From assembly GCA_014871385.1 (NCBI GenBank), contig CM026421.1:10661644-10725643 (forward strand): DNA of 64,000 nt, in the 5' to 3' direction. This document shows, in pieces, positions 1 through 64,000 of the stretch. Position numbers and translations under genes: made by a program. The notes under the pieces are model-generated. The model was not told the origin of the DNA. It searched no databases and worked only from the letters and a program-made list of their open reading frames with translations. Source of the stretch: Ceratodon purpureus (Eukaryota > Streptophyta > Bryopsida > Pseudoditrichales > Ditrichaceae). The stretch's first letter is position 1; every line of letters starts with the position of its first letter.

Positions 1-499
1 TTTTGAGAACTGAATTTTCAGACTAAGTAGAACATTGGCATGAAAATTAGTCAAGCTGATCCGTCACTGAAATTGTGCACGGTGCACATTAAAGCTTCAT
101 TTCAACAAGCTTATCGGCACCCAACCTGTAATCTTGCCCACATAGGCATAGTTTCCTTCCCTACCGCTGCCTCATATTTTTCTCCACATACACTTTGTGA
201 ATTTTGTAGAAAGACATGTACGTAGCAGACTCCAACGTTGGATATGTGTTATGTTTTTAGCATGGTTTCAATCTCTTAGTGAATTCTCAGTAATCTTTCC
301 TTCTCAGTCCTTGTTTGGTTGATATTTGTTTTAGTTTGTCAGATGTAGATGAAGGTGATTGTTTTTCCATATCAGAAATGGTAGTTTATGTGAATTTGGT
401 CTGATCCTGCAGTTAATTTGACTTAATTGAAAACCTTGGTATGTTGCAGATGACGTCACATTTCGTGGAACTGCAACACATTTTACGGAGTTAGTTCAT
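1..499. other. Upstream region of the HET-domain gene
   Basis: No coding region is convincing here. The short open frame at 40-225 has no recognisable composition. A plausible intron acceptor (tgttgcag) lies at about 443-450, so the HET gene may have a non-coding first exon, but no donor could be fixed. Confidence 0.4.
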
Positions 500-2833
500 A
501 TGCCATCCATGACTATGTGTAATTTCTACGAGATGAAATCAGCTATCTGTCAGTTGTACAGAAAGGCCACGGCAATGTTTCATGACCAAATGTTTCCAGT
601 CCTGGCCAACTCGCCGCTCTGTGAAACCTGTAGTGATTTGGACTTATACCAGATCTTTAGTGAAGGTATACATGCAGATTGTCCGATCAAACTTGGCATT
701 CTTGCCACAATCCTTTCGAAGAAGCGCACCTGTGGCCTTTGCCGCCTAGTCTCTCTAGTAATTTCTCGCAGCTGGTGTTTAGAGCTTCACCCAACCGAAG
801 ACCTCACATCTGTGGAAGTCCGGTTTTACGCAAGCTGCTGTGGCTATGAGGATTTGAACCAGCTTCCACAGGGTGTTGGGCCGCTCCCTACATGCGCTCA
901 TCGCATCTATTTGGATGCCGAACGGCCGAGCGCAATAAATAGAATGGTGATGGATAAGAAAATAAAACTTCAGATGCAACTGCAGATGATGGAAGAGAGT
1001 GCGGCGAGGTTTGGGCGTGAACGTGCATTTCATGGGCGTAGGGTGGAGGCGGTGGTGAGCATGAAAAGGATTAAGGAATGGATGCGGATTTGCGAGAAGG
1101 AACACGGTGCGAAGTGTGCCGATGTGTGGAGGTATAGTAATGTCCACGGGCGGTTGCCACAGAGCGCAAGAATGATTGATGTGGATCAAATGGCGATAGT
1201 TGAGGCATCGCAGGACTGCATACACCGGTATGTCGCGCTCAGCTATGTCTGGGGAAATGTGAACACGGAGTATAAAACCGTCTCACTAAATTTGGCGGAG
1301 CGACGTCTGAGGGGCGCTCTCGAAAGCGTGGCGTTGCCGAGCACTATCTGCGATGCCATCAAGGTCGTGAGGGAGCTGGGAGAAAAGTATCTGTGGGTTG
1401 ATGCTCTGTGTATTGTTCAAGACAATCCTGATGACAAGAAGATCCAGATTGAGAAAATGCATTTGATCTATGGCTTGGCAGAACTAACTATTGTTGCGGC
1501 TGGCGGCAATTCTGCGGACGCTTCACTCCCAGGTTTAAAGCCTAGGTCACATCAGGAGCTACAGCATATTGAAAGAATCCAATCGCTGTCCCTGGCCATG
1601 CCGCTCAGGATGCTTGACGAGACAATGGCTGAGTCAGTGTGGAACACACGCGGTTGGACGTATCAGGAGGCTATTCTGTCACGACGGAAGCTTTTCTTCA
1701 CAAACGAGCAACTCTTCTTTCAGTGTCACTGTCAGGTGTTCTCCGAGGATGTGATAGCTGAGAGCAGTAAGGAATTAGCAGATTATCCAGGAAGACGTTG
1801 CAACTACATCCCAAGGTTCATGGGGTTACACTCATTGAAAGGGGTCGAGCACCGAGATATTGAGAAGACTGACTGGAGCTTCATCTTCCGAAAATTAATT
1901 GAGTCATATACCCGACGGCTGTTGACAAACCCTGCTGACATCTACGATGCCATCTTTGCCATTATTACAATGTTTTTTGCGCATTTGCCGGATGTGAAGA
2001 AAGGGTTTTTGTTTGGCATGCCAGCCATGGTCTGGGACCGACGGGGTCATGCGATACTGGAACACGCTATGCTCTGGCAACCAGGACTAGGTGCACCTGC
2101 GCATGCTCGTCGTCACGTTGATACAGAGTTGGTCATTACGCCGAGTTGGTCGTGGGCCGGCTGGGAGGGTAGTATAACGTATGGCATCAGCAGTGAGCAA
2201 CTTGACGGGTTCCTTGATGATTCACAAAATGCCTCCGTTTCGCTGGTCGATGAATGGATCATTGGCGATATGGACGGGCGGGCCAGGCGGATCTCCACGA
2301 GGCGCCATCTGCAGACTCGTGACACTCCTCATGATATAGCATCATACTTGGGGCCTTCGAACTCTTGTGCATCGCTTGTTGACGAGGGTGACAGTCTTGC
2401 GCCAGGAACGCTGCTGTTCCGCACCACTGCTGCATCTTTGAAGGTGCGGAGAATCGATCTTCCCGTCAACACCAACGTCCAGTTGGAACGTGGGCGTCGT
2501 CTGCACTATGATAGCATGTTTCATTCTGTCTTTGAGATCTTCAAGGATACTTTGCTGTCTGCAACGATGGGTAGGATTGTGCTGCCATCCGACACCGATA
2601 CAACTATGCCCCTTGAATTTGTGGTCCTCTCCTGTTGTACTTTGGATCACGAGAACTCCGACACTTATGATAGTCAGATGTTCGGGAACTCCTATGACGG
2701 GTGTTTGTTGAATGTTATGGCTGTTAAAACAGCCGATGGACTAGAAGTGTCTGAGAGACTCGGGGTGGGTGTGATTGTAGAGCCGGCTTGGGTTGCAGCA
2801 GGGATTCAGGACCGGGTGGTACGGTTGCAATGA
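500..2833 (+). CDS. HET-domain (heterokaryon incompatibility-type) protein, single exon, 777 aa
   Basis: A single uninterrupted frame encodes 777 residues. The N-terminus carries two Cys pairs (CETC near residue 41 and CGLC near 78), the layout of many fungal HET proteins. The HET core follows: YVALSYVWG at about 244-252, LWVDALCIVQD at about 298-308, and a NTRGWTYQEAILSRR block near 395. In fungi HET domains act in allorecognition and programmed cell death; what a plant copy does is not known from the sequence. The ~375-residue tail has no motif I recognise. The gene has no intron, unlike all its protein-coding neighbours except the calmodulin-like gene, and lies about 325 bp from a convergent plant-like gene. 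Transfer from a fungus is the simplest inference. The upstream Met is used because it gives the longest frame including the Cys region; a later Met (residue 6 or 12) cannot be excluded. Confidence 0.88.
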   Translation: MPSMTMCNFYEMKSAICQLYRKATAMFHDQMFPVLANSPLCETCSDLDLYQIFSEGIHADCPIKLGILATILSKKRTCGLCRLVSLVISRSWCLELHPTEDLTSVEVRFYASCCGYEDLNQLPQGVGPLPTCAHRIYLDAERPSAINRMVMDKKIKLQMQLQMMEESAARFGRERAFHGRRVEAVVSMKRIKEWMRICEKEHGAKCADVWRYSNVHGRLPQSARMIDVDQMAIVEASQDCIHRYVALSYVWGNVNTEYKTVSLNLAERRLRGALESVALPSTICDAIKVVRELGEKYLWVDALCIVQDNPDDKKIQIEKMHLIYGLAELTIVAAGGNSADASLPGLKPRSHQELQHIERIQSLSLAMPLRMLDETMAESVWNTRGWTYQEAILSRRKLFFTNEQLFFQCHCQVFSEDVIAESSKELADYPGRRCNYIPRFMGLHSLKGVEHRDIEKTDWSFIFRKLIESYTRRLLTNPADIYDAIFAIITMFFAHLPDVKKGFLFGMPAMVWDRRGHAILEHAMLWQPGLGAPAHARRHVDTELVITPSWSWAGWEGSITYGISSEQLDGFLDDSQNASVSLVDEWIIGDMDGRARRISTRRHLQTRDTPHDIASYLGPSNSCASLVDEGDSLAPGTLLFRTTAASLKVRRIDLPVNTNVQLERGRRLHYDSMFHSVFEIFKDTLLSATMGRIVLPSDTDTTMPLEFVVLSCCTLDHENSDTYDSQMFGNSYDGCLLNVMAVKTADGLEVSERLGVGVIVEPAWVAAGIQDRVVRLQ

Positions 2834-3158
2834 TGAACAGATCCTTCAAAATTGCAATAGTCGACCCTTGTACTGAAACGCAAACAAAGGACAATATGAG
2901 GTGGAATGCTCTTTTGAACCTACATCTTGACGGGCAAGTATGTGATTAGCAGTGAGAGTGTTTGTAAGAATGGTATCCCTGCTTTTAATCAAGATTCTCT
3001 ATGCAGTAATTCTGTCAATTTGATGGTAAATCTAAGAGACCAAAACAATTTCCACATTGACATGTCTGGTCTTTCGAAAAGCGCATGAAACGTCACGTCT
3101 TTCCTGCAATTCAGAGTGATAAGGTGAGTCGTTGAGGAGGAAGATGAGAGCAGCTAGC
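2834..3158. other. Convergent intergenic spacer
   Basis: About 325 bp between two convergent stop codons, presumably 3' UTRs of both genes. No repeat or RNA gene seen. Confidence 0.5.
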
Positions 3159-5363
3159 CTACGAGATGAGTCTCAGACTCGGACTGATGAGATCTTTCTT
3201 GTCCATGTGAACGCTATGGCAGTCGGACACCGGAATCAAGGGCAGGCTCTCCAGGTTGCCCAGCCCCTGTGACTCCAGAAGCACGATGTCCTCAATGTCA
3301 GGGTCAGGCGTGTCGCGGTGCAGGCTCCTCCACTCACTATCTGCGGGGCTCTTGGTTGCAGGGGTTGGGGTTTCACATGGCTCTGTCTCTGGTGACGATT
3401 TACTCATGTCGAGGTTGTAGGCGCCGTTGGCCGACTCTTGGCCAACGAGGTGTGGTGTCCGAGCATAGGGGTCTTCAAATTGCTCCGCCTCGAAGGCTGC
3501 AGGTATTTTCACTTCCAATAAGTCTTTCTTGACAACAATAGGGAGTGCAGGCTTTCCAAATGGGTGCACAAAAGGTAATGCCTGAGTTTCAACCACTGTA
3601 CAAATGTAGCAAAACAATGGTATCAATTTTCCTGCCACTATGCTGTAAACATGGCTGTTAGTTAATATCAAAATTTTCAGCAAGTTGGTTCAACATGTAG
3701 TGCTGAGTACAATGAGAGTTGTCTTACGAATAGGAGGAACGATGGTGAGAGGAGGCAGCTTTGCTTTCCGTGGCTCGGGGCATGATAGATCATCTTTATG
3801 CGTGTCAACAGCGTCGTCGAGCTTCAGTGCTTCTTGTTTAGGCTGCTCTTCCGGTTGCTCTGTCAGGTATGATGCAGATTCTTCGTCAGAATTTTCCTGT
3901 TCATGTTCAGGAACATCAGGCTCAGCAAGTTTAGCAAGTTCGGCAGGCTGAGGAGATTCAAGAGGTTCGTGTTCCTGATCAGACTGGTCCTCTTGCTTCT
4001 CATGCGTGTTCTCCAGCATAAGCACTTCACCAGCATCTGGCTCCTCCTGTTAGATGGCAGGAAAAGAATTTTTATCACGTAATGAAATTGAGGTATTTCT
4101 TCTACTAGCCTTTGTTTTAGATAGAACTCAGTGACCCCTGTTTTTGCTACGCACTTTCATACATTGCCATACATTTGAGCTGATGCACCCCGCCATATCC
4201 AACATCTGTGATAACAGAGTCGCAGAGGGATCACTTCCTAAGCGAGCCAGAGAATAGCACGATATGCGGAGAAGCTCTTCTTGGAGCTGCGAGGCATCCT
4301 TTCTTGATTACAAAGTAACCTCCTCGTAGATATCAACGTTTAGCAAATTTTTGAGAGTTTCTTGCAATGTTGCACGTCGTTCATGAGCAATTTCCTCATC
4401 TGTGCAGATTCTTAGGTACACACATTTCAATACTGGATTTTTCTCGGAAAGTAATAGCATGAAATGCATGCTTTCTGAACCTGACTTATAATCCTTAACG
4501 ATAGTCTGAGAACGCAAGAGCAGCTTACATCCAGATCGATAATCTCAGCCTTCCGCAAAGGGGGCTCCCAACGGATGGGCTCTGACCCTGAGATCACTGC
4601 CACACGAGCAGCCTGCACTTAACATATATGTCAGCAAGTTATTTGGAATATGGGCTTGGTGATCCAGATCTACAATTTCCGGGTTACGTTGGGATCCTTG
4701 GACCATGCGAGTACAGAGTTGAGCAACAGGTAGCCCTAGATTTGACAACAAAATTGACATGGAAAGCAGAGACTATCAAAGAAAAGTGGAATTGCGTACC
4801 CTAGCTTGCGGCAAGTCACCAGCAAGATTCTTCTGTGCGATCACAGGGACGGTACTCATAAGGGCTTGGAAGAATGCAGCCCCAGACAACATACCAAGTG
4901 GACTAGTCGAACATTCCTGACCATACTCGATGTTCAACAGTTCGTTGGCGGTCAAGATAGCCTGAACTCGCTCCTCAACATCTTCCTTGTCTGTTCTGGT
5001 TTTCTGATTCCCCTCCTCGCCACTCAAAGCAGCTAACGCAGTCGTTCTAGATTCTTTCTCGTCAACCTCTTCGATGCTCAGATTGGAAGGGTATTCGTAG
5101 CTCGACTCCACGTCCGACTCATCCTCATCACTAGACACTGAATCAGGGGTATGGATAAAGATGGAGGGTGGCGAAGCGGGATTGTTAATCACCGACGAAG
5201 ATATGTACAAGGAGGATATGCACGAGGCTGGGTCATTGACACTGGTTACAGCTTGGATGGGTTTTAAGGCTTCACGTTTGCCTGTCAGTTGGACTTTGTG
5301 ACGGCCATGAGATTTCATGGGCCGGGGTTCAGCAATGTCATCTTTGGATACCCCACATCCCAT
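3159..5363 (-). CDS. Unrecognised acidic protein with N-terminal MGCGVSK lipidation motif (multi-exon)
   Basis: On the minus strand exon 1 (5363-4800) starts MGCGVSKDD and runs 188 residues to a gtacgc donor. Gly2 and Cys3 form the classical N-myristoylation plus palmitoylation signature, so peripheral membrane attachment is expected. The exon is rich in Ser, Glu and Asp. Probable middle exons at about 4.5-4.75 kb encode short segments each ending in an EIVDLD or EIIDLD motif. A further exon (4046-3728) is strongly acidic (EEPDAGEVL to PPI), and the last exon (3595-3159) contains a short PFGKPALPIVVKKDLLEVKIP stretch before the stop. Splice sites fit GT-AG for exon 1, the acidic exon and the last exon; the region 4.05-4.75 kb is uncertain. 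I recognise no family. The shared VDLD/IDLD ends of adjacent small exons hint at an internal exon duplication. Confidence 0.62.
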
Positions 5364-7373
5364 GACGGTCAGAAATCTCAGTAGTTTCTCAATTGTTCCG
5401 CACTACTGCTGTACCTTCAAAGATCTGACGGGAGATCAAACTCCTGTACCCACCCGGTTACATTCTTCACTGCATCCAGATCTGGGCGGTAACATGTAAA
5501 CCGAAAAGTACGCTAACAGTCGTCCCCGATCCTCCCTCATGTTGCTCATCTCCCTACCTCCCAATCATAAGTAAACAGACTCCAACCTCGTAGACCAAAC
5601 GCTCATCAACCTTTCACATCCCACTCCCCAAAGACTTACCCTCAACTGATCTCTACACAAAACAATTCGAACCAAGTCGAAAAACTCCAGAACATGTTCG
5701 ATTCCCACAGCAAGAACTTCACATGGAGCACAGAAAACCTTTTCCTAGAACCACCCTACATATCAACGACACCACCTAGCATCCTACTCAAAGTCCACAA
5801 ACTCTCTCATTCACAAATTCCCCCAAGATAAAACTTCTGGACTCATCTTCAATTCTCCCCGAGTACACATCTCACAGATAACATGTATCAACGACAGGTA
5901 TCAACGACGTTCAATATGGACTTCACTGTCTTCACAGCAAGTTCAGAGTACTACTTCACCGGTTTCATGACATTGACTGAATTTCCGACGTCTGCATGGA
6001 TAAACTGAGGAGAAGAAAAGGGTACAATCAGTTCGGGACTACAGTGAAGTGCCACTGAAAGCATGCAAAGCAGCATGCATGCGTGCATGCATGCAGCACG
6101 TAGTACGTTGAGGGAGGCAGGGTGGGGAGAGGCATGTACGGTGAAACCGCCTCATCTCCCAATCTCTTCCCCTGCAACGCAAAGCTCACCCCTGTTAAGT
6201 GTGATCGGATGGCAAACGGACTCTCCGGCTGGTTCACCGAACTGTCTGCTGATCGAAGCTTCGAAACGACACTGTCTCTGCGATGAGTTGCATTTGTCGT
6301 GCAGGCATGCATCACACACACACATAGTTGTAAATGTATGTGAACGTTGTCATTTTCTAGCAAACTCTATGCTTCTCACTTATTATTCTGAGCAAAAAGA
6401 GACTTGGTGAGTTGAAATGGTCACAATGGTCACAACAGATAAGAAAAAGTTCACTTTTCCATGTTTTCAGTTAGAAAAACAAGGACAAGTTTTGAGTCAG
6501 AAGTGACATGGTTGCTAGTAGTGTTGTTTCTGCATGCCAAGTTTATGATCAGGTGTGTCTTCAGTTCATACAGGTTTAAGGTCAACATGCATATTTTTCA
6601 GAACAATGTTAGTGGCTCTTCATTGGTCCACTTAATAGTTTAACATTTAGTCTCTTTTACTAGCCTGCTAGAGTCAGTTTTGATAGACATCCTTCGTCTA
6701 TTATTGGAACTTTAGTTTTTGGACCTTTCAAAATTCATAGAAAATTTAATACAACTCCAAAAAATTTGTCGCTTTTTGGTGTTGGTACAAAATGAATGCA
6801 ACATGAGGACTTCACTGTGGATTTTGTAGGATGTGATAAATCAGTGACTTAAATTTTAATTATGAATCTGGCCTAAGTGCAATAGAAAAACAAAGGAAAG
6901 AGATATTACAGAAAGGCCTTTGTCCTGCTGTGAATGTTTTCTTTGGTTTTTATGCTTTCCAGCATTATGTGATGCTGCAATGAGCCTTTGGCTTCCAGAT
7001 GAAGGTACCAATGACGGCATGCTTTGTAATAATGTGGTATAGAGTGTCATGTGTGATATCTTGCTTACAAGGAAACTGACTTACGGTATTAATAGTTCTA
7101 AGAGGGCTAAGAGGGCTGTTGTGAAGGATTATAAGTTCAAGAAGGTTTAAACATATGTATTTTGAAAGTTGGCTTGAACCAAAAAATTACCAAATGACAA
7201 ATGATTTGGAGTTAACGTTGGAGGTGGAGGCCTATACTTCTATGACAATATTCCTCTGAAAACTTCCAAATATCCATTCAATTGGTTTATTTGATGATTT
7301 AAGAGAATCTCTCTCCCTTACAAGACAAACATAAGTTTTTAAACTTTGTAATGTTTTTATAATTAAACATGTA
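5364..7373. other. Intergenic region with TGCA palindrome cluster
   Basis: About 2 kb upstream of the MGCGVSK gene; the part near 5.4-6.0 kb is probably its promoter and 5' UTR. At 6062-6095 GCATGC/TGCATGCA palindromes are stacked. The remainder becomes AT-rich after 6.4 kb. No supported gene. Confidence 0.4.
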
Positions 7374-7384
7374 TTAACCCCTAA

Positions 7385-7945
7385 CTGCGTAGGTGTCCAT
7401 TAGGAGAAATGTGGGGTCTCCAAAAGGCCTTGTAAGACAGCCCGAGGTAGGTGAACTTGCTGCCCACGCATGGGTCTCTAAGTAATCCGATTGGTGGATA
7501 TACTGCCCGCTGACAGCGTCAAGAGCTACACTGTTGCCAGCGTCATTACTGCTGGCACTGTCACAGGAAGTTTTTGAAACGTTAGCCGGGGCTAATGCAG
7601 TATGAATTAGCCCCCTAAAATGCATACCTTGCCGGGGCTAATCTGACGTTAGCCGGGGCTAAATTGACGATAGCCGGGGCTAAAATGCGGCAGTTTAGAC
7701 CCTCACAAACTTTAGCGCCGGGGGCTAACGTCTCCAAAACTTCCAGTGTGTTGACACGCCTTTGCTGGCAACAATTGTCTAGACCTACAAAATTTACTAT
7801 TGGCAGAAACGTGGTGCCATTGGTGCCAACAGATAAAGTGCATGGTTTCACCAAAATTTTAGGCGTGCGTGGAAAACCTAAAGGCCTTTTAGAGACCCTA
7901 GATTTCCCCTATGCCATTTTTTGGACAGTTTTTGAGTTTTTTCAG
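7385..7945. mobile_element. Fold-back type element with ~190 bp imperfect inverted arms
   Basis: The left arm at about 7400-7600 and the right arm at about 7730-7945 are imperfect reverse complements. Matched segments in order are GGGTCTCCAAAAGGCCTT (7414 on) against the reverse complement of the 7875-7910 stretch, GTTGCCAGC near 7534 against the complement near 7768, and a GGAAGTTTT-GA-ACGTTAGCC block near 7565 against the complement near 7735. The loop holds several copies of GCCGGGGCTAA, some inverted. A TTAACCCCTAA motif lies just outside at 7374. No transposase is seen, so this is a non-autonomous element by inference. Confidence 0.55.
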
Positions 7946-9781
7946 GTTTGAAGAGCTATAACTTTTGCATATATATTAGATTTTTGGAAATGATTTGAAA
8001 ACAGAAGTTTTAATTCCGGGCATTTTTATGCATTTTGATGGTTGCAACTTTGGGGGCATATTTCTCCTTCATTTAGTGTCTTATTCCAAAAGAACTTAAT
8101 GAAATAGATTCCTCTTGAAGTCTTGTTATCATAATAGAATTTTCATGTCAATCCAAGATTCCAAATGGTAGTAAATGTTTGAGAGTCATTTTAGTGTACA
8201 AGTCTCTTTTGGAGACTTTTTGCATCTTGGATCAAATGGATCATTTTTTAGGCTACTTTTTTACAAAGCAAGGCCATTTTAGCCTTTTAGGGCACATCAC
8301 ATTTTTACAAGGGTTTGTTTTGGTACTGATGTGTTCATCTTATAGTTTAATTTGTTTTTCATTTGAGTAGTTTTAAGAACCAATCTGATCACCTCTAATG
8401 TTTTGATAAGAAAATTTTAGCATCCTTTTTCAAGAATAAAACATTACAATCTTGCAATCTATATGGCCAAATGAATCCAAGTTTGATTCACGTCATCTAC
8501 AACATGTATACATAAAATTGTATAGTTATCATTTTCATATATCACTTCAATTTATACCTATGGCGCATCAAAAGCAATGATGTGTTTTCCCAAAAAAATG
8601 TCATCGGCCTTTAGTGGTTAAGTTCAAATTATTTGGTTGGTCATTGTTTAATTGGCTTGGACATTGTAGGGTATAACCGTATAGAGAGTGGAGTTTAGGA
8701 TTACATTGCCTATTTTCTCGAAAACCATGAAGTAAAATTAGATGAATGATGAAATATCTTGAAAATTTGTTACTAGGTTTGAGATTGATCCATGGCATGT
8801 CTTTGAATTGAGCTAAGCAGAATTTCTCATTTCCTCGAGCTTAGGCTCATTGTGATTGAAGAATATTAGTAGAAAATGTTTCTTGATACTAGACATATGA
8901 TGATTGTAGCCAATTGCATTGCAGAGAAAATCATGCCATTGTCAGATCTCTATTCAACAGAACGATGCCTATGTTTCTAGAATAGATCTCCAAAATAGAT
9001 ATCCAAAATAGATCTTATGATTGAAGTGTGCTTCAAGCACCTTGAGCAACTTGTGGTGGTGCACATATAAACATTAGAACAAGACATTCATTCAATTATT
9101 AGAATGAGATGCGCAGATCAGACATTGGGTTTAACTGTTTAAATTTATTTACGTATTATCATATTGATTTTTATTCAAAATTGATAATAAAACCTATAAC
9201 TTACTATTTTAAATTTCAATAGAAAATAACCAAATTTAATTAAAAAAAATTGAAGTATAGTTAACAAGACTAACAGAAGTCAAGACAATCAAACTTAAAT
9301 AAAAACGTTACATAAACAAATAACATAACTCCATATTATTCCTAATTAGTATTTAAAATTCACTCCAAAGACTGTCCCCCTGCCAGCGATATCCTAAACC
9401 GTCACTAGACCTAAAACACACTCCACCAAACAATCACCTCCCAAGTACATAACAAACCCGTAAATCTACAAAACAGAGAGAGAGAGCCGCATTTGCGCAC
9501 GGTGACGGAGTTGCATAATGTTCCCCAAAGAGCGTCGGAAGTGGTTTTCGGAGGGTCCGAAGAAATGTGGAAGCGATGGTCGGAGCAGCTCACGTCGGAG
9601 ACGAAGCTCACGGCACGGACTCCAATTGCATTGCTACTCGTCGTCTCCACGATCCTCTCTCCTCGCAACTTGCTTCTGATCCGGCAATGAGTCCGCATTC
9701 GGTTGAGCTTCTTCTCGCGTTCTAGGGTTTAAGGGAGTCACAAACAGAGGGAAGCGAAGTGGAGCTTGTGGAAGACCTACC
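7946..9781. other. AT-rich intergenic region and ARP9 5' region
   Basis: 7.95-9.36 kb is AT-rich and low in complexity with no supported gene. Composition changes near 9.4 kb, where a (GA)n tract (9477-9488) precedes the probable ARP9 5' UTR. Confidence 0.4.
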
Positions 9782-12700
9782 ATGGCCAATGCTGGCGGAA
9801 GCGCGCCCCGCGGCGCATTGCCTCAGCCTACTTCTCAGCAGGTACGATTCGTTCTACGATGCAATCGCTGTAGGTGCCAACCTTAGAGGTGGAAAAAGCA
9901 TTTGTGAAAATAATTTGTGCAAATAATTTGTGGAAAAAATTTGGGAGAAGAATTTTGAGGGAGGAATTAGAGCTCTACTAGTAGAAGTGCAATCGGATCG
10001 TTGCGTATGGTGGAAGAAGATTTTTGATTTTGATTTTTTTCATATTGAATTGATTGTAATTGTAATTTAAATTTTTTTGCTGGTTTTTGTCGATTTGGGG
10101 TTTTTAGGGTTTAGGATGTGATTGCTGATGTGTTGCAGTGGTTGGTTTAGTTGCGGGTAGTGATGGTGTGTGTTGGTGGCAATTGAGAAGGTGTGGTGTT
10201 TGGAGGATGGTTATATTTTGGCATTGATGATGTTGGAGTTTGGGAGTTTTTTGATGAGGTTTATGTGTGTGAGCAGGATTATTACAAATCGTTGATGCCA
10301 TCTCAGCTTCTTGCGGAGCGTGGGGAAGAGATTGTTGTTATAAACCCTGGTATGATCATGAGATGTACCTATTAATTCCTCTGTCTGGTATTTTGGGAAT
10401 GGCATAGATGAATGATTGTGAGAGGTTTTGGAATGAGGGGTTCTTGGTTGATTGCCGACGGGGGTGTTGTGTCTCGTAGAGATTGTACTGATTTGGAGCT
10501 TGGCTGACCAGGGTCAGCAAATGTTCGGATTGGCCTTGCATCTGCGAAGGCGCCTGTGAGTGTGCCACACTGCATAGCGCATCAGCTGCGAATTAATGGT
10601 AATGAGCAAGATGCGGCTGAATTGCCGAAAAAAGGAGCAGTCGGCGAGGGTTGGGTATTGCTTGCACCTGACTTGGGTGATTTAATTCGGGTGTAGAGAT
10701 GACGAAGAGATGCTGAGCTCTTTTAATGTTCTAGTCGCACTAGCAGGAATGAAGCTGTTGAAGGCTGTGGTTTCATAGCTGCATAATGAAGACTTAAAAG
10801 TTCATTGATGCAATGTGGCTAAATTATAAATGTGGATTAAATGATGGGAGATGGTTCTGTTTGCTAGTATACTACATTGTAATGAACACTGCTAAATCTT
10901 GCCTTTTCCTTGTTAGGGTTTTGGGCGTCGCTCACCTAAGTCACAGTTGAAGACATGGGTACATATTCAGTTTTTATTAACAAGTTTGCTCTGGTTATGA
11001 CAGTTTGGGACATCGTCATTAACAGCATCAAGGGTTGATGAACGAGAAGATACTCTTGAGCTGGTATAGCTCGCAGCCTGTGTCTCCTTTAGATTGTAGT
11101 TGCAGCTGTCTTATTTTTATGACTTTTTTGTCAAGTGAAAAGTTTTGAGGAGCGCTTATTTTGTAACCTTACTGATTACATGAGGTAGTTTTAGTGAAGA
11201 CTCGTGACCAGTTGTATTCGACTCTCAAGCTTCTACTGGTTCATTTGAGGTAGGTTTTTTCTTCATTAATCATTCTGTCGAATTTTGGATCCCAGGTCGT
11301 TTCCCAGTTGAAGATCAGGTCATTTTTCTCTGAAAAGGTAAGATAGCTTATCCATCAGTGCAAACTCTGAGCAACCTACCCGAGTTGTGCAATGTTCTTC
11401 TTTGTCATTACTATGTTCTAGTTGTTGTGATTTACATCTTTCTTAAACTTTAGGATGCTATAGAAGAAATTAGTTTCTATTAATGGTTGCAGTTTTAGGA
11501 TTGCTACATCACAAGCTGCGGAGGAGAATTTTTGTAAGATTGGCTTGAAACAAAGTAACACTGCCTTCATGGTTGAGTTTAAATTCGAGGAGTAACTTAA
11601 ATGGTGTAGGGCCAGGCAGGTGCGGGGAACTCAGATAATTGCGAATTGCTTCCAAAGGAGCGGGATACAGGTTTTGAATGGACCAATGTAGAGGATACCG
11701 TTTCTGGCGAGCGTTCAACACCGAGATTCCAAAAACCTTCAACTTCCAATGCCAGAGCAGATGGTATAACCAGAACGCACTACTTGTTTATGTATTATTA
11801 GTCACCGTGGTGTGGTGATCTTCAAAATTTAAGACTTGTCATCACATGTAGATTGAACAATATTTTAATTGTATTATTGCTTGTGCAATTTTTCCAAGTC
11901 AGCATCTCGCGAAGAGGCATCTAAATGCTAGATTGTTCATTGAGACGATTCACCTTCAATGAAGCTCGATATGTTAGTCAATTGATGTTGAAGTTTAATT
12001 TGTAATGTTCGTAAGATTTTCTTTGGAATCATGACAATAACAGGGGAAAGGGTATGACAGACGCAGATGACGACTTCTCTAAACAGAAGCTTGATAGGCC
12101 TAAAACGTACCGCAAGTACATCTGTGGAGATGAAGCACTAAAAATTCCAGCTTCCCAGCCGTTCACTTTATCTCGGCCTATGTGTCGGGGGCGTCTCAAT
12201 ATATCTAATAAATATTCTATGCAGCAGGTATGCCAGTTTTGTTAGCGTGTGCACTCGGCTTTCGTTGGTCAGGCTATGCAGTTCAGCTCTTCACATGATT
12301 TTGTATCACTTATGAATCAGTGGATAGTTGTTTTGATTTATTATTTTTATTATCTTTTAAATTATTTACGGATTACTCTTGCGGTGTGATCTTGTTGAAC
12401 AAAACGTTATTTTTCATTGTTGTTCTTCCCTGCTAATCTGGATTAAACCCTAGAATTGTCTCTTCATTTTGAGGAAGGGAATAAATAATCTAGCGTCACA
12501 AATCTAATATTTTTCTTGTTATGACTCTTGTCTACAAATGTGCTGTCCAGGTTTGTGATGACATCTACAGAATATGGGATTACATTTTAACAGAGAAATG
12601 CCAAATAGGCTCCAAATTGCGACCAAGATTTTCAGCCGTTTTGGTTGTCCCTGATACTCTTGATAATCGAGGTAATGTTCTGCATCTTTTCGAGTTTTAA

Positions 12701-15700
12701 GTGAAACCTCAGGTTTAATAATTAGAGTGGCATGGACGATTATACAGTCTTCTATCGGAATGTCTAGTGACACTGTTTTTAATGTTGTAGCGATATTTTT
12801 GGGCGAGTTCAAGAATCGGATTATTAAATCCACATTATGGAATACTAGTGTGGGATCAGCTCAGGTCGACTCACCATTCTGGATTGTATGATTTTCAATG
12901 TGCAGAGGTAAAAGAGCTGCTTTCAGTTGTTCTGCGCGATCTTCATTTCCACTCTGCAGTTGTAATTCAGGTATGCTGATTTAAGAAATTACTATGCTTC
13001 CGATTTCTCCAGCTGAATCAGGATTACTTGAGTGTTATGTTGAGACATTACTGTTGATTTTGTCATTGCTCTCGCTTATATTTCATAGTCAGTGCTGATG
13101 CTTGACATATTAATGTGATTGCACTTCAATTTTAGGAATGCATAGCGGCTACATTTGGGAATGGATTTTCATCCGGATGCATCGTAAATATGGGTGCACA
13201 AGTTATTTCAGGCATGTGTGTTGAGGTATGCAGGCCTTGATGCTTCAGATATCTGTAATTTTAGATTGGTGACTGCTTATGATCATTAAGTTACATTTTG
13301 AAATTTAAACGATCCCATCATGAACAAACAATGACCTGAGTATCTCTTTTTCTGCATCCCGTGTGTGGAATTGTATTAGTGGCCAGATTTGCGGGGTGTT
13401 TCGCTGGATTTCACATTAAAAATGCTGAGTTTGGGTTGATGTATGTTATCCGTGACCATTGTACTGGATAAGACTTCTCGTTTGAGTTTACGCAATGAGG
13501 ATTCTCATGATTTTTACTTTTGGATTTGGGTTTTAAATACGGTGCATAATGTCTTGATCTCATGTGGTTGTGCAGGAAGGGGTTGCTATTTCATCAACAC
13601 GTTTTTTGCTGCCTTATGGCGGAGATGTATGTGCCTTTCATTTCCTTGTATTACTGCATTACACATCCCTATTGCAGATCCATTTGGTAGCCTCGAGCGT
13701 ATTTCTTTCTGATCTTCATTTCTTGTAAAGTATGTAGGTGGTTGTACAACCTAATGTAGGTTTCTGTAGGTTGACGAATTTACATTTCAGCCCGTTCTAT
13801 TGGATGCAGGACATCACCAGGTGTTTATTATGGGTTCAACAGCGAAAGAAGACATGGCCCCTTGCTGACACTGACCCTTTGCGTGATCCATTGGATTTTC
13901 AAACTCTTGAGAAGTTGAAGGAAACTCATTGCCTGCTTCTGGTAAGGACGGGCCTTCTGTTTCACACTTCACACAGCAGCCCTTAACAAAGAACAGAGTG
14001 CTTGATGCGTGTTTTGTGTGTATAATGTGTATGCCAAAGAATAACGATCGTGGTGTCTGAGCTCTCACCTTGATTATCTTTCCTTCGTACAGGAAGGTGA
14101 GCAGCACACTACGGTTGATATCAAGTGCCGCATGGCAGGCGAGCCAACTCGAGTGTACACGGTCGTATTGTCTTCTGTAAACGTGTGTACTGAAACACAA
14201 CTACCTTGCCCTTTGTTATTATTGTGTGATTATGTACGTTATTATTATGTACCTTGTCTATTGTAGTGATTGGATATGTCATTTGTTGTCGATTTCCAAA
14301 TGTATTCTACCACTGTTCTGATTTGCCTAGCTTCGAGTCCCTCGTCCAGCGAATTGTAGTTCACGATGCTGTCATCATTTGCCAGTGATTGACCTGTCTT
14401 TATTTCATATTGCAGGTTCCACCCATGGGACTGTTTTACCCTTCGCTTCTTCCATTGGAACAGTTTTCGCCCCTTCCTCGACCCTGGTCTGTCTTCCTAA
14501 TTCGTATATTCATCTTCATAGCTGACTTTGATGCATTGGTGGACGTTTGGCCCGGTGCTTCTGTTTGTGTTTCTATGAGCTAAAAAAACAGGAATCTATT
14601 TAGAGTCAAAACTTGAGAGTGCTTATGCAGTAATATTGGAAGTCGTATCTCTTAGATGACGGTGATTTGTTGCAGGTATCACATAGATTACGAAGATACT
14701 ACAGAGGATTCGTTCTCTGAAGCTGGTCGACGTCTTGAGACAAATGAGGCAGGAGCAGCTAATGGAAGTGTTAATGGAAATTCTATCAATAATGATTCTG
14801 ATCCGTACGACTTTGAAGACAAAGAGAAGAAAGATATGGAGGAAGTTTCAAGTGGTCTTGCACAAGCTATTGTTAAAAGCATATTGTCTTTAGGTAAGCT
14901 GTTTGTGTGCCAATTTTACTTTGAGCGAGTTAAGCTCCCAGTACTCAAGCATGTGACGCGAAGAATACTGTAAATTTGCTGTAACGTCGTCTTCTTTCGT
15001 TTGGTGGTCAACTCATGTGCTTTCTTTATTAACTCTTGTTTCTTCCGGATTACAGGACGCGTGGATATTCAGAAGAAGCTCTTCGCAAGTATTCAACTGG
15101 TTGGTTTCGCTTTTACAGACTATACGCTTGCATAGTAGATTGGAGCAACTTCTGCTATTTCCCGGCGTCATGTATAGCCTTATTAGTTCCGATGCAAATG
15201 TCCCTAAGTCTATTGTAGATTCACAGGAAAGCTGAAATTCCCTCTATGTGAGCTGCTGTTAGGTTGGCGGCGTTGGGTTAACGAAAGGGCTGGTTGATGC
15301 TGTTGAGGACAGGTAAATCTTTTTCAGGAAGGCCGCAAATTTACAACTTTGGGTATTTCATATTCTTGACTGTTCATTGTGGGTACACAAATTAGGTCAA
15401 GTTGATCTGTGCACTAATACTTTGAATTCCCTGGGAATATTTTTAGGGTTCTGCATGCCATACCTGTGAATGAAGCTGTGGATACTGTGGAGGTATGCAT
15501 TATCTGATGGCGTGCATGAACCTGGATGCTTTCTAGACGTTAATTCCTGCTCGTGAGCTGTTCTATTACTTTCTTTTACCTACGAATGATGATGAGATGA
15601 TTTTGACAAATATTTTTTCTGGGTTTCTAAAGATTGTCGATGTTCCTTATCATATGGCAGGTTCTTTCGAATCGAATGGCTCCAATGAATATCATGTGGA

Positions 15701-16058
15701 AAGGTGGAGCGGTAAGCATTTCAAGATGTTTATCATATCGCTAGCGTTAAAATGACAGTGATTCTGATTTGGGGATGTTGTGACTCTTCGTTTAAATGTA
15801 TTTTCCCTGCACACATGTTAGGTGAAGAACTGTTTTAGTCGATTAGACTATTGAGATGATTTCCAGTTGTATTTACCCATGTATTGATGACGCCGATTTT
15901 TCGATCAGGTTCTTGCTGTCTTGGACTTTGGACGTGACTCTTGGGTGCAGTACGAGGATTGGTTAGATGGTATGGTCATGGTTGGTAGTGGCCGGAAGTA
16001 TAAGGACTCTAACACCCTTCAGGCGCAAGCATTCTGGTACAATGCTATGTTGGATTGA
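9782..16058 (+). CDS. ARP9: Actin-related protein 9 (ARP9) homologue, many exons
   Basis: Exon 1 (9782-9841) reads MANAGGSAPRGALPQPTSQQ; exon 2 (10277-10349) gives MPSQLLAERGEEIVVINPG, the ARP9-type start of the actin fold. Exon 3 from 10512 continues SANVRIGLASAK. Later exons encode KTYRKYICGDEALKIP and TLSRP (about 12.05-12.23 kb), DDIYRIWDYILTEKC (12.55 kb), a SAVVIQECIAATFGNG and IVNMGAQ block (12.9-13.2 kb), VAISSTRFLLPYGGD (13.58 kb), VPPMGLFYPSLLP (14.4 kb), an acidic linker (14.69-14.89 kb), KKLFASIQLVGGVGLTKGL (15.06-15.29 kb) and a C-terminus with MWKGGAVLAVLDFGR and GSGRKYKD ending MLD-stop. Plant ARP9 is a nuclear actin-related protein tied to chromatin-remodelling complexes. The C-terminal G-G-x-x-L-T-K-G-L and WKGGA elements are actin-family hallmarks. 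The exons at 10.65-11.76 kb are not resolved; the rest keeps frame. Confidence 0.85.
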
Positions 16059-17643
16059 ACTTGGTCACTAGGGAATTGGGAATTGACTCGACATGTTTCC
16101 CACTAGTCGTCAAATTACGGATACAGACAATAGTTGCACTTTAGTGTCATTCCTGGACAAGGTGAGTATTTAATTCCATTGGAGTTTGAATCTTTACATG
16201 GTGAACTCAATTTTTTTGTATCTTTCAAACCTTAATATTCAGGCCGTGATAACCCGCGGTAGCTAATGCCGTAGAAAATGATTGTTCTGTCTATTCATCA
16301 TGTCTATGCTCAGTTTCTGAGCTTATTGTTCTTTTCAAAGTTTTGATCAGCTTGAGATTCGATGTATCTATCTCAGCCGTAAGTACGATTGGCTCAATTC
16401 GCACAGAAATGATTTCTGAATGAATACTCAGACGTGCCAGTAATCAAATGTTTGCGAAGTCCTTTGCTGGGCTAGTTCTACCTCCGAGATTTCCACATTG
16501 AAAACATCCTTATTTCTACGTGATACTTCCTCCTTTGTTCCTACTAGTGGTGCTTCTTGATGCTCGTTCATCTGCTCCTCTTTGCAGTGTAGCCCATTGT
16601 GTTCATGGTGCTGCTCATGGTTCCACCTTGGTTGCTTGTGGTCTTGTCGTGCTGGTGTTGGTGGTTGAGATTTCAATGTGAAGTATATAAATCCTTTTGC
16701 TCGGCTTCGGACAAAACGATGATCGTGACGAACACCAGTGACGAATAGGTGCTTCCAAGAGTATCACCTGGACGAATCGGATGGCCGGGGGAAGGTGAGC
16801 TCAGCGACGATGCTTGGCGGTATTTGGAAAACTTGGAGGAGGTGGACACTAGACAGAACGGTAGGTGGGTTGTCAGAACCTGGATGCAACTAAGTCAACG
16901 AAGTCCTGGTCTAAATTCTGTACAATACTGTACTGGTAAATGCACTGTACACTGAATCCTTTTAAATATATTTCCGAGTTATCTTGCTTTTACCGTCTAC
17001 CCTCGATATGTGTTACCCAGATAAGTGTTGAAATCGCTTATGTGTTCTGGAAAAATGCGCTCCCAATAAGAATCCCAAAAAATAATCTAAGTGTAAAGTA
17101 TTAACTTAGGTCTTCACTGTTAAGAGAATTCATAAGGTAATTTATCAAAATTCTATTTTCTTTGACTCTTCTTTTGGAACGAGTAAACGTAACATATACT
17201 TCTAAACCCATCCCCACAGGTACGAAGCAGTATCCAGAAGCAACAGCACCATGCATTGCACATCAATCAAAAACCATTCATCTCACTTCACAGCACAACA
17301 AAGTCACTCGCATGAAAAACAATCTCAGAAAAAAACCACCAATCTTTACATCATAAACAGCTTTGTGGGGTTTTATCCAATCCGTAACATCCTAGAAACT
17401 CTCTATCTTCCAAGTAAAGTCTATCTCCCAGTGTTTCCTCCACACCTTCCAGAAAAGACTTCAAAAAGCAGCTGAACCAGCATTTCCAGCACTGTTGTGG
17501 TCAGCCAGGGCTGACTGAGCCTACACTTCCAATGTAGAATAAATTATTCTAAGAAGTAATCAAAAACCACCCTAGAAAATAATTAAAAAAGGAAAGGACC
17601 CTCCAGTCCCACAAGTGTGACAAAGTAGCCCACCGTCCCTTCA
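16059..17643. other. Convergent spacer between ARP9 and the TAXIMIN-like gene
   Basis: About 1.6 kb between two convergent stop codons. The first part is likely ARP9 3' UTR, perhaps with an intron. Short open frames here have no recognisable composition; nothing else seen. Confidence 0.4.
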
Positions 17644-18071
17644 TCAGCAAGGTATTTGCTCGGTGAACCACGTGATGATGCTGACCGGAGCCTTGATGAG
17701 GCTCACGGCCAGAGGAGGAAGAGGCGCACAGCAAATGCAACACGGACAAATGCACACCAGGATCGACCTGCACAACACCATCACAAACACACATCGCAAA
17801 CCAATTCTCATCACTAGAAATTTCAGTAATCCAGAGACTAAAACACACAAAAGCAAGGCTCCAAAACCCTGTTCTCCCACCTAACGCTAGCCCTCTCAGA
17901 AACGCAACCACATGAACAACCAACAAAAAGCTCGACCAAAACAGGTGGGAAAAAAACGAAACAGGTGACCACTTACGCAATGATCCATAGCACGACGCCA
18001 ATCACTGACAGCAGGAACCCGATCAACATGAACGGGAGGCCGAGGAGGAACCCGAGAGGTCGGCAAGCCAT
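17644..18071 (-). CDS. TAX: TAXIMIN-like cysteine-rich signalling peptide, 72 aa, two exons
   Basis: Exon 1 (18071-17977) encodes [14 protein letters not shown] then a hydrophobic span ending VLWII. After a gtaagt to ttgtgcag intron, exon 2 (17767-17644) encodes [13 protein letters not shown], then [19 protein letters not shown] and the stop. The join restores an alanine codon and gives 72 residues, close to the ~73 of angiosperm TAXIMIN. The [12 protein letters not shown] start, the V-x-W-I segment, the CICPCC cluster and the LIKAP-x6-WFT-x-QIPC end match that family, which I recall as plasma-membrane-associated or secreted peptides influencing organ separation and specialised metabolism. 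The angiosperm N-terminal Cys run before CRPLGF is reduced to one Cys here. The gene is too short and too split to be obvious from frame length alone. Confidence 0.85.
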
Positions 18072-19970
18072 GGTGAGTACTCAAGCTCCGTGACCCTGCT
18101 ACGAATGTCTAGAAATGCTCGGACCACTTCCGAAAACTGGCTTGCAAGAGCAGGTGACGATGAAGCGAAGCGCTGGAAAAACATCAAAATGTAGACTTGG
18201 GTGTATTAACATGTCCCCGAAGTGGAACAGTCCGAGAAGTAGTTCGCTTACCGATTAAGGCTTTGCACTCATCCTTTCACTTACCACCAGTTCCACGCGT
18301 TTTTTTAGTCGTCACCAGGTTCGTCTCTTCCTTCTTCCTTCACCTGGCAATAATGAAAAAACTACAATGTTTTTGTTTTTGTTTTTTTTTTTTCTTTTTT
18401 TTTTTCTTTTTTTTGAACAAAGAATGCTATATTTCAAAGTAGAGCAATAACATCCTGCAAACCAGGCGGAGAATAACCACCGGCAAAAAACTACAATGTT
18501 TGAGTATTTGAATTCCTGTAATAGGGTGGTAGGTTCGTCCACCTCAAGTATTTTTTATTTTTATTTTTATTTTTTTTTAAGAAAATAAGGTTTGTTTCTC
18601 AAAATATTACTTTTTTGACATGTGGGTTTTTTTGACCCCTAGAATTCCTTGACTATGTTTCACCAAAAACGCTCCAAAGCTGCCATTTTTAATGTAAAAA
18701 GTATAAATGACTAAAAAATCATTATTTTCTAATTCTAATGGTAAGCTCTTCAATTAGATTATTGTAATAGAAAACTCAAAACTTTTCAATATAATCGACC
18801 TTAGAGATTAAAAGATTATAGCAGTTGAAATTTAAAAACAAACTTTTTTGACAAGATTTTTGACTAGGTTGACACATTCTAAATTTTTTTCTTAGATTTT
18901 TTGCATTATGGATTTTGGAGGTTTTGATGCATGTCAAAGAAAACTAAGTTAGCTAATTGCATTAAAAAAATTACACTCAAAAGTCAAGTGTAGTATGTTG
19001 AAAACAATATTTTTATTAAGTTCAATACACAAGAATGCTAAATCTTATTTCTTTTCTATAAATTCCATTATGTTATAAAATCCCAATCCAAACGGTCAAT
19101 GTAAAGATTAATGTTGATATTTTAATGTTCTATATTTTAATGTTGATATAGAAAAATTAAACAACATCTCTTATTTCAAACTTCATGATATTCTAAATTT
19201 TCAAAAAATCAAATCTAATGAGATTACTTGTGCATGATTTTCTAAAAGCCTTTGGCAAGATCCTTCAATTTGGAATTAAAAGAAAGTTAGGTTTTTAGTT
19301 CTTTTACTCTTTGTTTTGAAAACAACAATTTTGAAATGATCTTCATTTAAAGGAATAGTCAAGCAATCTCAAGGATTCACACTTGTAGAAGAAACACCTT
19401 CTATAACCAAATTGGATGACTAAAATATATTACAGTCATAATAAATAATAGAAATTATAAACTTATAGGCTAAGACTTGTGCCTTTCCAATATAGTATAT
19501 ACCACATAGTAATTTTTTTTTGTTACATTAGCATTTACTTCTATATAATATTGAGATTGATATTAAAAGGGTCTTTGATCATTTGTGCCTTAGAATAATT
19601 TATCATTAAACATCAATGGAAGAACGGTGGCTAATTGAACTCCACTAATTTCCTTGGTACAAAAAAATTAAGAAAATAATCTCTTACAATTTAAAATGAT
19701 AACATGAATTAATTAATCATGTACTACAGCTACAGTTTATTCAACACTTCAGAGCAACACCGTTGAATGAAATAGTGTACTTCTCAACTAGGATGTACAA
19801 GACCATAGAGGAAAGATTTCTCTTCTTCTCGGAATCATAATGGAGAAATTTCTCTCCCTTTGTGGGACCACTCTTAACCTCTTTTCTCCCCAATTCAACT
19901 AAGTCTTGGCATGTTTCACCTTCAGTTAAAACCTATCTCAACCAAGAAGCATCTACAATCTCAACTGAAT
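18072..19970. other. Upstream of TAXIMIN-like gene; T-rich tract and AT-rich repeat DNA
   Basis: 18.08-18.35 kb is probably the TAXIMIN-like 5' region. A nearly pure T tract with single C interruptions lies at 18377-18414. From 18.6 kb on the DNA is AT-rich and includes a dispersed repeat listed separately. No gene supported. Confidence 0.45.
18631..19115 (+). repeat. Dispersed AT-rich repeat, copy 1
   Basis: This ~480 bp segment aligns along its length with 45770-46245 in the same orientation. Both begin with a CCCCTA-A-TTCCTTGACTA block. They share TAGAAGATTATAGCA-like, TTTTTGACTAGGTTGACACA and GTTGAAAACAATATTTTTAT segments in the same order with small indels. No coding capacity. Confidence 0.65.
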
Positions 19971-19975
19971 GCCCC
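19971..19975. other. Target-site duplication GCCCC (left)
   Basis: GCCCC immediately precedes the TGTTA start of the left LTR and recurs right after the right LTR at 22737-22741. Confidence 0.75.
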
Positions 19976-20201
19976 TGTTAAAGAGCTCAGACCAAAGGCA
20001 AAAATGAAAATGAAAGTGTGTAGTCTTCCTCAAGCTGCTCTTATTTATTGCCTCATGGGTGGTAACTTCAAGGCCTTTTGGATGATAACATAGAGAGATT
20101 AACTGTGACTTACTTAGTGTTCTACTCTACTTCAGTCTAAGACACTTGGAAGTTGCATGTCGGTGCTCCCGAGGTCGCAGCCTTCTAGAACCTTTCTAAC
20201 A
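19976..20201 (-). repeat. LTR of the retrotransposon (3' LTR in coding orientation)
   Basis: About 226 bp running TGTTA...TAACA on the plus strand and nearly identical to 22499-22736. On the minus strand the purine tract CAAGGAGGAG (20212-20202) abuts its TGTTAG start, as expected of a polypurine tract. Confidence 0.85.
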
Positions 20202-20294
20202 CTCCTCCTTGACCTAGGAGCACCTCATTAAAAACTCACCTTTGAGGAAAAACCCCAGTGGGGAAACTCTCGGGTGAGAAAAGAGTATGTCCTT

Positions 20295-20984
20295 CTAAAA
20301 TTGGTCAAATGTTATGTTGGGTCTTGTATGAGTAACAAGGTGAATCAAAGCTCCGACCGCAGCGAGATAACGCTGCTTATCAACTTCTTCCTCCTCCTTC
20401 TCGCAAGGTCGATAAGGATCCTTTCTGGTCTTGCTTCGGCGAATCATCGGTGCGGAGACGGGTTTGGAATTTGTCATGTTGAAGTGCTTCAAATTCTTTA
20501 CATAAGTCTCATGATGAAGATGAATGCTCCCGTCGGAGAGGTGATGAACCTGCAAGCTTATATAGAAGCTAGTCCGACCAATATACACTTGCAAGATAAC
20601 ATAACCAATACCCTTACGAAGTACAAAGATGAAAGGAAGGGATGTGTGACAAGTGAACCCGTGAGATGTGAAAAAGCATCGAAGGTGATGATACCACGCT
20701 CTTCGAGCTATCTTAAGTCTATAGAGCGCTTTCTGGAGCTTCAAGCCACTGAATTTCCCGGGCTCGGGAGTTGGGCCGAGCATTACAGCAGCCAAAATTA
20801 ATACTTCATAAAGTCCAATGGCACCTTCTTGAACCGTGGCAAGCAATTGCGCTCCTTTACGGAGCTTAAGCGCCCTTTCATCATCGCGTTCCCCTTGGGT
20901 GAAGGCGTGGATCCCATTTGCACGCAAGTCCCGGTATCTGATCAGACTACGAGGTGTGGCTGGAGCATGGCATAGCTCTTTCAC
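20295..20984 (-). pseudogene. Copia reverse transcriptase fragment
   Basis: The 229-residue minus-strand frame contains LQKALYRLKIARRAWYHHL, matching the Copia RT segment normally read KALYGLKQAPRAWY. It also has SDGSIHLHHETYVKNLKHFNM and YLAAVGALIHLVTHTRPNITF, the usual RT to RNase H connection. The catalytic YVDD block is not recognisable where it should fall (near LQVYIGRTS), and the frame begins with unrelated sequence. It is a decayed or internally deleted pol remnant. Confidence 0.8.
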
Positions 20985-21109
20985 ACTTGAGGGGGAATCC
21001 TCCGGGAAATACTATTGTTGGCCCTCCTATAACTTAAAGTTCCGGCTTCCGGCAATGGTAATAATATTACACTCTTGCCAGGGTCCTCCAAGCAATTGGT
21101 TTCAAAGAA

Positions 21110-21400
21110 CTAAGGATCTCGAAAAATAGAATGAGTAGATGCGCTATCTAGAAGTGCTATGTCAGACTGTGAACTTATGCTAGACAAGTAGGCTATATAA
21201 TTTCCGATGTCATTGAAAGAGGGTGCATCGAGAGTGTGCACTTCTTTCTTCCCGTTTTTCATTTTTTGTAACTCCCTGTACATTTCAACAAAGTACCCGG
21301 GGTACGACATCCTCTAGCAAAATGACCCTGTCTTCCACATCGGTGACACGTATTTCTAGTGGGACTAGTTCAAGGCAGCTGACTAGACTGACTCTAATAG
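21110..21400 (-). pseudogene. Copia Gag zinc knuckle and protease fragment
   Basis: In one minus-strand frame C-x2-C-x4-H-x4-C (CHRCGRQGHFARGC) is encoded near 21.35 kb. A separate frame at 21310-21110 ends in ALLDSASTHSIFRDP, resembling the Copia protease region with LLDSGASSH. These are the Gag-protease join of a Copia polyprotein; the frame between them is interrupted. Confidence 0.7.
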
Positions 21401-22498
21401 CACTGATGATATTCATGGTTGTTGTGATACCTGGAATAGTCTTGACGCTCATTGTGATTGCGTTGATATTGTTGTGGGAGTCTGAATCTTGGTTTCGGCC
21501 TTAGCCATGGCGAAGAAAAAAAAATGGCTCCTCAAGAGCTGGCTCACTCGGAAACTTGTCAATTCCTAGGAAGGGCGTGGCCACAGAAAGTACTCGTTGC
21601 GGGTACCGGAGGTGTCACTCGACAATGTCACTCGGCCGTCCCGAGCTCCTTCTGAGCGATAACGGCGAGCTACAGTGTAACGGAATCTGCTTCGCATAGT
21701 TAGTGAGTCTTGATGATACCAAGGGAAGATAAAAATCAACCCATGGAAACAAAAACTCAAACCAAAAGTGGAAATAAAATCTCAATGAGGAGAAATAAGT
21801 CTCTCCCGGCTGCGGCTGAAATCTTCTGTGTTGCGGTCTGCTTGCGGTTTGGGAGTCTACTGGCTGCTAGCTGCTTGCGGTCTTCCTAATAACTCTACAA
21901 GTTGGTACTCCAAAACATTGCAGTTATTAAGTGCTTGACTGGCAGGTTGGATGGTGGGTAACGGATTCAATTCTTGGAAGAGAGGAGGTCCAGTGACCAT
22001 GTGGTCACCCGCCTGGTTCTCGGTGTTTCTGTTTCACTTTTTCATTTTTAATCCCGATGGGGAATTAAAGGAAGAGATGAGGTCCATGGTTCAACTCTTT
22101 ATGGTAGCGGAAATCATGAAAATTGTCATACCTTTTGGAAAAACCAGAGAGCAAATGAACGAGTACCTTTTGGAAAAAGCAAAGATGAAATAAACCAACT
22201 TAAGATGAAATAAACGAGAGAGCAAATAAACTAGATTAGTGACTTGAAGCATATAAAATCAAAGTAAGCAAAGAAACCAAAGGAACCAGATCAGTTACTT
22301 GAAGCAAACCAAATCACATTGAGCAAATAAACAGTGACCAAATGGAAGCAAAAGAGTGACCAAATGAGAGGAAAACAGTGAGCAAATGAGAACAAATGAA
22401 CAAATGAGTGAGCAAATCAATGAGCTAATTAATTAGCAAATCAAGAGTGAATAGTGAGAAAATGAGCAAAACTAAATACCAAGAGCAGTGCTGATAAC

Positions 22499-22736
22499 GT
22501 ATTACCGAGCTCAGACCAAAAGCAAAAATGAAAATGAAAGTGTGTAGTCTTCCTCAAGCTGCTCTTATTTATTACCTCATGGGTGGTAACTTCAAGGCCC
22601 TTTGGGTGATAACATAGAGAGATTAACTGTGACTTACTTAGTGTTCTACTCTACTTCAGTCTAAGACACTTGGGAGTTGCATGTCGGTGCTCCCGAGGTC
22701 GCACCCTTCTAGAACCTTTCTAGAACCTTTCTAACA
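22499..22736 (-). repeat. LTR of the retrotransposon (5' LTR in coding orientation)
   Basis: Nearly identical to 19976-20201 but with a short internal duplication of TCTAGAACCTT near its end and a slightly altered start (TATTACC instead of TGTTAAA). It is followed by the GCCCC target-site duplication. Confidence 0.82.
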
Positions 22737-22741
22737 GCCCC

Positions 22742-23789
22742 AACTCAAGACATGCTTTTTAACTTAGACTTTCCAGTCAAAGAGACAGTTACAACTTACA
22801 ACTGAATGATCAAAATACAAGCGATTGACATTCATGACTGCGAAGCGTACAAGAAGTGGGCCAATCCAGTCCTCGAGGCTACCAACATGGCAACGGGTAG
22901 TACACTGTGTACCGAAACAGTGTAAGAGAGTCTGCATTCTGCAGAAAGAGCAGCATTTTCCACGCTATCTATGCAAGAAATACATGTTTCACGAGGGTAC
23001 TGTAGGACCATAATTTCATCACACAGAATAAGATTTTAAATCTACCTCTTCCTGAAATTCATGAAAACAGATCCAAAGGAAGATATCACGTGCAGGAATG
23101 TTTGAAGTCATGATGCCGCCCTGACCTGTGACTGTATTGGAGAAGTATGTATTTATCATGTTTATTGGCCCTTTAGTTTGGAAATGAGCTTGATCGTGGA
23201 TTCGTAGTCCTTCGAGGTTAAAGATCAGCTTCATAAAACATGTTCTAGCTAACAGTATGTAATATCTATAACAGCGTGTACCACGTCGCTCCATGAATCC
23301 GGATATTTATACAGTATTTTTTGACATGAGACTAAGTTCTGGAGGATTAGTTTTTGACTAAGTTCCACCGAGATGACCAGTACGTGACACTCGCCGACCT
23401 CACTAGTTGAAATCTGGAGTTCGGGGGCTGCATACCGAGGTTTAGGCATGTAGATGATTTGATAGTTGTCTCGGGAGAACAAGCTAGGTTGAATCCTGGC
23501 TCCAGCTATTGCTTCGGAGATGGCCCAGGGTTCAGAAAGTCTTGGTACAGAAGTTTAAACACATGGGTAAGTAGTGATTATGTCATGCTACCTGTGCATG
23601 TGGATATTAAATGGTACTGTTTAGTGTAACTGTAGTAAATGGGCGGAGGAGCAATGGTGCAGCGCTGCTCGTTATAAAAGCTTGGTATTGTGAGAGGAGT
23701 CAGAATCCGATGGCACCATCCGGTTCGTACGCATGATCTTGTTTAGGCAGGTGATACTTCTGGTTTGAGTGTTCTAGAGGGTGCCGACA
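22742..23789. other. Upstream region of left carrier gene
   Basis: No gene supported. From about 22.9 kb this DNA is a diverged reverse complement of the 57.0-57.9 kb region: blocks such as TTCTGCAGAAAG and TTTCACGAGGGT match in order. This is where the outer end of the left duplication arm is seen. Part should be the carrier promoter and 5' UTR. Confidence 0.5.
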
Positions 23790-26700
23790 ATGGGCGAGTA
23801 TGGAGTGCCGACGGAGGCGCCACATGGAGTGATGAGTTCCAATGGTGGGACTGCTACTGCCAACGGAAGCGAGAGTGGAGAGAAGAGCAAAGTGGGCCTG
23901 TCCTCGCTGTGGAAGGGCCATACTGTATTCGATGCCTGGCTCATTGCTGCTGCTGGTCAGGTACTAGTTTGGGAGATATTTGGGCGCTTGTTCATTGACT
24001 ACAGCAGACGCTGCAAAATGATTTCTCCGAAAGAAACATCGCTTGTCGAGCGAGAATTAGAACCAGCTTACATACAGTATACCTGTTCTCATTACTACAT
24101 GCTAACCCTAGCAGAAGCCATACCGTATTCCATGTCCAGTAACCCAAGTGTCTTACAGTATCTTACATTTTTTAATGAACCAGCTGGCCGTCACTGATGG
24201 CAGCGATCAAGAGGACTTTCTTGTCTAGTGTAGCAGGTGCGTGTCTGGGCCGGGATAAAAGAGAATTGTTTGGCTTCTCGTATTGAACTCTCCGAACAGT
24301 CATGCCACATAATAAGACCTTCGTGGTGGACTAGAATGAGTACAGCTGCGGACAGGGATGAGCCATATCTGATTCCAGTTGTAGATATAAAAAATCCGAA
24401 ATTCTTCGTGCACTTGATATTCCAGTGCTAGAAAGCTTTTAATTGAATCAAGTAAATTCTGGGAGAACATGGACTCTACGAAAGATTTTATTTGCTGGTC
24501 AGGTTTATGTCAATTTAAATCAATGAGTAAGAGGAAACCGCGAACGTAAGAGCCATCGAACGTTATGTGAACTTCCCCATCTCAGATGAAAGCTTTAGGG
24601 GGTGTGCGTGAATATTACTTATGAGGCGCAATGTTTAAAATTTTTACATTTTTCATAGTAAAGAAAGGAAATGGTGAGTCTACAGCTGATATACACATTC
24701 GTTTACATGATTTTCAGATCGGTTTTGTGCTGGTCACCCTGCCATATACAATGTCACAAATGGGCTTTGCTTGGGGAAGTGCTGCCTCTGTCCTGTATGG
24801 ACTAATAGGAGCATGGTGTGTTTACCTTCTGGTATGGCTCTACTTGGAATTCAAGTCTCGCATAGACTTACAAGGCAAAGTTCGCCCAGAGAACTATATT
24901 CTTCAGGTTTGTGCAATTATGTCCCAACTCTCCACACAAAGTTCATCATAATCTCGTGTTAGGTTGCACTGACTGAGAACATGATGGATTACTGTTTTTA
25001 TTAAGTTTGCTCCTCAGATTTGTCTTACTTGCGCTTGTGTTGTCAACAAATGGCCAGCAAGTGACGGCAAAGAATCTGTGGCTGTGTGCAGTACCATGAA
25101 GTGATTGGGGAACTAACTGGCAGATGGGGCCGCAAAATCACCTATTTCTACATTATTTTTACACTTTTTATGGCATCAATCATCTGTGTCGTGGCGTCTT
25201 CAAGGTGGGACTCTTGCATATTTCTCTCTGTCCATTGCAGAAACGAACATAAATCAGTCCTAGTGTGACATTGCAACTAGTTCAACGTGATTTGGAGTAA
25301 TTTGTTTCTGGTGCACAGGTCTAATTACCTGGAGAGAGATTACTAATCGTCTGTTAATGTTGTATTGCTTACAATTTTTCCAGCAACCTTTATTATGCAA
25401 ATCCACGTCTGAACAAGAGGGAGTGGACGTACATTGCGGGAGGGGTATCGTTTCTAGCTGTCTTAGTTCCAGACTTTGGTCACTTCCGCTCAGGTGCCTT
25501 CATTGGCGTCATTACCACCACCATCACATCTATCTACTTGCTCGTCGCTGCGCTCTCTTATGGACAGGTCTTTTTTCTATCAACACTGCCATAGTTATAA
25601 GTTTATACTGTTCTGTGTTTGCAGCCTTAGTGATGCATCGTGAAAACTTGGACGGATGTACATGATTACCATCTTATGTAATGGAAGACATAGGAGCCCA
25701 TCTCCATTACAATCTGTTTTAGAATGCAAATAACTGAGAATTCTCTTATTAGCCAAACAGCATGATTTCTTTTACAACGAATCTTGATGCCTTGAACCCT
25801 GTTTTGATTGTACCGTTTTGTTTCTTTTGTGATGACGTAGAGACCAGGAGTGAAGCATACTGGTGCAAACGACATGGTCGAATTCTTCTCGGGTGTAGGC
25901 AATATCTTGGGCGCATACGGAGGCCACGGAATTACCATGTAAGCTGTTATTTTTAAATACTACAAAAGAGTTGATTAATCCTGTGGAACAGACTTCAGAG
26001 ATTTGTGCTCAAAGTGCACTTTTATAATCCAATCCTCAATACAATGATTCCAATAATGAAGTGCAAACTCCAGAGAAATTCAGAATTGATACGAGTGAAG
26101 AATAGAAGTTGAGCTCATGTGGGACGTTTCTGTGGTGGCAGAGAGATTCTGGAGACCATGAAGAGGCCATCAGCATACAAGTATGTCAACCTCGCAGTCT
26201 TTTTCTATGCGCTTCTAGTCACCATCCCCAGTTCCGTGGCAGTTTACTGGTCAGCTGGTGATATTCTTTTGAAACAATCAAATGCCTTCGCCGTTCTTCC
26301 CGGTAGTGGATGGCAAACACTGGCCATTGCTACCATAATTGCACACCAAGTAAGCACGACTTGCCATGACTTGCCCTGTTCAAATATAGTAGAGTTATTC
26401 TACATAGTCAGAGATTCCATGGTGCAAATTCAGAGTGATTTCTGTATTGTTGGACCATCGGAGCTTCCTGTCGATGGCATAGTGCACTAAATTACAACTT
26501 CAGGACCATGAAGCTCATTTGCCTGGGATCCACCCAGCCAAACTCATGAGTACTTTTAGGATAACTCTTGTTTCTCTGACACCTTGAAACAGGTTCAGAT
26601 AAGTTAATACTGTAATTGTTGATCTTATGCAGGCCATGGGATTCATCTTATTTACGCACCCAATTTTCTTGCTCTGTGAGAAGGCAGCGGGGGTGCATAC

Positions 26701-27334
26701 GAGAAGGTTCTTCCTACGAGTTCTGTGTCGTATACCAGTGGTGGCAATCATGTTCTTCTTTGCACTTGCTGTACCCTTTTTTGGTCCAATTAACTCTCTC
26801 CTGGGATCATTTGGAGTGGGCTTAGGAATGTACTTAATACCCGCTGTTGTATTTCTCGTCACCTACCGCACCAAGTCAGCTCGTGAGGTAACATTGAGCT
26901 CATTCACAAACTTGATAATTCTGTTCTGTAAAACATGTGTCAATTTGTTGCCATCTACTACAAACTGACCACTTTCAGTGCAGCCATTGAATTCCTGCAT
27001 TTTCAGCACAAGCATGTTGAAATCCAATAGGCTCACGTGTACACCTTGAAGTGCCTCGACTCTTGGCGTGGTGCAGGATACCGGTAACTGACATCTTGCT
27101 GAAAATTGAAGAAAATGTTGGACTGTATTCTATGTGCAGAACTCACCTGTGAAGCCGCCGTGGTTCCTCCCCACATGGTCCCTTGTATTTGTGGTGAATG
27201 TTGTGGTAATCCTTTGGACTCTTGTCGTTGGTGTGGGTCTTGGAGGATGGGCGGGCATCAGCAACCTTATTCGGCAGGTTCACTCCTTTGGATTCTTCGA
27301 CAAGTGCTTCCAGTGTCCACCCAAACCAAAATGA
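23790..27334 (+). CDS. AUX1/LAX-family auxin influx carrier, copy 1, 470 aa, eight exons
   Basis: Exons are 23790-23960, 24718-24906, 25092-25204, 25384-25567, 25841-25938, 26142-26349, 26633-26887 and 27140-27334; all junctions are GT-AG and total 1413 nt with one stop. The start MGEYGVPTEAPHG is used because the homologous copy conserves this ATG. The protein shows the AUX1 layout: a hydrophilic N-terminus, SLWKGHTVFDAWL, a first membrane region with LVTLPYTMSQMG, NKREWTYIAGG, the GAYGGHGIT core, FFGPINSLLGS, and the family-specific end GGWAGISNLIRQ then FGFFDKCFQCPP. AUX1/LAX proteins are H+-coupled permeases with about 10-11 membrane spans that import indole-3-acetic acid at the plasma membrane. 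The transmembrane part differs enough from the angiosperm AUX1 I recall that it may be a separate early-plant clade, so substrate is inferred. Intron 1 is about 450 bp longer than in copy 2. Confidence 0.92.
24189..24390 (+). pseudogene. Degenerate fragment of the snoRNA-like cluster inside carrier intron 1
   Basis: 24193 on reads CACTGATGGCAGCGATC followed by ACTTTCTTGT-TAGTGTAG, matching the D-box end and downstream flank of module C. It then continues GGTGCGTGTCTGGGC, as in the right-arm flank near 48.9 kb. A second block at 24312-24384 keeps AGACCTTCG, GCGGACAGG and CATATCTGAT of a module but has lost the first hairpin and the C box. The insert is absent from the much shorter intron 1 of copy 2. 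Confidence 0.6.
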
Positions 27335-29130
27335 CACAGGCTATCAAACTTAGAAGGAGCAACTGCCGAACAAATGATCCACAATCCTCTACTTCTTGAC
27401 CAATTCTTACTGGAGATTCAGGTTGGTAGGTACATCATTGCTGTGTAAAGTATGCTGGAAAACTACACTCGATCTGTTCAAAATCTTCACATCTTGTTTT
27501 GAGAGAAGATTCTAAATTAGGATTAGATGCACCAGTGGTGTAATATATCTTTGTAAAAAACGTAATCATGTAATACCTCGATGATCTAACATACTGGTGA
27601 TACAAAAATAGAAATGACTCCAGATCAGAGTTTTTGGTGTTATGGTGTTGTTTTTCTGGAAGAATGTGGGCTTTCTGGACTTATTGATCTTCAACAATCA
27701 TTATGAAGCGTCTATTTTGGATAGTTTATGACTCCACTTCTCGTTGTGCAATTTTATTTTTTTAATATAAGAGTATGAAAGAATGTCACATGGCATTCCT
27801 AAGATAATAATTTCTCATATAATATGAAAAAACAAAACAAAGTGATGTGGATTTAACGAATGAAATCCATAGTGGACATGGTTCTAATTCAAAATGGATT
27901 GGGGTTACTTTTGTCCACCTTTTTGAAGCAACTGTAATCTCAAGGTTGCCACTTCTATTTGAAAAACACTTGCAACTCAAACTTGCCATCAAAATAAATG
28001 ATAAGACCAATATTTACACATACACACAAATATGAAGAGGTTATCATTTGCACCTTCAAGAAAGGTTTGCAATTTAAGTACAATTGGAGTATTGAATGAA
28101 AAATCTTAACATTCTTTTCTATTGATTTTGTTTGAATTTACGCACAATTGCGTCATTTTTTTTTAAAAGCATCCTCTTATACGATACAATATAATTTATT
28201 TTTTCTTATTGTACTTGGTATGATGTAATTATCAAAAAGTTCAAAAATGCAATTTTTTCTTTAGAAATACAATCATGATAGATAGGCTTTATAGAGTTTT
28301 GATGCATCTCAAAGTATCTATATATATCACTAGTAGAAATATGGTCATTAATGACTCGTCCATAATGACTTAAATGGTCCAAAATGTCTCATTTTGAGTC
28401 ATTTAACCATAAAAGTCATTGAGGACAAGTCATTAAGGATCATATTTCTACTAATGTATGTTATTAGTGTTTCCTCAAAAAGTTGTGACTCATCTCATAA
28501 ATAGTCTAGGGTGATTATTTCTTAGAAGTCTCTTTACTGGAAAGTAGCTGCTCTTTTTACTACTCTCAAAAGGGGGGAGCAGATCTTTACTTCCATACCT
28601 TTGTCCCGCGGACATTGGATTGGGGGTGGATCGAACAGACACTTAATTCACATCGGTCTCCTTTGGAGACCATAGTTTCTCTCCCTTAGAAGTCTTGATG
28701 CGTTACATCCCCAAAGTAACGCCTAGAAATAATGATGCGTTACATCCCCAAATACTTTGAGAACATCCTCAGGCAGCAATGACCCTCTTCAGAACGCAGA
28801 AGCTACCGCTGACGCCGGCCGCCCACGCGACTGCGTCAGCGGCGATAGTGGCTGCGGCATACCGCGGTCGCGGCAACAGCAGTCGTCGTCTGTATAGGAA
28901 ACTGATACGTATGATGTACTTGTATACAATGAGCAAATGACGACGACGGATTTCATTCGGAGACTGTCCATCCTGAATCTGTCAGTCCATTAGGTCAGGT
29001 GGAAGTCGGGGAAACCCTAAAGCAGGGGGGGACGAGGCAGAAGCTCTTTCGCAGCCATAGCCAGGCCACGCCCCGCTGGGCATCTCTCTCTTCCTCCGTC
29101 GCTGCGCCTCCCGCACCCCTGCCCGCAGCC
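27335..29130. other. Spacer between carrier copy 1 and RPL26 copy 1
   Basis: 27.34-27.6 kb is the carrier 3' flank, conserved in the right arm. 27.7-28.75 kb is AT-rich and arm-specific, holding a CACTA-like MITE (listed). At 28698 and 28735 TGATGCGTTACATCCCCAAA is directly repeated, and GGTCTCC-TTT-GGAGACC forms a perfect small palindrome near 28655. 28.79-29.13 kb is GC-rich, conserved in the other arm, and is the likely RPL26 promoter. Confidence 0.5.
28328..28456. mobile_element. CACTA-like MITE, 129 bp
   Basis: The element starts CACTAGTAGAAATATG and ends CATATTTCTACTAATG, forming terminal inverted repeats that extend inward through ATTAATGACT and AAGTCATTAA, so nearly the whole element can fold on itself. 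TAT flanks both ends, a 3-bp target-site duplication typical of CACTA transposons. No coding capacity. Confidence 0.75.
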
Positions 29131-30464
29131 ATGAAGTTCTCTCCTCGTAAGTCTGCTCCCTGCCCCCGTCTTCCTGCATCTCTCGGCGCTGCGACCAGTT
29201 CGGGGACGTCATTTTAGGTGCTCCTTCTTAGAGCTTCTGATTCCCAATGAGTGCGGGGGATGAGCTCTTGTTCTGCACAGTTCTTGGAGTTCCCGAGTTT
29301 GGAGTAGGATGCGGGTAATAGCTCTTGTAGGCGGGCTTCGAGATTTTCGATCTGGGGGTTTAGGGTTTAGTTGCTGGATAAGGCGATGTAGGGTTTAGGA
29401 GAAGACGTCGATGGCGTGAATGGATTGGCGTGTCGTGATGAGAATGCCGGTCGCAGTTGAAGGTACTGACGCGGTGGGAGTTGTGATGGCGATGCAGGTG
29501 TGAGCAGCTCCAGGCGCAAGTCGAGGAAGGCGCATTTCAGTGCCCCCTCCAGCGAGAGGCGCATTCTTATGAGTGCGGCCCTCTCCTCAGACCTCAAGAA
29601 CAAGTACAATGTAAGTTCGGAATTCTTGGCCTTGCCGGTTTGGTGACCTAATTTGGGGAGGGCAATCGTTGGGATCGGTGGCGATGAGTGAATTGGACTT
29701 GGCGAGAATTGCTTGCACTTATCTGTTAAGTGAGATCCAGCGGACATCAGCTGCATTGTGTGGCGAGCCTTCGTTGTGAAACAGTGGGGTCGGTACAGTG
29801 TGTGAGCAACACTTTGTCGGTTGTGGCTGTGTCTATTCTCCGCACGTAAAATGTTGGAATTGACATGTGCGGTGGACGGGTTGCAGGTTCGGTCTGTACC
29901 AGTGAGGAAGGATGACGAAGTGATGGTGGTGCGCGGCACGTACAAGGGCCGGGAAGGAAAGGTGGTGCAGGTGTACAGGCGGAAGTGGGTGATCCATGTG
30001 GAGCGCATCACTCGTGAGAAAGTGAATGGTGAGGTTCTTGTAGCATTGGACCTACAGTGGGAAGTTGACGTGGTGTCCCAAGCTGTTGTGAGCTACAGTG
30101 CTGTGCTTCAAGAGTTTTCTGAGACAGAAAACAAGTACATGCGGAATGTGAACTTTTGTTTGTCTTGGGGTATTCGTTTTGCTATGAGTTGACGCTTCGC
30201 GTGAGAATTTGACGGATAGAGTTTTATAAGATACAAGAGATATATGCCTGTGTGGGATGAGATGACGGAGATGTGTTGGTGATTTGTGCAGGAGCTACCG
30301 TGAACGTGGGCATCGACACGTCGAAGGTGGTGATCACGAAGCTGAAGTTAGACAAGGACCGCAAGGCCCTTCTAGAGCGCAAGGGCAAGGGTCGGTCTGC
30401 AGAGAAAGGAAAGGGAAAGTTTACAGATGCGGATGTGGCTCCACCCCTGCAGGAGGTGGACTAA
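29131..30464 (+). CDS. RPL26: 60S ribosomal protein L26 (uL24), copy 1, 147 aa, four exons
   Basis: Exons are 29131-29146, 29498-29610, 29887-30028 and 30292-30464, joining to 444 nt. The protein begins [20 protein letters not shown], has the KOW domain in exon 3 ([20 protein letters not shown]), and ends in a basic [14 protein letters not shown] segment then PLQEVD. L26 is a universal large-subunit protein near the exit tunnel. The first exon is only 16 nt, as is common for plant ribosomal-protein genes. Intron 1 contains a telo-box-like GGGTTTAGGGTTTAG at 29354-29370, a motif often near plant translation genes. Three structured RNA modules follow within 1.1 kb downstream. Confidence 0.96.
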
Positions 30465-30752
30465 GGATTCTGTATATGTATCAATGGAATCGTTTCATAT
30501 TATCGGCCATGGCAGTGGAGATCTGTGTGATGCACGAGTCTATCGTTTCTTGCTTCATTGACAACACTAGTTGTCCTATTTCCTTTGTTGGATGCATGTG
30601 ATCAAATCTCGTCCTGTCTATGTGGATTCCGCCTTATTGGCAGGAACCCGGTCTAATGCCCCACTTTGTTTGTTTTGCTATGCAAGTGGAACCTTTGGTT
30701 CATATTTAGTTTTTGAAGTCTGTAGGTCTAGGTTGAAGCGTGGGTATCTAGA

Positions 30753-30843
30753 TTGCGGCCAGGTGATGTGGCCTACCAGGCCGACCATGATGCGGACAGA
30801 TCGGCTTTGCCATATCTGACAACCTGGTGCTGATGGCAAGCAA
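30753..30843 (+). ncRNA. C/D snoRNA-like structured RNA, module A
   Basis: A C-box-like GTGATGT follows CCA, and a D box CTGA is followed by TGGC, so the ends pair as in C/D snoRNAs, with an extra outer TTGC/GCAA pairing. Between them hairpin 1 is GGCC-TACCA-GGCC, the invariant core is GACCATGATGCGGACAGA, and hairpin 2 pairs CAGAT with ATCTG around GGC-TTT-GCC. The rRNA target is not identified; transcription in or beyond the RPL26 3' UTR is possible. Confidence 0.55.
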
Positions 30844-31287
30844 TTGGGGATTTGTAGCTTACTTTTAAGGTGGTGGTTTTTGTTGATTTTGAGTCGTGAC
30901 AGTTTTTTGTGTCTACATCCTGGTATAGTGTACAGCTGGTTATGCTGTTCGTTTTATTGGATTGGTGCGCGTTATTATTTGTGCACCTTACAAACTGATT
31001 ACAGGCTGGACGTGAGTGCCAGTTTAGTATGAGATGGTGCTACATGGACTGATCCTTCATTGGTACAAACTGCACTTGATGGTGGTGCCGTTTTCAAAAT
31101 GCTGGGTACATTCGATTGCTGTTATCTGTTCTGTGGGTTGCGTCACATGGTACTGGCGGCAAGATTTTATGTTGTTGGATAGTGGAGATTGAACTGTGGC
31201 CGCATTGTTAGTTGGGTTTCTGCTTGTTCATTTGGTCGTAGTGTAACGAGCGGCACCCTTACGTCTGAGTTCGAGCGAGCGTATGTT

Positions 31288-31375
31288 GTGGCCAAGTGAT
31301 GTGACCGCAAGGTCGACCATGATGCGGACAGACCTGGCTCAGCCGTGTCTGATAACTCGGAAACTGATGGCAAGA
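31288..31375 (+). ncRNA. C/D snoRNA-like structured RNA, module B
   Basis: GCCA (31291-31294), GTGATGT C-box-like, hairpin 1 GACC-GCAA-GGTC with a GNRA tetraloop, the invariant core, hairpin 2 CAGAC/GTCTG around GGC-TCA-GCC, then D box CTGA (31364-31367) and TGGC. Compared with module A both hairpins show paired compensatory changes. Sequence upstream of the D box (TGATAACTCGGAAA) differs from A and C, so targets would differ if it is a guide. Confidence 0.58.
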
Positions 31376-31460
31376 CTGTTGTGCAGCGATTGAGTAGCTT
31401 ATTTATTTCGTGCAAATGTTGTTAGATTCTCCTACGGAGGTGGTGGTGGGTACAGGGTTG

Positions 31461-31548
31461 TTGCCAAGTGATTAGACCTTCGAGGTCGACCATGATGCGG
31501 ACAGATGAGGCGAATGCTGTATCTGATAAACTGGTTACTGATGGCTGC
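31461..31548 (+). ncRNA. C/D snoRNA-like structured RNA, module C
   Basis: GCCA (31463-31466), GTGATTA, hairpin 1 GACC-TTCGA-GGTC, invariant core, hairpin 2 CAGAT/ATCTG, then D box CTGA (31538-31541) and TGGC. It lies about 85 bp after module B. The C box deviates more from RTGATGA than in A and B. Confidence 0.55.
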
Positions 31549-32661
31549 GATCCAGACGACTTTCTTGTGTAGTGTCGGAGGTTCGTATCAGGGGTTGTGA
31601 TAGGGGAGATTAGTATGGATTGTTGTATGAGGATGTCGGAGTGATCTTGCCACATTGTTTGACAATTCGTCGATAATGATGGTGCGTCCTCCACCTGATA
31701 TGGTGTTGCAACTTTTAGTGCATGGGATTATCTGTGGGACAGTTCATCCACGGAATGTCTTATGGGGTTTTATAGCAGATAGTAAACCTTTCCATTATTT
31801 GCAGGATATCATTTTATGCGCACTTTTATCTGGAAAAGTTGAGGGTGAATTGGAGTGATTGCAACTTGAGATAGCTGGGTCCTTAAGAGTGGAAATATGG
31901 AGAAGGATTTTCAAATGAGGATTGTGGATTCAGAGATCTCATCTTTGCATGAATTTAATTTCACACATGAGTACCTTGCTATCGATGTCGAAATGATTTT
32001 TGCATCACTCATTTTCTTGAGACGAGGTGTGATTCGCACTGAGGCGTCTGCTATTAGTTTAGCCCAATGATTGGCCGACTGCCAAAAGTAAGTAATGAAC
32101 ATGTCTAAATCTTCAAGCAACACACTGCATCTTGCGTTTTGATAACCAGTTCATGTTGTAGTGTAACCTACTGAATTGCTGTGTCCTATCTGTTGATGTA
32201 CCTGAGCTAGTAATTGCAGGTATGAATTGCAGTTGTAGAACAAATCTGTTGGTAGAACCAGGCTACATCACTTACCGTCTTTTGCGCACCTTCTGCTAAA
32301 GCATCTGATCATCAGCACGGTTTGCAATTAATATCTGCGAAATGGAAACCTTGATGGCAATGCCCCGCTCCGCAGGTGATCAATGTGTTGTAGATGAGCC
32401 TGCTGATTCATTGTAGAGACCTGCATTTCATATGAAAAAGTGCAGCAGATTTTCAAGAGCAGGAAGCGATCGGAAGCTGGTGAAGGAAGGTTCAACCTGG
32501 ATTGCTCATCTAAAATGGTTCTAAGGAAGGGCTGCATCTAGGGAGGCCCCTTGCCATGATGGCTGATCCCGGGAGCTTTTGTTTACATAATTACATCTTA
32601 ATTAGTGTATATTACTTAAAATTTTGTAGATCCCTAATTTGTGGTCCTTAGATAGTATCAA

Positions 32662-33411
32662 TTAACCCCTAAATGCCTAAACGACCAAAAATTGGTCGAT
32701 CTCATTTTTCCAAGTTCCATAACTGTCATCCAAATGACAATTTTTCATTCATTTTTTTTCATGTTATAAAGTTGTGAGAAATCTATCTAATCGCATTAAT
32801 GAATCCTTTAAATAATAATTTCATGAATTTTGGTGCCTCCTTAAAGTCCAAAAAATTTCTTAATACAAACAGTTGAAACGGAATTTTGACTATCGACAAT
32901 TTTGGTTATCAGAATGCTCTTTTTTGCAGATGAGGTAAACTAATGAAATGTAGTTTGACAAATCTATTTCACAGTCCCATTTAAAATTTTGAAAAATATG
33001 TAAAATTGAGTGATTTATAGCTGGTATAAGATAAAGGGGTATAACCGTTGCTACTACTTGATTTTCCACGGTTTTAGGTTTTTTTATCATACTTTTGAAT
33101 TAAAACATAATTTTTGAGTACGGTAACTAGCATAAGGTTTTTGGTTGTCATATACATCTATGGTAAATATTTCATAATTTCTTAGTATAACCTATATTTT
33201 ATATAAATTTTCTTTGTTTGTTTTTATTAAAAAATTATATCAATTACATAATGAAACCATTAATTTTGATAAAATTGTTTCTTATAGATAACGTATGTAA
33301 CTAACTAAGAAAAAATAAAAATTCATATTTTACATTCTTTGTAGTTGCAAAATAGAGCATCCATAGTCAAAGTCTATTTTTGTGGTCATAGGCTCAGGCA
33401 TTGGGGGTTAA
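32662..33411. mobile_element. TTAA-flanked element with CCCC-type terminal inverted repeats, ~750 bp
   Basis: The left end reads TTAACCCCTAAATGCCTAA and the right end, reverse-complemented, reads TTAACCCCCAATGCCTGA. The ends are therefore inverted repeats with TTAA outermost, as for piggyBac-type target duplications. The interior is AT-rich and non-coding. Superfamily assignment is inference from the ends alone. Confidence 0.5.
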
Positions 33412-34923
33412 TGCTTTTATGGTATGGGTCTTCTTTTTCAAGCCATGCCATTTTGTGGCTTGGAGAGCTATATTTCTTCTAGGTTTTTGAGTACCTTCTG
33501 AATTACATAGATTTTGATGCAATTATTTAGTTTTTGCCTCATGTGCTTGGATTTTGGATAAATTGATATAGAGCTCTAGGTTCAATTTGTAATTTATCAA
33601 CATGTTATTTTTGCATCGAATATTCAATTAAAAATAATAATATAATGTAATTGGAACTTTGAAGTATTTAGTTCTTGATACAATAAACTATCAATCAAAT
33701 ATCACATGATAATAGAATTTTAATGTAAATTTTGGATAGGAATTGAAAATAATACTTTTAGGTAATTCCATGGCTTATTTTGAATGTTATTCATATTATA
33801 TGTAGTACGAAGAAGATTGGATGGTAATCCATTTAGATTAACTCAAAAGGATTACATGCATCAATATAATGTTCCATATAACTTACTGAAAATCCTCAAA
33901 TATACTATGTTTTGATGTTTTGTATAATGAATTTATGTACAATTTTGACAATAGAAAGACCACGTATTAGAAAAAATGATAACACTTGCTTGTTAGAGTG
34001 TTTTCTTTATAATCCAACATCAAACCTTATTGTGCTACTTCTTACATAAAGAATATATCAAATGTTGAAAAATCAATAATGAAATTTCAGTGTTCATTAA
34101 GAAAGTCTTAAATTTATTTATTTTTTATCAAAATTCATCAACTTTGGCATCTCAGTTTCATTCACATCTAATTACAAATAATATAAAATTCTCTCAAATA
34201 CAAAAAATCTTTTCATAAAAGGTGTAATTATACAACAATTGAGAGACCTTCAAATTACATTAATTTCAATCTACTGAATAAACACCTAAAACTAGATGTG
34301 GAATTTTGCTCAACACTCGAATTAATAAAAAGAAAATGCACCCTGAATAAACCCCTCACAGGGTGAACACAATGACAGATTCCACACGGAACGGGTCGTC
34401 GTCCCAATGGACAAAGAGAGAGCGACTCTCCGCAAAGAGAAGAAGCCATTCACAAGCGCTGGATTGATACCTCGACATAACTCAGGTGATAACAATCCCA
34501 TAACCATCCTATACCCGAAACATACCCGGTACTCTTCCTCTGCAATGGACGCGAACACAACGATGGCAGGCAGCGTGGGGATGGCGATGGCCAGCATTGA
34601 GCCACTGCGGAGGGAAATTCGATCGCTGCCGATCTCGCAATGGCGGTCTCCTCAGGGCTGCAGATGACGAGCCCGTCTTCCACCTGGTATGATGCCGTAA
34701 CTCACCGCATGAGATTCTTCGGAGTGGTCCAGTCCCGGGAAGGATTGCGAGGTTGTGAGGTTGGGAGGTTTGCGGTGGGATGTTGTAGTGGTGCTGGCAG
34801 CTGCTCGTCTCTGCGATGGAATTGGCATGTTTTGTTTCGTTTGATTGAGGATTTGTGTGGTAGGCTTTCGTTGCGTAATTTTTTGTTGCGTTTGCTCATT
34901 CGGGGGGTTTACTCTGTTGTCAT

Positions 34924-34945
34924 AAACCCTAAACCCTAAACCCTA
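34924..34945. repeat. Interstitial telomere-type repeat (AAACCCT)x3
   Basis: Three tandem copies of the plant telomere unit lie about 700 bp upstream of the PPR start, followed by a short (GT)n run at about 34964-34981. Such telo boxes are common in plant promoters; a former chromosome end is not implied. Confidence 0.75.
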
Positions 34946-35644
34946 ATTGGGAGCTTCAGGATGTGTGTGTGTGTGTGTGTCGATGCTTTTGTTTTTCGGT
35001 GGATTTTCTGCACTTGAGGGAATTGATGAGTGAGAGCAATTCTGGCCGGGTGGTGGTACTGAGTAGAATGTAGGGAGTGTAGCAGGATGTAGGGAGTGTG
35101 TGTTTGGAGGCAGTTCTCTTGAGAGGTAGCCAATTTTTGCTGTTGAAGGTAGTTAACTTGAGAGTGATCGGTAGCCAAGTGAGCCAGAAACCTCTTGACT
35201 TACTGCACTTGATGAAACGCAGAGTGGCATATGTAGCGTGAGTGCGTTGCGGTTTTGCCGTGCTTCTGAGGTTGGAATTGGTGTAGTTACGTTTTGGGGT
35301 GCAATTTAGAGGGAGATTAAGTGCCGTGGTTCTCGTTTACTCCAGGAGCTCTAGGGAAGTCGAGAATGTAATGTCAAAGCTTGAATGTGTACTGAATTGT
35401 ATTTTAGATTTATTTTTTGCGTTTAATTTTATTTGAGTGAGCTGCGGTTTTTGAAGTTTCGATTGGGAGGCAATGTTCGAGTCTTGGGGTTAGAAGTGAG
35501 GTTATGAAAGTTCAATGATTAAGCTAAATAGGGTGGAGTATTGCTGCGAATTTTTGCATCATTTTGTAGGTGAGGGGGTGGGCTCCAGGCATCATGTTAA
35601 TGTGAGTTGATGGGAATCGAGCAGAAAATTCTCCGCCAGCAACC

Positions 35645-38600
35645 ATGTATAAGTCGCTGAGGTCTGTGCCGTTCCGGCGGAGCCTTTCTGCATCGAAAGG
35701 GTTGTTGACCTCTCAGCCAGTTGCATCGAGAGCGGAGGATGTGTACAACTCGCAGGATTTTACCAAGCTTGGACAAGGGATTACAGAGAATGGTCTCGGT
35801 GAGTCGCCGATTGGATCTACCTTGACTGGATACCAGACTTGGTTGTTATACACGAGTTTCCCTGTCTTTGTTCTTCTGGGACATACAAGTTCAGAGATTT
35901 TATTATTTTTTTTTGGCAGGTTTAGCAGAATCTGGCGTTCAAAGAATAGACAATTTGACTCGGAGAGTTTCTCGAGATATAAAATTGGGGAGGGATGAGG
36001 TCGCCACGAGATTGCTACCTCAGATGGGGTCACAAGACAGACCCGCCACAGTGATCTATTGCAATTATCTGCTCAATAGTTGCGCCCGTGCTAGAAATCT
36101 AAATGTGAGTATCATCTCCCAGCAATTTGTAGGATTTGTATGGAGAATTTGATAAGCTTCTGAGTTGTTGCGAAGGCCATTTCCTTTCCTTTATTAAAGA
36201 TTTGCAGCATGTTTACATAATGATTCCTAAATTAGATAACACAAAGGTTGTGTTTAAACGCAGCTTAGCCTCAATGGTTAAATGGTGACCGAAGTCCTAA
36301 AACATCGCCTATGGCCTAAGTCGTACAGGAGTTTTGTGCTTAAGCTGGTTGTGCAATATTTTTTGAATGTTTTTTGGAGTGTTGTTTACGGCGCAGATGG
36401 CAAAGGAGGTCTACAGATTTATGGAAAGAAATGGATTGAGAATGAACGAGATTTCATATGGCTGCTTCCTCCGCACCCTTTGCCGCACGGGACAATTAGA
36501 CGAAGTATGTTGATTGGTTGACTCATCCATTCACCTGATAGTCGTCTTGATAATTTTTGATGCCAGCATATAGATTCAAGCATGACGTATAATAGCAAGT
36601 TATATAAAAGATGGATGGTCATATGCATTTTATAATGATCGACTACTATGACGTAATAACATTGTGCAAGTCTTTCTTCAGGCCTTGGAGTTGTTGGATG
36701 TGCTGTCGAGGAGCAAAGGAGTTAAGGCCAACCTAATCATGTACAATACTGTTCTCAATGGCTGCAGTCTAGCCAAGAGCAAAGTCCATGCAGATAAATG
36801 TCTGGCGGTGATGGAGAGACAAGGAATAGCTAAAGATGAGATGTCTTATGTTGAACTTATAAAGGTATAGCCATTCTACCCTGTTCGGATCTTGTTCCTT
36901 ATTTAGTTTACACGTGTAGTGTGTGCGGGAGTCTACGCTGTTTTTGGTGCTGATTGCTTCCTTCAAGCCTTAATCCTGATATTTAAGTTTTAGTAATGGT
37001 ACAATTTAACTGTTCTGTTCTTGGTGCTGGTGTATCGTTAGCTCTCAGGGCTTCTCCATGACGCTTCTGCTGTAAAATTCTGGTGGGAGGAGCTCATTAA
37101 GAAAGGGCAGCCTAGTCCATCTTCTCGCTGTACTACTATCGTTGCCCTCTGCCGATCACGGGCTCTTCCAGAAGCTCTTACAGCACTAACAGAAATGTCC
37201 AACATTTTGTCAGCAAATGACTCCTTTCATCGCCTACCTGGAAAGAAAAGTCGCCCTCCCAGATCTGAAATAGAATCTGATATGAGAGAGGGGTTTGAAC
37301 TGAGTTCAGAAGGACAACACACAGGTGTTAGGGTACGAGGTAATGTTCACTTTAATAGTGTAGAGATTGATTAAGCTCTATGTTTTCCTTTGGTGAGACT
37401 GGGGTCTGTATTTTACCTGCTCACTGCACAAATTGTTTTTTCTGCTGGTCTGACGTTTTTAGTCAACCCTTATTGTACTTGGGAAACAGATCCAGCTGAG
37501 AGTCAAGCTTTGACTGGATTTCATCACTGGGAAGTACGGAAGGAACTCCAGGATGCCTTCAACGCTCTCATAAACGCTGCTGGTCAGGCCGGTCAGCACA
37601 AGCTTGCCGAGTCTCTATTCTCAGAGGTACTTAATAGGCTATCTTTTAGATGTTCATTGTTCTTAGGGTTGTATTATTTTGATTGTGTTTTTATGACGTG
37701 TTGAGTTTTATCTGGAGTAGTTCATTTATAGCAGACATGTCTTTGCAGATGAGGAATTTGGGACTGAGGCTCAGTATATATACGTTCAATGCGCTACTGA
37801 GGGCTGTTGTTGAAGGCCGTGGTATTTCCCATGCTATTCGAGTGGTAAGCTTTCCATTATGTATTCCACACAACTAGTTTCTCTCTTTCTCCGTTTCATT
37901 TAATCACTACTAGATGGCTACATGGTTACTATTGAAGGGAAAGGTTGAGAACATGGCGTGATAAATTGAAGGATACGTCTGTTAGTGGTTTTTGGGAGTT
38001 GATACAAATCATGTGCAGTTCATGGTTTGATTTTGCAGGTGAGGAGTATGGAGGCAGTCGGAGTGTCGCCTGATACACACACATTTACTACCCTTTTGGA
38101 TGGTTACTGCCGCAATGGGCAGTTAGATAAGGCTGAAGCACTACTAGCTAAAATGGAAGATAGTAAACCAAACCAAAGGCCTTCTATCTACACGTATAAT
38201 ATCTTCATCAAGGCTTGTGCTTCTAAGGTGAAACAGAACTTTCAATTTGCTGACATTTGCTGGGGGTCTGCTTGGAAGGATTAGAAACCTCTTTGTAAAA
38301 ATTGAAACTTGTTTATCTTCTTGGTGCTTAATCAACCCAGACTAAGTTCCCCTATTTTCTCGATATGATACCCTTACCAACTTTTCAATCGCTTGTAATG
38401 TGTAGAATGAGGTAGAGAGGGCATTGCGGGTGTTTTCAAGAATGAAAGAATCAGGAACAACTCCTGACAGCCACACCTATTGTGCACTCCTGGCTGCGTG
38501 TGGAACCGTGTCTGGAAGACCAGATTTAGCTGATGCATGGTCTCGCAAGGAGGTTGCGCAGAGAGTGATAGCTATAGAGAAAGATATGGCCAAATCAGGT

Positions 38601-40321
38601 GTACATCACACAGCTGCATCTGTTTCTGCTTTGGTAAGTTGTTTGTATCTGTTTATGTTTCAGTTCGTGTACTTCAAAATAAAACATTTGTGGTGATCAA
38701 CTTGCGACAAACTCGCAGTTTTTCAAATGCACTCTGTCGAAATAGATTCTTGAGGTTACATGTGGTATGACTTTTGCAGATGAATCTGCTTGGATCGGAG
38801 GGGATGGTGGATGCCGTCCTCCAGAACTTGCGTGCGTGCCAAGAGACAGATCTTTCAGCCACAGAGAAACTGCTGGATGTGACAGCTTACAACACTGCCA
38901 TAAACGCCTGTGTACAAGGAAAGAAGGTATGCTGCAATATTTCTGAGGGCAGGATCGTTCTATTCATATCTTGTGTTTCTTTACTTTCATCAAACTGATG
39001 GCTTATATTTATGGATTCCATCCTAGTCTTTGCTCTTGATGGTGTATTTACTCGGATCATGTACATCCTTCACAGTTTGACGAAGCATGGGATATATTCA
39101 CTGAAATGAGGTCACTCAAAGTAAGACCTGATCTTTTCACGTACAATATTCTTATTAATGCTTGCGCTCACAAGCAAAGTGTGGAAACTGCTCTTGAGCT
39201 GATGGATATTATGCGCAAAGATGAGATTGCCCCCGATCTGGTTACTTACAACTCGCTTATTAAGGTGTGTTCCTTTACATTGTCAACTTGTGATACGTAA
39301 TATTTGGTCTGGTAGTTCGTTTGCAGTGAAACAGTGTAGAGAGGCATTGGTGAGTATGCATCTCCACGCTAGATTCTGAGACTACTTAGACTTATGACGT
39401 CAGCTTGTTGTCTTGAACATCTGTGCTTGAAGAAATTGACTAATTCGTAGTCAAGTTGTGCTGAGGGGTACCGTCATTTACTGGGTTCTTTCCCCTGCAG
39501 GTCATATGTCACTGTGGAGAGTTGGATTCGTGTTTGAGTATTTTGAAGGAGATGAAAGAGGGAGGTGTGCAACCAGATGTAGCCACTTTTAACACCCTTC
39601 TTGCTTCAGCATCCTATCACGTAAGAGAACTATCCTGAAATACTAGAGCTAATTAAGTGGAGTTATACATGCATGACTACGAATCTCTTGGAGCTTCTAT
39701 CAAATTAGAGGAATACGGTCGTTGTAGCATGTTTAGGCTTTGACATCATGAGGTTTCTATCCTTAGTAAATGTGCGGTTCATTCTCGTACGTAAAGTCCG
39801 CTGGATTGCCAGATTATGCCTTATAATTCAAGATCTCCTGAAGCGATTGCATGTGATACTATATTTGTGTATGACACTCTGAGGAAATATATGGAGTGCA
39901 GAAACGTAAGGAGCTCGCCGAGTACCTTGTTGAAGAGATGAGAATAGCCAAGATTGTGCCAGATACGCACACATGCTCTCAAGTGGTCTCTCTTTACATG
40001 CGCTCTGGGGACTTGGCAGAGGCTTCTCAGGCTCTCACTGTTCTCAGCTCGCGCATGTTTAAGCCTGTGGGGAGCCAACAGGAGGTCGATGATGAGGTCG
40101 ACGATGCGGACATTTATGACGAGAATAGTGATGAAGCCTTGGAAGAGGCATTGTTGTCACCTGAACCTGAAGCGCAGGCAGTCTACACATCAACTCTAGC
40201 GCAAATGATTCAGGGGCCCCTGGATGCTTCGGAGGCAGAGAATTCACCCTGGGCAACCCGACTACGGGAGCAATATATTTTATGGAATCGCGCACCTCGC
40301 AAAGCCACACAGTCCAGGTAG
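35645..40321 (+). CDS. Pentatricopeptide repeat (PPR) protein, about 13 exons, ~800 aa
   Basis: The start MYKSLRSVPFRRSLSASKG is a basic, Ser- and Arg-rich leader suggesting import to mitochondrion or chloroplast. Exons with continuous frame include 35645-35798, 35920-36104, 36397-36504, 36682-36864 and about 37.04-37.34 kb, then further exons to a last one from about 39.9 kb ending at 40321. PPR-type helical hairpins recur: IYCNYLLNSCARARN, IMYNTVLNGCSLAK, YTFNALLRAVVEGRG, HTFTTLLDGYCRNGQ, YTYNIFIKACASK, HTYCALLAACG, TAYNTAINACVQGKK, FTYNILINACAHK, VTYNSLIKV and ATFNTLLASASYH. The final exon has an acidic stretch (EVDDEVDDADIYDE) and ends RKATQSR. No E or DYW editing domain is seen, so it is P-type; such proteins bind organelle transcripts to stabilise or process them. 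It resembles my memory of Arabidopsis At1g76280, a weak identification. Confidence 0.88.
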
Positions 40322-41993
40322 CGATAACTATGACTCTTGTTGAATGCACCAGATGGAGTAGTGATGGAGCAGTGATGGAGCAATGACACACAACAAGATG
40401 TTTCATTGCATAAAGATCATGGCGTATTGTCAGTCTGCTCTCATGTGTTGGCATGGCAGTAATAGTGTTGTGATTCACATTTTACGACTGCCTGTTAGCA
40501 CAAAATTATTGATGCTCAAGGGGATGTACCACGGTGTCTTGATAGGATTGACATCAGGGAATGTTAGTATATTCGTGGTTCCCTTTAAGCAAGCATCTAT
40601 TATGCTCAGGGTTAATTGTGACCTCGAATTTTCACTTGGGACAAGGGCCGCCCACAAGGGCTATGGGCTATCCAGTATCTTAGAAAAGAGCCTTTTTTTC
40701 CTCCGGATGTCATTATATCTGCCTTCAGTGCCCTAGTCACTAAGATTTTATGCATACCCACCACGACTGCTTAGGATGAGCACTAACCATTAAACCCTAT
40801 TGCATCTGCGATATCATGCCGCTTCATGTTGGATATAGGCAGATGCATATGTTGGTTCATTACTAATTGTTTCAAATTATTTATGATCAATAAATGCAGT
40901 TCAATTACGTTTCTTAGACCAGATTTATATGTATCCACACCTGTGTAGCTTCAAAATATTACTTCTTGGGTTATCGTTTCTGACAATCAGAACTGACTGT
41001 TTTCTAACCATGCTTCCCTCGTGCTATTCGTTATTTTGTTGGTGCTTATCTTGTTGAAATGTCATTAATCTGAATGAAATTGTGTGTCACGCCATGATTT
41101 ATCCAGATATGCTGTTACTTCTTCATGATAGTTAATCTCTTGAATTAACTAACGTCCTTATTTTGGGAATAGAGCAATCTTTAACCTTTAGATTAGTTTT
41201 CATTTTGCTATGGAAAACGCTTGTCTCCTAGTACAGGATCAGCTTGGCGAACATATCAGCCAAAATGAATTCTCCTTTGTGTCAGGTGCAAGTATCGTTA
41301 AGTGGAGGGCAAGAGTCTCAATTACGCATGTTTCTGGTTGCAAAACTGAAATCTAAATACACGTACTTCGGGCATGCTTTCAGTGTCACTAAAAATCAGA
41401 CTCTTGAGTTCAGCTGGAGAACGACATTGTGGATGTACCTTGTACTGTCGGCTATGGTTTGGTCGACACAGGCCGGAACCCCAGCACATGATTTTCCTTC
41501 GCCGGAAGCCGAGTGCTGTTGGGAAGATGCCTAGTGCAAACATATGTACAGACGCTTGAATCAGCACCGGCAAGAGAGAAGCCACAGCACCTCCTGAAAA
41601 ATGTATCAGTGGGCTATTGCCAGGATACCTTCACAACCAAGATACAGCTCGTCTTTGGAATGCAATAGAATGTATTTCAGTTTCACTCCTGGCCACGAAC
41701 AACTTTGTGTTGAGACGTAATCACTTGGTGCTAGTACACTTTTTCCAACACCTCGGTGATAGTTTGATTGAAACAGGCCGGGAAGTTGTACTCACAAGTC
41801 AGTGTAAGAAATGGCGCGAGAGCTGTTTCGTATCGAATGCAAGGAAGCGAGTCTGGAGAGCGTGCGCGAGACAGAAGAAGACCGTAACCGTGACAGTTAA
41901 ACAATGAAGGAGGGCAGCGATTTGGCCCATATGGATGGGAGGTAGGTGAGATGGCTCCGGAGTATGAGAAGGGTGAGGTGCAAGGTGAGAGAC
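40322..41993. other. Spacer between the PPR gene and U2
   Basis: The first few hundred bases are presumably PPR 3' UTR. Short frames around 41.2-41.9 kb show no recognisable protein. Directly upstream of U2, 41924-41934 and about 41961-41967 hold snRNA promoter-like elements (listed). Confidence 0.4.
41924..41967 (+). promoter_or_regulatory. Degenerate plant snRNA promoter (USE-like and TATA-like)
   Basis: GGCCCATATGG at 41924-41934 matches 8 of 11 positions of the plant upstream sequence element RTCCCACATCG and sits 60-70 nt before U2, where the USE belongs. A weak GTATGAG lies about 32 nt upstream in the TATA position. Spacing fits a Pol II snRNA promoter better than the sequences do. Confidence 0.45.
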
Positions 41994-42190
41994 ATACCTT
42001 TCTCGGCCTTTTGGCTAAGATCAAGTGTAGTACCTGTTCTTATCAGTTTAATATCTGGTACGACGGACATCGTCCCTCATGATATTAATCTAATTTTTCT
42101 CGGGTGCGGGTTCTATACGGCAGCTTGCTGCCTGGACCCGCGAGCGTCGCCTTGGTCTTGCACTACCTCCTCGGCCGACGCAGCCCTATC
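41994..42190 (+). ncRNA. U2: U2 spliceosomal snRNA
   Basis: The 5' end ATACCTTTCTCGGCCTTTTG and the following TTGGCTAAGATCAAG match plant U2. The branch-point-pairing GTAGTA lies at 42027-42032 (U2 nucleotides 34-39), followed by TTATCAGTTTAATATCTG. The Sm site AATTTTT is at about 42092, then two 3' stem-loops (GGGTGCGGGTTC...GGACCCGCG-type and the GCCTTGGTCTTGCACTACC region). The length of ~197 nt is normal. One base differs from the usual text just after the branch-pairing site (GTAGTACCTG rather than GTAGTATCTG). U2 pairs with the intron branch point in the spliceosome. Confidence 0.93.
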
Positions 42191-42859
42191 CTTCTGCCGG
42201 AGGATCCAATTTAACACTAAATAGCATCACCATTGGGATCTAAGTGAGTCGCCCATGGCAGACATCAAAACGGCTTGCAATATTAGGTGTAGGTGAGAGT
42301 GGTCCTGAAGAAGGTATTATTTCTCTGGAATGTGCCACCACGACATTGCAATGAGCATTGTTACTTGCCGCACCTCAAAATTTCTCAAAAAGAATCACAG
42401 CAATACAGACAACGAACTGCACCTTAGAATTCAACTTTCCAACAGTCGATTTGTTCACACCAGCTATACGATCCTTAGACGAAATGACTCCAATGCCAAA
42501 TCAGGTTGGGACATCACCACTTGAAAAGAAAAGTCCACTGAAAATCACAGAAGTTAAAAAAATCACAGACCGAGTCTACGCTTATTAATTTTATTATACA
42601 AAGTTATAATCAAGTATACAGTTGATATGTTCTTCTTCGCATATGTATCACATCATACTCTGCCAACTACATAAACCTAATACTGGCAAAACTGCATGGT
42701 TCATGGCCATGTCCCGACGCTGCTCATCACAATCAATGGTAGGTTTCTCGAAAGATCAAGCTTGCGAATGATCCTGAGACCCAACATCTGTAGCTTCTCA
42801 CCTCTCATTCTACAATTGAATAGAACATCAACCCAAATTGATAATACTGGATGGTCTCT
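42191..42859. other. Spacer after U2
   Basis: No gene or repeat supported. A canonical plant snRNA 3' box was not recognised just after U2. Confidence 0.35.
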
Positions 42860-43342
42860 TCACTGCTGAGCTTGAGCGGGAGTGCCAGCAGCGCCGTTCT
42901 GCTCGTCGATCACCTTCTCCTCGTGGGCGATGGCAGCCGGCTGGGACGCCCCTCCGCGATGCGCCGCGCCTCCAACCTCTCCTTCTCCACCTTCGGCACC
43001 ACCACCGTCAGGTGGACAGCATAGATTCTGTAGCTTGCTTGCTGATTGAGACAATTCAGTGATCACTTCGAGTTGCGTTGCTGGTGCTTTGTCTGCGATG
43101 ATCGGATCATGTGCAGTTGTGGTGTTTATATACGCAGATGTGGAATGCGGTCGAAGAGACTCGAAGCGTGCTCCAGAGTGATCGGCGACATTCGGTAAGT
43201 AGCGGCGAAGTTCCGGAACCTTGGGGCTGGTTCTGGATAATTCATCTGACCGACGGTTCTTTGGTGAAGAGAACTTGTTTCTGTCAAGAGTGGTTTCTGG
43301 AAAGGACTGCTTCCACTGTTCTCCCCGTTTGGTGAGGCTCAT
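42860..43342 (-). CDS. Hypothetical protein, 160 aa, unrecognised
   Basis: One minus-strand frame reads MSLTKRGEQWKQSFPETT and ends in a low-complexity Gly/Ala/Glu segment. The first ~100 residues are basic and Ser/Arg/Pro-rich without a known motif. It sits about 290 bp past the stop of the calmodulin-like gene on the same strand. A plus-strand frame overlaps part of it. It could be a small gene or chance; composition mildly favours coding. Confidence 0.32.
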   Translation of the reverse strand: MSLTKRGEQWKQSFPETTLDRNKFSSPKNRRSDELSRTSPKVPELRRYLPNVADHSGARFESLRPHSTSAYINTTTAHDPIIADKAPATQLEVITELSQSASKLQNLCCPPDGGGAEGGEGEVGGAAHRGGASQPAAIAHEEKVIDEQNGAAGTPAQAQQ

Positions 43343-43628
43343 GTAAAAGGGTGTGACACTGAGGGCCTGTTTCCATAGACCATCCCACCTGACATTTGGA
43401 CCTTACAGATGGTCGTGTAGGATTCTCTAACCGGTGATGCAAAAAAAGTCTACTCGTAGAGAAAGAGGGGAGGTGTTTAAAAATGAGATTCTATGAAACA
43501 GATACATGAACAACAAAAAAAAATTAAAAAAAACACCAGTTTAGTCAAAAGTGGACATAACCTACGATTTTCAACGACAATCCTTCCACTATCCAATGAG
43601 GTGATTTCACGCATCCTCGGGAATTTGT

Positions 43629-44318
43629 TTATTGACCACCCATCAACTCTTGAAACTCCATGAAATCCACAAATCCATCCCCGTCCTTATCCACGCTGCT
43701 AATCATCTGCTTACATTCCTCAAGCGAGTGCCCCTTATCCCCGAGACTAACCAAAACCGATTGCAATTCAGTGGCCGAAATCTTACTATCCCCATCCTTA
43801 TCAAACATCTGAAACGCATCTCTCATCGGATCACGCACATCCGCACCGACCGCCGACGACACCGCACCGCTCGTTTGATGAAACTCAATAAATTCCGCCA
43901 CACTTATAAACCCATCCTCATCCTTATCAATCTGCTTCATCAGCTCCTGCACCTCCCCGTCCGAAATCTCACCCCCGAGCGACGTCAACACCTTCCTCAA
44001 CTCCGCAACCGAGATCCTCCCATCATTGTCAACATCATAAACCCTAAAGGCCGCTTTCAGCCCCTCCTCTGTCTTCGACACATGCAATGCCGGCTCCGAC
44101 CCCGCCACCCCGGTCACCCCTCCATTCTCTACCCTCCCAGACTTCCCCTTCTTCCCTTTCAAACTCGCCCGCGACGTAATCTTCGCCATAAACCCCTGCT
44201 TCTCCTCCTTCCCCTCCTTCCCAACCTTCCCCTCCTTCACCACCTTCCCCTCCACAATCCCCGGCTCATCAACGGCCCCGTTCCCCTGCTTCTTCGACTT
44301 ACCAAGACTCAGCTTCAT
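43629..44318 (-). CDS. Calmodulin-like protein with four EF-hands, 229 aa, single exon
   Basis: Residues 1-80 form a Lys/Gly/Glu-rich extension (repeated GKVxKEGK units). Four EF-hand loops follow, each starting with Asp and ending with Glu: D95-E106 (DVDNDGRISVAE), D131-E142, D173-E184 and D210-E221. Loop 3 has Ser instead of the usual Gly at position 6 (DKDGDSKISATE), which may lower its Ca2+ affinity; the others are canonical. It would act as a Ca2+ sensor. Absence of an intron is common among plant CMLs. The extension lacks an obvious myristoylation Gly2. A 299-residue frame on the opposite strand is a shadow of this gene. Confidence 0.93.
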   Translation of the reverse strand: MKLSLGKSKKQGNGAVDEPGIVEGKVVKEGKVGKEGKEEKQGFMAKITSRASLKGKKGKSGRVENGGVTGVAGSEPALHVSKTEEGLKAAFRVYDVDNDGRISVAELRKVLTSLGGEISDGEVQELMKQIDKDEDGFISVAEFIEFHQTSGAVSSAVGADVRDPMRDAFQMFDKDGDSKISATELQSVLVSLGDKGHSLEECKQMISSVDKDGDGFVDFMEFQELMGGQ

Positions 44319-44576
44319 CGCGTCCCCAATTCCTCGCCAAATCCGACACCGACAGGTTCCTCCGACACGGCTCCCTCAACACTTCCTCCTCCTTTCTCAC
44401 CCCGATCCCGAACAGTTCACAATCGTCGAGCGTCTGAATTTCGAAACCCTAGCAACGTCTGCTCCGACAATTTTGATAAATTTCGCGCGGCGAACAAAAT
44501 CCTCGACTCGACTTCAACGCGCTCTTCATAAAACGCGCTCTTCATTATGTATGCGCGTCGGGTGCCGAGGTCACTT

Positions 44577-44656
44577 GAACCCATGTTCATCTACTGAGTG
44601 TGTAGATGAGACTAAATTTGAACGTATGTTCATCTACTTTATGTGTAGATGGGACT
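44577..44656. repeat. Two tandem copies of a 37-bp hairpin-forming unit
   Basis: 44577-44613 and 44620-44656 share GAAC-x-ATGTTCATCTACT then TGTGTAGATG-GACT; each folds by CATCTAC/GTAGATG pairing. They lie about 260 bp upstream of the calmodulin-like start codon. Confidence 0.65.
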
Positions 44657-44837
44657 CCTGCAGAATGTACGTAATTTTGGGTGATTTCGGATGATTTTGG
44701 GTGTGAATCGAGCGCACAGATACAACGGCTCTTTGTCGTGATAATTTTATAACTAGAGGTTAAGCATTCTAATTTTAGTTTTGTCAAATTTGAGGACTGG
44801 AGTTAACTTGATGTTAAATTTGAACTTTGAGTTGTAA

Positions 44838-45310
44838 GGTAGAGATACCCATAACGGATAGTGGCCCCATCACAGATAAGTTAGGTGGAGGCACCTATAA
44901 CCGACCAGTTAAGAGATTTGGCACTAAGATTGGAAGTGTATAAGTTGAGGGAGATTTTTCCTTGAAGGGGAAATAGGTTTAAGGAGGAATGCAACTTTAA
45001 ATGTCATGTTTACTTCAATATTTAATTTACTATGAATTTTGAAAGATATTTCTTTTGTGATACATATAACCCATATGTAGGCCCACCTAAAACCGACCAC
45101 CATGACACCAAAACTTGATCACTGTGCTACTACCAAAATATTCCCGTATGATTTGCTTTGATTCCCTTTCTACCAATCATGTTTGATACTTTCTCCTAGA
45201 TCTTCAAGATTTTGAACAGTAAGTGGTTGGAAATGGAGATCGGGAATGGAGAAGTCTTCTGATTAGTTATGGGTACCTAGTCGGCTATGGGTGCCTCCAC
45301 CTTAGGCTTC
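44838..45310. repeat. Inverted-repeat element with GGTGGAGGCACC-type ends
   Basis: AGGTGGAGGCACCTATAACC at 44883-44902 is matched by the reverse complement of 45283-45303 (GGTGGAGGCACCCATAGCCG). A second, outer pair around TACCCATAAC (44847 and 45269) extends the symmetry. Probably a small non-autonomous element. Confidence 0.5.
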
Positions 45311-45769
45311 TTGGTTACACAACAATGGAAAACCAATAGCGGATAATTGATGGATAATTGATGAACAGTAGATTCAGGATGCATCCTCCAATAGAATGCA
45401 TTTGTGACTGTTATGGAATTAGATTGTCTTATGTTTGTTCACTACTCTTGTTGTTGTTCATCATGGGTGGAGCTATGTGTTGCTTGTGTGTCTCACCCAC
45501 TTTTGCAGTTAAAAATGTGTAGTAATTTCAATTTTGTTTAATTTTTTTTTAAAAATATCTCATTCTTCATGAACCTTATCTCTCTTTGAAGGAAAAACAC
45601 CTCCTTCTTCATAACCACAACTACACCATGCTGAAATGCTTAAGTTATCTGTTATAGGTACTTGTACCTTATGTGTTGAAAGTAAAGTGTTGAAAAAGAA
45701 TTGTCTCTTTCATTCTGGTCCTATTGATATACACTTTTGCTAAGCATGAGTTTTAGTAAAGATAACATT

Positions 45770-46245
45770 ATTAACCCCTAAAGTTCCTTGACTAAGTGCC
45801 ACTACAAATTGCTTCAATACTGCCATTTCCATTAAAAAAAATATGAATGACTAAAACATCATCATTTTCTAATTATAACCGCAAGATCTTCAACTATATT
45901 ATTGTAGTAGATAACTCAAAACATTTCATCATGATCAACAGTACAGATTAGAAGATTATAGCAATTGAAATTTAAAAACAAACTTCTTTAATAAGATTTT
46001 TGACTAGGTTGACACACTCTAACTTTTTTTCTCCCTTAGGTTTTTTGTATTTTGGAATTTGGGTGTTTTGATGCACGTCAGAGACATAAAAAAAATTACA
46101 CACAAAAAACAAGTGTAGCATGTTGAAAACAATATTTTTATCAAGTTGAATATATAAGAATGCTAATTCAAATTTCTTTTATAGAAATTCCACTATTTCA
46201 TAAAGTCCCCATTCATATGATCAAAGTAAAGATTGATTTCCAACC
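45770..46245 (+). repeat. Dispersed AT-rich repeat, copy 2
   Basis: Same orientation and order as 18631-19115. This copy has an intact TTAACCCCTAAAGTTCCTTG start, whereas copy 1 reads TTGACCCCTAGAATTCCTTG. No opposing terminal repeat was found. Confidence 0.65.
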
Positions 46246-46857
46246 CTTTAGTGAAAAAAAGAAAAACCTAAAAAACAAATTTTCTAACTTTTATGAAGGA
46301 AAGAAGTGTTTTTAGTACATTGCCCAAAACGGTGAGAAAACTTTGATATTTTGTGGAATGAACATTTTGTACTCAAAGAAGTCTTTTTTGAAGAAATCTC
46401 AAAGATGACAACAATAAGTATTTATAGAAATATTCTCAAATGTATTTAGTATGGCTGCCCGAATTGCCCACCAAACACAAACTTCATTTAAGGTATCATA
46501 ACTATTTTTTAAATTTGGAATCAGGATTTGAGATTTATAGTTTGAGATTAGGATTTTCCATTCGGGTTTGACATTAGGTTTTGGGATTAGAATTTGAGAT
46601 TAGGTTTAAAGAATTTTTTTGATGATGAGATGCAAAAATTCTTGAAGCCTTACAGTGCAAACCTATTGAAGGAGGTAAAATCACAACTGCTCTTATATTT
46701 AATGCTATTTAAAAAAAAAATTGGTTTGTTTTTAGAAACGTCAAAATGGGTATTCTTTAGAAAGACTTAGTTGTTCGATAAATTGTGAATACCATAGTTT
46801 TTAAGTTGATAGAAATAAGTTATTATTGAATATATTCAACCGAAATAATATTTTCAG

Positions 46858-47240
46858 ACAAGGAGAGGGGTGAAGCATATGCCACACCCTATGTTCAACT
46901 CAAACAAATTTTTTGAGAGGCACGGACGTGAAGCGTATGCTACACCCTCTGTTGAACTCTGACAATTTGTTTTGAGGGGACAGAGGTGCAGCATATGCCA
47001 CACCCTCGGTTAAACCTAAAAAATAAAAAAATGGGGACACAGGTGAGGCATATGCCACATCCTATGTTCAATTCAAACACTTCTTTTTGGAAGGACAGAG
47101 GTGAGGCATATGCTACACCTTTTATTCAACTCTCACTAAATTTTATGAGAGGGAATGAGACATGCCATATTCTATGTTCAACTCTAAGTAAAAATGTTTT
47201 AAAGGATGAGAGGCATATGCCACACCTTTCATCCTATAAT
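46858..47240. repeat. Diverged minisatellite, about seven units of ~55-60 bp
   Basis: Units carry GAGGCATATGCCACACC, then a CTATGTTCAACTC-like segment and a T-rich end (AATTTTTTGAGAGG). Units are degenerate and vary in length. The open frame at 46986-47288 arises from the repeat (HMPHP-like recurrences) and is not considered a gene. Confidence 0.75.
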
Positions 47241-47661
47241 AAGTGGATGAATTTTTTTACAACCACAGTATTAATGCATTTTCCATAATTTTATACAAAA
47301 TTTTAAATGCCATAAAATTTTAACAAGTCCACTTTTATGGGGGTACTTACATTTTAAAATGAACTGGACCTAAAACTAGATTAGCAAAGTTGATGGAATA
47401 CCTCAAGTTTGATCTTCAAGTTTGTAGTGCAATAGATTAGACACATATATCAAAAGTTGAGTGTCCATTAAATGATAAAGCCTTCAATTTATTTGGCAAA
47501 CTTGGCAAGAACATTCAATTCATTATGTAAGCCATAGGAGATTCTAATACCAAGGTCTCAGATTTTTAAAGATTGTCTGTTTAAAATGCTTATATTCTTT
47601 TGATTTATTGAATCGAATTGTCAATTTGTATCAAACTGCATGAATTGATGTAATTGATATA

Positions 47662-47848
47662 CTCCCTCCGTCTTAGAATAATACCATGATTTGGTTTAAA
47701 CACCCGTCTCACAATAATACCAAGATTTGATGGTCTTGAGTAATCCAGATCATCCAAACCATATCCAACTATATCAAGGAGTAATCTATACCATCAAAAA
47801 AATCATCCATTTTTAGCAAATCATGGTGTTTTACTCAGACGGAGGGAA
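47662..47848. mobile_element. Stowaway (Tc1/mariner)-like MITE, ~187 bp
   Basis: The left end CTCCCTCCGTCTTAGAATAA and right end, reverse-complemented TTCCCTCCGTCTGAGTAAAA, are terminal inverted repeats of Stowaway type flanked by TA. Inner arms also pair (ACCATGATTTG on both sides). No coding capacity. Confidence 0.8.
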
Positions 47849-48777
47849 TATTTAAACTAATCAATGGTTATTTGGGCTACATAAAGACAACTCAAATGCT
47901 TTACCTATATCTTAGACATGACTAGCTTGAAATTCAAGGTAAATCAAAATTGGGTAGAAACATTTGGTATTTTTTCAAGAAGAAATGGGATTTTCAAAGA
48001 TGACCTTTACTAAGCCATGAAATTGGTTTCATCTCACAAATAATGTGTTCTTTTAACATTGTTCGCAAAATTGTATTGACAGGAGGTAATTCAAATGGTT
48101 ATATCATTGAAATCCCATAACATTAAACCTGTTCGCAACAATTAGGGTTTTTGTTCTCTACATATATACCAAGCGAGGAGTGATGATCAAAAACCGCAAG
48201 ATCAAGTACTCAAGTAATGAGGTTTTGTTCTCTAATGTCGTATGACTCGTCATTGGGCAGTAGTTCCCAAACATTATATGAAAATTTGACTTTTCGATAG
48301 ACTTGGATGAATAGTTGAATGAGGCACGATTTTGAAGCAATTGGAGAGTGTACATGTTGGAGCTAGGCAGCATACGTCTTCGACTTGTTGGAGATGGTAT
48401 TGGAGATTTTCATTGTCTATCAATAGATAGAAAACATCATAGGAGACATCATAGGCAGACTCAGTCATTTCAGGGGGGCCAGGTAAAAACCTCTATACAG
48501 AGAAAACATGCCTCCACTGAGCTGCTACAAGGACGTGGCTAAAAACCATGCTGCTGCATTGTAAGCTAGTCTTCCTAAAGTGAACCCAGATTATATAATC
48601 CGGAGATGAAACATTTGTCACCAGACAATTCCACCAAAGGATTCAAGGTCCAAATAAAGAAAAAAAATTGCGGACACAACAAGCAAGCCACGGACGCGAG
48701 CGATGTAATCGAAATATCTACTCCAATTGATAATCGAAAACCGAGTCTAGTGTGATCATATTCAATATCAAAGCGGC

Positions 48778-48865
48778 AAGTATGGCTTATGCCTGTCCGC
48801 AGGTACCCGCATCCTCATAGACAGCTTAGGACTGACATGTGCAGTGACCACTTGGACAGCCTAAT
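48778..48865 (-). pseudogene. Degenerate snoRNA-like module D'
   Basis: On the minus strand CCAAGTGGTCACTGC, then ATGAGGATGCGGG, CTGCGGACAGGCATAAGCC and ATACTTGCC follow the order of a module but lack intact hairpin 1 and D box. The carrier intron fragment at 24312-24384 resembles this copy. Confidence 0.35.
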
Positions 48866-48942
48866 ATGACAATCCTTACTAAACTCCCATATCCCTGCCC
48901 AGACACGCACCTGCCACACTACACAAGAAGGTACTCTGGATC

Positions 48943-49030
48943 ACAGCCATCAGTAACCAGTTTATCAGATACAGCATTCGCCTCATCTGTCCGCATCATG
49001 GTCGACCTCGAAGGTCTAATCACTTGGCAA
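48943..49030 (-). ncRNA. C/D snoRNA-like structured RNA, module C'
   Basis: Near-identical to module C in core, hairpins and D-box end (TAAACTGGTTA then CTGATGGC). It retains the GTGATTA variant C box. Flanking DNA is less conserved than the module. Confidence 0.55.
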
Positions 49031-49115
49031 CAACCCTGTAACTTTTACCACCTCCGTAGGAATATCTAACAACAGGCGCACGAAATAAATAAGCTACTCA
49101 ATCGCTACACAACAG

Positions 49116-49204
49116 TCTTGCCATCAGTTTCCGAGTTATCAGACACGGCTCAGCCAGGTCTGTCCGCATCATGGTCGACCTTGCGGTCACATCACTTGGC
49201 CACA
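49116..49204 (-). ncRNA. C/D snoRNA-like structured RNA, module B'
   Basis: Counterpart of module B: GCCA stem, GTGATGT, GACC-GCAA-GGTC hairpin, invariant core, CAGAC/GTCTG hairpin, CTGA and TGGC all conserved. Confidence 0.57.
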
Positions 49205-49653
49205 ACATACGAACGATCGAACTCACGCATAACTCGTCACACCACGACCAAATGAACAAGCCGATATCCCACTCACGATGCAGCCACAGTCCAGTCTCCA
49301 CAAACCAAGAACAACAAATTCTCGCCGCCAGTATCCAGCGACGCAACCCACAAAAGTGGCAACAGCAGTAACGAACTTCAAATGTACCCGCCATTTTGAA
49401 AACGGCACAACCATCAAGTGCAGTTTGTACCAATGAAGGACAAGTCCATGTAGCACCATCTCATACTAAACTGGCACTCACGTCCAGCCTGTAATCAGTT
49501 TGTAAGGTGCACAGATAATAACGCTCACCAATCCAAGAAAACGCACAGTCTCCCAGTTGAACACTATCCCAGGTTGTAGACACAGCAAACTGTCACCACT
49601 CAAGATCAAAAGAAAAAAAAACACGACCTAGTAAGAGAGCCACGAATCCACAA

Positions 49654-49744
49654 TTGCTTGCCATCAGCACCAGGTTGTCAGATATGGCAAAGCCGATCTG
49701 TCCGCATCATGGTCGGCCTGGTAGGCCACATCATTTGGCCGCAA
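49654..49744 (-). ncRNA. C/D snoRNA-like structured RNA, module A'
   Basis: Counterpart of module A. Its C box reads ATGATGT, closer to the RTGATGA consensus than in A. Hairpins, core and D-box end match module A. Confidence 0.57.
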
Positions 49745-50028
49745 ACTAGACACCCACGCTTCAACCTGGACCTCGACTCCAAACAAAATACAAACTGAAG
49801 ATTGCACTTGCATAGCATAACAAACAAGTTGAGGCACCAGGCCGGATTCCTGCCGATCCGGCGGAATCCACGTCGACAGGACGAGAATTGATCACACGCA
49901 TCCGACAAAGGAAATCGGACGACTAATGTTAACCACAAAGCAAGAAACGATAGACTCGTGCATCACACAGATCCCCACTGCCATAGCGAATAATATGAAC
50001 TGATTCCATTGATACATGTACAGAATCC

Positions 50029-51331
50029 TTAGTCCACCTCCTGCAGGGGTGGAGCCACATCCGCATCCGTAAACTTTCCCTTTCCTTTCTCTGCAGACCG
50101 ACCCTTGCCCTTGCGCTCTAGAAGGGCCTTGCGGTCCTTGTCTAACTTCAACTTCGTGATCACCACCTTCGACGTGTCGATGCCCACGTTCACGGTAGCT
50201 CCTGCACGAACCACCTACACATCTCCGTCATCTCATCCCACACAGGCATACATCTCTTGTATCTAATAAAACTCAACCAGTCAAGCTCTGACAAGAAACT
50301 ACAAAACTCACAGAACAACGAAGTCCCACAACCGCCAAAAATTCACGTAGCATTCTGTGTCTCATAGCTCGTAACAGCACAGCACTGTAGTTCAGAACAG
50401 CCTCGGACACTACCTATTGCACGTACAATGCTACAAGAACCTCACCATTCACTTTCTCACGAGTGATGCGCTCCACATGGATCACCCACTTCCGCCTGTA
50501 CACCTGCACCACCTTTCCTTCCCGGCCCTTGTACGTGCCGCGCACCACCATCACTTCGTCATCCTTCCTCACTGGTACAGACCGAACCTGCAACCCGTCC
50601 ACCGCACATGTCAATTCCAACATTTCGCGTGCGAAGAAGAGATACGCCAAACTTGCACAGCCCCAACTGATTAATTGATGCCATTAGACCCCCTGTATTT
50701 CAAGACGAAGGCTCTCAACACAATGCAGCTGAATCCGCTGGACGTCATTTTGCAGCTACTTGCAAGCAAGTCTCGCCAAGTCCGGTTCACTCATCATCAC
50801 CGATCCCAAATTAGGTCACGACACCTGAAAGGCCAAGATTCCCAAGCTTACATTGTACTTGTTCTTGAGGTCTGAGGAGAGGGCCGCGCTCATAAGAATG
50901 CGCCTCTCGCTAGAGGGGGCACTAAAATGTGCCTTCCTCGACTTGCGTCTGGAGCTGCTCACACCTGCATCACCATCACACCTCCCGCCGCGTCAGTACC
51001 TTCAACTGCGACCGGCATTCTCATCACGACACGCCAATCCATTCACGCCATCGACGTCTTCTCCTAAACCCTACACCGCCTTATCCAGCAACTAAACCCT
51101 AAACCCCCAGACCAAAAATCTCGAAGCCCAGCTACAAGAGCTATTCCCCGCATCCTAATCCAAACTCGGGAACTCCAAGAACTGTGCAGAACAAGTGCTC
51201 ATGCCCCACACTCATTGGGAATCAGAAGCTCTAAGGAGGAGCACCTAAAATGACGTCCCCGAACCGTTAGCAGTGCCGAGAGATGCAGGAAGACGGGGGC
51301 AGGGAGCAGACTTACGAGGAGAGAACTTCAT
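50029..51331 (-). CDS. RPL26: 60S ribosomal protein L26 (uL24), copy 2, 147 aa, four exons
   Basis: Exons on the minus strand are 51331-51316, 50964-50852, 50587-50446 and 50201-50029, of exactly the same lengths as copy 1 (16, 113, 142 and 173 nt). The encoded protein reads identical to copy 1 although synonymous sites and introns differ, which points to purifying selection on a functional second gene. The three RNA modules again lie downstream, keeping the gene-module spacing of copy 1. Telo-box-like AAACCCTAAACCC lies in intron 1 near 51.1 kb. Confidence 0.96.
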
Positions 51332-53784
51332 GGCTGCGGGCGGGGGTGCGGAAGGCGCAGCGACGGAGGAAGAGAGACGCCCAGCGGGGCGTGGCCTGGC
51401 TATGGCTGCGAAAGAGCTTCTCCCTCGTCCCCCCCTGCTTTAGGGTTTCCCAAGACTCCCTCCTGACCTAACGGATTGTCGGAGTCTGGATGAATGATAT
51501 CCGGATGGATGTTACGTCGATGCAATTCGTCGTCAATTCTCATTGTATTGAAGTACATCATACGTAGCTGGTTTCTGTACTGTACAGCGGCGGCTAATGT
51601 GGCCGCAACCGCGAACTGCCGCAGCCACGATTGCCGCTGACGCAGTTGGGGGTCGGCCGGCGTCGAGTTCAGGCTTTATCACAGCTTATCACGCCTTATT
51701 ACAACTTATCACGGCATATCTGCGGCTCACCACGGCTTATCACGGCCTTTTAGAGCCAATCACGTCTTCTTAGTTCCGTTGCGTGCAGAGGAGAATCTGT
51801 TTTCTTCAAAGGACACTACTGTGAGTGAAGTGTGTGTTTGTTCCCTTGTTAACCCCTAAACGCCCTCACCTATATCTAGTTTAGGCAGTTTTGCAAAGAT
51901 GCATTATAAAATGCAATTAATATGAATATTTAGAACTTGGTCTATGAATAAAAGTTATACATCTTGAATTTTAGATTCTATCTATATGGTTAGATCGATG
52001 ATTTTTTTATAAATTTTGAAACATAAAAAACAAGTTATTTTGTAATTCAATTACAAATAAGATGTTGACAATAAGTGGATGAAATTTTTTATGATGGGTT
52101 ATAATGTAGCACTTTAGGTTTAGTGATTTTGGAGATTTTTTGGATGCCTGATTTTAGTAGTTTTTTTCTTCAAGAACACTTTTAGACCAAAATCTAAAAG
52201 ATTTTTCAGTGAAACACTTCAACACAAAATGAGGCATAATTATTTCAAATATTATTTTCTTTACAATCAAATTACTCATACATGAAACTAACTTCCCATA
52301 GAAAATTCAGTAAAAAAACCACACCACAAAAAGTACATGATGGATGAGAAAAAACAGATGAAATTTGTACTATACATCAGGCCAAGAAAGCATGCTTGGA
52401 TAGTTAGTGGTTTAACCGGTAGTCCCTGTACTCACTCCCGAGGTTACCTCGACGATTCTATATTCAGAATCAAGCAAATTTGGCTACCTCTCTGATTCGC
52501 AGAGAGCTCTAAGAGAAGAGGGGGAACTCATAGCAGGTTCCAAATGGTAGAGAGTGTGTCTCCGCTTATATACCCGGACTCTAAGTTTAGGCACAAGTCC
52601 ATGGAGCATATAGTGATATAGCGATGTTTACTTTGGTTTTATATAGGAGTTTATATAGAAAAGATATAGGAGTTTATGAATCTAGTTCAATTGAATTGCA
52701 AAGAAGGCATGTAATGGTAAGATATCTTTGTAATCCAAATAAAAATTATATTCTAGCATTGCGTTTTGGAACTTCTAATATGCATGTGATTTGAGATTCT
52801 ATTATATGATGATAGTTAGATAGATTCTTGTCAATATTAACTACTTATTTTTTCATATCTATGAAATTGGATTTTTAAATGACCAAGCATTAGATTCAAC
52901 AAGTACAAGTACTTTGTTAAATCAATACATATGTCTCAGCTTTTAGATGTTGACAACTCCTATAACTTCCAAATTTTGGATGGACATCATAGCCTAGGCA
53001 TCTCAATGCTTTGCAATATGGTGAGCATTTATTTCTCTACTATTCCAAATTGTTACACTTCCACTTTCTATGTAATTTATGAACAATTCTCTTTATCCAA
53101 TCTTTAGATTGAATCCTTTCAAGTGAATGGCAAATATCGTTACAAAATCAAGCAAGTTCAGTCATTTGATATAGATGCAAAGGGTGTAGATATTCTCAGG
53201 ATTAAGTATAATTCCCCCAATTCTCTTGATTAATGAAGCTTGGGAGGTTCAACTTGATGGTACAGATGGAGTCACCCTGCATAGTATTCTTTTCCAATAT
53301 CCTCTGGTTTCTGATAATATGATGAAGGGAAAATGGTGAAGGAAATACTCTACAAATTCTATAACGGAAAGCCTGTCTTGTGGTGTTTCTGACATTCCCA
53401 TCTTATTCCTGTGCATTGATGTTTTTGAGCAGTGCCTGTGGTGTCGAATAAAAAAAACCATGAGACAAATTTGAAGCATCGACACTTTCTGTTACTCTGA
53501 TGTGGAGTCGTTTCATTTTGGTATCATCAGTTTATTGAATATCTGAAAAGATTGTTACAAAGATGTGTTACACCACTGGTGCATCTATTCTTACTTTGAA
53601 ATCTTCTTTCAAAAACAAGATTTAAAGACTATGAAAAGACCGAGCTTGAATTAGTGTATTCTTCTATGAAACTGTACACAGCAATAATGTCCCTACCCAC
53701 CTGATCGAGTAAGAATTGGTCAAGAAATGGTGGTTTGTCGAGTTTTGGTTGGGAAGTTGTTCCTTCTGAGTTTGATAGCCTATG
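51332..53784. other. Spacer between RPL26 copy 2 and carrier copy 2
   Basis: 51.33-51.67 kb is the conserved GC-rich RPL26 promoter side. From TTAACCCCTAAACGCC at 51849 to about 53.2 kb the DNA is AT-rich and absent from the other arm. 52.4-52.6 kb has a less AT-rich stretch with a TATATA box that could be a solo-LTR remnant, not proven. 53.55-53.78 kb is conserved carrier 3' flank. Confidence 0.45.
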
Positions 53785-56700
53785 TCATTTTGGTTTGGGT
53801 GGACATTGAAAGCACTTGTCGAAGAATCCAAAGGTGTGAATCTGCCGAATAAGGTTGCTGATGCCCGCCCATCCTCCAAGACCCACACCAACGACAAGAG
53901 TCCAAAGGATTACCACAACATTCGCCACAAACACAAGGGACCATGTGGGTAAGAACCACGGCGGCTTCACAGGTGAGTTCTGCACACAGAATACAGTCCA
54001 ACATTTTCTTCAATTTTCAGCAAGATATCATTTAGCGGTACTCTGCACCACGCCAAGAGTCAAGGCACTTCAAGGTGTACACGTGAGCCTATTGGATTCA
54101 ATCATGGTTATGCTGAAAATGCAGGAATTGAATGGCTGAACTGAAAGTGGTCAGTTTATAGTAGATGGCAACAAATTGACACATGATTTACAGAACAGAA
54201 TTCTCAAATTTAATGTGAATTAGCTCAAATATTACCTCACGAGCAGACTTGGTGCGGTAGGTGACGAGAAACGCAATTGCGGGTATTAAGTACATTCCAA
54301 TGGCCACTCCAAATGATCCCAGAAGAGAGTTAATTGGACCAAAAAAGGGTACAGCAAGTGCAAAGAAGAACATGATTGCCACCACTGGTATACGACACAG
54401 AACTCGTAGGAAGAACCTTCTCGTATGCACCCCCGCTGCCTTCTCACAAACCAAGAAAATTGGGTGCGTAAATAAGATGAATCCCATGGCCTGCATAAGA
54501 TCAACACTGACAGTATCAACTTATCTGAAACTGTTCCAAAGTCTCACAGAGACATGGGGCTGGATAAACTATCCTTTTTTGTGCATCAAACTCGTCACTC
54601 TAGTTATGCTAAAAGTACCCATGGGTTTGGCTGGGTGGATCCCAGGCAAATGAGCTCCATGGTCACAAGGTGGTTAAATTACAGTGTATACAGTGCACTA
54701 TACCATTGACAGGGAGCTCCGACGGTCCAACAATACAAAAAATCACTCTGAATTTGCACCATGGCACCTCTAAGTATTTAGAATAACTCTACTATTGAAC
54801 AGGGCAAGTCATGGCAAGTCATGCTTACTTGGTGTGCAATTATGGTAGCAATGGCCAGTGTTTGCCATCCACCTCTAGGAAGAACAGAGAAGGCATTTGA
54901 TTGTTTCAAAAGAATATCACCAGCTGACCAGTAAACTGCCACGGAACTGGGGATGGTGACTAGAAGCGCATAGAAAAAGACTGCGAGGTTGACATACTTG
55001 TATGCTGATGGCCTCTTCATGGTCTCCAGAATCTCTCTGCCACCACAGAAAGGTCCCACATGAGCTCAACTTCTATTCTTCACTCGTATCAATTCTGAAT
55101 TTCTCTGGAGTTTGCACTTCATTATTGGAATCATTGTTTTTAGGACTGGATTATAAAAGAGCACTATGTGCACAAATCTCTTAAGTTCGTTCCACAGGAC
55201 GATTTAACTCTACTGTAGTCTTTGAAAATAATAGCTTACATGGTAATTCCGTGGCCTCCGTATGTGCTCAAGATATTGGCAACTCCCGTAAAGAATTCGA
55301 CCTTGTCGTTTGCACCAGTATGCTTCACTCCTGGTCTCTACGTCATCACAAAAGAAACAAAACGGTACAATCAAAACAGGGTTCAAGGCATCAAGATTCG
55401 TTGTAAAAGAAATCATGCTGTTTGGCTAATAAGAGAATTCTCAGTTTTTTGCATTCTAAAACAGATTGTCATGAAGATGGGCTCCTATATCTTCCATTAC
55501 AAAAGATGGTAATCATGCACATCCGTCCAAGTTTTCACGATGCATTACTAAGGCTGCAAACACCGAACGTTATTGGTTTTTAAGTATGGCAGTGTTGATA
55601 GAAAAAAGACCTGTCCAAAAGAGAGCGCAGCAACGAGCAAGTAGATAGATGTGATGGTGGTGGTAATGACGCCAATGAAGGCACCTGAGCGGAAGTGACC
55701 AAAGTCTGGAACTAAGACAGCTAGAAACGATACCCCTCCCACAATGTAGGTCCACTCCCTCTTGTTTAAACGTGGATTTGCATAATAAAGGTTGCTGGAA
55801 AAATTGCAAGCAATACAACAATGATAGAGTATTAGTATCAATCTCTCTCTCCAGGTTAGACTTGTGACATCAGAATCAATTTACTCCGGATCACACTAGT
55901 TGCAATGATCACACTAGGATTGTTTGGGATTTTTAAACCAATGGACAGAGATAATTTGGCAAGAGTCCCACCTTGAAGTCGCAACGAGATGGATGATTGC
56001 CACCATAAAAAGCGTCAAAATAATGAAGAAATAGGTGATTTTGCGGCCCCATCTGCCAGTTAGTCCTCCAATCACTTCATGGTACTGCACACATCCACAG
56101 ATTCTCTTACTGTGTTGTCATCTGTTGACAACACAAGCGCAAGTAAGACAAATCTGAGGAGCCAACTTAATAAAAACAACAATCTATCAAGTTCTTAGTC
56201 AGTGCAACCTAACACGAGCATGCGATGAACTTTGTATGGAGAGTTGGGACATAATTGCACAAACCTGGATGATATAGTTCTCTGGGCGAACTTTGCCTTG
56301 TAAAGCTATGCGAGACTTGAATTCTAAGTAGAGCCATACCAGAAGGTAAACACCCCATGCTCCTATTAGTCCATACAGGACAGAGGCAGCGATTCCCCAA
56401 GCATAGCCCATTTGTGACATTGTGTATGGCATGGTGACCAGCACAAAACCGATCTGAAAATCATGTGAACGAATGTATACATCAATTGCAGACTCATCAT
56501 TTCCTTGCTTTGGCTCCGGGGTTCCTCTCTATGGTAAATACTGTCTTTTCTATGGAAAATTCAAGGTACTGAAAGAAAGACACTTGACTTTTTGGATATC
56601 AAAGATGGAGTGGCTTTAGCTAGGGTTAGCAAACAGATATACTGTATGTAAGCTGGTTCCAATTCTCGCTCGACAAGCGATGTTTCTTCCGAAGAAATCA

Positions 56701-56926
56701 TCTTGCAGCAACTGCTGTAGTCAATGAACAAGCGCCCAAATATCTTTCAAACTAGTACCTGACCAGCAGCAGCTATAAGCCAGGCATCGAATACAGAATT
56801 GCCCTTCCACAGCGAGGACAGGCCCACTTTGGTCGTCTCTCCACTCTCGCTTCCGTTGGCAGTAGCAGTCCCACCATTGGAACTCACTCCATGTGGCGCC
56901 TCCGTCGGCACTCCAGACTCGCCCAT
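53785..56926 (-). CDS. AUX1/LAX-family auxin influx carrier, copy 2, 469 aa, eight exons
   Basis: Exons are 56926-56759, 56453-56265, 56084-55972, 55794-55611, 55337-55240, 55036-54829, 54490-54236 and 53979-53785, totalling 1410 nt. All exon lengths equal copy 1 except exon 1, shorter by one codon (V-SSNGG against VMSSNGG). Differences cluster in the N-terminus, exon 2 (G-Y-AWG-I for G-F-AWG-S, L-T-M-P for L-T-L-P) and exon 5 (NILSTYGGHG for NILGAYGGHG). The conserved FFGPINSLLGS and GGWAGISNLIRQ regions remain. It is intact and presumably functional as a plasma-membrane auxin importer or a related permease. Confidence 0.92.
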
Positions 56927-58513
56927 TGTCGTCACCTCTTAGAATACTCAAATCAGTAGTATCACCTGCCTAAACAAGATCATGCGTACGAACCGAATGG
57001 TGCCATTGGATTCTGACTCCTCTCATAATCCCAAGCTTTTATAACAAGCTGCACCATTTGCTTCTCCCCAGATCCGTTGTGGGCAAACCTACAGTACTAA
57101 ACAGTACAATCTTATCTGGTAGACCACTTCAATCTTCACATGAACAGGTAGCATTACATGATCACTTGCGCTGGGGCAAGTAAACCCATGCTCAAACTTT
57201 CTACCGAGACTTTCTGAACACTGCAGGGTCATCTCCGAAACAATAGCTGGAGCCAGGATTCACCCTGCCTTGTTCTTCGGACACAACTATCAAAACATCT
57301 ACAGGCCCACAACTCTGGTGCAAACACTGAAATATCTTCACCTGGTTGCATCAAGACCCCAAGGCAATACAAAAGTATGCACTCCTACCCCAGATTTCAA
57401 CTAGCGAGGTCGGCGAGTGTCACGCACTGGTCATCTCAGTGGAACGTGGTCAAAGGCTAATCCAACAGTACTTAGGCTCGTGTCAAAAATCACTGTACAA
57501 ATGTCTGGATTTAGGAAGCGTGGTGTCTCTATAAGACAATGTTACAGCTATTATTCACAGTTAGCTAGAACATGTTTTGTAAATTAACTCTTGAACTTCG
57601 AAGAAATGCAATCATGCTCCTTTCCAAACTCCACTAATGGAAAGGACTAATGTACATTATAAGTACATACTTATCCAGTACGTCTGCATGACTTCACACA
57701 TGCCTGGTGAAATCATGCCTTCAGGAACCATCTGATTTTCAGGAAGAATCAGTTTTAAAAATCTTATTCTGTGTGGTAAAGCTATGGCTCCTAGAGCACC
57801 CTCGTGAAACATATTTCCTTGCACAGCTAGCATGGAAAATCCTGCACTTTCTGCAGAACGTAGACTCTCGCACATTGTCTTATAGAGACATATTCGTCAC
57901 CGATGACCACTTTTCTCCGGACGACTACGTATGCAAAGTTCTATTCCAAAAATGAGGATAAAGTCATCAATCGTCCCATGACATCAAAGTTCACTAGGCC
58001 TAACTTAGTGCCATTGGAAACAAACCTATGAGACTTCCAGACTTACCTCATCGCATCAGTCAATCGTAGACATTCTTACAGCAAACACTGTCTCATGTAC
58101 TGGAAAGTAAGCAAGCTGTTGTTCATAGCAAGGATAGCAAGTTCTGTGCAAAATAGCAAGGAATTGAACAACATAGAAACTGAATACCATGATTGTACTA
58201 TGATTTTTAAACCCATTTCTAACAAGTTAAGCAGGCAAAGCTTCCTGCGTACACCTGCAGTAACTAATCTGCTTGCAACTGCAATGAACACAGATCAAAA
58301 ATCACCTGGAGAGACAAAAATTAGATCAAGCAACATACCAGTGTTGCATTATTTTTTAAAACTAGATCACTTCGTTATACGTTGCATTCCTTCGGGATCC
58401 TTGCTTTTCCCCGTGCAAGATTGCATGAGCCGGATCTGAGTAAAACCTGAGCAGCCCACTTGTCTGCAGATGATCGATGCAACTGTACTCACAATTCAAG
58501 CTAGGCGACACAT
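56927..58513. other. Upstream region of carrier copy 2
   Basis: Carrier promoter and 5' UTR lie near 56.9-57.1 kb. The minus frame at 57875-57657 falls where the arms are homologous but the left-arm counterpart is broken by stops, so it is not called a gene. Nothing else supported. Confidence 0.4.
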
Positions 58514-59152
58514 TCACTTCACTTTGTGAAATTTACCGAAAGCCGTAGTCCATTTCTTACGAAACAAATGATGGGTATTCGTACCAGGTTGGGCTTGCTG
58601 TCCCTGCTCCTTCGGCAGCATTGGAGGCCCAAGAGCCAAGTCCATCTTCGGATTCAGAGAACATAAATCTCGAACTTGTATAATAATACTAGACTGTCTT
58701 TTTGCTTTGATCTTTTGGAATATCACTTGAGCATCTGTGAGAAGAATCCTACTGTTGCTCTTGACCTGCGAAACTCCCAGACGCAAAGCAAGGCTAGCAC
58801 TCATCACTTGGCCTAGACCTTCCTCCACCTTACCTACATCATGTATCTCGTGTGAAGTTTTTCACTTGGAAACCTTCAGAAGTCACCAAATTCTTACATC
58901 ATGTGTTTAGAAACCAGCTCTTAGTCCATGCCTCCAATCTCTTCGGAGTAAAAACAACTACGCAACAGAACAAAAGACATGGTATCTTCCAAAAACCCTC
59001 GCATTATGACGTGGTCTACTATTCCCATGCTATCGCCTGCACTACTTTTGATAAATTTTCTTTTCTCCTTAAAATACATCTTCGCTTCAAAGTCTTCCCA
59101 CCGATGTCTAAAGCAGCGATGAATTTCAGACGCAGATAAGGTCTCCATGTCA
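58514..59152 (-). CDS. Possible unrecognised small gene (two candidate exons)
   Basis: A candidate first exon from an ATG at 59152 reads METLSASEIHRCFRHRWEDF and continues to about 59.0 kb. A second candidate exon at about 58.83-58.58 kb reads EEGLGQVMSASLALRLGVSQ, then a basic-hydrophobic helix-like stretch and PPMLPKEQGQQAQPG before a gtacga donor-like site. I recognise no family. Location divergent to NRPC1 and protein-like composition support coding; the joining intron is not settled. Confidence 0.27.
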
Positions 59153-60228
59153 AAGCCTGTACGGAAACGAAGAAGATCGCCCAACCAGAAGAGCGAACTT
59201 GTCAAATATTCCAGCTATCGGCCCAACTCGAATATCAAACCTAACTCTCATCATTTGTCGGATTGCAGATCACTTTCGGGTTTTCCTACAGCTAGAGCCA
59301 TCTCTCAAGCGGATTGCAATCAGCCCACATGGTCATAAACTGAGTTTAATCCATAGCTGCCAACATACAGCTGCGGTCCCACATAGCTACAAAGCTCCCC
59401 CACATCAGGGGCATTTGACTCCATGTGGTTGAGTGCTGGGAGATCGGGAGTGGGGCCGGGGAGAGACGGTATCTACACACCAGAATGTGGTTTAGTTACA
59501 AATTGCTCCAGAGAAACCAGGCCGTGAAAGTAAAAGGCAGAGAAAGTAAGAGAAGAGGACACCACCAGCACATTGAACCCTAGCATTCAGGGCTCTGTTT
59601 CGGAGGTGACCGGCGGAGACCTTCGGCTCACCGGCTAGCGAGCTCATTTGCGGAGTTTTTTCGTCGCAGAGATGGTGGTTGTGCAGCTGGAGGGACAGGA
59701 GCTCGATATGGCGGGGTAGGGAGTTGAGGGTTGGTGCCTGGGAGCCTCGGGATGCGTAGGTTTAGGTTTAGATGGGCATGTCTGAGCTTCTGAGTGCGTG
59801 AATTGGTGCAAGGAGGGCGACCAATTTAGTTTGAAGTTGAGGTGCCTGGAAGGGTTTGCATTCAGGTGCGTGATTTTGGGTTTCATTGCTCAGATTGGAA
59901 GTCTGGAATTGCTTTTTTTTACTGGCTCTGGTGTGAGCTTTGTGTGTTTTCGTTTTGGCATATTGCATTTGGGTTTTCGAGCAGCGAGTGGGGATTGGGG
60001 GGATTTGAATTTTAGTGCAGTTGATAAACCCTGGATGTTGATGAATTAGGGTTTTGGTGGGAGAGGACCATGGGGTTTTGCGGAAGCCCTAATGTTTGGG
60101 ATGGATATATCATGGCGGATTGGAGTTTTTGGGATTAGTTTTGGATGGTGAGTTGAGTTGAGAATTTGTGTGAATTTGGCGGGTGAGCAGGACCAGGAGG
60201 CGAGAGGGGTTTCGGAGAGGGTGGAGCC
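59153..60228. other. Upstream region of NRPC1
   Basis: Probably a promoter and the NRPC1 5' UTR (from about 59.6 kb, with GC-rich and G-rich composition). Short open frames on both strands are not convincing. Confidence 0.4.
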
Positions 60229-63200
60229 ATGGGGCGCGGAGGTGCTGCGGGGATTGGGGGTGCCGCTGGGATTGGTGGTGCCCCAATTCCACTACCTCAT
60301 TCCTCGATTAAGTTCTCCAAGCGGCCCTACACTGAGGATGTTGGTCCTCGCAAGATGTGAGTCTTGTCCCTGTTTTTTGGTCATTCATATCGCATGTTAG
60401 TTTTGCCATCTAGAAGGTGGTATCATGATGCGGTCCTTGAGGGATTGAAACATGACCTAATTTTGTGTTGTGGTTGCAGCGAGAGCATTCGGTTCGGGAC
60501 GATGTCGAAACAAGACATTTGCAAGGCTTCCGAGTTAAACGTGTACGAGTCCATGCTCTACACCATGCCGGAGAGGAATCCAGCTCCATACTCGGTGGTG
60601 GATACTCGGCTGGTATGGCTTTTGTTCGCTCTCCACTACATTTTCCCTTCTCTATAGTCACGTTTCTGTTGAGACGCAATGAGAGATACGTAAAGACTGG
60701 AGCATTTCAATACATGCTACGATGATGACCTTATAGTGAGAGATTGCTGTTTGGACGGATTGTGTTTTAACTGTTGTCTTGTTTAAGATGATATAGTCTG
60801 ATGACGAGCTAATATTGTTAACGAAGCTAAGCTGCATTTGGCAGTAACACTTAGCAGCAAAGACCAGCTGTTTCTGAATGTATATAGTGACGTTCCTTTC
60901 TTCTAATGTGATTTCACTCAAAATATAAAAAGCCATTGCTGGGTAAATGATGCTATATATCTTCTACGCAATGGGCGTTGATCGTGCCACTTTGGAACTT
61001 ACAATGCCGGTGGGGCCTGAAACAGGGAACGACGAACAAGAAAGGAGAATGTTCTACTTGTTTTGGAAAGTTGGCAGATTGTCCAGGGCATTTCGGACAC
61101 ACAAAGCTTGAGATGCCAGTCTTTCACATTGGGTATTTAAAAAATATTCTACAGATTTTACAGTCCATCTGCAAGGTGCTTTTCTTCAGCCCTTCTTGTT
61201 GCGTTGATCAAACTCCATCAGAATCGTTTTGTTTAATCACGTCTATTTTATTTTATTTTAAATCTCGTTTATTTAGATTCGAGGGATTCGTGATCTACCT
61301 ATTCCGTGAAAATGAAATGTAGCTTCAATTTCATGCATAGTCATCTGGCTCTATCTTTAAGATAGTAGTCCTCATTCTCCTGGAGGTTGGGTCGACTGCA
61401 GTCTTGTGCCCGAATTTTGATGCCAGAAGAGGAGTGCAAACTTTACCTTCGCAAGATGCGAAATCCTCGAATCGAGGTACTGCAGAAGCGAGCAGTTTTG
61501 AAGAAGGTTATTGATAGGTGTAAAAGAGTTCGTGTTTGTACCCGGTGCGGAGACTATAATGGTACGAGTCCTTTATAAAACCATCCCTCTTGTTCGCACA
61601 CGTTACTCTGACTCACGATGCTGCTAAATCCCTATTCTCAGTTTATTCAAGATGTTCTAGCGTTACTTAGTTTGAGCGGCTGCTTAGATCATGAATTACC
61701 ATTAGTTGTTGACTGTTACTACGTGGTCTTATTATTAGGGGTTGTGAAGAAAATGGCACAGCCACCTGTGAAACTCATCCATGACAAGTATGCCAAGGCT
61801 CTGGACCTTAAAGAGGAGATGATAACATCTCTAGAGGACGCGATGAAGCACAAGCCTGAATTGAAGAACTGTATTAATCGCGTATATGACAACCTTGATC
61901 CTATCAGAGTGCTCCAGCTGTTTGAATCTATGGTGGAACAGGTATCTGTACCTTGTGCTTACTTATTGTCCAGCATCCATGATTTAAAAGCATTGTGGAG
62001 CAGCAAGGTACGTTCGTTTCAACAAAGTTTCTGATCTGTCTGATCTTTGCAGGATTGCGAGGTGCTAGATTTAGCGGAAAGACCAGAAAAGTTGATTGTT
62101 ACTCACTTGATTGTGCCCCCAGTGGCCATCCGACCTTCAGTGGAAATGGAATCTGCAGCTGGAAGGTGAGTTTAACTAGTGGTTTGGTTTCCTGGATTAA
62201 AAATTTGAGAAGTTTATCAGTTGCTGTTCTGGATTAACACATCAATCGTACGTGCAATTAGTATGATGGTTGTCGAGCATTTACAGTTTGATAGCCACGC
62301 TGGTGTGTTTACTTTTAATGTCTATGATAGTCTCGTAGTCCAAAATTTCTTGAGGATTAGACAACACTTGTCACGTTTTGTTTTCTTGCCACTGACCAAT
62401 GCGGTCAACATAGCAAAGAAATGCTGTATACTCTGTTACGGCATGCTCGAGAGACTGGCTAATGGTTTTCTGGTTGGATTTCTTGGAACCAGCAACGAAG
62501 ACGACATCACGGTACGGCTTTTAGGAATTCTGAACTGCAACAATTCTCTTCGTACCTGCGTGGAACAAGGGTTGGCAGCAGAGAAAACAATGGTAGGTTT
62601 TTATTTTATTATTCCGAGCATTTTACATGGTTGTGCGTCAAACAGTGCGCACCTCATTGTGATAGCACTCGGAAGCTATAAATTTTATTCTGCGGGTACC
62701 TGGACTTTGATTAGTAAAACATTTGTTTAGTAAAACATAGTTTCAATCTTGTTTGATATGACTTGATCGTCAGAATTTAATTCAAATACGATGGCTCTAT
62801 GCGGTTCTATACATGTCACGTAATCCTCAATCGTTGTCAAATGTGAGGTGTATCAAAGAGTTTGCGACTTAATTTATAGACGGGCTCAAACTCATTTCGT
62901 AATTGGTGGATAACTATCTGGATATTCCAGATATGTGGCTAACTCCTATGTGGATGATGATCATGATGTGCAGGAAACTTGGGAACTACTTCAGTCACAG
63001 GTGTCGCAACTAATTAACAGTGAAACCCCAGTACCTCGTTCTGAACAGCCTACTTCTGGCAAGCAGCCTCGGGGATTTGTGCAGCGTCTGAAGGGAAAGC
63101 AGGGTCGATTTCGTGGAAATCTTTCCGGGAAGAGAGTCGACTTCACTGGCCGAACTGTTATCTCACCAGATCCAAACTTGAAAATTACGGAGGTTAGCTC

Positions 63201-63474
63201 ACCTACCATTCACGGGTTTCAGTTGTTATTGGTAATTACATCATATGTGATCTTATTTGGACTTATAAAGTCTGTTTTTTTGTTGAGTTGTGACTAAGGT
63301 CTTGTCTTTGTGTGTGCCCAAACAGGTTGCTGTCCCATTGCTCATGGCTCAGGTTTTAACATATCCAGAGAAGGTATCCCGCTACAACATCGAAAAATTA
63401 CGAGGACGTGTTATTAATGGCATGACAAAGCACCCAGGCGCCAACTTCATTATATATCCCGATGGAAACAAATT
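60229..63474 (+). CDS. NRPC1: RNA polymerase III largest subunit (NRPC1/RPC1), N-terminal part, cut by window end
   Basis: Exons are 60229-60356, 60480-60612, 61026-61174, 61402-61561, 61739-61941, 62053-62165, 62493-62592, 62974-63192 and 63326-63474, all in frame with GT-AG borders. A Gly/Ala-rich leader ([17 protein letters not shown]) precedes [19 protein letters not shown]. The zinc-binding clamp motif is C-x2-C-x6-C-x2-H ([17 protein letters not shown]) in exon 3, with a second Cys pair CTRCGDYNG in exon 4. Exon 6 gives [12 protein letters not shown]. Exon 8 holds the subunit-defining [20 protein letters not shown] and [18 protein letters not shown], and exon 9 gives [16 protein letters not shown] and HPGANFI. 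Pol III makes tRNA, 5S rRNA and U6. The active-site NADFDGD region and all later domains lie beyond the window, after an intron of more than 525 bp. Confidence 0.95.
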
Positions 63475-64000
63475 GTAAGTTTATTCATACCTGTATTAGG
63501 AATGTTGATTCGTCCCTCTGCCTAAACCAAAATCTTAAATGTGGTATTGCAGTAAAAGCTAAATTCATAAATGTTTAATATTACAGCATATTTGTATTGT
63601 ATATTCGTCCGTTGCTATCACGGACATTTAGAAACACTCTAAAAACAGTTTTATTTCTATTCATATTTCGATATTGCATGTATTTTTTAATCATCTAAAT
63701 TTTAAAAGAACCTAAAACTACTAATTTTCTTGTGCAAAGGTTAAAACGGAAGACCTCATCATGTTGCACAATTTTCAATAAGAATTAGTCAGATCATTAA
63801 ATATCTCTCGAGTGGGTCACCTTTTGAACTAAGGAACATGTTCATAAGAATTGACCCTTTTATTTATAAATTATTTGAGTTTAGTTTGGGAATGTGTGAT
63901 GGCGGTCACGGGATGTGGCTCAAAGATGAAGATTTACCCGAGGCTAAGGAGGGCACAACGTAGTAGCTGTAATGCACATTTTTATCAATGTTATGAACAC
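63475..64000 (+). other. NRPC1 intron continuing past the window
   Basis: Begins with a gtaagt donor and is AT-rich to the end; no next exon is recognised. Confidence 0.55.

Follow-up and report, generated by a model that had tools for sequence, protein, structure and literature searches.

Two systems in Arabidopsis bear most directly on the locus described here. According to the literature on rRNA methylation and snoRNAs (PMC5122169, PMC3511168, PMC11542601, PMC9853271, PMC3144222, PMC4660826, PMC8053127), C1850 of the 25S rRNA is a mapped 2'-O-methyl site assigned to SnoR149, a box C/D snoRNA of the HID1 snoRNA cluster (named in PMC8053127), and is less methylated in the hid1 cluster mutant; the same nucleotide has been mapped in tomato and tobacco. 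SnoR128 and SnoR129, which are arranged in tandem within a single gene, guide Cm1847 by pairing with the same 25S stretch, and their duplex is also bulged (at A1851). These sources list 111 2'-O-methylated nucleotides (Nm) for Arabidopsis, with at least nine consecutive pairs at 100 of 104 assigned sites; the exceptions include 8-bp and bulged duplexes.

In a 64-kb stretch of Ceratodon DNA, hereafter the window, three modules named A, B, and C follow the gene for RPL26. We consider it likely that they are tandem paralogous box C/D snoRNAs, part of a mixed cluster, that guide methylation of C1850. Like SnoR149, they lie within a plant snoRNA cluster and are predicted to target C1850. In contrast to SnoR149, three tandem paralogues and an H/ACA-like RNA are found here after RPL26, the guide duplex is interrupted by a bulge, and a covarying hairpin occupies the spacer between the C box and the guide. 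Their tandem arrangement recalls SnoR128 and SnoR129, which differ in methylating a nucleotide three positions upstream and in carrying the bulge on the rRNA side. Our reading suggests what an RNA family that lacks an Rfam match may do. It would also add this plant to Arabidopsis, tomato, and tobacco, for which 25S Cm1850 is listed, by supplying a guide for that site. It also illustrates how, among paralogous snoRNAs, the constraints on boxes and guide can mimic a new class of structured RNA.

Results and discussion

Six modules share a box C/D anatomy

When the window was searched for the 18-nt core GACCATGATGCGGACAGA with up to three mismatches allowed, six matches were recovered, all exact and three on each strand, compared with a mean of 0.03 in shuffled controls (six were reached in 0 of 100 shuffles). 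Three of these lie in modules A, B, and C, and three in A2, B2, and C2, within an inverted paralogous copy of the region at 48946-49740 (Table 1). The modules are approximately 82 nt long, and every one of the six has a GCCA/TGGC closing stem, hairpin 1, the core, hairpin 2, and CTGA, as the sequence-only reading had described for a shared family downstream of RPL26. The terminal stem accompanied by boxes C and D, as in box C/D snoRNAs, is likewise present in all six. The C box reads GTGATGT in A, B, and B2, ATGATGT in A2, and GTGATTA in C and C2, departing in its final bases from the consensus, RUGAUGA. The order GCCA, three bases, GATG (GATT in C) on one side and CTGA followed by TGGC on the other matches what is required of a C/D k-turn.

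Table 1. Features of the RPL26 locus and its inverted copy, in window coordinates
Feature	Position	Strand	Remarks
RPL26 gene, ATG to stop	29131-30464	+	coding stretches tested: 29503-29610, 29887-30027, 30294-30461
Module A, probable box C/D snoRNA	30757-30838	+	putative box assignment
Module A, C box	30763-30769	+	
Module A, hairpin 1	30770-30782	+	
Module A, guide	30783-30796	+	
Module A, D' (CAGA)	30797-30800	+	
Module A, C' region	30815-30822	+	
Module A, D box	30830-30833	+	
H/ACA-like block between A and B	30980-31110	+	two hairpins and terminal ACA
Module B, probable box C/D snoRNA	31290-31371	+	guide 31315-31328; D' 31329-31332
Module C, probable box C/D snoRNA	31463-31545	+	guide 31488-31501; D' 31502-31505; deviant C box (GTGATTA)
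Module C2, paralogous copy of C	48946-49028	-	identical
Module B2, paralogous copy of B	49120-49201	-	1 difference
Module A2, paralogous copy of A	49659-49740	-	2 differences
Decayed module (pseudogene)	24303-24382	+	covariance model 11.2 bits, E 1; not significant alone

The longest invariant run in the alignment spans 19 columns (26-44) and comprises the guide, the D' box, and one base of hairpin 1. The D guides are not alike among A, B, and C. We infer that the invariant core is a D' antisense element followed by the D' box CAGA. CAGA and TGATAA or TGACAA fit D' and C' as degenerate boxes (the C' of module A, TGACAA, is imperfect), and an alternative reading of these letters is an extension of hairpin 2. 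The compensating Y-R pair of hairpin 2 and its GGC/GCC extension would then serve as the stem linking D' and C', with the unchanging letters representing the boxes.

Rfam, searched at both gathering and permissive thresholds, returned no family that reached its gathering score, either with the modules or with the H/ACA-like block. By sequence, then, the modules matched no named family; their likeness to a known snoRNA, SnoR149, is by predicted target only. The best Rfam match of module A was sno_ZL116 (RF02727), similar in its terminal stem and boxes, and membership was rejected because the match scored 14.3 bits where the gathering score is 82 (E 0.93). A tRNA search found none. Neither the core 18-mer nor eukaryotic 18S/25S motifs were found in viral contigs, and six exact matches to the 18-mer in bacterial MAGs were taken as chance.

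The core is complementary to Arabidopsis 25S rRNA at C1850

The guide GACC-A-UGAUGCGG pairs with 5'-CCGCAUCA-GGUC-3' of Arabidopsis 25S rRNA: CCGCAUCA contributes 8 bp, one guide base is bulged, and GGUC contributes 4 bp more. With CAGA as D', the antisense element lies directly upstream of the box, and the D'+5 nucleotide on the Arabidopsis rRNA is C1850 (Arabidopsis numbering), a published Nm. A published plant 25S primer, ATAACCGCATCAGGTCTCCA, confirms the letters of the target stretch, and the numbering follows from it: its letters agree with methylated C1847, C1850, G1855, and C1860 as well as with the position cited as A1851. Under the guide reading, the 25S complement expected in this plant would be CCGCAUCAGGUC or a variant lacking the bulge.

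For scanning we used the Arabidopsis 18S, 5.8S, and 25S rRNAs, which were checked against published sites and may differ from those of Ceratodon. By duplex energy, ignoring register and methylation status, the C1850 stretch was the best partner of the core among 5299 segments of these rRNAs (-21.4 kcal/mol). The five best segments all overlap this stretch, and the next separate region, near 25S position 564, reached -20.3 kcal/mol. In a register-bound scan of six guide readings, C1850 was again the top site of the core, with 8 pairs plus 4 after a 1-nt bulge. Shuffled cores (n=1000) found some site at a score of at least 8 in 607 cases and a published Nm at that score in 28, a figure that is weak after correction for the six registers. 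None of the 1000 found a published Nm with at least 4 further pairs after a 1-nt bulge, a criterion chosen after the pairing had been seen. Overall, the shuffle evidence for C1850 targeting is good but not conclusive. Additional pairings of 7-9 nt around C1850 are present in modules A, B, and C, and were given no weight.

The guide reading has several weak points. The duplex has 8 uninterrupted pairs, can be lengthened only across a bulge, and falls short of the usual minimum of 9, though it lies within the published exceptions; in addition, the D' box is degenerate, C' is imperfect, and the C box of module C is deviant. Box C/D snoRNAs are stable RNAs of ~70-100 nt to which fibrillarin and 15.5K bind. 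If the modules are expressed and assembled into RNPs in Ceratodon, the GCCA/TGGC stem with boxes C and D would provide the 15.5K/NOP/fibrillarin core with its k-turn. The internal motif could consist of D' (CAGA) and C' (TGAYAA), connected through the inner stem of hairpin 2. The invariant sequence 5' of D' would pair with CCGCAUCA-GGUC of 25S and bring fibrillarin to the nucleotide that faces guide position 5, predicted to be C1850, which would then be methylated.

Covariation is small, and one hairpin has no role in the proposed guide reading

In the structure named by the sequence-only reading, pairing is complete (80 of 80 cells), and none of six slid controls exceeds 32.9%. One pair of hairpin 1 is changed on both sides (A-U/G-C), as is one pair of hairpin 2 (U-A/C-G), which also has one G-C/G-U change. 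With a sample of only three independent paralogues, the covariation score was reached by 9 of 500 shuffles, while the count of pairs changed on both sides was matched in 238 of 500 and that of further pair types in all 500. Covariation in the modules is real and small. The folds are mixed. Single-module energies are not clearly lower than those of shuffled sequences (z of -1.43, -0.59, and -2.31 for A, B, and C), and module A favors an alternative fold (-30.5 versus -17.8 kcal/mol). RNAalifold did not choose the GCCA/TGGC stem, pairing the C-box side with the core instead. The earlier argument that paired changes imply selection on RNA structure is partly supported.

It had also been claimed that two hairpins and an unchanging core are not normal for a methylation guide, and that the modules may represent an undescribed snoRNA-related class. 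The first claim is not supported: the core reads as a D' antisense element plus CAGA aimed at an Nm known in other plants. The second is neither supported nor needed; the canonical box C/D reading explains most of the features held to be abnormal. What remains of the proposed C/D-box RNA family is its boxes, the selection on it, and some covariation. Hairpin 1, in the spacer between the C box and the guide, is the sole part without a role in the guide reading. It is conceivable, if rather unlikely, that it reflects a lineage-specific C/D guide architecture, in which a hairpin in this spacer is selected, the duplex is bulged, three near-redundant paralogues share a D' target, and the D-side spacers evolve toward separate, perhaps non-rRNA, targets.

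Slightly less likely again, the modules could be orphan structured box C/D RNAs resembling U3, U8, or U13, with a core that binds pre-rRNA or a protein and guides no methylation. The presence of two hairpins, each containing a single compensatory pair, the 8-bp limit on uninterrupted pairing, and the missing Rfam match at threshold would all suit such an RNA. However, a D'-like box directly follows the core, whose best rRNA site is a single 25S stretch in which the D'+5 nucleotide is a mapped Nm.

Other target sites fit less well

If the modules are methylation guides, they might direct modification elsewhere: at C1847, as SnoR128 and SnoR129 do, at 18S 295, or through D-box guides with targets of their own. 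For C1847 there is the precedent of SnoR129, which pairs with this same 25S stretch with A1851 bulged, but a D' box would be needed three bases further 3', where by eye there are no box-like letters. 18S 295 ties with C1850 at 8 pairs, but it lacks the extension and is not a published Nm. The variation of the D guides among A, B, and C would be compatible with separate targets, and some run scores exceed that of the core (in the numbering of the scanned sequences and with G-U pairs included, 9.0 for the D guide of A at 25S 269, 8.5 for that of B at 18S 1103, and 8.5 for D'=CGGA at 25S 570). Yet, like 18S 295, the best D-guide sites are absent from the 111 listed Nm, and we regard a different site as improbable. 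The other registers tried (D'=CGGA, D'=CCGA of A, and the D guides of A, B, and C) were rejected, as their best sites are not published Nm; by duplex energy, the four of them that were scanned were weaker than the core.

The modules are conserved where their surroundings have diverged

The segment 28811-31655 and its inverted counterpart at 48837-51664 share 86% identity. Between these copies the modules differ at only 3 of 247 positions (2/82, 1/82, and 0/83), whereas in spacers and flanks, once 29 gap columns are excluded, 143 of 799 aligned positions are different (Fisher p 9e-15), and conservation falls off at the module edges. The covariance model of the modules, run over the 64-kb window, found one match beyond the six (24303-24382) and no other intact module. 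Preceding this decayed module, 24190-24257 is a copy of the tail and flank of module C. Further decayed copies probably lie near 31646-31720 and 48770-48860, as judged by eye and alignment. These decayed relatives show how copies diverge without constraint. Together, these data support the view that the modules are an RNA family under selection. That they are instead a functionless spread repeat or SINE, recently homogenised by gene conversion, is very improbable: the region is duplicated and contains a decayed copy, but conservation drops at the module edges, the decayed copies show the fate of unconstrained sequence, and the 64-kb window holds no other intact module.

The duplication is itself part of a larger inverted segmental duplication (22917-31655 versus 48837-57878), in separate blocks of 75-90% identity. 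The aligned counterpart of 24190-24382 is absent from the inverted copy.

RPL26 and an H/ACA-like block accompany the modules

Domain PF16906 is found in two coding stretches of RPL26, and KOW in the third. A telo-box, AAACCCTA, lies approximately 110-120 bases upstream of the ATG in both RPL26 copies (29012, and 51441 on the minus strand), and no exact telo-box occurs between RPL26 and module A. This distribution would suit co-transcription of the modules with RPL26.

Box H/ACA RNAs are laid out as a hairpin, an H box (ANANNA), a second hairpin, and an ACA three nucleotides from the 3' end. The block between modules A and B resembles an H/ACA snoRNA. By eye, it contains no exact H box, and it matches SNORA35 weakly, at 14.9 bits against a threshold of 39. 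The block differs from its copy near 49377-49507 (-) at 5 of 131 positions (p 8e-6), and, of the two copies, copy 1 alone has a pocketed 3' hairpin as its best fold.

Two further features of the window were recorded. Between the inverted arms lies a U2 spliceosomal RNA gene (41994-42188, +; 164 bits in Rfam). Direct repeats of 216 bp at 19983-20198 and 22507-22722, 97% identical and approximately 2.5 kb apart, could be the LTRs of a small element.
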